Virus record (IMG/VR): IMGVR_UViG_3300021437_000050
Coordinates: 1 to 38,921 of that record
Reading direction: 5' to 3' (one strand)
DNA length: 38,921 nt
Origin: a virus
Below the pieces are notes generated by a model. That model ran no database searches, was not told the origin of the DNA, and saw only the letters and a list, made by a program, of their open reading frames with translations. How positions within the stretch are numbered: the stretch's first letter is position 1; the number at the start of each line of letters is the position of its first letter. Shown here piece after piece: positions 1 through 38,921 of this stretch. Position numbers and translations under genes: made by a program.

Positions 1-133
1 GGAGGTTGGGGGGTGTGGGGGGAGCTTTGAGCGGTCTTTTGACGGGTAACCCAGCCATGATGGCGAAGGGAGCTTATTCTGGGGTTCAGGGCAATACAGT
101 AAATAACGGCAGCAAGGATACTTCTAGATCAAA
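1..133. repeat. Terminal overlap of the circular contig (left copy)
   Basis: The first 133 bases are repeated at 38788-38921. The copies are identical apart from one G: the run at 8-13 has 6 G, the copy at 38795-38801 has 7 G. This is what an assembler leaves when it closes a circular or terminally redundant genome. Only the 7-G copy keeps the spanning gene in frame, so the left copy probably lost a base at the contig edge. The overlap does not by itself show the physical genome ends. Confidence 0.95.
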
Positions 134-983
134 TGGCAATATCCAGAATGGCTATTACACGCCTAGTGGTTCATTTACTCCCACAAGCGGTACTTATAAT
201 AATGCTTCTGTTTCTTCATCTATTTTCCCATCTGTCTATTCTGATCCTGTGACGGGTAGGCTTCTCTTCAATGCCCAATCTGGTTCAAATTCAAGCAACT
301 CCAGCATTTCTGACCAACAGATGCTTGATGCGCTCATGGGGACCAAGGTTGCAAATAGCAACATAAACCAGTCACTCTCGGCCTTGCAGGGTGCTAGGGC
401 AAAAGCCGCTGCATCTGGGGCTGATACCAGTTGGTATGATTCCGAGATTTCACGTCTTGGCTCCATGTCTAATTCTGCTGTCACAGAAGCCAACAACCCT
501 CTTCTGGCTTATACCGATAGTGGGTTGGGTGAACAGAACGCAAACAATGTACTAGATAATACAGTTGCCAATCAGATGGCATTGGGAGAAAACCAGAACG
601 CTCGACGCGGGCTTCTCAATTCTTCGATGCAGGATGCCGTGAGGGCTTCGCTCGGTCTTTCAACGGCTCAGGGTAGGCTTGCTAATAAACAAGCAGCTCA
701 AGATACTGCGATGAAGAACAAGCTCAACCTCATGGGCTTCTTGAAATCAAGCCAGCAGCAGGACAACACACTTGCCAATCAGGGCAACCAGACGGCCCTT
801 GAGCTTGCGAATCAAGAGAACCAGAGGCAGATTGCCGAGAAGACCATGGGCAACCAGAACGCTCTCGCCGCCCAGAATCTTAATTACTTGAATGGTGTGC
901 AGAGCAATAACAACACTAACGCATGGATCAATGCCCTTGGTAATGCAGCGGGGAGCATCGATTGGGGTAGCCTGTTCGGGTAA
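6..983 (+). CDS. Internal virion/ejection protein, C-terminal part of a gene spanning the contig join
   Basis: This is the continuation of the gene that starts at 38431. Joining 38431-38921 to 134-983 gives 1341 nt, 447 codons and one uninterrupted frame. The local TTG at 6 is not a real start; the upstream frame is lost only because the left overlap copy has one G fewer. The protein is rich in G, S, N and Q, with helical Q/N-rich stretches towards the C-terminus, and ends IDWGSLFG. It is the first of three large proteins between the GNAT-like gene and the lysis genes, where short-tailed phages keep proteins injected with the DNA. The role is inferred from position and composition; I recognise no enzymatic motif. 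Confidence 0.8.
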   Translation: MGGVGGALSGLLTGNPAMMAKGAYSGVQGNTVNNGSKDTSRSNGNIQNGYYTPSGSFTPTSGTYNNASVSSSIFPSVYSDPVTGRLLFNAQSGSNSSNSSISDQQMLDALMGTKVANSNINQSLSALQGARAKAAASGADTSWYDSEISRLGSMSNSAVTEANNPLLAYTDSGLGEQNANNVLDNTVANQMALGENQNARRGLLNSSMQDAVRASLGLSTAQGRLANKQAAQDTAMKNKLNLMGFLKSSQQQDNTLANQGNQTALELANQENQRQIAEKTMGNQNALAAQNLNYLNGVQSNNNTNAWINALGNAAGSIDWGSLFG

Positions 984-993
984 GGGGTAAGAT

Positions 994-2328
994 ATGGGTC
1001 TTTATGACAGTTCCATCCAGGCCAACCAGCAGGGCTTGGACGCGATCGCCCAAAGCCATCAATTGGGACTCCAACAGCCGACTAAGGTAGGCTCCTTTTT
1101 ACAAGGGCTTAAAGATGCCCAGCAAATGCATATCGCTAGGATGCAGGCCCAAGGCTTGCTCAACTATCGACAGGGACTTATTGGAACCAAGGAAGAGGCT
1201 AATCAGATTAGGGCTCAGAAATCTGCCGATGACGCTATTAATGTCTACAGTAAAATGCTCCCAATCGCCAAAGACCCTACTCTTGCGGCTAAAATGGCTA
1301 AAGCTGTTCGCCCAGAATTGTCAGATTCAATTGATAGTCTAGCCTCTGCTTATACTACGGACCAGGGGACAGGAACGGGCTATCAGCAGAAACAAGATAT
1401 GAATGATGCCAGTATAGGGCTCAAGGAAGCTCAAGGGAACCAAGCTAATTCCGGAGCTACATTTACTGCTGGGCCCAAAACAGATCTAACAGTTGCGCAA
1501 ACTGGTTTGACAAATAATAATGCGACCTTAAAGGGGATTGATGCTAATACCGAAGATTCTCTTCGGCAGTCGATGATCACCCGCAATAATCGTCCCCCAG
1601 TTTCCAATTCATTCAATGTAGAACTCCCTCAGCCTATTGTCCAGAATATGGCTGCGGATGCTGCCAAAAATCCTGCCCTCATCAATTTGCTCACTGGCAG
1701 GAACATGAAAGCACGAGCACAGATCACCAATGAGCTTTATGGCAATGGAGAAAATCCGGATCTTGCCGGGACTGGGGCACAGTACAAGACCAATGAATCT
1801 GCTCTCAATAAAGTTCAGACTATGGCATCGACACTTGGAGCTTTTGAAAAGACCACATTGCGGAATATGGATGAATTTAAGAACGCTGCCAAGAGGATTG
1901 AAGACACTGGAGTCCCAATCTTGAATACTCCTCTTCGAGCATTCAACCGAGATGTTTTAGGTTCTAAGGACCAGGCTATTTTTGATGCCTGGAGAAATGT
2001 GCATCTTCCTGAACTTGCAAGGGTGATCCAATCCGCCAATGCCACTGGTGTCAACACTGTCCACGCCCAAAATATGATTGAACAAATGAACGCGGGCAAT
2101 GCCACTATTGGGCAAATTTTGGCGACCACGGAAGAGCTAAGGAAGGCTGTTGGGTATCGCGTAGAAGAACTCAATAAAGAAGCGGACACACTTAGAGCTA
2201 AAACTTCTTCAAGGAATCAAGGTGGACCCCAATCTTCTTCAATTTCAGGGACTCATTCTGTTACCAAGGACGGCAAGACTTATTATTTGTGGTCTGATGG
2301 CAATTATCATACCAAGGCTCCGGAGTAG
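994..2328 (+). CDS. Putative internal virion/ejection protein (444 aa)
   Basis: It starts at ATG 994 after AAGGGGTAAG, 10 bases past the previous stop. The protein is mostly helical and rich in Q, N and A (opening MGLYDSSIQANQQGLD), with no signal peptide or membrane segment. The middle (about residues 240-400) looks like a long helical bundle, and the C-terminus is a small polar tail (KDGKTYYLWSDGNYHTK). Its place between two other large proteins in the ejection block supports a role as a core or channel protein delivered into the host. The family is not recognised by sequence, so the role rests on synteny. Confidence 0.7.
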   Translation: MGLYDSSIQANQQGLDAIAQSHQLGLQQPTKVGSFLQGLKDAQQMHIARMQAQGLLNYRQGLIGTKEEANQIRAQKSADDAINVYSKMLPIAKDPTLAAKMAKAVRPELSDSIDSLASAYTTDQGTGTGYQQKQDMNDASIGLKEAQGNQANSGATFTAGPKTDLTVAQTGLTNNNATLKGIDANTEDSLRQSMITRNNRPPVSNSFNVELPQPIVQNMAADAAKNPALINLLTGRNMKARAQITNELYGNGENPDLAGTGAQYKTNESALNKVQTMASTLGAFEKTTLRNMDEFKNAAKRIEDTGVPILNTPLRAFNRDVLGSKDQAIFDAWRNVHLPELARVIQSANATGVNTVHAQNMIEQMNAGNATIGQILATTEELRKAVGYRVEELNKEADTLRAKTSSRNQGGPQSSSISGTHSVTKDGKTYYLWSDGNYHTKAPE

Positions 2329-2330
2329 CG

Positions 2331-4514
2331 ATGGCTGGACAATTTATCGACGATGCCGGTCCTCAGTTCATTGATGACGCTGGGCCTTCGGCCTCTTCGT
2401 TCAATGCAGGGAATGATGTAGGGGCCAATCGCGCTCCTGTGGCGAAGTCCTTTATGGATAAGTTGAAACAGGGTCTGATGGACCGTGCTAAATCATTCAG
2501 CAACGGAACGCCTGCCATTGCTTCTCCAGGTGCTCTTTATCGGCTCGTTACCGGATCCCAGACTTCCCCGACCTATCTTCCCGATCCCACAACCCAGGGG
2601 ATGGCCAAGGGTGTTGTTAACATGGCTGTAGCACCTGTACGGCAAGCTGTATATCTTGGGAGCATTATCCCTGGATATCTAAAATCTCAAGGCATCACTT
2701 CGCTCCCTGCCGATATTATGCAAAAAGTAGACACTGCTGTGAACACTCCAGCAAGAGCCATGAGAGAAGAAAATACGGGTTTCATGCCTTCCGCAACAGG
2801 AGAAATGATCCCGCAAGCCGCGCTTCTCATGGCTGGAGGCCCTTTAAAACTAGGCACTGGGTTAGCGTCTAGATTGGGGAGCAATGCCCTAGAAGGCGCT
2901 TTAGCAAATATGGTGATGAATCCCCAAAGCCAAGCCCAAACTCCTGAGGCTTATCGTGCAGCTCAAGGTGAATCTGGTTTAATCGGTGGGGCTTTGGGCC
3001 TAGGAGGTGGTCTAATCCATGAGGTGGCTAGTCCTCTAGTTAGCCTCTCCAAAGGAGGTTTGCCTAAGACCGGAGATGTCAGAACGCTTGCCCCAGAGCT
3101 GAAGGCGGCGGCGGGGGAGAACCAAGGACTTGCTGCCCGTTCGGATCTTGCCAACCAATACGCAGCCGATAGGGCTCAATATAGTGCCCCGTTCCAAGAG
3201 CTTCGGGCTTCCGACTTCAAAGAACCCAAGTCTCCTAATGTGACAATCCACGACTCGACTTCTTATCAGGGAGTCCGCCAGAATTCTTTACTTGGCCCCA
3301 ATGATGAAATGATGGTGGCCAGAGATAAGAACGGTAAGGACGTGGGGAAACTCTGGATCGAGAAAGATCCAGAAGGTTTCATCGTTCACAAGATCGAGGT
3401 CGATCCTTCTGCCCGTAGGCAAGGGATTGCTTCCGAACTCTATGACCAAGCTGAAGCCAAATTCGGACCTCGTCTTGGGGCTACGGATCAGACTCCCGAA
3501 GGGAAAGCGTTTGTAGATGCTCGTAAGGCGGCGCAAGCTGCTCCCACAGGCGAGTCCGTTCCGTTGGCCCAATATAAAAAGGCACTTCAGGACCAAATCA
3601 AGGAAGTCCAGCAAAGCGGCTCCAGGGTTGACCCCAAAACCGTTAACATCTTGCAAGGCTATCTGGACGCTATTGACCAGAATCCTGAGAAGGGTTGGAA
3701 CAGGGCGCTCAATATCAGTTCAGGTCTGAACGGCGATATTAATGCAGCGATGCATGGGCTAGAGCCTAATCGCCAGTTAGCTCGGCATCTCGAGATTGCC
3801 AAGACTGCTCTCAAGAACGATCTAAATGCCGAAGGCGTCAAATACGGAGATAAATACACTCAGGCCATGAAGGGTTGGGAAGAGAACGTTTCCCCTTGGG
3901 AAGACCCTGGCAAGGGAGGTTCTATTCTCTACCATGCCATGAACAACCCTGTACCCGACAAGATGATCAATCAACTCATCAACAAGACACCTGATGAAGC
4001 AGCTATCTATTACAACCGGATGTCTGATGCTGGGAAGTCGGCAGTCAAATCCCATATTCTTGAAAGCATCATGGAAGAAGCGAAAGACGCTAATGGCCAT
4101 ATTGATCCCTTCAAATTTAACAATGCTCTCAATAAGCGTAAAGGTTCCATCAGCGTTTTCTTCAATGGGGATGACGCGACTCGGCTAGAAGGTTTGTCCA
4201 AAATCATGAAGGCAGCTTCGGCGGCAGGCAGTGTTACCGCTTCTGGCGCTGGCGCTGCTCTAGCTGCCTCATTCCCTGGGCTTAGTCGGTTAAGCATGCC
4301 CTTTGCGGCAGCCGCTGGGCAACGATTGATTTCGAGGCCCTTGGCCAGGGGATTCGCCGAAGCATTCCAGACCCCAGCAGGCCAAAGACTCCTACTTGAC
4401 GCAGGCGGATTAGCCGAAAACTCTCCTCAACTGGCAGACCTTGCAAGCAAATTCCCAGGTGTAGCGGGTAATTCCGGAGATAAATTGAAGGATCTCCTAG
4501 GGGTAAATAAATGA
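2331..4514 (+). CDS. Large internal virion protein with an embedded GNAT-like acetyltransferase domain (727 aa)
   Basis: ATG 2331 follows the previous stop by 2 bases. The N-terminus has a short tandem repeat (QFIDDAGP twice in residues 4-19). Residues about 335-400 resemble a GNAT N-acetyltransferase: a strand region followed by VDPSARRQGIASELYDQA (about 357-374), which matches the acetyl-CoA pyrophosphate-binding motif A (V-x-P-x-x-R-x-x-G-I-A). Residues about 628-665 are Ala/Gly-rich and hydrophobic, as in ejection proteins that enter membranes. It is the last and largest of the ejection block. I infer that the enzyme domain could enter the cell with the DNA. The stop overlaps the next start (ATGA). 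Confidence 0.75.
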   Translation: MAGQFIDDAGPQFIDDAGPSASSFNAGNDVGANRAPVAKSFMDKLKQGLMDRAKSFSNGTPAIASPGALYRLVTGSQTSPTYLPDPTTQGMAKGVVNMAVAPVRQAVYLGSIIPGYLKSQGITSLPADIMQKVDTAVNTPARAMREENTGFMPSATGEMIPQAALLMAGGPLKLGTGLASRLGSNALEGALANMVMNPQSQAQTPEAYRAAQGESGLIGGALGLGGGLIHEVASPLVSLSKGGLPKTGDVRTLAPELKAAAGENQGLAARSDLANQYAADRAQYSAPFQELRASDFKEPKSPNVTIHDSTSYQGVRQNSLLGPNDEMMVARDKNGKDVGKLWIEKDPEGFIVHKIEVDPSARRQGIASELYDQAEAKFGPRLGATDQTPEGKAFVDARKAAQAAPTGESVPLAQYKKALQDQIKEVQQSGSRVDPKTVNILQGYLDAIDQNPEKGWNRALNISSGLNGDINAAMHGLEPNRQLARHLEIAKTALKNDLNAEGVKYGDKYTQAMKGWEENVSPWEDPGKGGSILYHAMNNPVPDKMINQLINKTPDEAAIYYNRMSDAGKSAVKSHILESIMEEAKDANGHIDPFKFNNALNKRKGSISVFFNGDDATRLEGLSKIMKAASAAGSVTASGAGAALAASFPGLSRLSMPFAAAAGQRLISRPLARGFAEAFQTPAGQRLLLDAGGLAENSPQLADLASKFPGVAGNSGDKLKDLLGVNK

Positions 4515-4786
4515 CCGTGAAGGACAAAGAAGTAAGTGTGACTCAGCTTATCCTCATGGCCTTGGGAGGTGCCTGCACGGTAATCATTGCCTTCACGGGC
4601 TATATTCTAAGAGACATGGCAGAGAGCATGCAGAGTATGTCGAAAGATGTGAGTGCCGTTAAAGCCCAAGTAGTATTCATGGCGGATAGTCAAAAACAGA
4701 CCCAAAATGAAGTCAGCGATTTGAGAGCGGTCCTCTATGACCACATCACCCAAACGACCCTGAAAATCAAGAAAGCAGATAAGTGA
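4511..4786 (+). CDS. Small membrane protein with one TM helix and coiled coil, holin-like
   Basis: 91 aa. One clear membrane segment (about residues 12-30, LILMALGGACTVIIAFTGYI) is followed by a helical, heptad-like tail and a basic C-terminus (KIKKADK). This N-in/C-out single-pass layout with a coiled coil is seen in small phage lysis proteins such as XhlA-type haemolysin/holin accessories. Its start overlaps the ejection protein stop, and its stop overlaps the endolysin start (TGATG), so the three are translationally coupled. Holin function is inferred from size, topology and the adjacent endolysin. Confidence 0.65.
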   Translation: MTVKDKEVSVTQLILMALGGACTVIIAFTGYILRDMAESMQSMSKDVSAVKAQVVFMADSQKQTQNEVSDLRAVLYDHITQTTLKIKKADK

Positions 4787-5295
4787 TGGCTAATCTCCTT
4801 GATGCTCTGGCTTACACCCTTCCTTTCGAAGGAGGTTATTCCGATACACCTGGAGACAAGGGAGGTGAAACATACCATGGGATCACCCAAGCGACCCTGT
4901 ATAAGTATATCCATGACCACCCTGGAACCCAGGTTCACGATAGTGTCAAAGACTTGACCATACCCGATGTCCAAGAGGTTTATTCAACCTATTGGCGTTA
5001 TGATGGGATCAAATCGCAACAAGTGGCAAGCAAACTCTTCGATATGGGTGTGAATATCGGCCCTTTCAATGCCGTCAAAATGGCCCAAAAAATTGTCAGT
5101 TCTTTCCCGGATGGCTTTTTTGGTCCCATTACCGAGATAGCTATTAATGCTTACCCCAAGGAGAAACTTCTTGCAGGGCTCTGCTCTGCTATAGAGTCCT
5201 ATTATAACGCCATCATCATCAGGGATCCTACCCAAGCAAAATTCAAAAACGGATGGCTCAAGAGAGCCCGATCAGTTCCGGGGGAAGATGAATGA
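4786..5295 (+). CDS. Endolysin, glycoside hydrolase family 108 (N-acetylmuramidase)
   Basis: 169 aa from ATG 4786; an in-frame GTG one codon upstream is possible, but ATG gives the usual TGATG coupling. Near the N-terminus is FEGGYSDTPGDKGGETYHGI, the GH108 signature, with the catalytic Glu expected at E15 of EGGY and the DKGG-x-T-x-x-GIT loop. The C-terminal half (SKLFDMGVNIGP onward) fits the companion peptidoglycan-binding type 3 domain. There is no signal peptide, so release would need a holin. It cuts the glycan backbone of peptidoglycan at lysis. Length is typical of the family. Confidence 0.93.
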   Translation: MANLLDALAYTLPFEGGYSDTPGDKGGETYHGITQATLYKYIHDHPGTQVHDSVKDLTIPDVQEVYSTYWRYDGIKSQQVASKLFDMGVNIGPFNAVKMAQKIVSSFPDGFFGPITEIAINAYPKEKLLAGLCSAIESYYNAIIIRDPTQAKFKNGWLKRARSVPGEDE

Positions 5296-5381
5296 AAAGG
5301 CAGTTTTTCACCGCTATACTTATTTTAGTATTGTCAACCACACTGGGTTTGTTTCTTGGATGGGTTGTTTTACCACATTAA
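5292..5381 (+). CDS. 29-aa single-pass membrane peptide, lysis-associated candidate
   Basis: The ATG at 5292 overlaps the endolysin stop (ATGA). The peptide opens MKRQFF, then has one hydrophobic helix of about 21 residues (ILILVLSTTLGLFLGWVVL) and ends PH. The positively charged N-terminus followed by a membrane span fits a tiny pinholin-like or accessory lysis peptide. No promoter lies between it and the endolysin. It is too short to assign a family, but coupling and clear hydrophobicity argue it is expressed. Confidence 0.55.
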   Translation: MKRQFFTAILILVLSTTLGLFLGWVVLPH

Positions 5382-5392
5382 AACGAGTATAC

Positions 5393-5423
5393 CTTGCTAA
5401 TATTAGTAAGAAACTCTAAACTT
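5393..5423 (+). promoter_or_regulatory. Putative promoter with an overlapping palindrome
   Basis: TTGCTA (5394-5399) and TAAACT (5417-5422) are spaced 17 bp, a reasonable sigma70-type pair. The -35 box lies inside an 18-bp near-perfect palindrome, CTTGCTAATATTAGTAAG (5393-5410, one mismatch), which could be an operator. It is the only sizeable gap in the late block before the virion proteins at 5441 and 5858. Confidence 0.5.
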
Positions 5424-5440
5424 TGACTGGAGGATTAACC

Positions 5441-5848
5441 ATGGTTTATGTTGCAAACACTGGAAACTTTTATAATTCGGGGGATGTGAATTCAACCGAA
5501 AGTAAGCTGTATCTCTTTGGGCCTTCTACGGCTGCTAATCTTGGTGGGGGCATCACGGCAGCTCTGAATTTCCCCGTGCGAGGCGACATCATTTTTGTCA
5601 TCGCGGGGCTTACTAGCGAAACGGTTGGCGTTAGCATTAGCCAGGACGGTACTAATTACAGCGCCGCTTTGGTTGTTGTCAACGCAGCCACGGGAGTTGA
5701 TACGGCCAATGCCACTTTGGGGAATGGGACTTATCTTCTCCCCTTCCTCCGTTTCGGATCCCCTATGTATGTGAAATTCACGAAGTCCAGCACCACTGAA
5801 AGCGCTGCCGTCGCCTGTGCTGTTCCCTACTTCCCCGCCGATTTCTAG
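5441..5848 (+). CDS. Putative virion structural protein (135 aa)
   Basis: The start is ATG 5441 after a strong GGAGG (CTGGAGGATTAACC); the frame is open 18 nt further upstream, but the ribosome site fixes this start. The sequence is beta-rich, small-residue-rich and free of Lys clusters (for example ISQDGTNYSAALVVVNAAT), like head-decoration or tail-tip proteins. It shares a transcription unit with the 469-aa beta-rich protein downstream. I do not recognise the family. Confidence 0.65.
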   Translation: MVYVANTGNFYNSGDVNSTESKLYLFGPSTAANLGGGITAALNFPVRGDIIFVIAGLTSETVGVSISQDGTNYSAALVVVNAATGVDTANATLGNGTYLLPFLRFGSPMYVKFTKSSTTESAAVACAVPYFPADF

Positions 5849-5857
5849 GAGACAGCA

Positions 5858-7267
5858 ATGGGTGATTTCTTCCATTCCATTAATCCGAACACGGGTAATC
5901 CCGATGGGACACCCGCTTTTGTGAATCTTACCTGTGAATCGGATGCTGGCGTGGTGATGAACAAGCCCACTATCCGGCAGATTGACGTAACCCCCGAATA
6001 TCGAATGCGTGTTGGCATTGATTCCGTGCTCTTCCAGGACCAGTTTACAAGCTCTTCCAATACAATTAGCACGAAGCTCTGGCGGCAGGACACTTCGACG
6101 ATGACCATCACAGCATCTGCTGGGTTTGTTACGTTGAATGGCGGTGGCAGCGTTTTGTCCGGGGCTTATGCCAATCTTCAGACGTGGCGGCCCTTCAGTT
6201 ATTACACGTCCTTCCCACTTTATGGCCACTTCATCGCCAAGACGGTGAATGGTGATGCTACCAACATGGTTGCCGAACTTGGCTACGGTTATGTCCCGGC
6301 AGCGAATACGGCAGCTCTCGATGGCTGCTTCTTCCGTTGGACAGGTGGGAAGCTCTACGCGGTAGTCAACTTCAACGGATCGGAAAGCACGGCTGTTTGT
6401 GGTGGACCCAATGGGAAGGGTCAGCCCGCTAATGATGCCAATGTCCACTATTATATCGTGGAAGTCTTCCAGAATATTGCTACCTTCTGGATTGACCAGG
6501 TTATCCAGGCAACCATCCTTCTTCCTGCGGGCCAAGCATTCATGACTCGCGGTTTCACGCTCCCGTTGGTCCAGAGGGTTTATAATACAGGAACTGCATC
6601 TGCTGCCTGTGCTCTTTCTGTCGCTATGGTGGCTTCAAGTTTGGGTGATAATGGGCAGGGAGGAAGGCCCTGGGCTCATGCCATGTCTGGGGCAGGCCTC
6701 AATGCAGCCATTACACCTCCTGGGGTTGCCGCTGGTTTTACAGCAGGTATTGTTAATAGCACCATCCCCACGGCTGGATCTGGATCTAATACAGCAGCTC
6801 TTGTCACGGGATTGGGAGGTTATTTCCAGTTGAATGCTCCTGTGGGTGCTGCGACTGATTTTATTGTCACGGCTTACCAGAACCCTCAGGGCAGTGCAAC
6901 TGTTGATGGCAAGATTCTCTATATTACCAGGTGCCATATCTCTTGCATGAACTATGGAGCTGTGGTGACCACTACTCCAACTACTCTCCAGTGGCAGGCC
7001 GCATGGGGTTCTACGGCTGTTTCCTTGGCTACCACTGATACAGCCAACACGAAAGCCTATGTTCGCAGAGTAATCGGGAGCATGTACGCGCCTATTGGTG
7101 CAGTTATTGGTGCATGCTATTCAAATGAACTTGACATGATTTTTGAAACGCCTCTTGCCGTTAACGATGGCGAGTGGATCAGTTCTGTTGTCAAAATCCC
7201 GGTTGGAACCGCAACCGCATCGCAGACCATCCTTGGTTCTGTGGATTTCGAAGGCTACTTCGAGTAG
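5858..7267 (+). CDS. Putative virion structural protein, beta-rich (469 aa)
   Basis: ATG 5858 follows AGGAGACAGCA, 9 bases after the previous stop. About residues 65-230 read like a concanavalin-type jelly roll (KLWRQDTSTMTITASAGFVTL, GHFIAKTVN, ATFWIDQVIQATI). The C-terminal half is rich in A, T and G, with alternating strand patterns. No enzyme motif is seen. Its position after the lysis genes, with its own candidate promoter, fits a decoration or head-fibre protein. A 347-aa antisense ORF over this gene is taken as a shadow of its codon bias. Confidence 0.7.
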   Translation: MGDFFHSINPNTGNPDGTPAFVNLTCESDAGVVMNKPTIRQIDVTPEYRMRVGIDSVLFQDQFTSSSNTISTKLWRQDTSTMTITASAGFVTLNGGGSVLSGAYANLQTWRPFSYYTSFPLYGHFIAKTVNGDATNMVAELGYGYVPAANTAALDGCFFRWTGGKLYAVVNFNGSESTAVCGGPNGKGQPANDANVHYYIVEVFQNIATFWIDQVIQATILLPAGQAFMTRGFTLPLVQRVYNTGTASAACALSVAMVASSLGDNGQGGRPWAHAMSGAGLNAAITPPGVAAGFTAGIVNSTIPTAGSGSNTAALVTGLGGYFQLNAPVGAATDFIVTAYQNPQGSATVDGKILYITRCHISCMNYGAVVTTTPTTLQWQAAWGSTAVSLATTDTANTKAYVRRVIGSMYAPIGAVIGACYSNELDMIFETPLAVNDGEWISSVVKIPVGTATASQTILGSVDFEGYFE

Positions 7268-7279
7268 AAAGGAGAAATT

Positions 7280-7453
7280 GTGAGCATCAACATCAAACCC
7301 GCCAGCAAGGGGAAGTTCACCGCCAAGGCGAAGAAGGCCGGTGTTTCTGTCCAGGCACTTGCTGACAAGGACTCTAAGCCGGGCGCGAAGGTGAGTCCTG
7401 TAACCAAGAAACAGGCCGTGTTTGCCAAGAATGCTGCCAAGTGGGGTAAGTGA
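7280..7453 (+). CDS. Small basic protein with QAVFAKNAAKW tail (57 aa)
   Basis: GTG start at 7280 after GAAAGGAGAAATT. Very rich in Lys and Ala (MSINIKPASKGKFTAKAKKA), ending KKQAVFAKNAAKWGK. Small phage proteins with a C-terminal [KR]-x-QFAKNA-x-KW pattern are common next to structural genes; their function is not known. The stop overlaps the next start (TGATG). It is the first of three consecutive Lys-rich mini-genes before the terminator. Confidence 0.7.
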   Translation: MSINIKPASKGKFTAKAKKAGVSVQALADKDSKPGAKVSPVTKKQAVFAKNAAKWGK

Positions 7454-7608
7454 TGGTTAAAGAAATCGGGATCCCCAAAAACGCTCCGAAGCGGGCGAAA
7501 ATGGCTGATGAACGCTTGGACAAGAAGAAGGGCATCAAGGAAGGCAGCCCAAAAGACTTGAAGGCAGACAAAGAGATTATGCGCAAATATGGAAAGCGAG
7601 GGAAATGA
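7453..7608 (+). CDS. Small Lys-rich protein (51 aa)
   Basis: ATG 7453 overlaps the previous stop. The protein (MVKEIGIPKNAPKRAKMADE ... MRKYGKRGK) is highly basic, with no hydrophobic segment. It could bind nucleic acid or pack in the virion, but no family is recognised. The frame is continuous with coupling on both sides, which supports expression. Confidence 0.6.
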   Translation: MVKEIGIPKNAPKRAKMADERLDKKKGIKEGSPKDLKADKEIMRKYGKRGK

Positions 7609-7731
7609 ATGAAGCCGAAGGCAAAACCTCTCCCCAAGAAGCTCCCCAAGGCAATGCTCCAGCCTGCTATGAAAGAGAAGGCGGATTCACTGAAGAAGCC
7701 CCTCCCTGGTTCCAAGAAGACGCCTCGCTAG
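7609..7731 (+). CDS. Small Lys/Pro-rich protein (40 aa), overlapped by a second open frame
   Basis: ATG 7609 directly follows the stop at 7606-7608. The product (MKPKAKPLPKKLPKAMLQPA ... GSKKTPR) continues the Lys-rich style of its two neighbours. A second frame, ATG 7605 to TGA 7784 (59 aa, acidic, ending DDLYPIP), overlaps the previous stop as ATGA. I prefer the basic frame because its composition matches its neighbours, but both are open up to the terminator. Confidence 0.5.
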   Translation: MKPKAKPLPKKLPKAMLQPAMKEKADSLKKPLPGSKKTPR

Positions 7732-7784
7732 AGAGATACAGGTCTTCCTTTTGGGAACCTGACGATCTTTACCCGATCCCTTGA

Positions 7785-7812
7785 GAAGAGCCCTTCGGGG
7801 CTCTTCCTTTTT
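7785..7812 (+). terminator. Strong rho-independent terminator of the late operon
   Basis: A perfect 9-bp stem GAAGAGCCC / GGGCTCTTC with a TTCG tetraloop is followed by CTTTTT. It ends the rightward genes and separates them from the convergent leftward block. Confidence 0.93.
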
Positions 7813-7870
7813 GATCGTGCAAATTTTACTTTACATCCTTTCAGTTCCTTGGTGGATCTAAGAGTGAGCA

Positions 7871-7912
7871 TAAAAATCCCCCGGCCATTCAGTTTTTGGC
7901 TGAAGCCAGGGG
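7871..7912 (-). terminator. Leftward terminator hairpin
   Basis: Read leftward, CCCC-x-GGC-TTCAG pairs with CTGAA-xx-GCC-GGGG around a CCAAAAA loop and is followed by GATTTTTA. It is the last stop signal for the leftward transcripts. Confidence 0.7.
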
Positions 7913-8202
7913 ATCAGTTCCTCGGAGCCATCTTCTCGCTCACATACTCTATTCGATCTCAAACGGTGCTAGGTTTGGTATCCCACCTTGATCGGCTATC
8001 CCCATTTGCCACACGGTCCTCTTGATAAGATTTGGGCAGCTTCAAGCCAATAGAGCGACAAGAAGCATTGGATCTAGTTGAACCGGAATAGGAGGTAACC
8101 TTTTCAGGGGTTGCAGTCTCCGGCGCTGCCGACATTGCCTGCTGTACGGGGTCAGGATGTCCTCTAGGAACAATCTAGAGTTTTAACCCCAGACGCGCAA
8201 GT

Positions 8203-8233
8203 ACAAACAAACCCCCCGGCCGTACCCGGGGGG
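8203..8233 (-). terminator. Leftward GC-rich terminator
   Basis: CCCCCCGG (8212-8219) and CCGGGGGG (8226-8233) form a perfect 8-bp stem with a 6-nt loop. Read leftward it is followed by TTTGTTTGT. It lies just past the last leftward gene. Confidence 0.8.
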
Positions 8234-8277
8234 CTGGATCATCCAACCGTATCGGAAGATGAATCCAATTCAAACTA

Positions 8278-8306
8278 AGTATCCGCGTCAAATTATTGGC
8301 AGTCAA
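8278..8306 (-). promoter_or_regulatory. Candidate leftward promoter just before the terminator
   Basis: On the minus strand, TTGACT (8306-8301) and GATACT (8283-8278) have an exact 17-bp spacing. A transcript from here would be only about 65 nt before the 8203-8233 terminator and contains no ORF, so it may be a small RNA. Confidence 0.35.
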
Positions 8307-8336
8307 GATGTCATTTTTTTGGCACTCTTCTGAATT

Positions 8337-8567
8337 TCATTGGGCTTCTTGGATCAAGGCATTAAGCCGGTCTCTCTCTCCATCTTTTTCTGCTTTAAGA
8401 AGAGCAACACACATTTCGTTTCTTCCAATCCTACGAATAGCATTGTAGATAATCATGCTTTCGATTTCGGCCTCAAAGACTTCAGGGACTTCCAATCCAC
8501 AAGAGTTATAGAGATTGGAGATGAAGAGACACATAGCCTCCATCTGGGCTTGTTCATCTTTTCTCAT
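8337..8567 (-). CDS. Small early protein of unknown function (76 aa)
   Basis: Start at ATG 8567 (MRKDEQAQMEAMC), preceded by GGGAGCCAAA and overlapping the upstream gene stop as ATGA; the longer frame upstream lacks a ribosome site. The protein is helical and acidic (FEAEIESMIIYNAIRRIGR). It is the last gene of the leftward block before the terminators. No family recognised. Confidence 0.65.
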   Translation of the reverse strand: MRKDEQAQMEAMCLFISNLYNSCGLEVPEVFEAEIESMIIYNAIRRIGRNEMCVALLKAEKDGERDRLNALIQEAQ

Positions 8568-8761
8568 TTTGGCTCCCTGAACCCAAATGTTTTCTCGTTT
8601 TGTCCCCTGTACCAAACATGATATTCAGACTTCCCACAGCGTTTGCAGGTCTTCCTTAGAACATATTTTAGGACCCGGACCAGATAGGAAGACGGGTCTT
8701 TCTCCCACTCTTCACTGTACTCCCATTCGTGGTGCCCAAACCAGCATAGGATCCTACGCAT
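8564..8761 (-). CDS. Small protein with a CxxC zinc-knuckle (65 aa)
   Basis: ATG 8761 after AAGGGGAAGAAAC (MRRILCWFGHHEWEYSEEWE). It has CWFGHH near the N-terminus and CKRCGKSEYH near the C-terminus, which may together bind one zinc ion. Similar short C/H-x-W-E-Y ... C-x-x-C proteins are common in phages, without a defined role. The start overlaps the upstream gene end by 8 bases. Confidence 0.65.
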   Translation of the reverse strand: MRRILCWFGHHEWEYSEEWEKDPSSYLVRVLKYVLRKTCKRCGKSEYHVWYRGQNEKTFGFREPK

Positions 8762-9080
8762 GTTTCTTCCCCTTAGAGACCCACTTATTAAGTATTTCAA
8801 CATCCTTGGCAAAGACCATGAGAGCTAAACGGTTGTTTTTGACCGCGGGGAGTCCTGTTGCCCTAACGTAATCATTACTCCCTGGGCTGTTTTCCTCACC
8901 GTAGCTCGTAACCCTAACCGATAGCATCTTGCGAGTATCCCCAGAACGCTCTTGGGATGGCAAAAGAAGGTCGTATTCGTATCTTGGTGGATCAGGAAGA
9001 TATCTACATCCCCATTTGCTGACCCGACCGGTAATGGACATACCTTGGTGGAATTCAATATCATCCCTTTCATAAGGCAA
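8754..9080 (-). CDS. Small beta-rich early protein (108 aa)
   Basis: Chosen start TTG 9080, because TAGGAG sits 7 nt upstream; an internal ATG (13 codons in) lacks a convincing site. The sequence has a strand-rich core (MSITGRVSKWGCRYLPDPPR, EYDLLLPSQER, KMLSVRVTSYG) and a helical basic C-terminus (KDVEILNKWVSKGKKHA), reminiscent of a small OB-like fold. No family is recognised. Confidence 0.6.
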   Translation of the reverse strand: MPYERDDIEFHQGMSITGRVSKWGCRYLPDPPRYEYDLLLPSQERSGDTRKMLSVRVTSYGEENSPGSNDYVRATGLPAVKNNRLALMVFAKDVEILNKWVSKGKKHA

Positions 9081-9089
9081 CGGAATCTC

Positions 9090-9404
9090 CTATTCCTGCC
9101 ATTTTTTTGGCATCCTCTTCACCGTTAGATAACCTCCCTGGAGAAGCCATATGGTTGTGTCATAAACACAATGATAGAAGTCTTCCTGAACTCGCGGTTC
9201 TTTCCAGTGTTCATCAATGTATTTGTGGCATTTATCACAAAGGAAGGCTAATAGATCATGAGACTTATGGCTTACCCCATGCCCATCCGATATGGCATTT
9301 GAATGGCACCCCACTACTGTACCATCATTGGGCTTCTTACATAAAAAGCAGTGGGGAGAGTCTTGCGCTAAATCGCGCATGATTTGGCTTCGGTAAGGGT
9401 TCAT
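9090..9404 (-). CDS. DUF1364-like zinc-binding nuclease (104 aa)
   Basis: ATG 9404 after AAAGGATAAAAT. It contains CFLCKK (about residues 19-24), GCHSNAISDGHGVSHKSHD (about 32-50) and CDKCHKYID (about 56-64). This C-x2-C ... CH-x-N ... G-x-G-x-K-x-x-D ... C-x2-CH-x-x-ID pattern matches the phage DUF1364 family, a compact HNH-like recombination/endonuclease group related in context to lambdoid nin-region genes. It lies beside another nuclease, suggesting a recombination or host-DNA-processing module. Confidence 0.7.
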   Translation of the reverse strand: MNPYRSQIMRDLAQDSPHCFLCKKPNDGTVVGCHSNAISDGHGVSHKSHDLLAFLCDKCHKYIDEHWKEPRVQEDFYHCVYDTTIWLLQGGYLTVKRMPKKWQE

Positions 9405-9407
9405 ATT

Positions 9408-9737
9408 TTATCCTTTTGCCAAATATTGTTGCACCCATGCAAGAGCGATGCCTTTTTTGATGTGTTCGGCGGTGAAAGACATGGTATGGTACCCTTCAAG
9501 CGCTGCCAAGTTCATCTTTTCGCAATCTCGGGTGATACCCCTACCCGTAGTATGCCCCTGCGGGATAGTAATACCATCTTTCTTCCTCCAAATCCCCCCC
9601 TGGATCTCGATAAGCAAATCTTTGACTTGAAAGTCGAATGCGAATTTTCTACCAGGTATGGCCTTGACTTCCCGGAGGAAGAGAATATGGGCAGCTTTAA
9701 GTTGGAAAGCGAACGTGTTCTCAAGCGGAGAGGCCAT
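9408..9737 (-). CDS. PD-(D/E)xK / VSR-like endonuclease (109 aa)
   Basis: ATG 9737 (MASPLENTFAFQLKAA). The core FDFQVKDLLIEIQGG has the D ... E-x-[QD]-G-G spacing of very-short-patch-repair-like phage nucleases, followed by GRGITRDCEKMNLAALEGY, the typical G-x-T-x-D-x-E-K-x-N-x-A-x-x-x-G helix. It probably cuts DNA during recombination or packaging. The Asp/Glu/Gln core is intact by eye. It starts about 120 bp left of the first integron-like core site. Confidence 0.75.
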   Translation of the reverse strand: MASPLENTFAFQLKAAHILFLREVKAIPGRKFAFDFQVKDLLIEIQGGIWRKKDGITIPQGHTTGRGITRDCEKMNLAALEGYHTMSFTAEHIKKGIALAWVQQYLAKG

Positions 9738-9844
9738 TAGATACCTTCTGTGCGGTTTGTTTTACCCGTTTAGACGAACTTAGACAAATTGATTCCATTT
9801 AGTTTATCTATTCCATGGTTCGTAATTCAATTTTATCACAGTAC

Positions 9845-9862
9845 GCCTAATATACGTTAGGC
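9845..9862 (+). other. attI-like left boundary of array 1
   Basis: GCCTAATATACGTTAGGC: an inverted pair of core-like boxes, CCTAA and GTTAGG, 6 nt apart. It resembles the simple site at the crossover end of attI1, which as I recall it has CCTAA and GTTAGG about 6 nt apart, and lacks the long imperfect palindrome of an attC. The first cassette starts at T9857. Confidence 0.6.
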
Positions 9863-10174
9863 TTCATTCCGCAGGATGGAACCTTGCAGCCCCTTTCGCT
9901 TCAGATAGTCAATTGCCCGGTCAGGCAAACCATGTTCTGGTGCGACCTTCCTGAGCGAACTGGCGAGACTGCGAACAAGCATCGACAAGTCGTCAATTTC
10001 CCGTTTCCATTCTCCCCAGCAACAGTCTCCAACAGCCGTTTCAAGGTTCATGGTTCCCTGGCACCAAAGACAGGTCCCTTCCTCGCCTAACCCGGCGCTC
10101 GACTCTGACGTTGCCTGTGCCGACTGGTTAAACGTTCGCATGTCCTCTTTCATGGCTTTCTCAATCTCACTCAT
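9857..10174 (-). CDS. Cassette 1 gene: unknown 105-aa protein with C-x2-C
   Basis: ATG 10174 lies in the loop of attC1 behind AAAGGAGACGAA. The first ~40 codons (MSEIEKAMKEDMRTFNQSAQ, then TSESSAGLGEE) are encoded by the attC loop and L''/R'' arm. The cassette body adds CLWCQGTMNLETAVGDCC, a likely zinc site, then a helical region (EIDDLSMLVRSLASSLRKV) and LPDRAIDYLKRKG. The stop TAA is formed by TTA 9857-9859, the first bases of the cassette. Function unknown. Confidence 0.7.
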   Translation of the reverse strand: MSEIEKAMKEDMRTFNQSAQATSESSAGLGEEGTCLWCQGTMNLETAVGDCCWGEWKREIDDLSMLVRSLASSLRKVAPEHGLPDRAIDYLKRKGLQGSILRNEA

Positions 10175-10218
10175 TTCGTCTCCTTTCCGGCAACGCCGGT
10201 CAGCTTGAGCCGTTAGGC
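10085..10218 (+). other. attC1
   Basis: R'' GCCTAAC 10085-10091, L'' CTCGACTCTGACGTTGCC, L' GGCAACGCCGGTCAGCTTG, R' GTTAGGC 10212-10218. 134 bp. The loop carries the ribosome site and start of the cassette 1 gene. Confidence 0.85.
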
Positions 10219-10515
10219 GCGCCCACATTGCTCCCGCAAACGTGCGATCCACTTACCCGGCAACGTAGATTTGACAACATCCTCGAAATCATCCCGCATC
10301 CGCTGTCCACACACTTGGCAGAAATATCCATTTTCGTTTTTGCGAACATCCTCAAAGCCGCATTTCGCAGGGATTCTATTTTTTGACAGGTATAGAAAGT
10401 CATCCAGATCAGGGTGTTACGATGGCAGGCTATCCCACTCATCGCCTAACCCTTGCTTCAACCCGGACGTTACCTCCACGGGCTGCTGTTCTCCTTCGGC
10501 CTTTTGGATTTCCAT
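10213..10515 (-). pseudogene. Cassette 2 gene: zinc-ribbon-like protein interrupted by an in-frame TAA
   Basis: ATG 10515 in the attC2 loop follows GGAGGGAGC. The frame reads MEIQKAEGEQQPVEVTSGLK ... EWDSLPS, meets TAA at 10417-10419 (codon 33), then continues open in the same frame for 67 codons: HPDLDDFLYLSKNRIPAKCG, GYFCQVCGQRMRDDFEDV, ending CGRA with TAA exactly at the crossover (10213). The conserved-looking C-x2-C region lies after the stop. It may be a nonsense mutation, a base error or a suppressed stop. A different-frame ORF covering 10200-10442 is less protein-like. Confidence 0.6.
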
Positions 10516-10568
10516 GCTCCCTCCAAGGTTTCGGCGTCGGTAACGCCGGTTAAGCTCTTTCGTTAGGC
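10444..10568 (+). other. attC2
   Basis: R'' GCCTAAC 10444-10450, L'' TTCAACCCGGACGTTACC, L' GGTAACGCCGGTTAAGCTC, R' GTTAGGC 10562-10568. 125 bp. L'' has two bases (C and A) with no partner in L', as expected for extrahelical bases. Confidence 0.88.
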
Positions 10569-10862
10569 GCGGTCCATCTCATGCAGAAAAAGGTTTCGAT
10601 CCAACGTGTCTTCCCGGTCCTTCGCGCTCCGGTCTTCCCAATCGTCTTGGAGGTGCCCAAAATCTCGGGGTTCCGTCACGCTGGCTTCATGCCCACAAAT
10701 CCCACATGTACCGGAGTGCCAGCTCGAAACGGCGCAGATTCTCCGGCGTCCATACTTCGCGCCGCACATCGAGCAAACCCATGCGGGATATGGTCGCCTA
10801 ACCAATCGTTGAACCCGGACGTTACCCGCACCGTCCACCTTCGATCCGTTATCCTGTTCCAT
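10563..10862 (-). CDS. Cassette 3 gene: double C-x2-C zinc-ribbon protein (99 aa)
   Basis: ATG 10862 in the attC3 loop after GAGAGGAGAACGAACA. The N-terminus (MEQDNGSKVDGAGNVRVQRL) is read through the attC arm. The body has CSMCGAKYGRRR and CGICGHEASVTEP, a probable two-knuckle zinc ribbon, then an acidic tail (DDWEDRSAKDREDTLDRN). The stop TAA lies at the crossover. Many small DNA- or RNA-binding phage proteins have this layout, but the target is unknown. Confidence 0.72.
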   Translation of the reverse strand: MEQDNGSKVDGAGNVRVQRLVRRPYPAWVCSMCGAKYGRRRICAVSSWHSGTCGICGHEASVTEPRDFGHLQDDWEDRSAKDREDTLDRNLFLHEMDRA

Positions 10863-10922
10863 TGTTCGTTCTCCTCTCAAGATTCAGCCGCGTGTAACGC
10901 CGGTTAACTCCCATCGTTAGGC
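10796..10922 (+). other. attC3
   Basis: R'' GCCTAAC 10796-10802, L'' TTGAACCCGGACGTTACC, L' TGTAACGCCGGTTAACTC, R' GTTAGGC 10916-10922. 127 bp; gene start in the loop. Confidence 0.88.
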
Positions 10923-11078
10923 ATCATTCAGCGCTGTTGCTGCAATGTCGTACATTGCGTGTGAATTCGTTTCCTTAACGATCATTTCAAGGGCTTGCCT
11001 ATAGCGTTCAAGTCTTTCTTCAAGCGCTGAAATCTCGTCTTCCAGCGCTTCCATTTCATTCATTTCGTCCTTGGCCAT
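10917..11078 (-). CDS. Cassette 4 gene: short coiled-coil protein (53 aa)
   Basis: ATG 11078 after AAAAAGGAGAAGCG, outside attC4, unlike cassettes 1-3. The sequence (MAKDEMNEMEALEDEISALE, ERLERYRQALEMIVKE) is a clear heptad coiled coil. It stops at TAA 10917-10919, at the crossover point. Function unknown; a dimerising antagonist or scaffold is possible. Confidence 0.7.
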   Translation of the reverse strand: MAKDEMNEMEALEDEISALEERLERYRQALEMIVKETNSHAMYDIAATALNDA

Positions 11079-11104
11079 CGCTTCTCCTTTTTAGATTCGT
11101 CCCC

Positions 11105-11192
11105 GCCTAACCTGGGCTTCAACTTGCGTTCGCTACGCTCACCGGACGCTTCCGCTACGCTCCAGCGCCGAGTTAAGCCCTGGGCGTTGGGC
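11105..11192 (+). other. attC4 with an 18-bp insertion in L''
   Basis: R'' GCCTAAC 11105-11111 and R' GTTGGGC 11186-11192. L'' reads TTCAAC, then an 18-bp insert (11124-11141), then CCGGACGCT. The outer arms CTGGGCTTCAACT and AGTTAAGCCCTGG pair well. 88 bp, no gene start in the loop. Confidence 0.82.
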
Positions 11193-11195
11193 GAC

Positions 11196-11396
11196 TCAGC
11201 GGCACATCGCCTGTGTGTGTCTCCACTCGGTTTCATGTTCGGTGTAGCCCTTGCGTTCGTTCTCCCACTCAGACCGCAAAACGGATACGGCGACACCACC
11301 ACAGGGTTTCCACCCTTTCCCTTCTTCTATCTTTTCATTCACCAATAGCTCAAGCGCCTCGGCGTTATTGGCTTCAAGCAGCATGTATGTTTTCAT
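11196..11396 (-). CDS. Cassette 5 gene: unknown 66-aa protein
   Basis: Start ATG 11396 (MKTYMLLEANNAEALELLVN) after TTTAAGGAGATAAAG. A longer frame from GTG 11471, translated through attC5, is open but has no better site. The body EKIEEGKGWKPCGGVAVSVL looks like a compact alpha/beta fold of the sort seen in short DUF1737-like proteins (helix, then E-G-W-x-P-x-G-G strand), a resemblance only. Stop TGA at 11196. Confidence 0.68.
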   Translation of the reverse strand: MKTYMLLEANNAEALELLVNEKIEEGKGWKPCGGVAVSVLRSEWENERKGYTEHETEWRHTQAMCR

Positions 11397-11416
11397 CTTT
11401 ATCTCCTTAAAGAGTC

Positions 11417-11540
11417 GCTCAACCCATCGTTCAACCCGGACGCTGCCTCCACTGGCAACCTCCTCCTCCACTCATCCGGATTTCTCGTCTCCTTCCAGCG
11501 CGCCGCAGTCGGCACCGCCGGTTAACTCCATACGTTAGGC
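11417..11540 (+). other. attC5
   Basis: R'' GCTCAAC 11417-11423 complements its own cassette's R' GTTGGGC at all but one position, unlike the common GCCTAAC. L'' TTCAACCCGGACGCTGCC, L' GGCACCGCCGGTTAACTC, R' GTTAGGC 11534-11540. 124 bp. Confidence 0.88.
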
Positions 11541-11945
11541 TGGCCCATCACCAATACAGTTGTTCGCCCGTTCCTTAACCCAAGCGATAGCCTCTCCAAT
11601 CGTTTTGCTTTCAGAGTCCCGAACATCGAAGCCGCCCGATGCAAGCCAGAACTTTCCTTCTGGATCTCGATACCCGGCTTCAATGTCTCTCCATCCAAAT
11701 CCAGTCATACGGTCTAAAACCGTAAGGCTTCCAAGATTTGTATGCAGAGCAAATTGATAGTCATCTTCCCAGCGGGGAACTTCGTGAAATAGTTCTCCAG
11801 AAAAAACGGATTCAAACGTCGCGTTCCGATAACATTCTTTCCCGTGTTGGTTGATGTATTTCTCCATCTCCCCATCGGGCCTAACCAGGCCCTTCAACTC
11901 GGACGCGGCCTGTGTCGGTTGCGTACTTCCATTTTCCTCGCTCAA
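11535..11945 (-). CDS. Cassette 6 gene: unknown 136-aa protein
   Basis: TTG 11945 in the attC6 loop, 6 nt after AAAGGAG; the same MSE- start as cassettes 1 and 7 supports TTG. The attC arm encodes QPTQAASELKGLVRP. The body is beta-rich (YQFALHTNLGSLTVLDRM, GFGWRDIEAGYRDPEGKFWL, ASGGFDVRD) and ends in a helix (IGEAIAWVKERANNC). The strand-rich W/G pattern recalls small phage proteins of unknown role. TAA falls exactly at the crossover. Confidence 0.7.
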   Translation of the reverse strand: MSEENGSTQPTQAASELKGLVRPDGEMEKYINQHGKECYRNATFESVFSGELFHEVPRWEDDYQFALHTNLGSLTVLDRMTGFGWRDIEAGYRDPEGKFWLASGGFDVRDSESKTIGEAIAWVKERANNCIGDGPA

Positions 11946-12004
11946 TGTTTTCTCCTTTCACAATGGTTTCGCTGGGCCACGCCGGTTAAGGCCGAACGTT
12001 AGGC
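11879..12004 (+). other. attC6
   Basis: R'' GCCTAAC 11879-11885, L'' TTCAACTCGGACGCGGCC, L' GGCCACGCCGGTTAAGGC, R' GTTAGGC 11998-12004. 126 bp; loop contains the TTG start of the cassette 6 gene. Confidence 0.87.
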
Positions 12005-12256
12005 CCACTTATCCGAGAGCCAATCTTGAAGACTGCTTTCTGTTATTTTCTCGACCAGCGAATCACACTTATTCCCTCCATAATCCCATGCGATTCTGGC
12101 GCACCGTTCGCGCTCGGCCCTCACTCCTGCTGTATATGCCTCATAAACATTGGTAACGACTGCTCCGCACGGCATCACCGCCCCGGCAGCGCCTAGCCCA
12201 GCGCTCGACCTTGACGCAGCCTCGGGTGTCAAACCATTTTCAGTGTTCTCACTCAT
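11999..12256 (-). CDS. Cassette 7 gene: unknown 85-aa protein
   Basis: ATG 12256 in the attC7 loop after GGAGGAGAAAACG. The attC arm gives MSENTENGLTPEAASRSSAG. The body has AVVTNVYEAYTAGVRAERER, then CARIAWDYGGNKCD and a C-terminal helix to DKWA. The region YTAGVRAERERCARIA is frequent in short phage proteins, without assigned function. TAA at the crossover. Confidence 0.7.
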   Translation of the reverse strand: MSENTENGLTPEAASRSSAGLGAAGAVMPCGAVVTNVYEAYTAGVRAERERCARIAWDYGGNKCDSLVEKITESSLQDWLSDKWA

Positions 12257-12315
12257 CGTTTTCTCCTCCGTCCGGCATTGTCCTGGGCTGCGCTGGTCAG
12301 CTTGATACGTTAGGC
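12191..12315 (+). other. attC7
   Basis: R'' GCCTAGC 12191-12197 (one base off RYYYAAC), L'' CTCGACCTTGACGCAGCC, L' GGCTGCGCTGGTCAGCTTG, R' GTTAGGC 12309-12315. 125 bp. Confidence 0.82.
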
Positions 12316-12324
12316 CACACCCTC

Positions 12325-12540
12325 CTAGAATGTCTCGCACAATTCGCGCAATCGGGATTCCATGCGGTCTCTGTGCTCCGCGCATCTCGACCAATGCGCG
12401 TTCCCAGTTGTCATTTTCGCCCTTGAGGCACTAGGCTCTATTGATCCGCGCGTAAAAGCCGCTTTTGTGCTGGCCTCGGATGCCTTGATGAAATCCACTG
12501 CGGCTCGTTTAATGGCTTCCGCTTTTTCTGCCTGTGTCAT
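12325..12540 (-). CDS. Cassette 8 gene: helical unknown protein (71 aa)
   Basis: ATG 12540 after TTGGAGTCTAT, outside attC8. Sequence MTQAEKAEAIKRAAVDFIKA then AHWSRCAEHRDRMESRLREL: two amphipathic helices with a polar linker. TAG stop at 12325, 15 bp inside the cassette rather than at the crossover. Unknown function. Confidence 0.65.
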   Translation of the reverse strand: MTQAEKAEAIKRAAVDFIKASEASTKAAFTRGSIEPSASRAKMTTGNAHWSRCAEHRDRMESRLRELCETF

Positions 12541-12585
12541 ATAGACTCCAACTGTTAAGGATTGCTTAATTGTTCGTCCCGTGCA

Positions 12586-12649
12586 GCCTAACCAGTCGTT
12601 CGAGCGGAAGTCACCTCCGGTGCCTCCGCTCAACTCCGGAGCGTTAGGC
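12586..12649 (+). other. attC8 (short form)
   Basis: R'' GCCTAAC 12586-12592, arms GAGCGGAAGTCACC and GGTGCCTCCGCTC around a 3-nt loop, R' GTTAGGC 12643-12649. At 64 bp it is the most compact site and close to the classic 59-base-element form. It has no gene in its loop. Confidence 0.85.
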
Positions 12650-12832
12650 CGCACCATCAGCGGCAAGAACTTGTCCACAGGAGCAGCGAAATCTCAAGAG
12701 CGCGTCTCTGTGTGGAACTGCGATTTCAAACCGAATTCCGCAGGTTGGGCAGTAGTAAGTGCAGAAACAGTTTGTGATATCTCGGTAGATCATCTCGACT
12801 TGTTTGGGTTTTTTTGTGGCATTGGGGTGCAT
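12644..12832 (-). CDS. Gene at the right end of array 1: zinc-ribbon protein (62 aa)
   Basis: ATG 12832 after GTGGAGGAGTGATAATC. It has CPTCGIRFEI and CSCGQV, plus CFCTYYCPTC, likely a zinc ribbon. The TAA stop at 12644 is made by the last R' core, but no attC follows on its right, so this is either phage backbone or a cassette that lost its attC. Probably the original gene at whose 3' end the array was built. Confidence 0.7.
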   Translation of the reverse strand: MHPNATKKPKQVEMIYRDITNCFCTYYCPTCGIRFEIAVPHRDALLRFRCSCGQVLAADGAA

Positions 12833-12851
12833 GATTATCACTCCTCCACAG

Positions 12852-13040
12852 TTACGGTTTGCGGAGGTCGGCAAGGGCACGGGTGAGGTCAAGTGAGGAA
12901 CGGCGAACCGCACCGGACTCCTTGACGCCGTAGTGAAAGAAACCTGGTTCGTATTGTTCTTCCGACGCTCGATACGCTTTCACCCGTTCGAGAAACCGTT
13001 TCGCCTCGGCTTCGGCAATCTTCAGTTTCGAGAAATTCAT
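12852..13040 (-). CDS. Small helical early protein (62 aa)
   Basis: ATG 13040 after TGGAGGAACC. Basic and helical (MNFSKLKIAEAEAKRFLERV), then SEEQYEPGFFHYGVKESGAV and a C-terminal helix (SLDLTRALADLRK). Short phage proteins with this layout are common but uncharacterised. It lies 20 bp upstream, in the direction of transcription, of the array-end gene. Confidence 0.68.
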   Translation of the reverse strand: MNFSKLKIAEAEAKRFLERVKAYRASEEQYEPGFFHYGVKESGAVRRSSLDLTRALADLRKP

Positions 13041-13086
13041 GGTTCCTCCAGATGGACAGAATGCATTCCGTCTTGGTTATAGGTTG

Positions 13087-13107
13087 AACTGAGACATGGT
13101 CTCAGTT
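13087..13107. promoter_or_regulatory. Perfect palindrome, putative operator
   Basis: AACTGAGAC-ATG-GTCTCAGTT: 9-bp arms with a 3-nt centre, in a gap upstream of the leftward gene starting at 13040. The TGAGAC half-site recurs three times at 15086-15132, so a common regulator may bind both. Confidence 0.5.
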
Positions 13108-13175
13108 GTTGCTAGATGCGCCTCAGCGCTTGGTTGGAAGGGTATGCTCCCAAAAGATTTCAGACACATTTTGGA

Positions 13176-13559
13176 TCATGTTCCTAATTTGGCAAGAGTC
13201 GGCTGGAGAGAGGGTTTCCCTTCGGGTTTGCAGAAACATTCAACACTTTTTTTGTAGTTGAGACTTTGTTTCATTTGGGACTCCTGTTCCTTGCCCCAGC
13301 ATATCGGGTGCCCACAGGTGTACCGCTGCCCCATTCCTGGGACTGTGAAGGGGGTAGGATCTTCGAAAGGCTTCGTTTCATGTCCAACAGCCTGCCAAAC
13401 ATAAAACACGACCTGGCACCAAGGGCACCGCATGGGGAGGGTTTTTGTAAATTCCTTCCCATGGTGCACGCGGGGTGAAGGATCAGGTAGGTTGTCCACA
13501 CTCTGCCGGTTGATTGCCCATTCGAGATTGAACGGAGTGTATGTTTTACCCAGTTGCAT
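13176..13559 (-). CDS. Zinc-ribbon protein of unknown function (127 aa)
   Basis: ATG 13559 after TTGGAGGGCTT. RCPWCQVVFYVWQAVGHETK (about residues 44-63) and YTCGHPICWG (about 80-89) suggest a split zinc site; another pair, CFC, is near the C-terminus. It overlaps the end of the replication-like gene by 14 bases, so the two are coupled and may act together. Confidence 0.65.
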   Translation of the reverse strand: MQLGKTYTPFNLEWAINRQSVDNLPDPSPRVHHGKEFTKTLPMRCPWCQVVFYVWQAVGHETKPFEDPTPFTVPGMGQRYTCGHPICWGKEQESQMKQSLNYKKSVECFCKPEGKPSLQPTLAKLGT

Positions 13560-14292
13560 AAGCCCTCCAACCTTGTTCCTTCATCCATTTTGAAGCATCT
13601 GGCATGTACTGCGCATCCCTAGCCTTGGAAAGAGCAACGGCAGCCGCGTACAGAATTTCAGGAGTCGCACCTTCACTCCGGATCGCATCCCGGAAGGTTT
13701 TCGCAATCGTCAAGGGGTAAGATTTCTTGTCGGCTGGGAACGGTTTAAGGACTTCCCAGAAGACCGAAGAGTAATCCATACCGTCCCACTCAAGTATTTC
13801 TTTCAACCCCTCCTTCGGAGGTACAATCTTTATAGTCTTCTTTGTCTTATTCTTGGTCTCTTCATTATAACGGTCCGCTGGTTGGTCCGCCGTTGGTCCG
13901 CTGGTTGGTCCGGTTGATGGGCTAAGTCGTTTATTCGTATCAATTTGGTCAGCCTGATGGTTGGTCCGCTGTTGGTCCGCTGGTTGGTCCGGTTGAATCC
14001 GAGTTTTACGCAAGATCCCAAGGCTTTGGAAAATTTCACCCATCCCCTTCCTACAGACGCTTTTTTTGAGCGGTTTCAATAGACCATCGCATACCGCTTT
14101 CTCGGTAAACGAGGTCGCTTTCGAATGGCCAACTGCAAATTCTAGCTCAATCTCCCTTCGGCTGAATCTCAGTTGCCCTTGCTCAAGTCCATTAAACCCG
14201 TCTACCCCCGCTATTTTTGGGATTAACCATAAAAGAAACCTATGGTACTCACTTCCATCTAACCATTCGAGGTCGATCATTGCAAAAGGCAT
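13546..14292 (-). CDS. Putative replication initiator with internal repeats (248 aa)
   Basis: Residues about 1-105 read as a winged-helix DNA-binding domain (FSRREIELEFAVGHSKATSF, TEKAVCDGLLKPLKKS). Then comes a low-complexity linker rich in Q, P, D, T and N, encoded by tandem GGTTGGTCC repeats. The C-terminal domain begins with LEWDGMDYSSVFWEVLKPFP. The order (initiator-type domain, repeat linker, C-terminal domain) resembles lambdoid O and other replisome-organiser proteins, whose genes carry the origin. The start at ATG 14292 has a weak ribosome site; ATG 14280 is an alternative. Confidence 0.65.
   Translation of the reverse strand: MPFAMIDLEWLDGSEYHRFLLWLIPKIAGVDGFNGLEQGQLRFSRREIELEFAVGHSKATSFTEKAVCDGLLKPLKKSVCRKGMGEIFQSLGILRKTRIQPDQPADQQRTNHQADQIDTNKRLSPSTGPTSGPTADQPADRYNEETKNKTKKTIKIVPPKEGLKEILEWDGMDYSSVFWEVLKPFPADKKSYPLTIAKTFRDAIRSEGATPEILYAAAVALSKARDAQYMPDASKWMKEQGWRAYATG
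13873..13995. repeat. Iteron-like repeats inside the replication gene, putative origin
   Basis: Direct repeats with core GTTGGTCC or GTTGGTCCGC occur in two clusters, about 13873-13915 and 13961-13995, each with several copies spaced about 10-13 bp. An AT-richer segment between them includes TTTATTCGTATCAATTTGG. Iterons inside an initiator gene are a known origin design. Confidence 0.6.
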
Positions 14293-14369
14293 TCAATCAT
14301 CCGGAAGGGGAACCTACTCTCCTACAGCATAAACCGCAAGAGGGTAAGTCAACGATGCAAATTGCTACA

Positions 14370-15059
14370 TCAAATAGGTAAATCTTCGTGAGAGGGAGGA
14401 TCCCCATAATGATTAGGTCCTTCACGATAGTCGCTTTCATATCCTGTTGGGCCAGGGGCGTCTGAGTGCTTTGGTGCCATTGTCGCCATGGGCAATTTCT
14501 TAAATGTTTCCGACTCCCTTCCAAGCCAATCCTGGATCCATTGGGGAAGTTTAGCAAAAATATCCGGGTCATGCTCTTTGGTGGAGTATACCAAAGGAGG
14601 GTTTGCCATTTCTGGGATAAACATGCCTCTCATAATGGGGTTAACCGCAGTTACATTTGCATATACTGGAGTAATATTATCTTTAGGTTTACCTTCAGTA
14701 TATTTAATATTCAAAAGAGCAGGTTGGCCCAGAAAAGTTTCCACATCTGGATTTTCTTCGCCTCTCCATGAGTTCATAACGTCGGTGTATTTACCCAGGG
14801 TAAGCCATCCCTGGAAACCTGGAGATACGCAAAATGGTTTCCCATTCTCCATCATAACGTATTCGTTTTTATCATTTAATGGCCAAAGTTCAAAGTCCAA
14901 GCGGATTTTGGTTTTGAGTGATTTGACCCCTTTGAATTCGTTATGGCACCATCCCGCGTCTACAACCCTGAAAAGAATACCAAGGTGCATACCCGCTGGA
15001 GGGATTTCACGTTTCTTGTTGGTTTGTTCATTAGATTTGGGTTCATTGCCCAATTTCAT
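14370..15059 (-). CDS. Phage ssDNA-binding-like protein (229 aa)
   Basis: ATG 15059 after AAAGGAGGACCAAA. The pattern GILFRVVDAG (about residues 28-37), KIRLDFELWP (about 51-60), FCVSPGFQGWLTLGKYTDVM and WRGEENPDVETFLGQPALLN matches a widespread phage family often annotated as a putative single-stranded DNA-binding protein (G-x-x-x-R-V-x-D-x-G, F-E-L, W-R-G, LLG-x-P). It is expected to coat DNA during replication or recombination, next to the initiator gene. The acidic C-terminus (about 200-229) fits an SSB-like tail. Confidence 0.72.
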   Translation of the reverse strand: MKLGNEPKSNEQTNKKREIPPAGMHLGILFRVVDAGWCHNEFKGVKSLKTKIRLDFELWPLNDKNEYVMMENGKPFCVSPGFQGWLTLGKYTDVMNSWRGEENPDVETFLGQPALLNIKYTEGKPKDNITPVYANVTAVNPIMRGMFIPEMANPPLVYSTKEHDPDIFAKLPQWIQDWLGRESETFKKLPMATMAPKHSDAPGPTGYESDYREGPNHYGDPPSHEDLPI

Positions 15060-15085
15060 TTTGGTCCTCCTTTACGCTGTTTAGC

Positions 15086-15132
15086 GTCTCATTTTTTTTG
15101 CTGCATGAGACATTATGATGGTTGTGTCTCAT
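15086..15132. promoter_or_regulatory. Three TGAGAC half-sites upstream of the SSB-like gene
   Basis: GTCTCAT 15086-15092, ATGAGAC 15105-15111 and GTCTCAT 15126-15132; the last two form an inverted repeat. They lie within 75 bp upstream of the start at 15059, and the half-site matches the palindrome at 13087-13107. Putative operator for an unidentified regulator. Confidence 0.5.
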
Positions 15133-15158
15133 GAGTTACGTGTTATTCAACCCAAGTG

Positions 15159-15416
15159 TTATACAAATTTATCAATGCATTCAGTTTTTGGGATAAAATC
15201 TTCTTCAATCCATTCGTCCAAGACGCGGGCACAATCCCTAAAATCTTCTGCAAGTTGGGCAGCTTCAGAAAGAGTATGGATAAAAGGCAATGTGAATTGG
15301 CATCCATTCGCAAGACGCCCATTAGCATCTTGAAGCGGGCGGGATTCAAAATAATTAACCGATAGGAAACTGTAATTGAGTGTAAGAGAATCAACCTTGG
15401 TGCATTTGATTTTCAT
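15159..15416 (-). CDS. Unknown early protein (85 aa)
   Basis: ATG 15416 after TTGGGAGATTAT. The N-terminal half is beta-rich (MKIKCTKVDSLTLNYSFLSV, NGRLANGCQFTLPF) and the C-terminal half an acidic helix (AAQLAEDFRDCARVLDEWIE). It is the first gene downstream (leftward) of array 2. No family recognised. Confidence 0.65.
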   Translation of the reverse strand: MKIKCTKVDSLTLNYSFLSVNYFESRPLQDANGRLANGCQFTLPFIHTLSEAAQLAEDFRDCARVLDEWIEEDFIPKTECIDKFV

Positions 15417-15559
15417 ATAATCTCCCAAGAGAATTGTGATTAAAAGAGGTCGATCCTGAGAAATTTAGGTGGCCTTTGCTTTTGCTAGTCCCACGGTTCC
15501 GCCAGCATTTGCGTTCTAGAAACCGTTATTAGGCGAACGTTACTTCTCACCAAAACGGT

Positions 15560-15579
15560 CACCTAATACACGTTAGGTG
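15560..15579 (+). other. attI-like left boundary of array 2
   Basis: CACCTAATACACGTTAGGTG: an inverted pair of cores 6 nt apart, as in array 1, with the flanks also complementary (CACC/GGTG). About 30 bp upstream lies CGTTATTAGGCGAACGTTAC, which might be an accessory integrase-binding element, but that is a guess. Confidence 0.6.
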
Positions 15580-15588
15580 GCTCGTTTG

Positions 15589-16311
15589 TCATGCGGTTAT
15601 ACCCAAATGCTCGTTCTGTCCGCAGAACAGGCCGCACTCGGGAAGTTGAAGGTCGGTGATCCGTCCAGCGTCCGGTTGAAGCTGGCGAAGCGTGATCCCG
15701 TTGATGACTGTGGCCTTCAGGGATTCCTCCAGCGTGGCCATGCGCTCGAATACATCAGGGAAGTCGCGCCGAATCTTGTTCCAGTATCCCATGCCGCCCT
15801 TCACGCAGCCGATGCAGTTGGCATTGGCATAACCCAGGCGATACATGGCTGGGAGTTCAATCCCGACACCCTGGAGGATCTCGAAACATTCGGCCTTAGT
15901 GATGCCCTTCTCGATCAGTGGGAATCGGCTCTTAACCTCGAAGTTTTCAGTCTTGAATCGCCTGGCGCGGGCCTGTTCCTCGCTCGTGTAACCGAACACC
16001 TGAATGTCACCGTCCTGCTCGAAACGCTGGCGGACCTTTTTTTTGAGTTCTACGGTGCATAGGGCGCCCTTGGTCCCGTTGAGATACCGGCGCTGCTCCC
16101 AAACTGCCCAGGCATCCGGATATTTAGGCGAGGCCAGTTCCACGATGGGGCGTCCCAGCCAGCGGGAAATATCGTCAGCAAATCTCCAGTTATCCAAGTG
16201 CTCGTTCCCGATGACGCACCGGACTATAACCGTCTCGGGGTCATCCTGGAGGGTCAGCTTCGCAGCTACCGCAGAGGCAGCGCCGCAGCTAAACCATGCA
16301 ACCGTTCTCAT
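15589..16311 (-). CDS. Cassette 9 gene: PAPS-reductase-like / adenine nucleotide alpha-hydrolase family protein (240 aa)
   Basis: ATG 16311 (MRTVAWFSCGAASAVAAKLT) after AAAGGAGAAGG. Residues 7-13 (FSCGAAS) are a PP-loop variant (S-x-G-x-x-S) that binds ATP-type nucleotides. Later motifs are VIGNEHLDNWRF, GYTSEEQARARRF and ANCIGCVKGGMGYWNKIRRD, the last with the C-x2-C seen in phage PAPS-reductase-like proteins. The usual K-D of SGGKDS is absent, so sulfate reduction is unlikely; base or nucleotide modification is possible. It is by far the largest cassette. Confidence 0.8.
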   Translation of the reverse strand: MRTVAWFSCGAASAVAAKLTLQDDPETVIVRCVIGNEHLDNWRFADDISRWLGRPIVELASPKYPDAWAVWEQRRYLNGTKGALCTVELKKKVRQRFEQDGDIQVFGYTSEEQARARRFKTENFEVKSRFPLIEKGITKAECFEILQGVGIELPAMYRLGYANANCIGCVKGGMGYWNKIRRDFPDVFERMATLEESLKATVINGITLRQLQPDAGRITDLQLPECGLFCGQNEHLGITA

Positions 16312-16336
16312 CCTTCTCCTTTCATCTCGGTTCGCC

Positions 16337-16432
16337 ACCTAACCCGGTCGTTCAACCCGGACGCTGCCCAATCCGGCAAGTTGTAGGGTTTCGGTTAACC
16401 GGGGCAGCGCCGGTTAACTCCATACGTTAGGC
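16337..16432 (+). other. attC9
   Basis: R'' ACCTAAC 16337-16343 (CACCTAAC with one flank), exactly complementary to its cassette's own R' (GTTAGGTG at 15572). L'' TTCAACCCGGACGCTGCC, L' GGCAGCGCCGGTTAACTC, R' GTTAGGC 16426-16432. 96 bp; no gene start inside. Confidence 0.9.
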
Positions 16433-16436
16433 CGCA

Positions 16437-16703
16437 TCATCCTAAAAACTTGAAAAGCGTTTCATTCCCAGGTCGGCACCGATATGTATACGTCCCATCC
16501 TTGCGCCTTCGGACTCCTTGAATGGTGTAAATATCTCCGATCTCCAGTCCTTGCGAGACTGGCCATCCATCCGATTCAACCGTGATAGCGTCAAAAACAT
16601 ACACCGGCTCATCCAGCCTAACCAATCGTTCAACCTCGCTCGCATTCGCTCGCTGGACGCTGCCTCCACGATCCACTTCATCCTTCGTGCGTTTGGATTT
16701 CAC
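16437..16703 (-). CDS. Cassette 10 gene: SH3/KOW-like beta protein (88 aa)
   Basis: Start GTG 16703 in the attC10 loop, chosen for GGAGGAGAC just upstream; ATG 16718 is in frame but lacks a site. The attC arm, including the 18-bp insert, encodes SVQRANASEVERLVR. The body (EPVYVFDAITVESDGWPVSQ, GLEIGDIYTIQGVRRRKDGT, YTYRCRPG) reads like a five-strand SH3-type barrel. Stop TGA 16437. Confidence 0.65.
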   Translation of the reverse strand: MKSKRTKDEVDRGGSVQRANASEVERLVRLDEPVYVFDAITVESDGWPVSQGLEIGDIYTIQGVRRRKDGTYTYRCRPGNETLFKFLG

Positions 16704-16757
16704 GTCTCCTCCAATCATTCGTTTGTCGGCAACGCCGGTTAACTCCCCTCGTTGGAC
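16616..16757 (+). other. attC10 with an 18-bp insertion in L''
   Basis: R'' GCCTAAC 16616-16622; L'' TTCAAC, an 18-bp insert (16635-16652), then CTGGACGCTGCC; L' GGCAACGCCGGTTAACTC; R' GTTGGAC 16751-16757. 142 bp, the longest site. Confidence 0.85.
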
Positions 16758-16759
16758 GA

Positions 16760-17029
16760 CTATCCCTTCGACTCATCAAGCCGGTGATCACCGCACCAAT
16801 CGCTCGCAAACACCACGGGAAACCCGTTCATGGTCGGGCAGTGGCGGCGGCATCGTCCGACAGGCCCACGCTCACCCGGTTCCACGGTGGTCAGCTTCTC
16901 AACCCACCACATGCATGTGCGACAGCGCATCCCCTGCGAGCGATGCATCCACGGGTCGCCCAACCCAGCGTTCAACCCGGACGCTGCCGTGACTGTCTCT
17001 TCGTTTGTCTTTTCGGCATTACAAGCCAT
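16760..17029 (-). CDS. Cassette 11 gene: zinc-binding protein with DWCG motif (89 aa)
   Basis: ATG 17029 in the attC11 loop after AAGGAGCCGAA. The arm encodes TVTAASGLNAGLGDP. The body has CRTCMWWVEK, GRCRRHCPTMNGFPVVFASD and WCGDH, a four-cysteine layout (C-x2-C ... C-x3-C-P-T ... D-W-C-G-x-[HF]) common in small phage and bacterial zinc proteins. It may modulate host functions, but no activity is known to me. TAG stop at 16760. Confidence 0.72.
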   Translation of the reverse strand: MACNAEKTNEETVTAASGLNAGLGDPWMHRSQGMRCRTCMWWVEKLTTVEPGERGPVGRCRRHCPTMNGFPVVFASDWCGDHRLDESKG

Positions 17030-17086
17030 TTCGGCTCCTTATTTATGCGCCGCTTCGGCAGCGCCGGTTAACTTCACACGTTAGCC
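16958..17086 (+). other. attC11
   Basis: R'' GCCCAAC 16958-16964, matching the TTGG of its cassette's own R' GTTGGAC. L'' TTCAACCCGGACGCTGCC, L' GGCAGCGCCGGTTAACTTC, R' GTTAGCC 17080-17086. 129 bp; gene start in the loop. Confidence 0.87.
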
Positions 17087-17095
17087 GACCATGAA

Positions 17096-17293
17096 TCAGA
17101 ACTTAAAATCCGGGGCGGCATTTCGTGTATACATCGCGGTTTGGAAGAGATCGTCCCACCGCAACCTTCGCTCCAGTTCACATTTGGCGCGATCTGCTCG
17201 GGCGATAATCTCTTTCAGTTCTAGGTCTGAGGTTGTGGGGTTCTGTCGTGGTCCATGCTGTGCAATAAACCACTTTTCAAATTGACTTTCCAT
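17096..17293 (-). CDS. Cassette 12 gene: unknown helical protein (65 aa)
   Basis: ATG 17293 (MESQFEKWFIAQHGPRQNPT) after GAAAGGAGCATT. The opening F-E-x-W-F-x-x-x-H-G-P-R with a later charged helix (LKEIIARADRAKCELERRLR) matches a short protein type often found in phages (F-x-x-W-x-x-x-Q-x-G-x-R). The start is outside attC12. Function unknown. Confidence 0.68.
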   Translation of the reverse strand: MESQFEKWFIAQHGPRQNPTTSDLELKEIIARADRAKCELERRLRWDDLFQTAMYTRNAAPDFKF

Positions 17294-17319
17294 AATGCTC
17301 CTTTCGTTTCGCGTGGCTC

Positions 17320-17398
17320 GGCTAGCCTATCGTTCAACCTGCGCTCCCTTCGGTCGCTGGACGTGCTCCGCACGCCGGGTTAACTCGGGGCGTTAGGT
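17320..17398 (+). other. attC12 with an 18-bp insertion in L''
   Basis: R'' GGCTAGC 17320-17326; with its flank, TCGGCTAGC nearly complements its cassette's R' GTTAGCCGA (one mismatch). L'' TTCAAC, an 18-bp insert (17339-17356), then CTGGACGTG; right arm GCCGGGTTAACTCG; R' GTTAGGT 17392-17398. 79 bp. Confidence 0.84.
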
Positions 17399-17665
17399 GA
17401 CTCTTCGAATCTTTCTCAGGCTGCTAGTGTTTTCTCCGTAAATCCACGGGGCAGCGTAGGGGTAGCAATGGTCAACATCGCAGTAACCCGAATGCACACG
17501 CTCAACCCGCCCGCTCCCCGTTGGTCTGCGCTCGCCGCACACGTAGACAGCGGTTTCAACCATGTCTCCAACCCTGATTGTGCTGTCCTCTTGGGTGTCA
17601 CCTAACCCATCGTTCAACCGGACGTTACCCGCACCGTTCACCAACTTTTCGTTATTCTGTCCCAT
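17393..17665 (-). CDS. Cassette 13 gene: beta-rich unknown protein (90 aa)
   Basis: ATG 17665 in the attC13 loop after AAAGGAGAACGAGCG. The arm encodes NGAGNVRLNDGLGD. The body (IRVGDMVETAVYVCGERRPT, GSGRVERVHSGYCDVDHCYP, APWIYGENTSSLRKI) suggests an SH3-like or KOW-like barrel, similar in style to cassette 10. TAA at the crossover (17393). Confidence 0.68.
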   Translation of the reverse strand: MGQNNEKLVNGAGNVRLNDGLGDTQEDSTIRVGDMVETAVYVCGERRPTGSGRVERVHSGYCDVDHCYPYAAPWIYGENTSSLRKIRRVT

Positions 17666-17725
17666 CGCTCGTTCTCCTTTTGGCATTTCGCCGCGTGTAA
17701 CGCCGGTTAACTCCATACGTTAGGT
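17600..17725 (+). other. attC13
   Basis: R'' ACCTAAC 17600-17606; GTCACCTAAC is exactly complementary over 10 bases to its own R' GTTAGGTGAC at 17392. L'' TTCAACCGGACGTTACC, L' TGTAACGCCGGTTAACTC, R' GTTAGGT 17719-17725. 126 bp. Confidence 0.9.
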
Positions 17726-17905
17726 GCCTGCAAAGGTGCCGTTAATTTGGACAGAGAATTCGTTTCTAAGTTCAAAACCGAATACTCCGACTTCTCCGTT
17801 ATCCATTACCATGAAATCTATGGTCATTGACTGTCTTTGATTTGGCTCTGTGATTATCCTTACTTCTGGGACTTGTTTAGCCACATCCTTAAATTTAATT
17901 TCCAT
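17720..17905 (-). CDS. Cassette 14 gene: small beta protein (61 aa)
   Basis: ATG 17905 (MEIKFKDVAKQVPEVRIITE), just outside the R'' core of attC14; the upstream TTAGGCGCGAG gives only a weak ribosome site within the attC itself. The rest (SMTIDFMVMDNGEVGVFGFE, FSVQINGTF) is strongly strand-forming. TAA at the crossover (17720). Unknown function. Confidence 0.62.
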   Translation of the reverse strand: MEIKFKDVAKQVPEVRIITEPNQRQSMTIDFMVMDNGEVGVFGFELRNEFSVQINGTFAGT

Positions 17906-17910
17906 CTCGC

Positions 17911-18006
17911 GCCTAACCTCTCGTTCTACCCGGACGCTGGGATCTGCGTCGGGTTGGTTTCTTCGAGGCGCCGAACCCCAGCGCCGGTAAACTTCTGCCG
18001 TTAGGC
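17911..18006 (+). other. attC14
   Basis: R'' GCCTAAC 17911-17917, L'' TTCTACCCGGACGCTGG, L' CCAGCGCCGGTAAACTTC, R' GTTAGGC 18000-18006. 96 bp. Last site of array 2. Confidence 0.85.
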
Positions 18007-18204
18007 ATTACCATCCTTGTTCAACTCTCCCACCAGTTTCGGATTGCAGATATCGCACCCATCTCCAACAATCCGTTGGGCAAACGTACATTTACAGTCG
18101 AAGGGCAGCCGTTCTCCGTTGGCGTTATACTTAGCTGTTTGCCCGTCAACTGTCACGGCCAATCCTCCGCATTGTTTCGCAACTCGCCTCAGCCCAGCTC
18201 CCAT
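18001..18204 (-). CDS. Gene at the right end of array 2: cysteine-rich protein (67 aa)
   Basis: ATG 18204 ([20 protein letters not shown]) after AAAGGAGGAACAACGAC. CKCTFAQ and CDICNPKL suggest a zinc site. TAA at 18001 is formed by the last R' core, and no attC follows on the right, as at the end of array 1. It overlaps the upstream phage gene, so it is probably backbone. Confidence 0.68.
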
Positions 18205-18335
18205 GTCGTTGTTCCTCCTTTGATTTTATCAAGCCATTCGCAATAAATCTTGTTGAATCTTCGGTTTCGCTCATCTTCCCTTTTGGCTTGTTCGTGAACC
18301 CGGAAAAGATCACTTTGCAGTTCAGATTTAGACAT
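18189..18335 (-). CDS. Small basic early protein (48 aa)
   Basis: ATG 18335 ([20 protein letters not shown]) after AAAGGGTCATC. Helical and charged; ends TTWELG, overlapping the next gene start by 16 bases. The upstream extension of the frame has no ribosome site. Unknown. Confidence 0.58.
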
Positions 18336-18513
18336 GATGACCCTTTTTATAGATATCTTCCATTTCAGATAAATCATCTTGGATTCTGCTTTCGAGTAAA
18401 GTTAAAGTTTGTTCGATATAGGAGAGGGTGGCATCGGAAGAAACGATGCTATCCCGATAGTTTTTTAGCAGGATCCAGATGGTTTCTATTGTATCTTCAT
18501 GTCTTCGGCTCAT
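18328..18513 (-). CDS. Small helical early protein (61 aa)
   Basis: ATG 18513, sharing TAATG with the upstream stop and preceded by TTGGAGAAATTTTTA. MSRRHEDTIETIWILLKNYR followed by a second helix (SYIEQTLTLLESRIQDDLSE); probably a coiled-coil or helical hairpin. Unknown function. Confidence 0.62.
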   Translation of the reverse strand: MSRRHEDTIETIWILLKNYRDSIVSSDATLSYIEQTLTLLESRIQDDLSEMEDIYKKGHHV

Positions 18514-18869
18514 TAAAAATTTCTCCAAATATGATCATAAAGCAAGCTATAAGCATCGACCCTAGCCTGTTCTGCTTCCTGGGCGTGTTGTGCTTGTTGT
18601 GTGGATCTTTGGTGAATAGCTACAAGAGAATTGCCCTTCAACCAATCGAGGACCGTAGACAGATAGACATGGCAAGAATCTTGGGCATATTTGGATGTCG
18701 TATCAGGTTTCAGGTGCAAAAGCCATTGGGCAAAAGCATAAAAAGCCTCTCGGTGAGAAATAGCATAAGTGGTCGTTCCTCTTGCCAATGGGAGCTGTTC
18801 GAGAAATTCTAGGATGTCAAATGTGTCTACTAGATAAGGAGGGCATGTATGCTCACGGGGCTGAGGCAT
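18513..18869 (-). CDS. Unknown early protein (118 aa)
   Basis: ATG 18869 after AAAGGATAAAGACG. Mostly helical: FDILEFLEQLPLARGTTTYA, FYAFAQWLLHLKP, CHVYLSTVLDWLKG, and an A/Q-rich helix (STQQAQHAQEAEQARVDAYS). No family recognised. Tightly coupled with both neighbours. Confidence 0.62.
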   Translation of the reverse strand: MPQPREHTCPPYLVDTFDILEFLEQLPLARGTTTYAISHREAFYAFAQWLLHLKPDTTSKYAQDSCHVYLSTVLDWLKGNSLVAIHQRSTQQAQHAQEAEQARVDAYSLLYDHIWRNF

Positions 18870-19011
18870 CGTCTTTATCCTTTAGGGGATTGATTGGGTA
18901 ATAGCCTTCATGGTAGATCCAACCATGACCACCGCAGAATTCGCAGATTCTATCGCGATAAGCGTCAACTACTCTACCGTTGTTGCAACAGGGGCAATAT
19001 TCAGAAGTCAT
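18853..19011 (-). CDS. Zinc-ribbon mini-protein (52 aa)
   Basis: ATG 19011. Two C-x2-C knuckles (YCPCCNNG and CEFCGGHGW, a DnaJ-like CxxCxGxG variant) and an acidic tail (PLKDKDDASAP). The stop overlaps the next start region by 17 bases. Single zinc ribbons of this form usually bind nucleic acid or protein; the partner is unknown. Confidence 0.62.
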   Translation of the reverse strand: MTSEYCPCCNNGRVVDAYRDRICEFCGGHGWIYHEGYYPINPLKDKDDASAP

Positions 19012-19020
19012 AGTTAAGCC

Positions 19021-19095
19021 TCAACACGAAGCCAGAAAGAAAGATAGCCCAATCAAGAAACAGAGCAATCCTAGGAATTCAAAAAAGTCTTTCAT
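19021..19095 (-). CDS. Possible 24-aa membrane peptide
   Basis: ATG 19095: MKDFFEFLGLLCFLIGLSFF then LASC. A single hydrophobic helix 9 bases upstream of the zinc-ribbon gene. GGTGGTGA precedes the start. Plausible but too short to be sure. Confidence 0.4.
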   Translation of the reverse strand: MKDFFEFLGLLCFLIGLSFFLASC

Positions 19096-19160
19096 TCACC
19101 ACCCAACGGTATCCAGATTTTAACTCTTCTGTTGACGTTTCTCCACTTATTCATATTGAC

Positions 19161-19658
19161 TCACATGGAGGATGCTTTGGCTTCCTCTTTGGTAATAAAA
19201 TTGGGCTTTGCGTATTCGCCCCAGGCTGCAAGGGCTGCCAAATCATAAGCCCTGGCAGCGTCCTCTTCGTTGTCGAATCTACCAAGCATTTTGTGTTTAT
19301 AGTTGATCTTTATTTGTGCGATCCATTTTGACCTATTCTTATCCCAAGTAACCCCCTTGAATCTAGATAAGCCGGTAAATGATCGACCAAATGCTATATT
19401 TTGCCTATGTTCGCACACCCGGAGATTGGACCTCCGATTATCTAACCCATTGCCATTGATGTGATCTACAACCATACCCTTGGGAGCATTGGTTAACACG
19501 CGGTGCATCCAGATTTGAACATGGTTGCCAATATATGCATACGCATACGCTAGTCTTCCACGTTTTGCTGCATTCCACTTAAACGGAGAGACGGATAGTA
19601 GGTCTTCCTCGTCCAATATAATGTCTCCAAGTTTTGTGGGTATGATTATGGCTGCCAT
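19161..19658 (-). CDS. HNH homing-type endonuclease with AP2 DNA-binding domain (165 aa)
   Basis: ATG 19658 (MAAIIIPTKLGDIILDEEDL). The HNH core is VDHINGNGLDNRRSNLRVCE (about residues 65-84), with H for metal and N-x3-N-L-R as usual. The C-terminal FKGVTWDKNRSKWIAQIKIN ... FDNEEDAARAYDLAAL is an AP2/ERF domain. This pairing is typical of free-standing phage homing endonucleases that cut DNA lacking the gene. It overlaps the upstream gene end by 13 bases. The order of domains and length are normal. Confidence 0.93.
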   Translation of the reverse strand: MAAIIIPTKLGDIILDEEDLLSVSPFKWNAAKRGRLAYAYAYIGNHVQIWMHRVLTNAPKGMVVDHINGNGLDNRRSNLRVCEHRQNIAFGRSFTGLSRFKGVTWDKNRSKWIAQIKINYKHKMLGRFDNEEDAARAYDLAALAAWGEYAKPNFITKEEAKASSM

Positions 19659-20098
19659 GCAATAGCCTCTTCCTTAGTAATCCAGAAGTGAATTCCCGGA
19701 GCACATTCTTCCCAGCGGTCCTCACACCATCCATTTATAGGGCGGACAATCTTGCCGCGCTTATAGGTCACATTCTTGTCATAAATCGAGACCGCAACGT
19801 CTGCGCCTTCAACCTTCAGCACTTGCGCGAATTCGGCGCGGCACTTTCGTCCTGCCCCATGACTCCGTTTGGCATTGGAAGGGATCAGTAGCTTAACCAA
19901 TACGCCCTCTCGGCGCTTCTTCCATCCGACAAAAGCGCCATCCGAGGGCAGATGCGAAGACATCGCAAGAGCGAGGTCGGCTTCCTCGCAATTTTTAAGG
20001 TTCGCGTCACGCAGGTTCGCACGGCATCCGCCGGGCTCACTTCTCAAACATTTCAGATGGTTTTCAAGAATGGGTTTAAGATCTATCTTGGAGTCCAT
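19646..20098 (-). CDS. Pentapeptide/DUF5758-type protein (150 aa)
   Basis: ATG 20098 (MDSKIDLKPILENHLKCLRS) after CTGGAGAACAAA. NLRDANLKNCEEADLALAMS is a short pentapeptide-like stretch (A-[DN]-L-x-x), followed by VLVKLLIPSNAKRSHGAGRK, CRAEFAQVL and CAPGIHFWITKEEAIAW, the conserved core of a protein type frequent in phages (DUF5758 region). The role is not established. Its N-terminal 14 residues match those of the broken gene at 20453-20720 (one change), indicating duplication. Confidence 0.75.
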   Translation of the reverse strand: MDSKIDLKPILENHLKCLRSEPGGCRANLRDANLKNCEEADLALAMSSHLPSDGAFVGWKKRREGVLVKLLIPSNAKRSHGAGRKCRAEFAQVLKVEGADVAVSIYDKNVTYKRGKIVRPINGWCEDRWEECAPGIHFWITKEEAIAWQP

Positions 20099-20286
20099 TT
20101 TGTTCTCCAGAAAGGTGATTTCAATTGGTCAATGGGGACTGGACAGATGCAGGGATCGAGCAAAGGCACAATGCCAAGCACTTTACAAGCTTCTGCGTAA
20201 ACATTCCAATCGTCAACAGTATAACAACCGCTCAATGTATAGCGGTTAATGATCTTTTGGGCATTCTGGAGCTTACGTTCGTTCAT
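20083..20286 (-). CDS. Unknown early protein (67 aa)
   Basis: ATG 20286 (MNERKLQNAQKIINRYTLSG) overlaps the end of the upstream 55-aa gene. VDDWNVYAEACKVLGIVPLL continues in a helical style; then DPCICPVPIDQLKS. It overlaps the next gene start by 16 bases. No family recognised. Confidence 0.58.
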   Translation of the reverse strand: MNERKLQNAQKIINRYTLSGCYTVDDWNVYAEACKVLGIVPLLDPCICPVPIDQLKSPFWRTKWTPR

Positions 20287-20440
20287 AGGGCGAGCGGGGG
20301 CATTTAATCCCCATCATTTGCAATTCCATGTTGTCTATGCATGAAACGATGGCGTCATGAGTAGCCATATTGTTATTGACATAAGCATTGATGGTTCTAA
20401 AGAACTGGAGATACAGATCCTCGATCCGATTGGAATTCAT
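20273..20440 (-). CDS. Unknown early protein (55 aa), paralogue of the gene at 20942-21145
   Basis: ATG 20440: MNSNRIEDLYLQFFRTINAY ... CIDNMELQMMGI ... ERT, stop TAA 20273. The block SCIDNMELQMM matches SCIDSMELQMI of the gene at 20942-21145, showing a local duplication. The start follows GGGTGATGTT. Confidence 0.6.
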   Translation of the reverse strand: MNSNRIEDLYLQFFRTINAYVNNNMATHDAIVSCIDNMELQMMGIKCPRSPYERT

Positions 20441-20452
20441 AACATCACCCAT

Positions 20453-20720
20453 TTATTCAATGCCAAGGATGCGGTTGGCCAATTTGATAAACGGGCAGAA
20501 CTCTGGATTTCCGCCATGGTCCCGGCCCTCTGACGCCCAATCTCGGCAAAGCTGGGCCAGCTTCTTTTCGTAGGTCAGGACGTGGCAATAGGAGCCATCG
20601 GGGAGGCAACCAGAGGGAAGGTCGTATCCTTGAGTTAGCACAGCCCATGGCCCCGGCTAGGGTTCGGGCTGCCGCTGCATGGTTTTCAAGGATGGTTTTA
20701 AGATCGATTTTGCTATCCAT
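20453..20720 (-). pseudogene. Frameshifted early gene (probable one-base homopolymer difference)
   Basis: ATG 20720 (after GCAGGAGACTCTA) starts MDSKIDLKTILENHAAAART then LAGA. At a run of four C (20651-20654, G on the coding strand) the frame must shift by one base to continue VLTQGYDLPSGCLPDGSYC ... EFCPFIKLANRILGIE to the stop at 20453. With three bases in the run, the product would read LAGPWAVLTQGYDLP without a break, about 88 aa. It may be an intact gene with a base-calling error. The start is a paralogue of the 20098 gene. Confidence 0.65.
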
Positions 20721-20766
20721 TAGAGTCTCCTGCGCAGCTAGCGCAAATGTAATAGGAAAGATAAGC

Positions 20767-20952
20767 CTAACTACTAATTTTGATTTCAGCTAGTAGTCTG
20801 TTAGTAGGTGCTGGATGGAGTGCGTTTGGTCTAAGACCCTCTGCCCAATAGGCAATTAGGCGCGGTTCCTCAACGCGCAGACGTGCCAAGTGTCCTCTTG
20901 CGTCCTCGTTCTTATGGATAGAGGCATCCAGCATTAGATTTTCAATCCGCAT
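20767..20952 (-). CDS. Small early protein (61 aa)
   Basis: ATG 20952 (MRIENLMLDASIHKNEDARG) overlaps the upstream stop by 11 bases. HLARLRVEEPRLIAYWAEGL and LRPNALHPAPTNRLLAEIKI give a basic, helical protein. A longer frame from TTG 20979 lacks a clearly better site. Unknown function. Confidence 0.55.
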   Translation of the reverse strand: MRIENLMLDASIHKNEDARGHLARLRVEEPRLIAYWAEGLRPNALHPAPTNRLLAEIKISS

Positions 20953-21145
20953 CAGGCGAGAACCCTCTCCCCAATGCAATATTTATCATTTGTAGCTCCA
21001 TTGAGTCAATACAAGAATTGATGTTTTCTTCTGAATCGATAGGTCCTGCTAAAATGGCATGAATAATGGTGTACCCAAGGGGGTAAGGCATACGGGGATC
21101 CCATTTTCCAAACTGCGGCCAGATAGGTAAATCGTTAAGGTCCAT
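20942..21145 (-). CDS. Unknown early protein (67 aa)
   Basis: ATG 21145 (MDLNDLPIWPQFGKWDPRMP). Contains the NSCIDSMELQMI block shared with the 20273-20440 gene. Helical, acidic; ends SPDAD. Part of a tandem duplication of small genes. Confidence 0.58.
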   Translation of the reverse strand: MDLNDLPIWPQFGKWDPRMPYPLGYTIIHAILAGPIDSEENINSCIDSMELQMINIALGRGFSPDAD

Positions 21146-21153
21146 GGCTTCAA

Positions 21154-21567
21154 CTAATAAATGGCAATCCCGATAGATGAATAGTTACAAGAGATGTAAT
21201 CAGACCCTTTTTCAATGGTTTCGGCAGGAATGAGGTAAAGTGCAGCTCCCCGAGGATCGGTCTGGTGGAACCAAATCCAATCGGGATGGGATCTAAGCAC
21301 CTCAGTAATGCGCTTCTTTGCTCCTATCTCGCGATCGGGAACGGGACTAGCCAACCTTACCCATTTCCCAAAACTCTTAACTTCGTAAGAATGGAAGGGT
21401 TTCCCGGTATTTTCATCCCGTTCTACTTCTCCATTGCATTCTCGCTCTGCCCATCGGGAAAGGTTCATGGACGCTTTTCGAAGCGTTTCACATTCGTTAT
21501 CGGTGAATCCAAGATCATAAAGCCGATGGTAAAGGCGAGTGATGCGTTCTTTTTCTCGCTTAGTCAT
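21154..21567 (-). CDS. Unknown early protein (137 aa)
   Basis: ATG 21567 (MTKREKERITRLYHRLYDLG) after GAGGTGACACC. FTDNECETLRKASMNLSRWA continues a helical N-terminal domain; the C-terminal half (EVKSFGKWVRLASPVPDREI, GAALYLIPAETI) is strand-rich. No family recognised. Confidence 0.68.
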   Translation of the reverse strand: MTKREKERITRLYHRLYDLGFTDNECETLRKASMNLSRWAERECNGEVERDENTGKPFHSYEVKSFGKWVRLASPVPDREIGAKKRITEVLRSHPDWIWFHQTDPRGAALYLIPAETIEKGSDYISCNYSSIGIAIY

Positions 21568-21631
21568 GGTGTCACCTCATTAGAATGCCTCAAGTTGAAG
21601 GTTTTTGACGGGGGGAAGATGAGCTTAACGG

Positions 21632-21799
21632 CTATGATGTGATTCCCGAGCACATTTCGCATCCAAGAGATGACACAATTCGATATCGTCTGCCTTTTTT
21701 ATATCTTGCGACCCGTTGGAGGACCCCGTCAAAGGTCGCGCAGGTCTCTATTGATGGAGTTAACCCGTTTTTAGGGTAGATATAGGCAATGTAGTGCAT
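21632..21799 (-). CDS. Small basic early protein (55 aa)
   Basis: ATG 21799 after GGGAGATAACC: MHYIAYIYPKNGLTPSIETC ... RVARYKKGRRYRIVSSLG, ends GITS. Good ribosome site; no ORF competes on this strand. Probably the first gene of the leftward operon. Unknown function. Confidence 0.6.
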   Translation of the reverse strand: MHYIAYIYPKNGLTPSIETCATFDGVLQRVARYKKGRRYRIVSSLGCEMCSGITS

Positions 21800-21845
21800 G
21801 GTTATCTCCCGTCAGGGGGATCTACTCCCCATTGGAGGTTGGTGA

Positions 21846-22091
21846 TTGCTCATCCCCATGTTGCCCGAAACTAAGTTGTTAATCGTGGGGATGCCTAATC
21901 ATCAAGCTCCTGGCCAGCTAACCCAACGCTGCCACCAGGCTATTCCATTTACCGCTCTTCCGTTCATCGCAGCTATCCATCCGCCGGTTGGCCTGATTGT
22001 GATGGAGCATCAACTACTAGGCGCATTTGCTTGTATTCGTATGAGTCGCTGTAGGTTGTCAAGGATCGTGTTTGTTCTTAGGACAAAGTAA
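21846..22091 (+). CDS. Doubtful rightward ORF (81 aa)
   Basis: TTG 21846 with GGAGG 7 nt upstream. The product is hydrophobic and rich in P, A and I (FTALPFIAAIHPPVGLIVME). It is the only rightward ORF within the leftward early block, and it may be chance. No promoter or partner is evident. Confidence 0.22.
   Translation: MLIPMLPETKLLIVGMPNHQAPGQLTQRCHQAIPFTALPFIAAIHPPVGLIVMEHQLLGAFACIRMSRCRLSRIVFVLRTK
22033..22062 (-). promoter_or_regulatory. Candidate leftward early promoter
   Basis: A perfect TTGACA (minus strand, 22062-22057) with a weak -10 (GAATAC or CGAATA) 17-18 bp downstream. It lies upstream of the first leftward gene (21799) and could drive the early operon including both cassette arrays. 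Confidence 0.3.
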
Positions 22092-22169
22092 AGCATGATG
22101 GATGCCAAAACATAAAGCCAATTGAATCAATAATGCCCCAAAGAGAAGAGCATACCAACTAGCGCTCTG

Positions 22170-22219
22170 CGTCACATCCGCATGCCACGTCACGTCACAT
22201 CTGACCCGCTACGTCACAT
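22170..22219 (+). repeat. CGTCACAT repeats
   Basis: CGTCACAT at 22170, 22193 and 22212, and a partial CGTCAC at 22188. Spacings are 18-23 bp. Possible operator or origin-type iterons. Confidence 0.55.
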
Positions 22220-22364
22220 ATCACTATAGTAAGTGGGCGGAAATGCTTCCCGCGGAGCAAAACCCTCTCCACAACATGTATAACCCTAAAGAAAGAAGAA
22301 AGAGACTAGAACACCTCTAGACTCCCCTCAGAATTACTCTAAAAGTTAATTAGATCCCCCTCCC

Positions 22365-22405
22365 AAAGTAACCTCAAAAGTAACCTCAAAAGAAAAGTAA
22401 CCTCA
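22365..22405 (+). repeat. AAAGTAACCTCA repeats
   Basis: Three exact 12-bp copies start at 22365, 22377 and 22394; the first two are in perfect tandem. Function unknown; probably a binding array in the control region. Confidence 0.65.
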
Positions 22406-22639
22406 TTTCCCGCGCATCTTCCAAGTGTATACTTTTTAGTCACCTAGCCTGGGTGCTACTTAACTCTTCATATTGTTAGACCTTAGTTTGTGATAACTGA
22501 CTTTATGTAACCTAGAAACCTAGTTGAGATTCATGCCTAGCAACTACCCTGAGGGTAGCTTTACCTCAATTAAGGGGGTAGCGAGGAACGTGGTTGTGGC
22601 CTTACCGCTCTCAATATTGTTGAGAAAATAGAAGAGGGG

Positions 22640-22667
22640 TTTACAAATGAGGGAACGCATTTATACT
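22640..22667 (+). promoter_or_regulatory. Rightward sigma70-type promoter
   Basis: TTTACA (22640-22645), 16-bp spacer, TATACT (22662-22667), 18 bp upstream of the ATG at 22686. The spacer contains AATGAGGGAACGCAT (22646-22660), repeated exactly at 22890-22904. Confidence 0.7.
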
Positions 22668-22685
22668 TAAGAAGGGGAGAATGAG

Positions 22686-22928
22686 ATGCCAGGGAAGAAG
22701 CTGGTCAAGAGGCCAAAGAGTGAGATAGAATGCGAGTTTTGCGGTAAGAGGTTCATGCAGACTCGCTGGTGGCAAGTGTTTTGTTCAAGAGGGTGCAAGG
22801 AGAAGAGCAGTGCGACTGCAAAGCAGGAAGTTAGGACACTCCGTTTAGAGGTCGAAGGATTGAAGAAACAGCTCAAAGAAGCCCTCAAGAATGAGGGAAC
22901 GCATAATCAATTACAATGGGGGGATTGA
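22686..22928 (+). CDS. Zinc-finger protein with coiled-coil tail, possible regulator (80 aa)
   Basis: ATG 22686 after AAGGGGAGAATGAG. CEFCGKRFMQTRWWQVFCSR followed by GC is a C-x2-C ... C-x3-C zinc finger of the type seen in many short phage proteins. The C-terminal half (VRTLRLEVEGLKKQLKEALK) is a leucine-heptad coiled coil, so it is likely dimeric. First gene after the rightward promoter, so it may control that promoter. Confidence 0.72.
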   Translation: MPGKKLVKRPKSEIECEFCGKRFMQTRWWQVFCSRGCKEKSSATAKQEVRTLRLEVEGLKKQLKEALKNEGTHNQLQWGD

Positions 22929-22929
22929 A

Positions 22930-23073
22930 ATGACTTGGAACTATAGAGTGATTAAAGAGGATGGTCAGGACCATCTCTACATCGCACCTGTTTATTATAA
23001 AGAGGTTTACGATCCAGAGACAGCTTCATACCGTGCTCATCCTGCGGGTAGTCACTCAGAGAAAACAGAATGA
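22930..23073 (+). CDS. Unknown small protein (47 aa)
   Basis: ATG 22930 after GGGGGATTGAA: MTWNYRVIKEDGQDHLYIAP, VYYKEVYDPETASYRAHPAG. The M-x-W-N-Y-R-V-[IV] opening with repeated Tyr is frequent in short phage and bacterial proteins. Stop overlaps the next start (ATGA). Confidence 0.62.
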   Translation: MTWNYRVIKEDGQDHLYIAPVYYKEVYDPETASYRAHPAGSHSEKTE

Positions 23074-23414
23074 GATACCTGATTGCCATCCTAACTGCTT
23101 CCAGCCTCTTTGCTGCTGGCTGGACCCCACAAGACACTGCTCGGGAGTCTGTGTTTATGGGGACGCTTCTGTTTGACTGGGCACAGACTCGACAGATCCA
23201 AGGGCATCCTGAGAGGTGGAGGGAATTTAACCCTCTTATAGGTCATCAGCCAGCCCAGGTAAACTGTTACTTCCTTGCCTCTGCCGTTCTCCATGCTTCG
23301 ATTGCCTATGCTCTTCCCCCTTCCTGGCGGCATGTTTGGCAGTATGTGTGGATCGGACAGGAAGCTGCTTGTATCGGTAATAACTATTCCATTGGCGTCA
23401 GGGTCTCCTTCTGA
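23070..23414 (+). CDS. Phage membrane protein (114 aa)
   Basis: ATG 23070 (MRYLIAILTASSLFAAGW), a signal-like first hydrophobic segment. The pattern LLFDWAQTRQI, FNPLIGHQPAQVNCYFLASA, LPPSWRHVWQYVWIGQEA and IGVRVSF matches a short membrane protein found widely in tailed phages (D-x-x-Q-T, E-x-N-P-x-[IL]-G, V-N-x-Y-F, E). Two to three membrane segments. Role unknown; possibly envelope or lysis control. Confidence 0.72.
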   Translation: MRYLIAILTASSLFAAGWTPQDTARESVFMGTLLFDWAQTRQIQGHPERWREFNPLIGHQPAQVNCYFLASAVLHASIAYALPPSWRHVWQYVWIGQEAACIGNNYSIGVRVSF

Positions 23415-23415
23415 C

Positions 23416-23426
23416 TACTTTTTAGT
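23416..23426 (+). promoter_or_regulatory. TACTTTTTAGT box, copy 2
   Basis: TACTTTTTAGT within TGACTA-CTTTT-TAGTCA, just after the membrane protein stop. Same 11-mer at 22430-22440 and 24461-24471. Confidence 0.5.
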
Positions 23427-23433
23427 CATTATC

Positions 23434-23462
23434 TTGACGTGTTAATAGATAAGTTGTATCTT
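23434..23462 (+). promoter_or_regulatory. Rightward sigma70-type promoter
   Basis: TTGACG (23434-23439), 17-bp spacer, TATCTT (23457-23462). It lies in the 80-bp gap before the gene at 23495. Confidence 0.6.
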
Positions 23463-23494
23463 CCAGTTGGGTTGGTTCCCATATTGGAGGATTG

Positions 23495-23641
23495 ATGGTT
23501 TCTGTTCTTATGAAGAAGGATGATGAGCTTGGCTGGAGGCTTATTGGAGTTTATGAAGAGGAGGAGAGTATGCCTTCTGTCGAAGGAGGCCTTGTTTTTG
23601 TCCTTTCCAATGTCACTCCTTCGGCTTTTGACCCCTTCTAG
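23495..23641 (+). CDS. Unknown small acidic protein (48 aa)
   Basis: ATG 23495 after TTGGAGGATTG. MVSVLMKKDDELGWRLIGVY, then EEEESMPSVE and a hydrophobic strand (GLVFVLSNV). Unknown. Confidence 0.62.
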   Translation: MVSVLMKKDDELGWRLIGVYEEEESMPSVEGGLVFVLSNVTPSAFDPF

Positions 23642-23643
23642 CC

Positions 23644-23820
23644 GTGTCAGATAGGGTTTGTATTATCTGTGGCTTGCCTCTTGGCAAAAAGAGGAAGCAT
23701 GCGCTTTATTGCTCTAATGACTGTAGGTTCTTCGCTTTTTATGAGAAGAGGGTCGATGAACGGGTAGAAAAGGCCAAACCTGCCCTGGTTGGCTTGAGAG
23801 TCTTCAATGCCAAGAACTAA
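23644..23820 (+). CDS. Zinc-finger mini-protein (58 aa)
   Basis: GTG 23644, 2 bases after the previous stop. CIICGLPLGKKRKHALYCSN then DC: a C-x2-C ... C-x3-C finger like that of the 22686 gene, followed by a basic helix. It overlaps the next start by 14 bases. No strong ribosome site, so coupling with the upstream gene is likely. Confidence 0.6.
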   Translation: MSDRVCIICGLPLGKKRKHALYCSNDCRFFAFYEKRVDERVEKAKPALVGLRVFNAKN

Positions 23821-24034
23821 GCCCTATACACCAAAAGGCATCACTAGAATTCCATGTTCCCATTGCGGTGAACCATCAGAATTCCAATGGATGGTAAGGG
23901 CTTGTGCAAAAGGAGGACCCCGTGAATGGCGGGGTCTTTGTTGGGATTGTGATACAACCCTAAATAGACTAGTGCTCGAATTTTTCAATGAAGTTGATGT
24001 GGCAAAGATGATGACTCTTTATGCCCAGGACTAA
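23807..24034 (+). CDS. Zinc-ribbon protein (75 aa)
   Basis: ATG 23807 (MPRTKPYTPKGITRIPCSHC). CSHCG and CWDCD form a probable zinc ribbon; the C-terminus is an acidic helix (TLNRLVLEFFNEVDVAKMMT). It overlaps the start of the next gene by 14 bases. Confidence 0.65.
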   Translation: MPRTKPYTPKGITRIPCSHCGEPSEFQWMVRACAKGGPREWRGLCWDCDTTLNRLVLEFFNEVDVAKMMTLYAQD

Positions 24035-24455
24035 AGGCGTTTTGAATCGGGCTACCCGTGATGCTTCTCCTAGAGAAGAAAAGAACCAGGTCGATATGGG
24101 GTTGGTCAAGGATATTGATGGGCAGGTCCTTGAATCCATGTCCAAGACCAACCGAATGCGCCTTACTCATTCCGATCCTACAAGTCTTTCTCTTCGCCAG
24201 GCCCAAACCGCAGGTGCTGAGTTTCTTGCCAACCTTGTTGGTCACCCCGAGTTTCGCAAGAACCTTATCGTTGCTGGCCTAAAAGATCCCATGTCACTAC
24301 TCAAGATCGCTTCCAGTGAAAGGCCCAAGGAAATCCATATGGAAGCAGACATCCAGCATTCCGTTGTCGTTGTACCTGCCCAGCTCTCAGCCGAAGATTG
24401 GACCAAACAAGTCAATACAATTGAAGGCGAAACGCTCAAGGAAGAAAACTGGTAA
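24021..24455 (+). CDS. Possible small terminase subunit (144 aa)
   Basis: ATG 24021 (MPRTKGVLNRATRDASPREE). The basic N-terminus resembles the [GP]-R-[PT]-K-G-x-x-N start of many small terminases. Helices in the middle (LRQAQTAGAEFLANLVGHPE) and a short acidic C-terminus (EDWTKQVNTIEGETL). It lies 1.3 kb upstream of TerL on the same strand. The assignment is by position and N-terminal style only. Confidence 0.5.
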   Translation: MPRTKGVLNRATRDASPREEKNQVDMGLVKDIDGQVLESMSKTNRMRLTHSDPTSLSLRQAQTAGAEFLANLVGHPEFRKNLIVAGLKDPMSLLKIASSERPKEIHMEADIQHSVVVVPAQLSAEDWTKQVNTIEGETLKEENW

Positions 24456-24460
24456 GTGAC

Positions 24461-24471
24461 TACTTTTTAGT
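24461..24471 (+). promoter_or_regulatory. TACTTTTTAGT box, copy 3
   Basis: Exact 11-mer 12 bp upstream of the holin-like gene, ahead of its AAGGAGG ribosome site. It could be part of a phage-specific regulatory site. Confidence 0.45.
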
Positions 24472-24482
24472 AAGGAGGATCT

Positions 24483-24701
24483 ATGTGGGTTTGGCTCAAG
24501 TCCTGGTTCAACCCCGAAGATAAACAGACAGACATTAAACTCCTGGCCTTCGTTTCGGTCGTGGTGTTTGCTATCTATAAATTGAATGCCACCGAACTTG
24601 ACGCTAATTGGACGAATGCCTTTTATGGCCTATGTGCTCTTGTTGGGTTGGGGGGGTCGGCGTGGGCGATTGTGGATAAATGGAAGGGGGGCCAAACCTG
24701 A
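24483..24701 (+). CDS. Holin-like protein with two TM segments (72 aa)
   Basis: ATG 24483 after AAGGAGGATCT. TM1 about residues 19-34 (LLAFVSVVVFAIYKL), TM2 about 45-65 (NAFYGLCALVGLGGSAWAIV), charged C-terminus (DKWKGGQT). Size and topology fit a class II-like holin. Its stop overlaps the next start (TGATG). It lies with a spanin-like gene, which supports a role in lysis. Confidence 0.68.
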   Translation: MWVWLKSWFNPEDKQTDIKLLAFVSVVVFAIYKLNATELDANWTNAFYGLCALVGLGGSAWAIVDKWKGGQT

Positions 24702-25111
24702 TGCCGATTTCCTACCGGGCAGGCTACAAGTACCAACTGGTTGAGGATTATTCAGTACAAACCGATATTGCTACAGGTTCTTACCGTTATCTTCGCTTTG
24801 CTTGTATTGACCCTGGTGGCCTTCTTACTGTAAAAATTGGTTATGCTTGGGATGGGCCTAGTGGCCCGGTTCCTGATGTCCCTGAAGCCATGCGGGGATC
24901 CCTGGTACATGATGCGCTCTATGAACTCATGCGGATTGGGGGCCTAGACCGTTCTTGGAGGAAACAGGCAGACCAATTGCTTTATCGTCTATGCCTTGAA
25001 GATGGCATGGAAGAATTTATAGCAAAGATGATTCTTGGAGGCGTTAGCCTCTTCGGAGAACGCTTCACTAATCCAAAAGCAGAAAATACAGTGATAACGG
25101 TGGGGAAGTAG
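24701..25111 (+). CDS. DUF1353 family protein (136 aa)
   Basis: ATG 24701 (MPISYRAGYKYQLVEDYSVQ). GYAWDGPSGPVPDVPEAMRG then SLVHDALYELMRIG is the DUF1353 core (G-Y-x-W-D-G-P-S ... H-D-x-L-Y), with conserved W-D and H-D residues. In phages this family sits in lysis or late modules, and its activity is not established. Coupled to the holin-like gene. Confidence 0.85.
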   Translation: MPISYRAGYKYQLVEDYSVQTDIATGSYRYLRFACIDPGGLLTVKIGYAWDGPSGPVPDVPEAMRGSLVHDALYELMRIGGLDRSWRKQADQLLYRLCLEDGMEEFIAKMILGGVSLFGERFTNPKAENTVITVGK

Positions 25112-25747
25112 ATGAAACTATGGGACTTGATTAAACCTTTTTGGCAATGGATCGCACTAGCCCTTCTGATCGTTTTGGGCTACTCATTCTATAACTGGCA
25201 ACAGAAGATTGCCACAAACGCTGAGAACCAGTCTCAACTCCTCAAAGGTCAGATCCAAGTCAAAGTGGAGGAAGCTAATGCGCAGAAGGCGAAAGCGGAG
25301 GCTGCTGATCTCAAAGCTGTTGCGCTGGCAAAGGCCAACCAAGAGGCAGACCAGAAGGTTACTCTTGAACATGCCAAATCTGAAGCCCTTAAAAAGAAAC
25401 TCGCTGCCCTTGCTGGGCCTGGATTACTTCCTTTACCCTCTACCCCTTCTGATGACCCCGTGGTGCTGAGGGATCAGATCATTGCACAGCAAGATATTGA
25501 GATTCAGTCTCAACAAGTAGAGATCAAAGGCCTCAAGGAAGAGAACGGCCAACTTCGCCTAGAGGCAGATTCCTATAAGCAAAGTACCGAAGCCCTTGAG
25601 GCTAGTCTCAAACTCTCTGAACAGCGTGTCCGGGCTGAAGAGATCGCTAAGGATGCGATGAAGCGATCTGGGTTAGTCCGAGAGGGGAAGGGTATCCTTG
25701 AAGGTGGTGCAGCTGTCTTCCTTATGCATCTTTTGAAAGTGATTTGA
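25112..25747 (+). CDS. Putative inner-membrane spanin / coiled-coil membrane protein (211 aa)
   Basis: ATG 25112. An N-terminal TM (about residues 10-27, WQWIALALLIVLGYSFYNW) is followed by a long Ala/Lys/Glu/Gln-rich coiled coil (about 35-100), a Pro-rich break (GPGLLPLPSTPSDDP) and a second coiled coil (about 120-185). The C-terminus is weakly hydrophobic (GGAAVFLMHLLKVI). This matches an i-spanin layout, though it is longer than most. No lipobox o-spanin was found embedded. The stop overlaps the TerL start. Confidence 0.62.
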   Translation: MKLWDLIKPFWQWIALALLIVLGYSFYNWQQKIATNAENQSQLLKGQIQVKVEEANAQKAKAEAADLKAVALAKANQEADQKVTLEHAKSEALKKKLAALAGPGLLPLPSTPSDDPVVLRDQIIAQQDIEIQSQQVEIKGLKEENGQLRLEADSYKQSTEALEASLKLSEQRVRAEEIAKDAMKRSGLVREGKGILEGGAAVFLMHLLKVI

Positions 25748-27189
25748 TGGGTGTTATCTGGCAGCCGCAACCTAGACAGCGGCAAGTTATCTCATGCCCG
25801 TACGGGGAGATCCTCTATGGAGGAGCCGCAGGAGGTGGCAAGTCTGATTGTCTCCTTGGGGATTGGCTTGCGCATCAACAAACTTTTGGGGGGAATGCAA
25901 GGGGTGTGCTCTTCCGTAATAGTTATCCCGAACTCCAGGAAATCCTAGGACGTATGCATGTCGTATATGGCTCCATCGGCGCGAAATGGAGAGAGAAAGA
26001 CTCAACATGGACTTTCCCCAATGGGGCACAACAGCGACTTTCTTATTTGGATGGGTTTGAAGATGCACTGAAACATAGGGGGAATGCTTATAGTCACAGG
26101 GCGCATGATGAATTAACAATGAGACCAACTGATGAGGAATATGTATTCCTTGGCTCTCGCATGCGCTCTGCTCATGGCATCCCTTGCCGCACTATTTCTA
26201 CTAGCAACCCTGGCGGTCCCGGTCATACCTGGGTCATGAAGCGATTCCAGATTGATAAATTCCCAGTCGGGATGATCCCAATCCATGATTACTTAGATAT
26301 TGATAAAAACATTACTATTGAGGAAACCTCAAAATATGATAAGACACCTTCCAATGAACTTCCGGTTCATATACGAAGAAACACAAGGATCTTCATCCCA
26401 GGTAGACTGTCGGATAACAAATTCCTGGACAGTGATGGCCACTATCGCGCACATCTATTGGCTCTCCCCGAAGCCCAGCGTCGTATGCTGCTCGATGGGC
26501 GTTGGGACATTGTGGAGGGTGCGTTCTTCGATGAGTGGGATCCCACAATTCATGTAACTAAGGCTTTTGACCCTCCTGAAGGTTGGAAACGTTGGATGGG
26601 TGGCGACTGGGGAACATCTGCGCCCTATGCCTTTGTCTGGTTCTGCCAGTCTCCCCAAGGAGAAATCTTCCTTTATCGTGAACTCTATGGTTGCAAGCCG
26701 GGCAAGGAACGCGAAGGGGTTAGGGAGAGCCCAAAGGTTGTAGCTGAGAGGATTCTGGCTCTAGAATCCGAACATGATGAATATATCCCTGAACGCTGGC
26801 TTGACGCTTCGTGTTTTGATAATGAAGAATTAGGGACTTCGGTTAGTGAACAATTCCGCCAGAATGGTGTTTTCTTCCAGAAGAGCCAGAAGAAATTCAA
26901 ATCTGGCTCTATTGCCATGTTCAGAGACTATCTAACCGTAACCAACGGTGTTTGCCGGTTTAAGGTCATGGATAACTGCCATCATGTTACCCGGACTCTT
27001 CCTGGGCTCATGGTAGACCGAAACAATGTAGAACAGTACGATACAGATGGTGAGGACCATGCCGCAGATGCAATTATTTATGGTATACGCAGAAATATCA
27101 AGACCAAGGAAGAAATTGCCAAGGCGAGAGGTGTCGTTGATAGGAATCTACGTCTTGTAAAGCGGTATGGCGCATTTGGAGCGCACTGA
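25747..27189 (+). CDS. terL: Terminase large subunit (480 aa)
   Basis: ATG 25747 (TGATG coupling). ATPase domain: Walker A GGAAGGGKSD (about residues 25-34) and Walker B-type HDE (about 120-122), followed by a coupling motif (STSNPGGPGHT). Nuclease domain: GGDWGTSAPYAFVW (first Asp) and GEDHAADAIIYGI (last Asp pair). It translocates DNA into the prohead with the portal at 27314. Length is normal for the family. Confidence 0.95.
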   Translation: MGVIWQPQPRQRQVISCPYGEILYGGAAGGGKSDCLLGDWLAHQQTFGGNARGVLFRNSYPELQEILGRMHVVYGSIGAKWREKDSTWTFPNGAQQRLSYLDGFEDALKHRGNAYSHRAHDELTMRPTDEEYVFLGSRMRSAHGIPCRTISTSNPGGPGHTWVMKRFQIDKFPVGMIPIHDYLDIDKNITIEETSKYDKTPSNELPVHIRRNTRIFIPGRLSDNKFLDSDGHYRAHLLALPEAQRRMLLDGRWDIVEGAFFDEWDPTIHVTKAFDPPEGWKRWMGGDWGTSAPYAFVWFCQSPQGEIFLYRELYGCKPGKEREGVRESPKVVAERILALESEHDEYIPERWLDASCFDNEELGTSVSEQFRQNGVFFQKSQKKFKSGSIAMFRDYLTVTNGVCRFKVMDNCHHVTRTLPGLMVDRNNVEQYDTDGEDHAADAIIYGIRRNIKTKEEIAKARGVVDRNLRLVKRYGAFGAH

Positions 27190-27212
27190 CTATACTGCAT
27201 TTGGGGGATTAT

Positions 27213-27317
27213 ATGAAACCTAAGGTGAATTTATTGGATTTTTTAAAGAAAGAAACCAAATCTAAACCCATGTCTAAACCCTCCAAGAGCCCTAAAACCA
27301 ACAAGGTTTGTAAATGA
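27213..27317 (+). CDS. Lys-rich mini-protein (34 aa)
   Basis: ATG 27213 after GGGGGATTAT: MKPKVNLLDFLKKETKSKPM, then SKPSKSPKTNKVCK. The stop overlaps the portal start (ATGA). It resembles the Lys-rich mini-proteins at 7280-7731 in composition. Unknown function. Confidence 0.55.
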   Translation: MKPKVNLLDFLKKETKSKPMSKPSKSPKTNKVCK

Positions 27318-29290
27318 TTATTCCAGGCATTGACCAAACTTCGGTTGCTGGCTATTTGATTAGCTGGTATGAAGACCGGAAGCAGGAAAGGCTCATGAAG
27401 GAGCGTATCTGGAATGAGTGCTGGCTTGCTTATGACTGCAAATTTGGTGAGACATGGGCAGACTTGGAAGATTATCGCTCCAAGCGCTATCTTTCTCTGC
27501 CTTGGCAGATGGTGGAAACGGTGGCCAGCTCTTGGACGAATGGTGTCATGCCTTCGGCAGACTGGTTCAACATCCTTGGAAGAACACCTAATGATGATAA
27601 TGGCTCCAAGGCTATGCAGGGCCTTCTCAAATGGCAACATTATAAATCCAACCATCGGAATTCCTTAAAAGAAGCCATCAAACAGGCTGCTATTTTTGGG
27701 AATGTGCCCATTGCAGTTGATTGGCATGAAGAAAACCTAGAAATTCCTGATCCGGAACAGTACGCAGCCCAATTAGCTGCCAACAGCACCTTCCAGATGG
27801 GCAACGGAACCCCCGGACTATCCCCGAAAGCCTCTGCCTTCCCGACCAAGACCGTAAGATCCTATGATGGGCCTAAAATTTCGGTTGGGAATGTGTTTGA
27901 TTTTGTTCAAGACCTCACCCCTTCTGATAAAACCTATGCCTTGAGAGGTATGCGGTTCTTCAGAAGCCTTGGTTATCTCAAGAACATGTCAAAAGAGGAT
28001 GATGAAGGTTATTCGCTCTATGAGAACATCGATTCCTTACGGAATGAGACGATTTTCAAGGAATCTTCCGATGCTCTCCAACTTTCAACGGAACGCCAGG
28101 TCGGTATCGCCAAACATCCGAAGGACATGGTTGAACTGATCCAGTTCGAGGGAGATATTGAGATCCCTGACGGTGCTGGAGGAGCTACTTTCTACCACAA
28201 TCACATCTGCGTGGTCGCTAATCGCACTACGGTTATACGTTTTGAACCCAACCCCTTCTACCATGGAAGACCCATCTGGGAACTGTTCACCCTTTTCCCA
28301 GAACCCAATGAGCTTTATGGCCGGGGTGTTCTGGAGGTTATTCTTGGTATCAATGACGGTATCCAGTGCCGTTACAACCAAACTATTGAGGCTAATGGAT
28401 TTGCGGTCAACCCGAGTTGGAAATATAAGCCAGATGGAGTTTTCGACCCTGATAATTTCGTCAGTGCACCAGGTAGTTTGACAGAATGCTCTGACCCCCA
28501 GAATAATCTTGTCCCTCTAATTGTTCCTAATGAGTCTTCCCTGTCTTGGAAGGAAATCGACTTCGGGATCAACCAGATGAACCTCATTACCGGAGCCCAG
28601 ATGGACTTTGGCAATGACCCATCGGCGACACAAGTTTCCATCCAATCTGGGATGAGTGCCCAGCGGACCAAGGAAACATTGAATCATATTAACGGTTCTC
28701 TCCTTACTCCGCTTCTCAACAAGGAAATTGCCCTTAACCAGCAGTTGATGGATGAGCCAACCTGGATTCGTATCGTTTCGGATAGTCCAGGCATGGTGAA
28801 TGATCCCGTTACGGGTCTTCCTTCACCCATGGCCCCGCAGGCGATCAAGGTAAGCCCTGAAGATATTGCCGGTGAATTTGACATCATGGCGATTGGGGCA
28901 GACCAGACGGGGATGAACGCCCAGAAATCCAAGGATCTCTTCCAGATTACCAATACATTGCTCCAGAGCCCCGCCGCAAAAGTCATCAAACTCCCAGAGT
29001 TTGTGAATGAGATCTATCGAATTGGCGGTTTCTTTGACGCCTATAAATTTATCAAGACTCCAGAAGAGGTAGCGGCAGATGAACAACGAGAACTTACTAA
29101 CCAAGCTGTGCTCAAACAAATGGGATCAGCGAACCCCGGAGGAGCGCCAGGCGGACAAAATGGAACTCAAAGCCCTGGGCCAGAACCCGGCCCTATCGGT
29201 CTTCCTTCGATGGCTGGAAATGCAGAGGGACCAGGTGAATTGCCCGGTGGACCCAACACAACCCAAATGGCAGGAAACCGCTTTGGTTAA
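27314..29290 (+). CDS. Portal / head-tail connector protein (658 aa)
   Basis: ATG 27314. The N-terminal region (WYEDRKQERLMKERIWNECW, SLPWQMVETVASSWTNGVMP) and central region (NPFYHGRPIWELFTLFPEPN, ELYGRGVLEVILGINDGIQC) match the head-tail connector family of T7-like and related short-tailed phages. The C-terminal ~50 residues are Gly/Pro/Asn-rich and overlap a second gene in another frame (29079-29339). Forms the dodecameric DNA channel. Confidence 0.9.
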   Translation: MIIPGIDQTSVAGYLISWYEDRKQERLMKERIWNECWLAYDCKFGETWADLEDYRSKRYLSLPWQMVETVASSWTNGVMPSADWFNILGRTPNDDNGSKAMQGLLKWQHYKSNHRNSLKEAIKQAAIFGNVPIAVDWHEENLEIPDPEQYAAQLAANSTFQMGNGTPGLSPKASAFPTKTVRSYDGPKISVGNVFDFVQDLTPSDKTYALRGMRFFRSLGYLKNMSKEDDEGYSLYENIDSLRNETIFKESSDALQLSTERQVGIAKHPKDMVELIQFEGDIEIPDGAGGATFYHNHICVVANRTTVIRFEPNPFYHGRPIWELFTLFPEPNELYGRGVLEVILGINDGIQCRYNQTIEANGFAVNPSWKYKPDGVFDPDNFVSAPGSLTECSDPQNNLVPLIVPNESSLSWKEIDFGINQMNLITGAQMDFGNDPSATQVSIQSGMSAQRTKETLNHINGSLLTPLLNKEIALNQQLMDEPTWIRIVSDSPGMVNDPVTGLPSPMAPQAIKVSPEDIAGEFDIMAIGADQTGMNAQKSKDLFQITNTLLQSPAAKVIKLPEFVNEIYRIGGFFDAYKFIKTPEEVAADEQRELTNQAVLKQMGSANPGGAPGGQNGTQSPGPEPGPIGLPSMAGNAEGPGELPGGPNTTQMAGNRFG

Positions 29291-29339
29291 TAGGGGGAAA
29301 TTTGAACTCATAAGAGATATTGCTAGTATGCTGAAATAA
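29079..29339 (+). CDS. Small phage protein overlapping the portal C-terminus in another frame (86 aa)
   Basis: ATG 29079 with GAGG 9 nt upstream. MNNENLLTKLCSNKWDQRTP ... NPALSVFLRWLEMQRDQVNC ... LVNRGKFELIRDIASMLK has the [NH]-P-x-x-x-x-L ... RG-x-x-x-L-I-x-x-I pattern of small helical proteins found beside portal genes. It shares 212 bases with the portal; the portal frame there is low-complexity, which fits this frame being the constrained one. Confidence 0.7.
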   Translation: MNNENLLTKLCSNKWDQRTPEERQADKMELKALGQNPALSVFLRWLEMQRDQVNCPVDPTQPKWQETALVNRGKFELIRDIASMLK

Positions 29340-29393
29340 CACTATTATAAATCATCGTCAGAGATGACGTTAAATATCCATAGGAGACTGGTT

Positions 29394-30038
29394 ATGCCAG
29401 AGGAATTTGAAAATCAGGATAGCTCTGAAGAAATCGTAGTTGAGACTGAGTCTAAGGTTGAGGCCGAGGAAGAAAAACGAGTCCCACTCTCCGAACTTCT
29501 TGAACTCCGAGCTGAACTGAAGCAAGCGAAGGAAGATGGTAATTATACTCGTCAGCAGATGGCACGACTGATGAGCGATTACCAGGAAGCCCTTCGCCAG
29601 GCCAAGCCGAAAGAGCAGGAGATCTCGCCTGATCCTGAAATTGCCGCTGCTATCCGGCCTTATCTAAAGCCGATTGAAGAGCGAGCGATCCGGGCAGAAG
29701 AGAGAGCCGAGCGCCTTGAGCGTGAAACTCTACAAGCTAAAGCTGAACGCCTTATTGAAAAAGAACTCCCCAATATCAAAGATATCAGGGGAGAAATTCT
29801 CAAAGAAATTCAATCCTACTCCGACGAAGAGCAGCAGGAAATCCTTGCGAATCCTCGTGAAGTGGTTCGGATTGGCAAAATGATCAATCGCTCCAAAGGC
29901 ATTAAGGATGAAGCGGTTTCTTCGAGCCGGTCTAGGGCCAAAGGTGAGTCAGGATCAACCCCAACCCGGTTGGATGCAGATAGCAGTGTTGATGCGAAAG
30001 TCGCTGCTTGGCTAAAGGCCAACGCGTCTAACCTCTAA
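29394..30038 (+). CDS. Putative scaffolding protein (214 aa)
   Basis: ATG 29394 after TAGGAGACTGGTT; the longer frame from 29364 lacks a site. Acidic N-terminus (EEIVVETESKVEAEEEKRVP), long charged coiled coil (EERAIRAEERAERLERETLQ), and a small basic segment before a helical end (VDAKVAAWLKANAS). The position between portal and capsid gene and this composition fit an internal scaffold that guides prohead assembly. A small hairpin CGTCA-GAGA-TGACG lies just upstream (29356-29369). Confidence 0.8.
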   Translation: MPEEFENQDSSEEIVVETESKVEAEEEKRVPLSELLELRAELKQAKEDGNYTRQQMARLMSDYQEALRQAKPKEQEISPDPEIAAAIRPYLKPIEERAIRAEERAERLERETLQAKAERLIEKELPNIKDIRGEILKEIQSYSDEEQQEILANPREVVRIGKMINRSKGIKDEAVSSSRSRAKGESGSTPTRLDADSSVDAKVAAWLKANASNL

Positions 30039-30053
30039 TAAAGGAAATACACA

Positions 30054-31082
30054 ATGGCTGGCCCCGCTACTACTGGCAATTATGCTCCTCTTAGTGGTGC
30101 GTTTGTTGATAAGGTTTCGCTTGCAGTTGCGCAGCCCATGCTTACTGTCAGTAAGTTTGGGCTCAAGAAGACGATCCCTACCAAATCCACCAAAATCATG
30201 AAGTTCCGGCGTTATGAGAAACTCTCTCCCACGACTGGTAAAGACCCTGCGACCATCAAAACCTTGGTCGAAGGTGTTGTCCCTTCTGCCGTCAACCCAA
30301 CTGTTACGGATATCACGGCTACGCTCTATCAGTATGGCAATCTTTCCCAGATTTCCGACCAGGCTATCTGGATCAACGAAACGGATGTGGATTCCGAAGT
30401 TATCAAGCGGAATTCTGAAAATATGGTTGAAACCCTTGAGCGCGTCTATTGGGCGGGCATCATTGGTGGGACCACGGTCCAGCGATGCACGGATGATGTG
30501 GGCGGTATTTCTGGTGCTGCTCGTGTGAACGTGGCAGGTCGCATCAATGCTCGTGCTCTTGACAAGGCTATCCGAACCCTTCAGGCAAATGTCGCTCGGC
30601 CTCTCACTTCTGATATCACGGCTACTACCAAGATTGGGACGCAGGGTGTCCGTTCGGGCTTTGTGGCTGTGATCCATCCCCACGTCAAGTACGACTTGGA
30701 GCTGATCCCTGGCTACATTCCCAAGGCTCAGTATGGTTCCATGGACGGGACGTTTGATGGTGAAGTGGGCTCTTACAAGGAAATCCGCTTTGTGGTTTCC
30801 TCGCTATCCCAGATCTTCCCAGATGCAGGCGCTACGGCTTCTGGAACCATGTCTACGTCTAGCTCCAACTCTGACGTTTACATCAATATGATCTTTGGCA
30901 AGGAAGCCTATGCGGTTGTGGATCTGGCTTCGAGTTCCCAGACCTATTACACTTCTGCTGCTCAGGTTGACCATAGCAATCCTCTTGGCCAGTTCGCTTC
31001 TATCGGCTGGAAGGCCATGGCTGCTTCCGTGATTCTTAACGATTCCTGGCTGGTTCGTCAGGAAGTTGTCGCTTCCGCCTAA
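30054..31082 (+). CDS. Major capsid protein, N4-gp56 type (342 aa)
   Basis: ATG 30054 after AAAGGAAATACACA. The opening (YAPLSGAFVDKVSLAVAQPM), the strand TKIMKFRRYEKLSPTTG, the segment LVEGVVPSAVNPTVTDITAT then LYQYGNLSQISDQA, and the C-terminal GWKAMAASVILNDSWLVR all match the N4-gp56 family, an HK97-fold capsid. Length fits the family. Codon use is strongly biased, as in a highly expressed gene. Confidence 0.9.
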   Translation: MAGPATTGNYAPLSGAFVDKVSLAVAQPMLTVSKFGLKKTIPTKSTKIMKFRRYEKLSPTTGKDPATIKTLVEGVVPSAVNPTVTDITATLYQYGNLSQISDQAIWINETDVDSEVIKRNSENMVETLERVYWAGIIGGTTVQRCTDDVGGISGAARVNVAGRINARALDKAIRTLQANVARPLTSDITATTKIGTQGVRSGFVAVIHPHVKYDLELIPGYIPKAQYGSMDGTFDGEVGSYKEIRFVVSSLSQIFPDAGATASGTMSTSSSNSDVYINMIFGKEAYAVVDLASSSQTYYTSAAQVDHSNPLGQFASIGWKAMAASVILNDSWLVRQEVVASA

Positions 31083-31104
31083 TTATAGATAAGGAGATAA
31101 TAAT

Positions 31105-31491
31105 ATGGCTTTTACCTTTGCAACTGTCGCTGCCCCTGTTGGCACTAATGGGACTGGGGCTCCTCAGGATGATCCTGTTACTGGTATTTATACCACTTCT
31201 GCCACTACGGATGCTTCTAGCGCTGCTGGGACTCTATCTCTTCCCTTCAAGCCGCGCCTCATCACGGTCCTTGACCAGACGAATGCGAACCGTTATGAGT
31301 GGATTGATGGTATGTCGGCTGGTTATATGTTCAAGACAGTCACGGCAGGCACTTTTACCGTTGTAACCACTAACGGTATCACGGTGGCTGCTACGGCTAA
31401 TGCCACTTCGGGGGCCGGTCCCTTTGATGTCACCTTTGGCACGGGTCTTCACACGAATAGTTCTACCTTCAGGTTTGTTTTTTATAAGTGA
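31105..31491 (+). CDS. Putative head decoration protein (128 aa)
   Basis: ATG 31105 after AAGGAGATAATA. Strand-rich and small-residue-rich (TLSLPFKPRLITVLDQTNAN, RYEWIDGMSAGYMF, GTGLHTNSSTFRFVFYK). Short beta proteins directly after the capsid gene are often decoration or head-stabilising proteins. Family not recognised. Confidence 0.65.
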   Translation: MAFTFATVAAPVGTNGTGAPQDDPVTGIYTTSATTDASSAAGTLSLPFKPRLITVLDQTNANRYEWIDGMSAGYMFKTVTAGTFTVVTTNGITVAATANATSGAGPFDVTFGTGLHTNSSTFRFVFYK

Positions 31492-31501
31492 ATAGAACAA
31501 G

Positions 31502-31521
31502 GGGAGGGCTTCGGCCCTCCC
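31502..31521 (+). terminator. Hairpin terminator or attenuator after the capsid genes
   Basis: GGGAGGGC-TTCG-GCCCTCCC: an 8-bp stem with a TTCG loop, followed by TCCCTTAATTT. The U-tract is weak, so it may only reduce transcription into the tail genes. Confidence 0.7.
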
Positions 31522-31554
31522 TCCCTTAATTTGCCTAGCGCAAAAGGAGAAAGT

Positions 31555-32028
31555 GTGTCTACTGAAAATGCCCTTGAGCCTATTCCTGCGCCCAAAGTGA
31601 AGAAGAAGCCTGGGCGTAAGCCTGGCCAGAAGCTCAAGCCAACTCAGGCTCTCAACGAGAGCATCCCCAAGATTCGCAAAGAAGCCGGTTTGGATAAGAA
31701 TTGCAAACCAATTCACCGCAATGAATGGCCAACTCGCAAGGCCATTGAAATCATGATCCACGAGAAGGACGGGGAAGGCGCTGAATGCATCTTCCAGCTT
31801 GGTGATTCTCCCATCCTGCGAATCCGACGAGAATACAAGGTTATTGTCCCTTATGATATTAAGGGGCTCCTGGATGACGCAGTTGTGGATATGCCCATGT
31901 GTAACATGAATGTTACTCCTCCTCATTACTACACCCAGAAGAAGACCCGCTTCCCTTATTCATTTTTTGGGGAGAAGTCTTGGGAAGAATATATTGAATT
32001 CCGAAATATGGAAAAGGCGAAAGGGTAG
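31555..32028 (+). CDS. Virion-associated protein with AT-hook-like basic N-terminus (157 aa)
   Basis: GTG 31555 after AAAAGGAGAAA; the in-frame TTG 31531 has no site. VKKKPGRKPGQKLKP (about residues 15-29) carries an AT-hook-like P-G-R-K-P. The C-terminal half ends MNVTPPHYYTQKKTRFPYSF then FGEKSWEEYIEF. Phage genes of this form sit near capsid genes, function unknown to me. Confidence 0.6.
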   Translation: MSTENALEPIPAPKVKKKPGRKPGQKLKPTQALNESIPKIRKEAGLDKNCKPIHRNEWPTRKAIEIMIHEKDGEGAECIFQLGDSPILRIRREYKVIVPYDIKGLLDDAVVDMPMCNMNVTPPHYYTQKKTRFPYSFFGEKSWEEYIEFRNMEKAKG

Positions 32029-32030
32029 AA

Positions 32031-33614
32031 ATGCAACGGTTCGCAGATTGGTTCCGGGATAGCGAAGGCAGGGGCTACCCCGGTGCCACTGTTACCGTCT
32101 ATAACGCTGGCCTTTCTACCTTGCCACAGCTTTACAACCCGGGCGGGAGCATCACGGCTCCTGCCCCAATTTCTAATCCCTTCACGACAGACCCTAATGG
32201 CTATTATGCCTTTGCTGTCCCGAATGGAGTTTATGACATTCACCTCCAGGGCGGGGGAATGCCAGAAACCATTATACAGAATGTAAATATTAGTGAACCT
32301 ATAATTTCTATTGGCACCTTTGCCAACCCTCTAACAACTCTTGGGGATATTATTTATGGCGGGGCATCTGGAATACCTACCCGGTTGTCCGGAAATACTA
32401 TTATTACTAAGAAATATCTTCAAAGTGTTGGGAATGGGTCTATTGCTTTAGCACCATCCTTCCAAGGAATTATTGCTTCAGATGTAGCCAGTACACCAGC
32501 AGGTGGCATTTCGTCATCGGACGTCCAATCTGCTTTAAATGAACTAGATTCCAAAAAAGCTGTTGATATTTTATCTTTGCATTTGGCGGGATCAGAAAAT
32601 ATAACTGGTGTTAAGACATTTTCATCCCAACCCTTAGGCATCAACGCTTCTAGTATAGTTAACATACCTTCAGGCATTATCGGTTCAACGAATACACAAT
32701 CAGCAGTTAATGAAATTATCACTGATCTTGCCGACTTTACCTCTGCAAGTTTGGGTTCTGCCCTATCTGGGTTTGCATATTCCTTGGCATATGGGGCCAA
32801 TACAGTAGGTAAAGCCGTCAAGGATGTTATGGACCGGACCACGGCCATTGAGTCCTTAGACATCCTGTATAACGTCCTTGCCGCCAACGCGCAGTGCCGA
32901 TTGTATTACACCGACGCCACTCATTTAACACTGAGCCCGTATAATGGGAATAAAATACTGATTAACGGAACCGTTTGCACCATCCCATCCGCAGGAGTAG
33001 TTCTGGCTGCAACAGGGTTGCTCGCGACAACCCTGTATTATGTTTACGCTTACATGAATGGGGCCACGATGACCCTGGAGGCCATCACCACGGCTCATTC
33101 GCCTAGCGCAGTGAACGGAACCGAGATCAAGAATGGAGATGCAACGCGGACGCTGGTGGGCATGGCCTATGTCAAAACAGCAGCTACGTTCGCGGATTCA
33201 GGAACCCAGCGTTTCGTGGCGAGTTGGTTCAATCCAAGACCTAGGGGTGTGCAACGTAATTTCACTGCCTTGAGATCTGTCTCCACGGTCGGGACATGGA
33301 GCGAGTTCAATTCCGAGGTGCGTGTAGAATTTTTAGCTTGGGGAGATAGGGACATATCCTTCAATGGGTTTGGGACTATATATTCGTCCGGAGCTTATAA
33401 TATGCTTGTCGGTCTTGGGCTTGATGCTTCAAATGCTCTAGCTGGACCGTGGCAAGCGATCACGGTCTCCGGTATAGGGGTCCCGTTTGGAGGTGGGTTT
33501 ACTCAGACCGTGGGTGAGGGCTACCACTGGCTGACCCTAGTAGGCCAAGTGCAGTCGGCAGGGACTGGCAATGCGGCCCAGGTATCCGGTATTTCAGCAT
33601 CAATTATAATTTGA
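32031..33614 (+). CDS. Tail fibre / spike protein 1 (527 aa)
   Basis: ATG 32031. The N-terminal ~80 residues (MQRFADWFRDSEGRGYPGAT, VTVYNAGLSTLPQLYN, NGYYAFAVPNGVYDIHLQGG) form a small beta-sandwich anchor shared with the next gene. The middle (about 85-270) is Ser/Asn/Ile-rich with fibre-like repeats, and the C-terminal domain is strand-rich (GYHWLTLVGQVQSAGTGNAA). Probably a receptor-binding fibre attached by its N-terminus. Confidence 0.78.
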   Translation: MQRFADWFRDSEGRGYPGATVTVYNAGLSTLPQLYNPGGSITAPAPISNPFTTDPNGYYAFAVPNGVYDIHLQGGGMPETIIQNVNISEPIISIGTFANPLTTLGDIIYGGASGIPTRLSGNTIITKKYLQSVGNGSIALAPSFQGIIASDVASTPAGGISSSDVQSALNELDSKKAVDILSLHLAGSENITGVKTFSSQPLGINASSIVNIPSGIIGSTNTQSAVNEIITDLADFTSASLGSALSGFAYSLAYGANTVGKAVKDVMDRTTAIESLDILYNVLAANAQCRLYYTDATHLTLSPYNGNKILINGTVCTIPSAGVVLAATGLLATTLYYVYAYMNGATMTLEAITTAHSPSAVNGTEIKNGDATRTLVGMAYVKTAATFADSGTQRFVASWFNPRPRGVQRNFTALRSVSTVGTWSEFNSEVRVEFLAWGDRDISFNGFGTIYSSGAYNMLVGLGLDASNALAGPWQAITVSGIGVPFGGGFTQTVGEGYHWLTLVGQVQSAGTGNAAQVSGISASIII

Positions 33615-33630
33615 TAAAAGAGGGTACAAG

Positions 33631-34638
33631 GTGCAAAGATTTTTTGGACAAGTCCAGGACGCAAATGGGAGATCTGTTGCTAACGCAACCATAACAGTCT
33701 ATACAAGCGGCGTAGCGAACCCTCTCCCCATCATCTACCTCACTACAGGCAGTAAGACCATTCCCGCTGCCCAGACAAATCCCATGTCTTCTGATGCCTT
33801 GGGTAATTTTGGTTTTGCGGCTCCTGACGGGACTTATGACATTGTGATTACAGGTGGGGGCATCCCAACCAAGACCTTGTCTTATGTCAATCTTTTTGAT
33901 GGGGGTATTTCCTATCCTTCTCCGCAGCTCGGAACCGTTACAAGCGTCAGCCTATCAGCTCCAGCCATTTTCACGGTTAGTGGAAGTCCTTTGACCGGAT
34001 CAGGGACGCTTGGCCTTACCTTGGCGGCTCAGAACAAGAATCTATTCTTAGCCTCGGACCCGACTAATAATGGTGTAGCCCCTTCCATGCGGGCCATCTT
34101 TACGGCTGATCTCCCCGCCTTCGGGACGGCTGGCACTTATGGTAGCGCTTCAACCATCCCCATTTTCACTACAGACGCTACAGGGCGAGTTACTAACCCA
34201 AGTAGCACTGCTCCTTCGTTCAATTGGTCTGTTATCACATCAGGTAAGCCGACCACGCTTGCTGGTTATGGTATTACAGATGGAGCCTCCATAAATGTTG
34301 CCAACTCATGGAATAAGGCACAGAATGTCGCGAGAGTAACACTATCTGGGACTTCTGCTACACCTGATGCTTCCGCTACTAATGTGTTCTACTTAGCATT
34401 GACTGGTAATACAACCATCAATAACCCTACAAATCTAACATCTGGCTGTACACTCACAATCATCATGAAACAGGCCAATGCGGGTGGTTATACCATCTCG
34501 TATGGATCTAAATTCAAGTTCCCTGGGGGGACTGTCCAGCAACCTGACGCGACACTTGGCGCTATTTCTGCGCTCTATTGTCAGTATGATGTAGATAACG
34601 ATATTCTTCTATGCAATTATGGAAAGAAGTATAGCTAA
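33631..34638 (+). CDS. Tail fibre / spike protein 2 (335 aa)
   Basis: GTG 33631 after AGAGGGTACAAG. The anchor MQRFFGQVQDANGRSVANAT, ITVYTSGVANPLPIIY and LGNFGFAAPDGTYDIVITGG matches fibre 1 in order and spacing. The remainder resembles phage fibre regions (LPAFGTAGTYGSASTIPIFT, TDATGRVTNPSS, KPTTLAGYGITDGASIN). The stop overlaps the next start (TAATG), suggesting a multi-protein fibre. Confidence 0.82.
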   Translation: MQRFFGQVQDANGRSVANATITVYTSGVANPLPIIYLTTGSKTIPAAQTNPMSSDALGNFGFAAPDGTYDIVITGGGIPTKTLSYVNLFDGGISYPSPQLGTVTSVSLSAPAIFTVSGSPLTGSGTLGLTLAAQNKNLFLASDPTNNGVAPSMRAIFTADLPAFGTAGTYGSASTIPIFTTDATGRVTNPSSTAPSFNWSVITSGKPTTLAGYGITDGASINVANSWNKAQNVARVTLSGTSATPDASATNVFYLALTGNTTINNPTNLTSGCTLTIIMKQANAGGYTISYGSKFKFPGGTVQQPDATLGAISALYCQYDVDNDILLCNYGKKYS

Positions 34639-35309
34639 TGTGGAACCTAATCCAGCCCCCCAACACAAATAGTGTATATAGACCATCGTCAATTTCTGGC
34701 GTGATTACCAACGGGGCTAATGCTTTTGATGTAGACTCTTATCCATGGGCAACAGCAACAGATATTGTTACTTGGACGGGTTCAAATTCTGTTAATATTT
34801 CGGATGCAAATGTCGTTATTTATTCTGGATTCCCTTCAATAGCTAAAACAGCATTTTCTTTCTTGCAACTAGGTATTGTTTTTGATTATGGGCTGTTTGT
34901 ACCATTTGCTGGTAGAGACGCTATTGGCCATCCGTCTACACCAGCCTATTATGTAAGTGCAAATATGGTTATAGATTATAGTATTAATGGTGGGACGTCT
35001 TGGACAAATACAGTCAATCTTTACCCAACCATGACTGCGAATGACTTATCTCCTGTCTTTATTTCAGCGTCAAATTGGTATAAAGATTTATATGGTGGGA
35101 ATTTTGACATCAGTCTCTCGAACGCTACTTTTAAAAATTATATAACAAATACGACCGTTCAAATACCAGCAGCTAATCTGACTTCAAATCTTAATGATGC
35201 TAAAGTTAGGGTAAGAGTTATCACAGAAACCAATAATATTGGACCTTTGGGGACTAAAATTTCTTCGGCTTCTTACCGTATTTGGGATATCCAGGCGGTG
35301 GTTTCATGA
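34638..35309 (+). CDS. Putative fibre-associated virion protein (223 aa)
   Basis: ATG 34638. AT-richer in its codons than its neighbours. Entirely strand-rich (DIVTWTGSNSVNISDANVVI, YVSANMVIDYSINGGTSWTN, ASYRIWDIQAVV), like a carbohydrate-binding or tip domain. Coupled to fibre 2 and to the adaptor (ATGA). Its different base use suggests exchange of host-range parts. Not recognised. Confidence 0.62.
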   Translation: MWNLIQPPNTNSVYRPSSISGVITNGANAFDVDSYPWATATDIVTWTGSNSVNISDANVVIYSGFPSIAKTAFSFLQLGIVFDYGLFVPFAGRDAIGHPSTPAYYVSANMVIDYSINGGTSWTNTVNLYPTMTANDLSPVFISASNWYKDLYGGNFDISLSNATFKNYITNTTVQIPAANLTSNLNDAKVRVRVITETNNIGPLGTKISSASYRIWDIQAVVS

Positions 35310-36013
35310 CAATTGTTATCCAAACTCCTCCCCTTATGCCATCTATCTTGGCCATGGTCAAGCGGGTCAAGAGAGAGGTTGGTCTTCCTACCCCAACGAC
35401 TTTGGTTAATACTTCTGATCAGGTCTCCTTGGTTGCTCTTTCGGCCCTCAACGATGCCTGCACTGAGATCTATGGCCGAGCAAAATGGGAATGGAAACAA
35501 TCTCTATACGCTTTTGCCTTGGTCGCTGGGACCACTCAGTACCCGGTCCCCGCTGATTTTGAACGTGAATGCATCTCGCCTAAGGCTGCCGGTTATCCTA
35601 TCACCGGATTGACCCAGGAGGAATGGCAACAGATCATTCCTTCTTCCACGGCTCAGGCAGGTAGTCCCATTTATTACTCCATCCATGGGTACATTTTTGA
35701 GGTTTGGCCTAGTCCATCCACAGATTATGTAACTGCTTATCCCACTCTTCCATTCGTCTATTATCGGAAACCCCCTAAGCGGCTTGATGGATCTGACGAT
35801 AATGCCAATCTGAATCTTCCTCCTGAATTTGAAGATTGTATCAATTCTTATGCCAAATGGAGAGTCAAATCCTTTCTGGAGTACCCGGATGCCGCTGATG
35901 ATCATTCCAAGTACGAACAAGCCCTCCAAGTGCAATTGAATGCATCCAGGGCCATGCGAAAGGCGCCTAGGATGCGTCGAGGTGGCCCCGTAAGCGCAAA
36001 GATCTGGAGCTAA
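35306..36013 (+). CDS. Head-tail adaptor (235 aa)
   Basis: ATG 35306 overlaps the previous stop. A helical bundle core (PSILAMVKRVKREVGLPT, LVALSALNDACTEIYGRA) with KWEWKQSLYAFALVAGTTQY, then PVPADF is typical of the adaptor / tail-tubular-A class that joins portal and nozzle. Later LPPEFEDCINSYAKWRVKSF and a helical basic C-terminus fit. It is followed directly by the nozzle gene. Confidence 0.78.
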   Translation: MTIVIQTPPLMPSILAMVKRVKREVGLPTPTTLVNTSDQVSLVALSALNDACTEIYGRAKWEWKQSLYAFALVAGTTQYPVPADFERECISPKAAGYPITGLTQEEWQQIIPSSTAQAGSPIYYSIHGYIFEVWPSPSTDYVTAYPTLPFVYYRKPPKRLDGSDDNANLNLPPEFEDCINSYAKWRVKSFLEYPDAADDHSKYEQALQVQLNASRAMRKAPRMRRGGPVSAKIWS

Positions 36014-36014
36014 G

Positions 36015-37889
36015 GTGGCAAACTATGTCGGGAGGCTTAACCAGCAGCTAGAATACCAATCTTTCCTTGGTATCAATTCTAAAAGCTCCATTGTCGCTGG
36101 AGTGGCCGGAGAAGCTGTAGATATTGATAATTGGGATATCGATCTTTCCGGTGCGATCACCAGGAGACAGGGATATGCTACCCAGTACACATTCGGAGCC
36201 AATACTAATCATTTTGATTCCTTCTTTAAGCTCGATGGCACTCAGGTTTATATCGCTGTCAGTGGTGGAAACCTCTGGGAAGCTACTTCTCCATCAGGAA
36301 TCTGGACTAATCGGGGAGGAACCTTCTCTACAGGAGATTTCACCTATATAGGTGCAGATCTTAATGGGCAGTATGTTCTGTGCAACGGAGTAGATGCGCC
36401 TTCAGTATTTATCCCTGGGGCCTCTGCCAAGACTCTTGAAATTGCGTCTCTTTTATCTGTTCCTACGAACCTGTCTGTAGCTTCAACCGTAAATGCTGGG
36501 ATAGCATATCAATATGCAGTAAGCGCTCTCACTCCTCGGGGGGAAACAACCCTTTCAGCTATCGCGTCTACTGTCACTGGGCCAAGCTCCTTAACGGTAA
36601 GTTCCTATAATACAATCTCTTGGACCCCTCCAGCAGGAGCCTTCGCCCTCCATGTCTGGAGATATGATCCTTCTGACAATTCGTTTCATATCATCGCTAC
36701 TCTACAAGGGACATCTACATCTTATGTAGATAATGGTTCAGCAGTTGAGGACATCTACTCTTATCCACCTGCTTCAAATACGGCCTATAATACGCCTAAC
36801 GACTGGAACCTAATGGGACAACCCGAAGGTGTTTTCGTGATGGCCCGAGGCAAAGACCAGCGCATGGTTGCTTGGAGAGGAAGTTTTATCTGGGCTTCTG
36901 CCCTTTCTAATATTTATGATTGGTATACTGCGAATGACTCTTTCTCATTCCAGGTTCTAGGCGGAGATAATAATAACATTAAAGCAGTTGCTACTTTATT
37001 TGACTATACTCTATTTTTTAGCCCTACAAATTGTTTTGTATATACTGGTTCTAATTATAATGATATAAGCTTATCCAAGATCCTTAGTACTGGGTGCTCT
37101 TCTCACTATGCTAAAACCCATGTTGGGGATGATCTATACATTTGGAGTCAATTTGGGCCTACGCAAGTATCCCGGATTCTTTATGGGGCGGATATCCAGA
37201 CTAACCCAATCGGGGCGAAGATAAGCCCTATAACCTTTGGGGGTTCTAATTACTCCGCGTGGAGCAAGATTAGGGCTTGGCATGATCTCAGCGCTCAGAG
37301 AATCTGTTTTTCTCTCCCCCTGGGTTCAAATAGCAACCCAAATAGCGTTTTAGCCTATAATTACCAGACTAAGGGTTGGACTAAGTTTTCACTTTGGAAC
37401 ATCAACAATGTGGTTTGGGACCCAGTTGATAAAATCAACTATGGAACGTTTTCTAATCAGTTGATCGTTGCGAAATTACACAATGGGAATCTAGACGGTC
37501 CTTCTCCAATCACCAATTCCTACACTGGAATTTATGAAGATTTTAGGACTTACCTTAAAAAGCGTTCTGTCTTTTTAGACGTTCTCATGGATCCATCTAG
37601 TCCTTATGCCGTTACGGTTACGCTCAATCTTGATTATCAATCGCCTGCGGTTGTTCCCCAAACTTATACTCTAACTTATGACGGAGTGACAGCTTTTACA
37701 GATAACGAGGCCATCACACTGCAAGGGAATCTTGTCAATACGCATAGGATTGTTGTATTTGGCGATGCACGGGCAATGCAATTGGTCTTCAATGATGTAG
37801 GCGGGTTCTTGTCATTAGGCTTCATGATAAGCCAACCTGCAAGGATTTTTGGATGGAGAATCGATCTCCGCGCTCGTGGGATTCGATAG
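36015..37889 (+). CDS. Tail nozzle / stabilisation protein (624 aa)
   Basis: GTG 36015, one base after the adaptor stop. The opening (FLGINSKSSIVAGVAGEAVD, IDNWDIDLSGAITRRQGY) and FIWASALSNIYDWYTANDSF then FVYTGSNYNDISLSKI are typical of nozzle proteins of the P22 gp10 / T7 gp12 class: a beta-propeller-like platform below the adaptor. Residues about 150-245 read like an inserted fibronectin type III-like domain (VPTNLSVASTVNAGIAYQYA ... TISWTPP). Confidence 0.82.
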   Translation: MANYVGRLNQQLEYQSFLGINSKSSIVAGVAGEAVDIDNWDIDLSGAITRRQGYATQYTFGANTNHFDSFFKLDGTQVYIAVSGGNLWEATSPSGIWTNRGGTFSTGDFTYIGADLNGQYVLCNGVDAPSVFIPGASAKTLEIASLLSVPTNLSVASTVNAGIAYQYAVSALTPRGETTLSAIASTVTGPSSLTVSSYNTISWTPPAGAFALHVWRYDPSDNSFHIIATLQGTSTSYVDNGSAVEDIYSYPPASNTAYNTPNDWNLMGQPEGVFVMARGKDQRMVAWRGSFIWASALSNIYDWYTANDSFSFQVLGGDNNNIKAVATLFDYTLFFSPTNCFVYTGSNYNDISLSKILSTGCSSHYAKTHVGDDLYIWSQFGPTQVSRILYGADIQTNPIGAKISPITFGGSNYSAWSKIRAWHDLSAQRICFSLPLGSNSNPNSVLAYNYQTKGWTKFSLWNINNVVWDPVDKINYGTFSNQLIVAKLHNGNLDGPSPITNSYTGIYEDFRTYLKKRSVFLDVLMDPSSPYAVTVTLNLDYQSPAVVPQTYTLTYDGVTAFTDNEAITLQGNLVNTHRIVVFGDARAMQLVFNDVGGFLSLGFMISQPARIFGWRIDLRARGIR

Positions 37890-37897
37890 GAGTAACC

Positions 37898-38434
37898 ATG
37901 ATTTATGTTGAGTGGTCCGAAGAACCTGTAGACGCAGGAGTTCTTTATTCTGTTCTGGAGAAACACCAACTCCTTCCAAAGTCTCTTGAAAACCTTCAAA
38001 ACTGCTTAATCATGGCTAGCATGACTTCTATCGGGTTTCTCCATGATGGGGGGAATAACCCTCTAGCTATTTTGCTTGAAACAAGGCCGGAACCAGGTGT
38101 AATTGGCATTCTATTCATTACTGGAGTCGCAAGACTGAACAACCGTCGTGATGAATTAATTTCAGCTTCAATTCCGCTCAGAGAGAGATGGTTCGGAAGT
38201 GGTGCCTACCGGGTTGAATCAAGAATCCCTGTAGAACGGACACAGACTATCCGATGCCTGAAGCATCTTGGGTTTAAGCTAGAAACGGCGATGCCAATGG
38301 GGTTGAGAAATGCTGTGGTCTACAATGACAAGTTAACTTCATTATGTATAATGTCTTTGCTCCCAGATGACCCTGTTAAGCAGTTGTCAAATGAATCTCA
38401 TGGACCTATGCTTGAAAAGGGGAAAATATCATGA
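37898..38434 (+). CDS. Phage GNAT-fold protein (178 aa)
   Basis: ATG 37898 after TAGGAGTAACC; the frame is open 45 nt upstream but this site decides the start. RVESRIPVERTQTIRCLKHL followed by GFKLE is the C-terminal signature of the small GNAT-like proteins that lie between nozzle and ejection genes in T7-like and related phages (as in T7 gp13/DUF2833 relatives). Motif A is weak (RPEPGVIGILFITG), so catalysis is uncertain. Overlaps the next start as ATGA. Confidence 0.78.
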   Translation: MIYVEWSEEPVDAGVLYSVLEKHQLLPKSLENLQNCLIMASMTSIGFLHDGGNNPLAILLETRPEPGVIGILFITGVARLNNRRDELISASIPLRERWFGSGAYRVESRIPVERTQTIRCLKHLGFKLETAMPMGLRNAVVYNDKLTSLCIMSLLPDDPVKQLSNESHGPMLEKGKIS

Positions 38435-38921
38435 ATTTGAAGAAACAGGCCAAGAAAATTCGCGAAGCCGGGCGTGTGAATAGTGTTTCTGGCCAAGATA
38501 CTTCCCTCATTCATGCTTCACCTAGCGAAGAGGCTATTCTCAAAATGCTTGGTGGCAGTGGTCGAATCGACCCACAGACCGGCCTTCCTCATTATGATGC
38601 AGGCGGTTTACGTGGGGATAGTAACGCTGGCAATGCAAGTGGCGGATATGGAGGAGGGGACAGTCGCAGCGGGAATAGCACTGACCGTAACGGGCTAACT
38701 TCAAATCAAGTCGGTTATGGTTATCGTGCTGGTACTGGGGATATCGCAGGCAGTAGGTATGGAGAAGATGTTTCTTCCAATACTTACGGAGGTTGGGGGG
38801 GTGTGGGGGGAGCTTTGAGCGGTCTTTTGACGGGTAACCCAGCCATGATGGCGAAGGGAGCTTATTCTGGGGTTCAGGGCAATACAGTAAATAACGGCAG
38901 CAAGGATACTTCTAGATCAAA
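38431..38921 (+). CDS. Internal virion/ejection protein, N-terminal part (continues at 134-983)
   Basis: ATG 38431 (MNLKKQAKKIREAGRVNSVS). The segment GGSGRIDPQTGLPHYDAGGL (about residues 42-61) is the [IV]-[DN]-P-x-T-G-L-[PM] motif often found near the start of phage ejection and minor head proteins. A Gly/Ser/Asn-rich stretch follows, and the frame runs unbroken through the 7-G run into the overlap. The whole product is 446 aa after joining the contig ends. Confidence 0.82.
   Translation, partial: MNLKKQAKKIREAGRVNSVSGQDTSLIHASPSEEAILKMLGGSGRIDPQTGLPHYDAGGLRGDSNAGNASGGYGGGDSRSGNSTDRNGLTSNQVGYGYRAGTGDIAGSRYGEDVSSNTYGGWGGVGGALSGLLTGNPAMMAKGAYSGVQGNTVNNGSKDTSRS
38788..38921. repeat. Terminal overlap of the circular contig (right copy)
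   Basis: Repeats 1-133 with one extra G in the run at 38795-38801. This copy keeps the spanning gene in frame and is probably the correct one. Confidence 0.95.

Follow-up and report, generated by a model that had tools for sequence, protein, structure and literature searches.

A repeated box ahead of rightward genes in a phage contig as the core of a candidate 17-bp operator near packaging genes

What kind of element is a short box that recurs three times on one strand of a virus contig, each time in a gap beside or ahead of rightward genes? The window, by which we mean the whole stretch of DNA analysed, is a virus contig from IMG/VR, 38,921 bases in length. It encodes a terminase large subunit, a portal of the phrog_332/phrog_1216 type and a phrog_1357 major head protein, and an annotated phage whose capsid is 32% identical labels that protein as N4-gp56 family. 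Leftward open reading frames (ORFs) extend up to ~21.8 kb and are followed by a rightward block. The leftward region also carries a phosphoadenosine phosphosulfate reductase gene on the minus strand (15589-16338; phrog_424, E 2.4e-47). The sites and the genes around them are as follows.

22426..22442, plus strand, site 1, TGTATACTTTTTAGTCA
22686..22928, plus strand, first rightward ORF of at least 50 aa past site 1, weakly similar to HNH-type families and to phage families that are unknown
23070..23414, plus strand, ORF whose end falls at site 2, without a family match
23412..23428, plus strand, site 2, TGACTACTTTTTAGTCA, arms perfectly palindromic
24021..24455, plus strand, ORF upstream of the terminase large subunit, possibly the small terminase subunit
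24457..24473, plus strand, site 3, TGACTACTTTTTAGTAA
24483..24701, plus strand, ORF beginning just past site 3, no family match
25744..27189, plus strand, terminase large subunit (phrog_979, E 9.7e-36)

The box, TACTTTTTAGT, was found exactly at 22430-22440, 23416-23426 and 24461-24471, always on the plus strand, as the first-pass annotation had reported, and the full record held these three exact copies and no others; the string TACTTTTTA was likewise confined to the same three places. The annotation had also placed every copy in a short gap ahead of rightward genes. All three do lie in gaps that separate rightward ORFs or precede them, with sites 2 and 3 in short intergenic gaps and site 1 in the larger gap that separates the leftward and rightward gene blocks, ~240 bases from the next rightward ORF of at least 50 aa. 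Site 2 starts where ORF 23070-23414 has its stop codon. Site 3 lies between ORF 24021-24455 and ORF 24483-24701, and its end falls inside AAGGAGG, 9 bases ahead of the ATG at 24483. The copy at 23416 is indeed part of TGACTA-CTTTT-TAGTCA, and each copy extends to a 17-bp imperfect palindrome (starts 22426, 23412 and 24457), copy 1 departing from that sequence at two positions and copy 3 at one. Pairing between the inverted half-sites is partial, at 4/6, 6/6 and 5/6 positions for sites 1, 2 and 3. Immediately ahead of site 1 stand three direct repeats of AAAGTAACCTCA (22364-22405), and two CGTCACAT-type repeats are found at 22183-22220; these repeats are possibly an origin or additional putative binding sites.

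The repeat was then set against chance. A first-order Markov sequence is expected to hold 0.013 copies of TACTTTTTAGT, and three copies were seen in 0/1000 such sequences. When all 11-mers are counted, the three-copy repeat by itself is not above chance, the number of different 11-mers with at least three copies per Markov sequence being 4.3 on average (n = 30; maximum, 9). The window holds 55 such 11-mers, many of them owed to a cassette array described below. Relaxed searches also stayed at the chance level, both for TACTTTTTAGT with 2 mismatches allowed (8 found versus 8.85 expected) and for the palindrome with 3 mismatches allowed (10 versus 10.95). Since the box repeat alone is at the chance level, its conservation in a relative, L027, carries the case.

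Viral contigs scanned for the 15-mer TGACTACTTTTTAGT gave 48 stretches. Among these, L027 alone counts as a true relative (55% for the terminase and 54% for the capsid), and it was itself retrieved through the box. L027 has the exact 17-mer of site 2 at 10004, another site that begins 19 bases further, and a third at 9242, 6 bases ahead of the listed start of its homologue of ORF 24021-24455. These sites stand ahead of rightward genes in the region matching that of the window; neither the site at 10004, which falls within a 62-aa ORF on the opposite strand, nor that at 9242, which overlaps the end of a listed 68-aa ORF, occupies a clean gap. A capsid-alignment scan recovered 9 related loci, and the collection scanned numbers 2.9 million contigs; a chance match to TGACTACTTTTTAGT within the related group is accordingly unlikely (p, ~0.0002 to 0.002, a rough figure that takes lengths as equal and undercounts relatives). 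On a matrix built from the three window sites only, the L027 sites scored 23.8, 15.4 (site 9242) and 12.3, and the highest score in 150 shuffled versions of L053, a longer locus, was 15.1, which is below the score of site 9242. The link between the window and L027 is supported.

Occurrence in other relatives, which the annotation had proposed as a check, gave a divided outcome: the site is present in L027, L053 has a weak look-alike, and L052, L069 and L073 lack it. The closest relative, L052/L056 (capsid, 82%), has no TACTTTTTA anywhere in its record and no matrix match in the stretches examined, and its sequence differs at the position aligned with site 1. L069 and L073, whose sequence continues far upstream of the terminase, lack the site, and L067, L068, L070 and L072 hold fewer than 800 bases upstream of the terminase, too short to tell. 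Relatives were obtained with the capsid as a single or aligned query; the terminase as a single query gave none among viruses. Across seven regions of annotated phages with a related capsid or terminase, the top matrix match was 16.6. ORF 24021-24455 is homologous to ORFs of L027, L052/L056 and L053; the family search gave no match for the window ORF or its L027 homologue, and the L053 homologue matched phrog_5334 weakly (E 0.00043). As a separate observation, the L052/L056 terminase large subunit (L052:1-2324 plus L056:9895-10285) matches for 25 residues before a long, possibly intein-type insert interrupts it; the ends of this record seem to be joined through the same gene.

Look-alike sites were also found in other phages. 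L028, L066 and L150 form one phage group, with 4, 3 and 3 tandem sites, respectively, spaced 17-20 bp apart, in arrays that end 7 bases short of a large ORF's start codon; in L028 this ORF matches phrog_332, like the portal of the window. The core ACTTTTTA is invariant in 10/10 of these array sites, some of which were found by patterns containing that core, and the outer bases vary. The whole 57-kb L028 record holds TACTTTTTA at its four array sites only, and the L028 array gave no match by BLAST against phages and plasmids. The L028 terminase contains an insert that looked intein-like by eye. L082, L107 and L111 share the same two sites, which in L082 lie between the terminase and portal genes. 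L053, which was retrieved by capsid, has two sites: one ends 8 bases ahead of the start codon (ATG) of an ORF with a weak likeness to small terminase subunits, and the other lies between portal-like and capsid genes. In L090, a neighbouring ORF resembling a small terminase subunit was considered and matched no family. More generally, 24/79 distinct matches to five site patterns were in gaps, and most viral seed matches were within ORFs; a matrix that includes the window sites found 15 additional sites in 91 loci, versus 7 in one shuffle of each.

A wide matrix was built from 12 sites of L028, L066, L150 and L082. It scored 23.9, 22.5, 17.9 and 16.6 in the window, the last at 2717 within a long ORF; 22.5, 20.6 and 19.2 in L027; and 22.9 and 16.7 in L053. 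No match scoring at least 14 was found in L052, L056, L054, L067, L068, L069, L070, L072 or L073. In 200 shuffles each, the mean number of matches scoring at least 18 was 0.035 for the window, 0 for L027 and 0 for L053, and none reached 20. Because the source records of this matrix were retrieved by likeness to the box, the scores of the window and L027 are circular. The wide-matrix result ties L053 to the L028 group (0/200 L053 shuffles reached 18), and this link is supported. On the window-only matrix, the best L053 site scored 12.3, which 23/150 shuffles reached and which is therefore at the chance level; over 10 loci, 4.4 matches are expected at that score, and L052, L053, L068 and L073 reach it. 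The bridge between the window and L027 on one side and the L028 group and L053 on the other thus depends above all on the exact 17-mer that they share. That bridge is suggestive only, and so is the assignment of the L028-group arrays and the L053 sites to the same site family.

Our preferred reading, which we hold tentatively and at somewhat less than an even chance, is that the box forms the core of a 17-bp candidate operator that would control the rightward packaging and head genes via a dimeric binding protein. We regard the site, which is distributed beside terminase and portal genes, as probably a genuine regulatory element of a familiar type that serves for the docking of a putative DNA-binding protein. 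The operator consensus would be approximately TGNNTA-CTTTT-TANNCA, to which a dimeric sequence-specific protein, phage or host encoded, would bind and thereby affect transcription of packaging and head genes, repression and activation being alike compatible. A dimeric binder would fit the partial palindromy, the gap position and the reversible orientation of the site. Along the direction of transcription, the asymmetric core reads CTTTT in 3/3 window copies and the opposite, AAAAG, in L027, as it does in the L028 group. Among the window ORFs scanned, no regulator was recognised and the sole clear DNA-binding match was an AP2/HNH endonuclease at 19161-19658; HTH_3 proteins were not found in 8 records (control, 14/14).

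The first-pass annotation had offered a phage-specific promoter element or an activator site. A cis-regulatory role has held up as plausible, with the 17-mer standing ahead of rightward genes in L027 as well; the promoter element is disfavoured, as discussed below. An activator site is possible. A sigma-70-like match (TTGACG-17-TATCTT, 23434..23462, plus strand) begins 5 bases past copy 2; promoter-like matches in the site 2 region are at the chance level (5 found versus 4.6 expected), the other three of four stretches giving 1, 1 and 1 versus 2.3, 0.6 and 0.2, and no such match lies beside site 3. If the operator reading is true, the site would offer a handle on late-gene control in a poorly known phage group and could be used as bait for the regulator. 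We consider it doubtful that a 17-bp TGNNTA-N5-TANNCA family with an A-tract core is a late-gene or packaging switch of several unrelated phage lineages, served by one widespread binder; if real, this wider family would connect unrelated phages through their late-gene control or their packaging.

Phage operators are a well-known kind of site, and in the RinA/Ltr type a phage regulator acts at the promoter of the packaging operon; the window sites are likened to the RinA/Ltr sites of staphylococcal phages by this role only. Late-gene regulator sites of those phages are treated in the available part of PMC13123087. The stoperators of Cluster A mycobacteriophages are, in the available part of PMC9262239, asymmetric sites of 13-14 bp that are present in many copies per genome and bound by a known repressor. 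Going by that portion, the window sites resemble them as short repeated sites in short intergenic gaps, but differ in being 17-bp near-palindromes, in numbering three and in the lack of a repressor among our findings. Stoperators keep one orientation to transcription within a genome, as do the three window sites, and the orientation of window-type sites differs between phages. Since a 17-bp near-palindrome is not an asymmetric site, we did not class the window sites as stoperators. In the literature, as far as the accessible text of the papers goes, the sequence strings of the site led to unrelated papers only, and none of the papers found on stoperators and terminase promoters showed the window site.

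The repeats might instead be a pac/cos-type recognition sequence, which the small terminase subunit would bind to start packaging. Proximity to terminase or portal-like genes, judged by eye, is shown by the sites of the window and of L027 and by the look-alikes in L053, the L028 group, L082, L097 and L137, and tandem arrays would suit an oligomeric binder. The window sites, however, are spread across 2 kb and three gaps, one L053 site lies between portal-like and capsid genes, and other look-alikes in gaps, such as that of L155, are away from terminase genes. We think terminase recognition unlikely.

Matches in cellular genomes bear on two further alternatives. A genome scan with TGWMTACTTTTTAGTCA gave at least 116 stretches, of which 80 were examined among the matches listed. 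The exact 17-mer of site 2 was present in 51/80 of these listed matches, GAGG/CCC hairpin flanks in 36/80, and perfect arms plus outward pairing to at least 4 positions in 37/80. These flanks and this pairing indicate that the exact palindrome has other uses. No regulon was visible among the matches listed, and the tandem-site pattern had 0 matches in genomes. Among the same listed matches (L173-L251), the contigs with GAGG/CCC flanks are mostly from Bacteroidales and carry TGACTACTTTTTAGTCA between GAGG/CCCTC flanks that pair. Roughly a dozen of these copies lie ~95-120 bases from the end of their contig, an arrangement resembling a terminator or the terminus of a repeated element. The Bacteroidales hairpin repeats thus share the identical 17-mer TGACTACTTTTTAGTCA with site 2 and differ in their pairing flanks, the window copies being without such an extension.

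That the phages have copied the site of a host transcription factor would fit both the lack of a recognised regulator among the scanned window ORFs and the range of GC contents of the look-alike records, from 0.32 (L082) to 0.57 (L150). Against it stand the genomes, where no regulon is visible and 36/80 of the listed matches are hairpin flanked, and we rate a host factor as distinctly unlikely. An equally slight likelihood attaches to a chance repeat: about 4 different 11-mers attain three copies in random windows, the closest relative is without the site, and the window-only matrix does not lift L053 above chance, but the exact 17-mer plus a further site in so rare a relative as L027, and the fall of all three window copies in gaps, argue otherwise.

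More improbable still is that the box acts as a phage-specific promoter element recognised by an RNA polymerase or sigma factor of the phage. All three copies share a strand with the genes that they precede across gaps, as such an element would. A directional promoter is disfavoured by the reversal of the core between the window and both L027 and the L028 group and by the tandem copies of the latter; RNA_pol (PF00940) had no match in 8 records, but its control also gave none. Finally, an RNA hairpin, terminator or transposon end, to which the exact and outward-paired genome matches, as in terminators and insertion-sequence ends, and a terminator-like stem at 23397-23415 running into copy 2 might point, is very improbable, because the folding of copies 1 and 3 does not exceed that of shuffles and that of copy 2 does so only weakly (z -1.6), leaving no stable stem at every copy; the stems at copies 2 and 3 are not extended and have no T run after them, and no transposase was recognised among the scanned window ORFs.

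The cassette array that accounts for many of the other repeated 11-mers lies in the leftward region. At least 6 attC-like sites (GCCTAAC ... GTTAGGC, with inner TTCAAC / GGTTAAC) occur at 10082-12660, 310-620 bases apart, and on sequence grounds they constitute an integron-type cassette array. A strict attC pattern was matched at 3 places, each on both strands (0.03 matches expected), and at none in 9 related records, several of which are fragments. Phage_integrase (PF00589) had no family match in the window record (control, 14/14); the available part of PMC9892861 describes virulent phages that have attC clusters but no integrase. On the minus strand at 10445-12004, the attC-like sites hold a ribosome-binding-like GGAG plus a start codon, so that the starts of leftward ORFs seem to lie within them.
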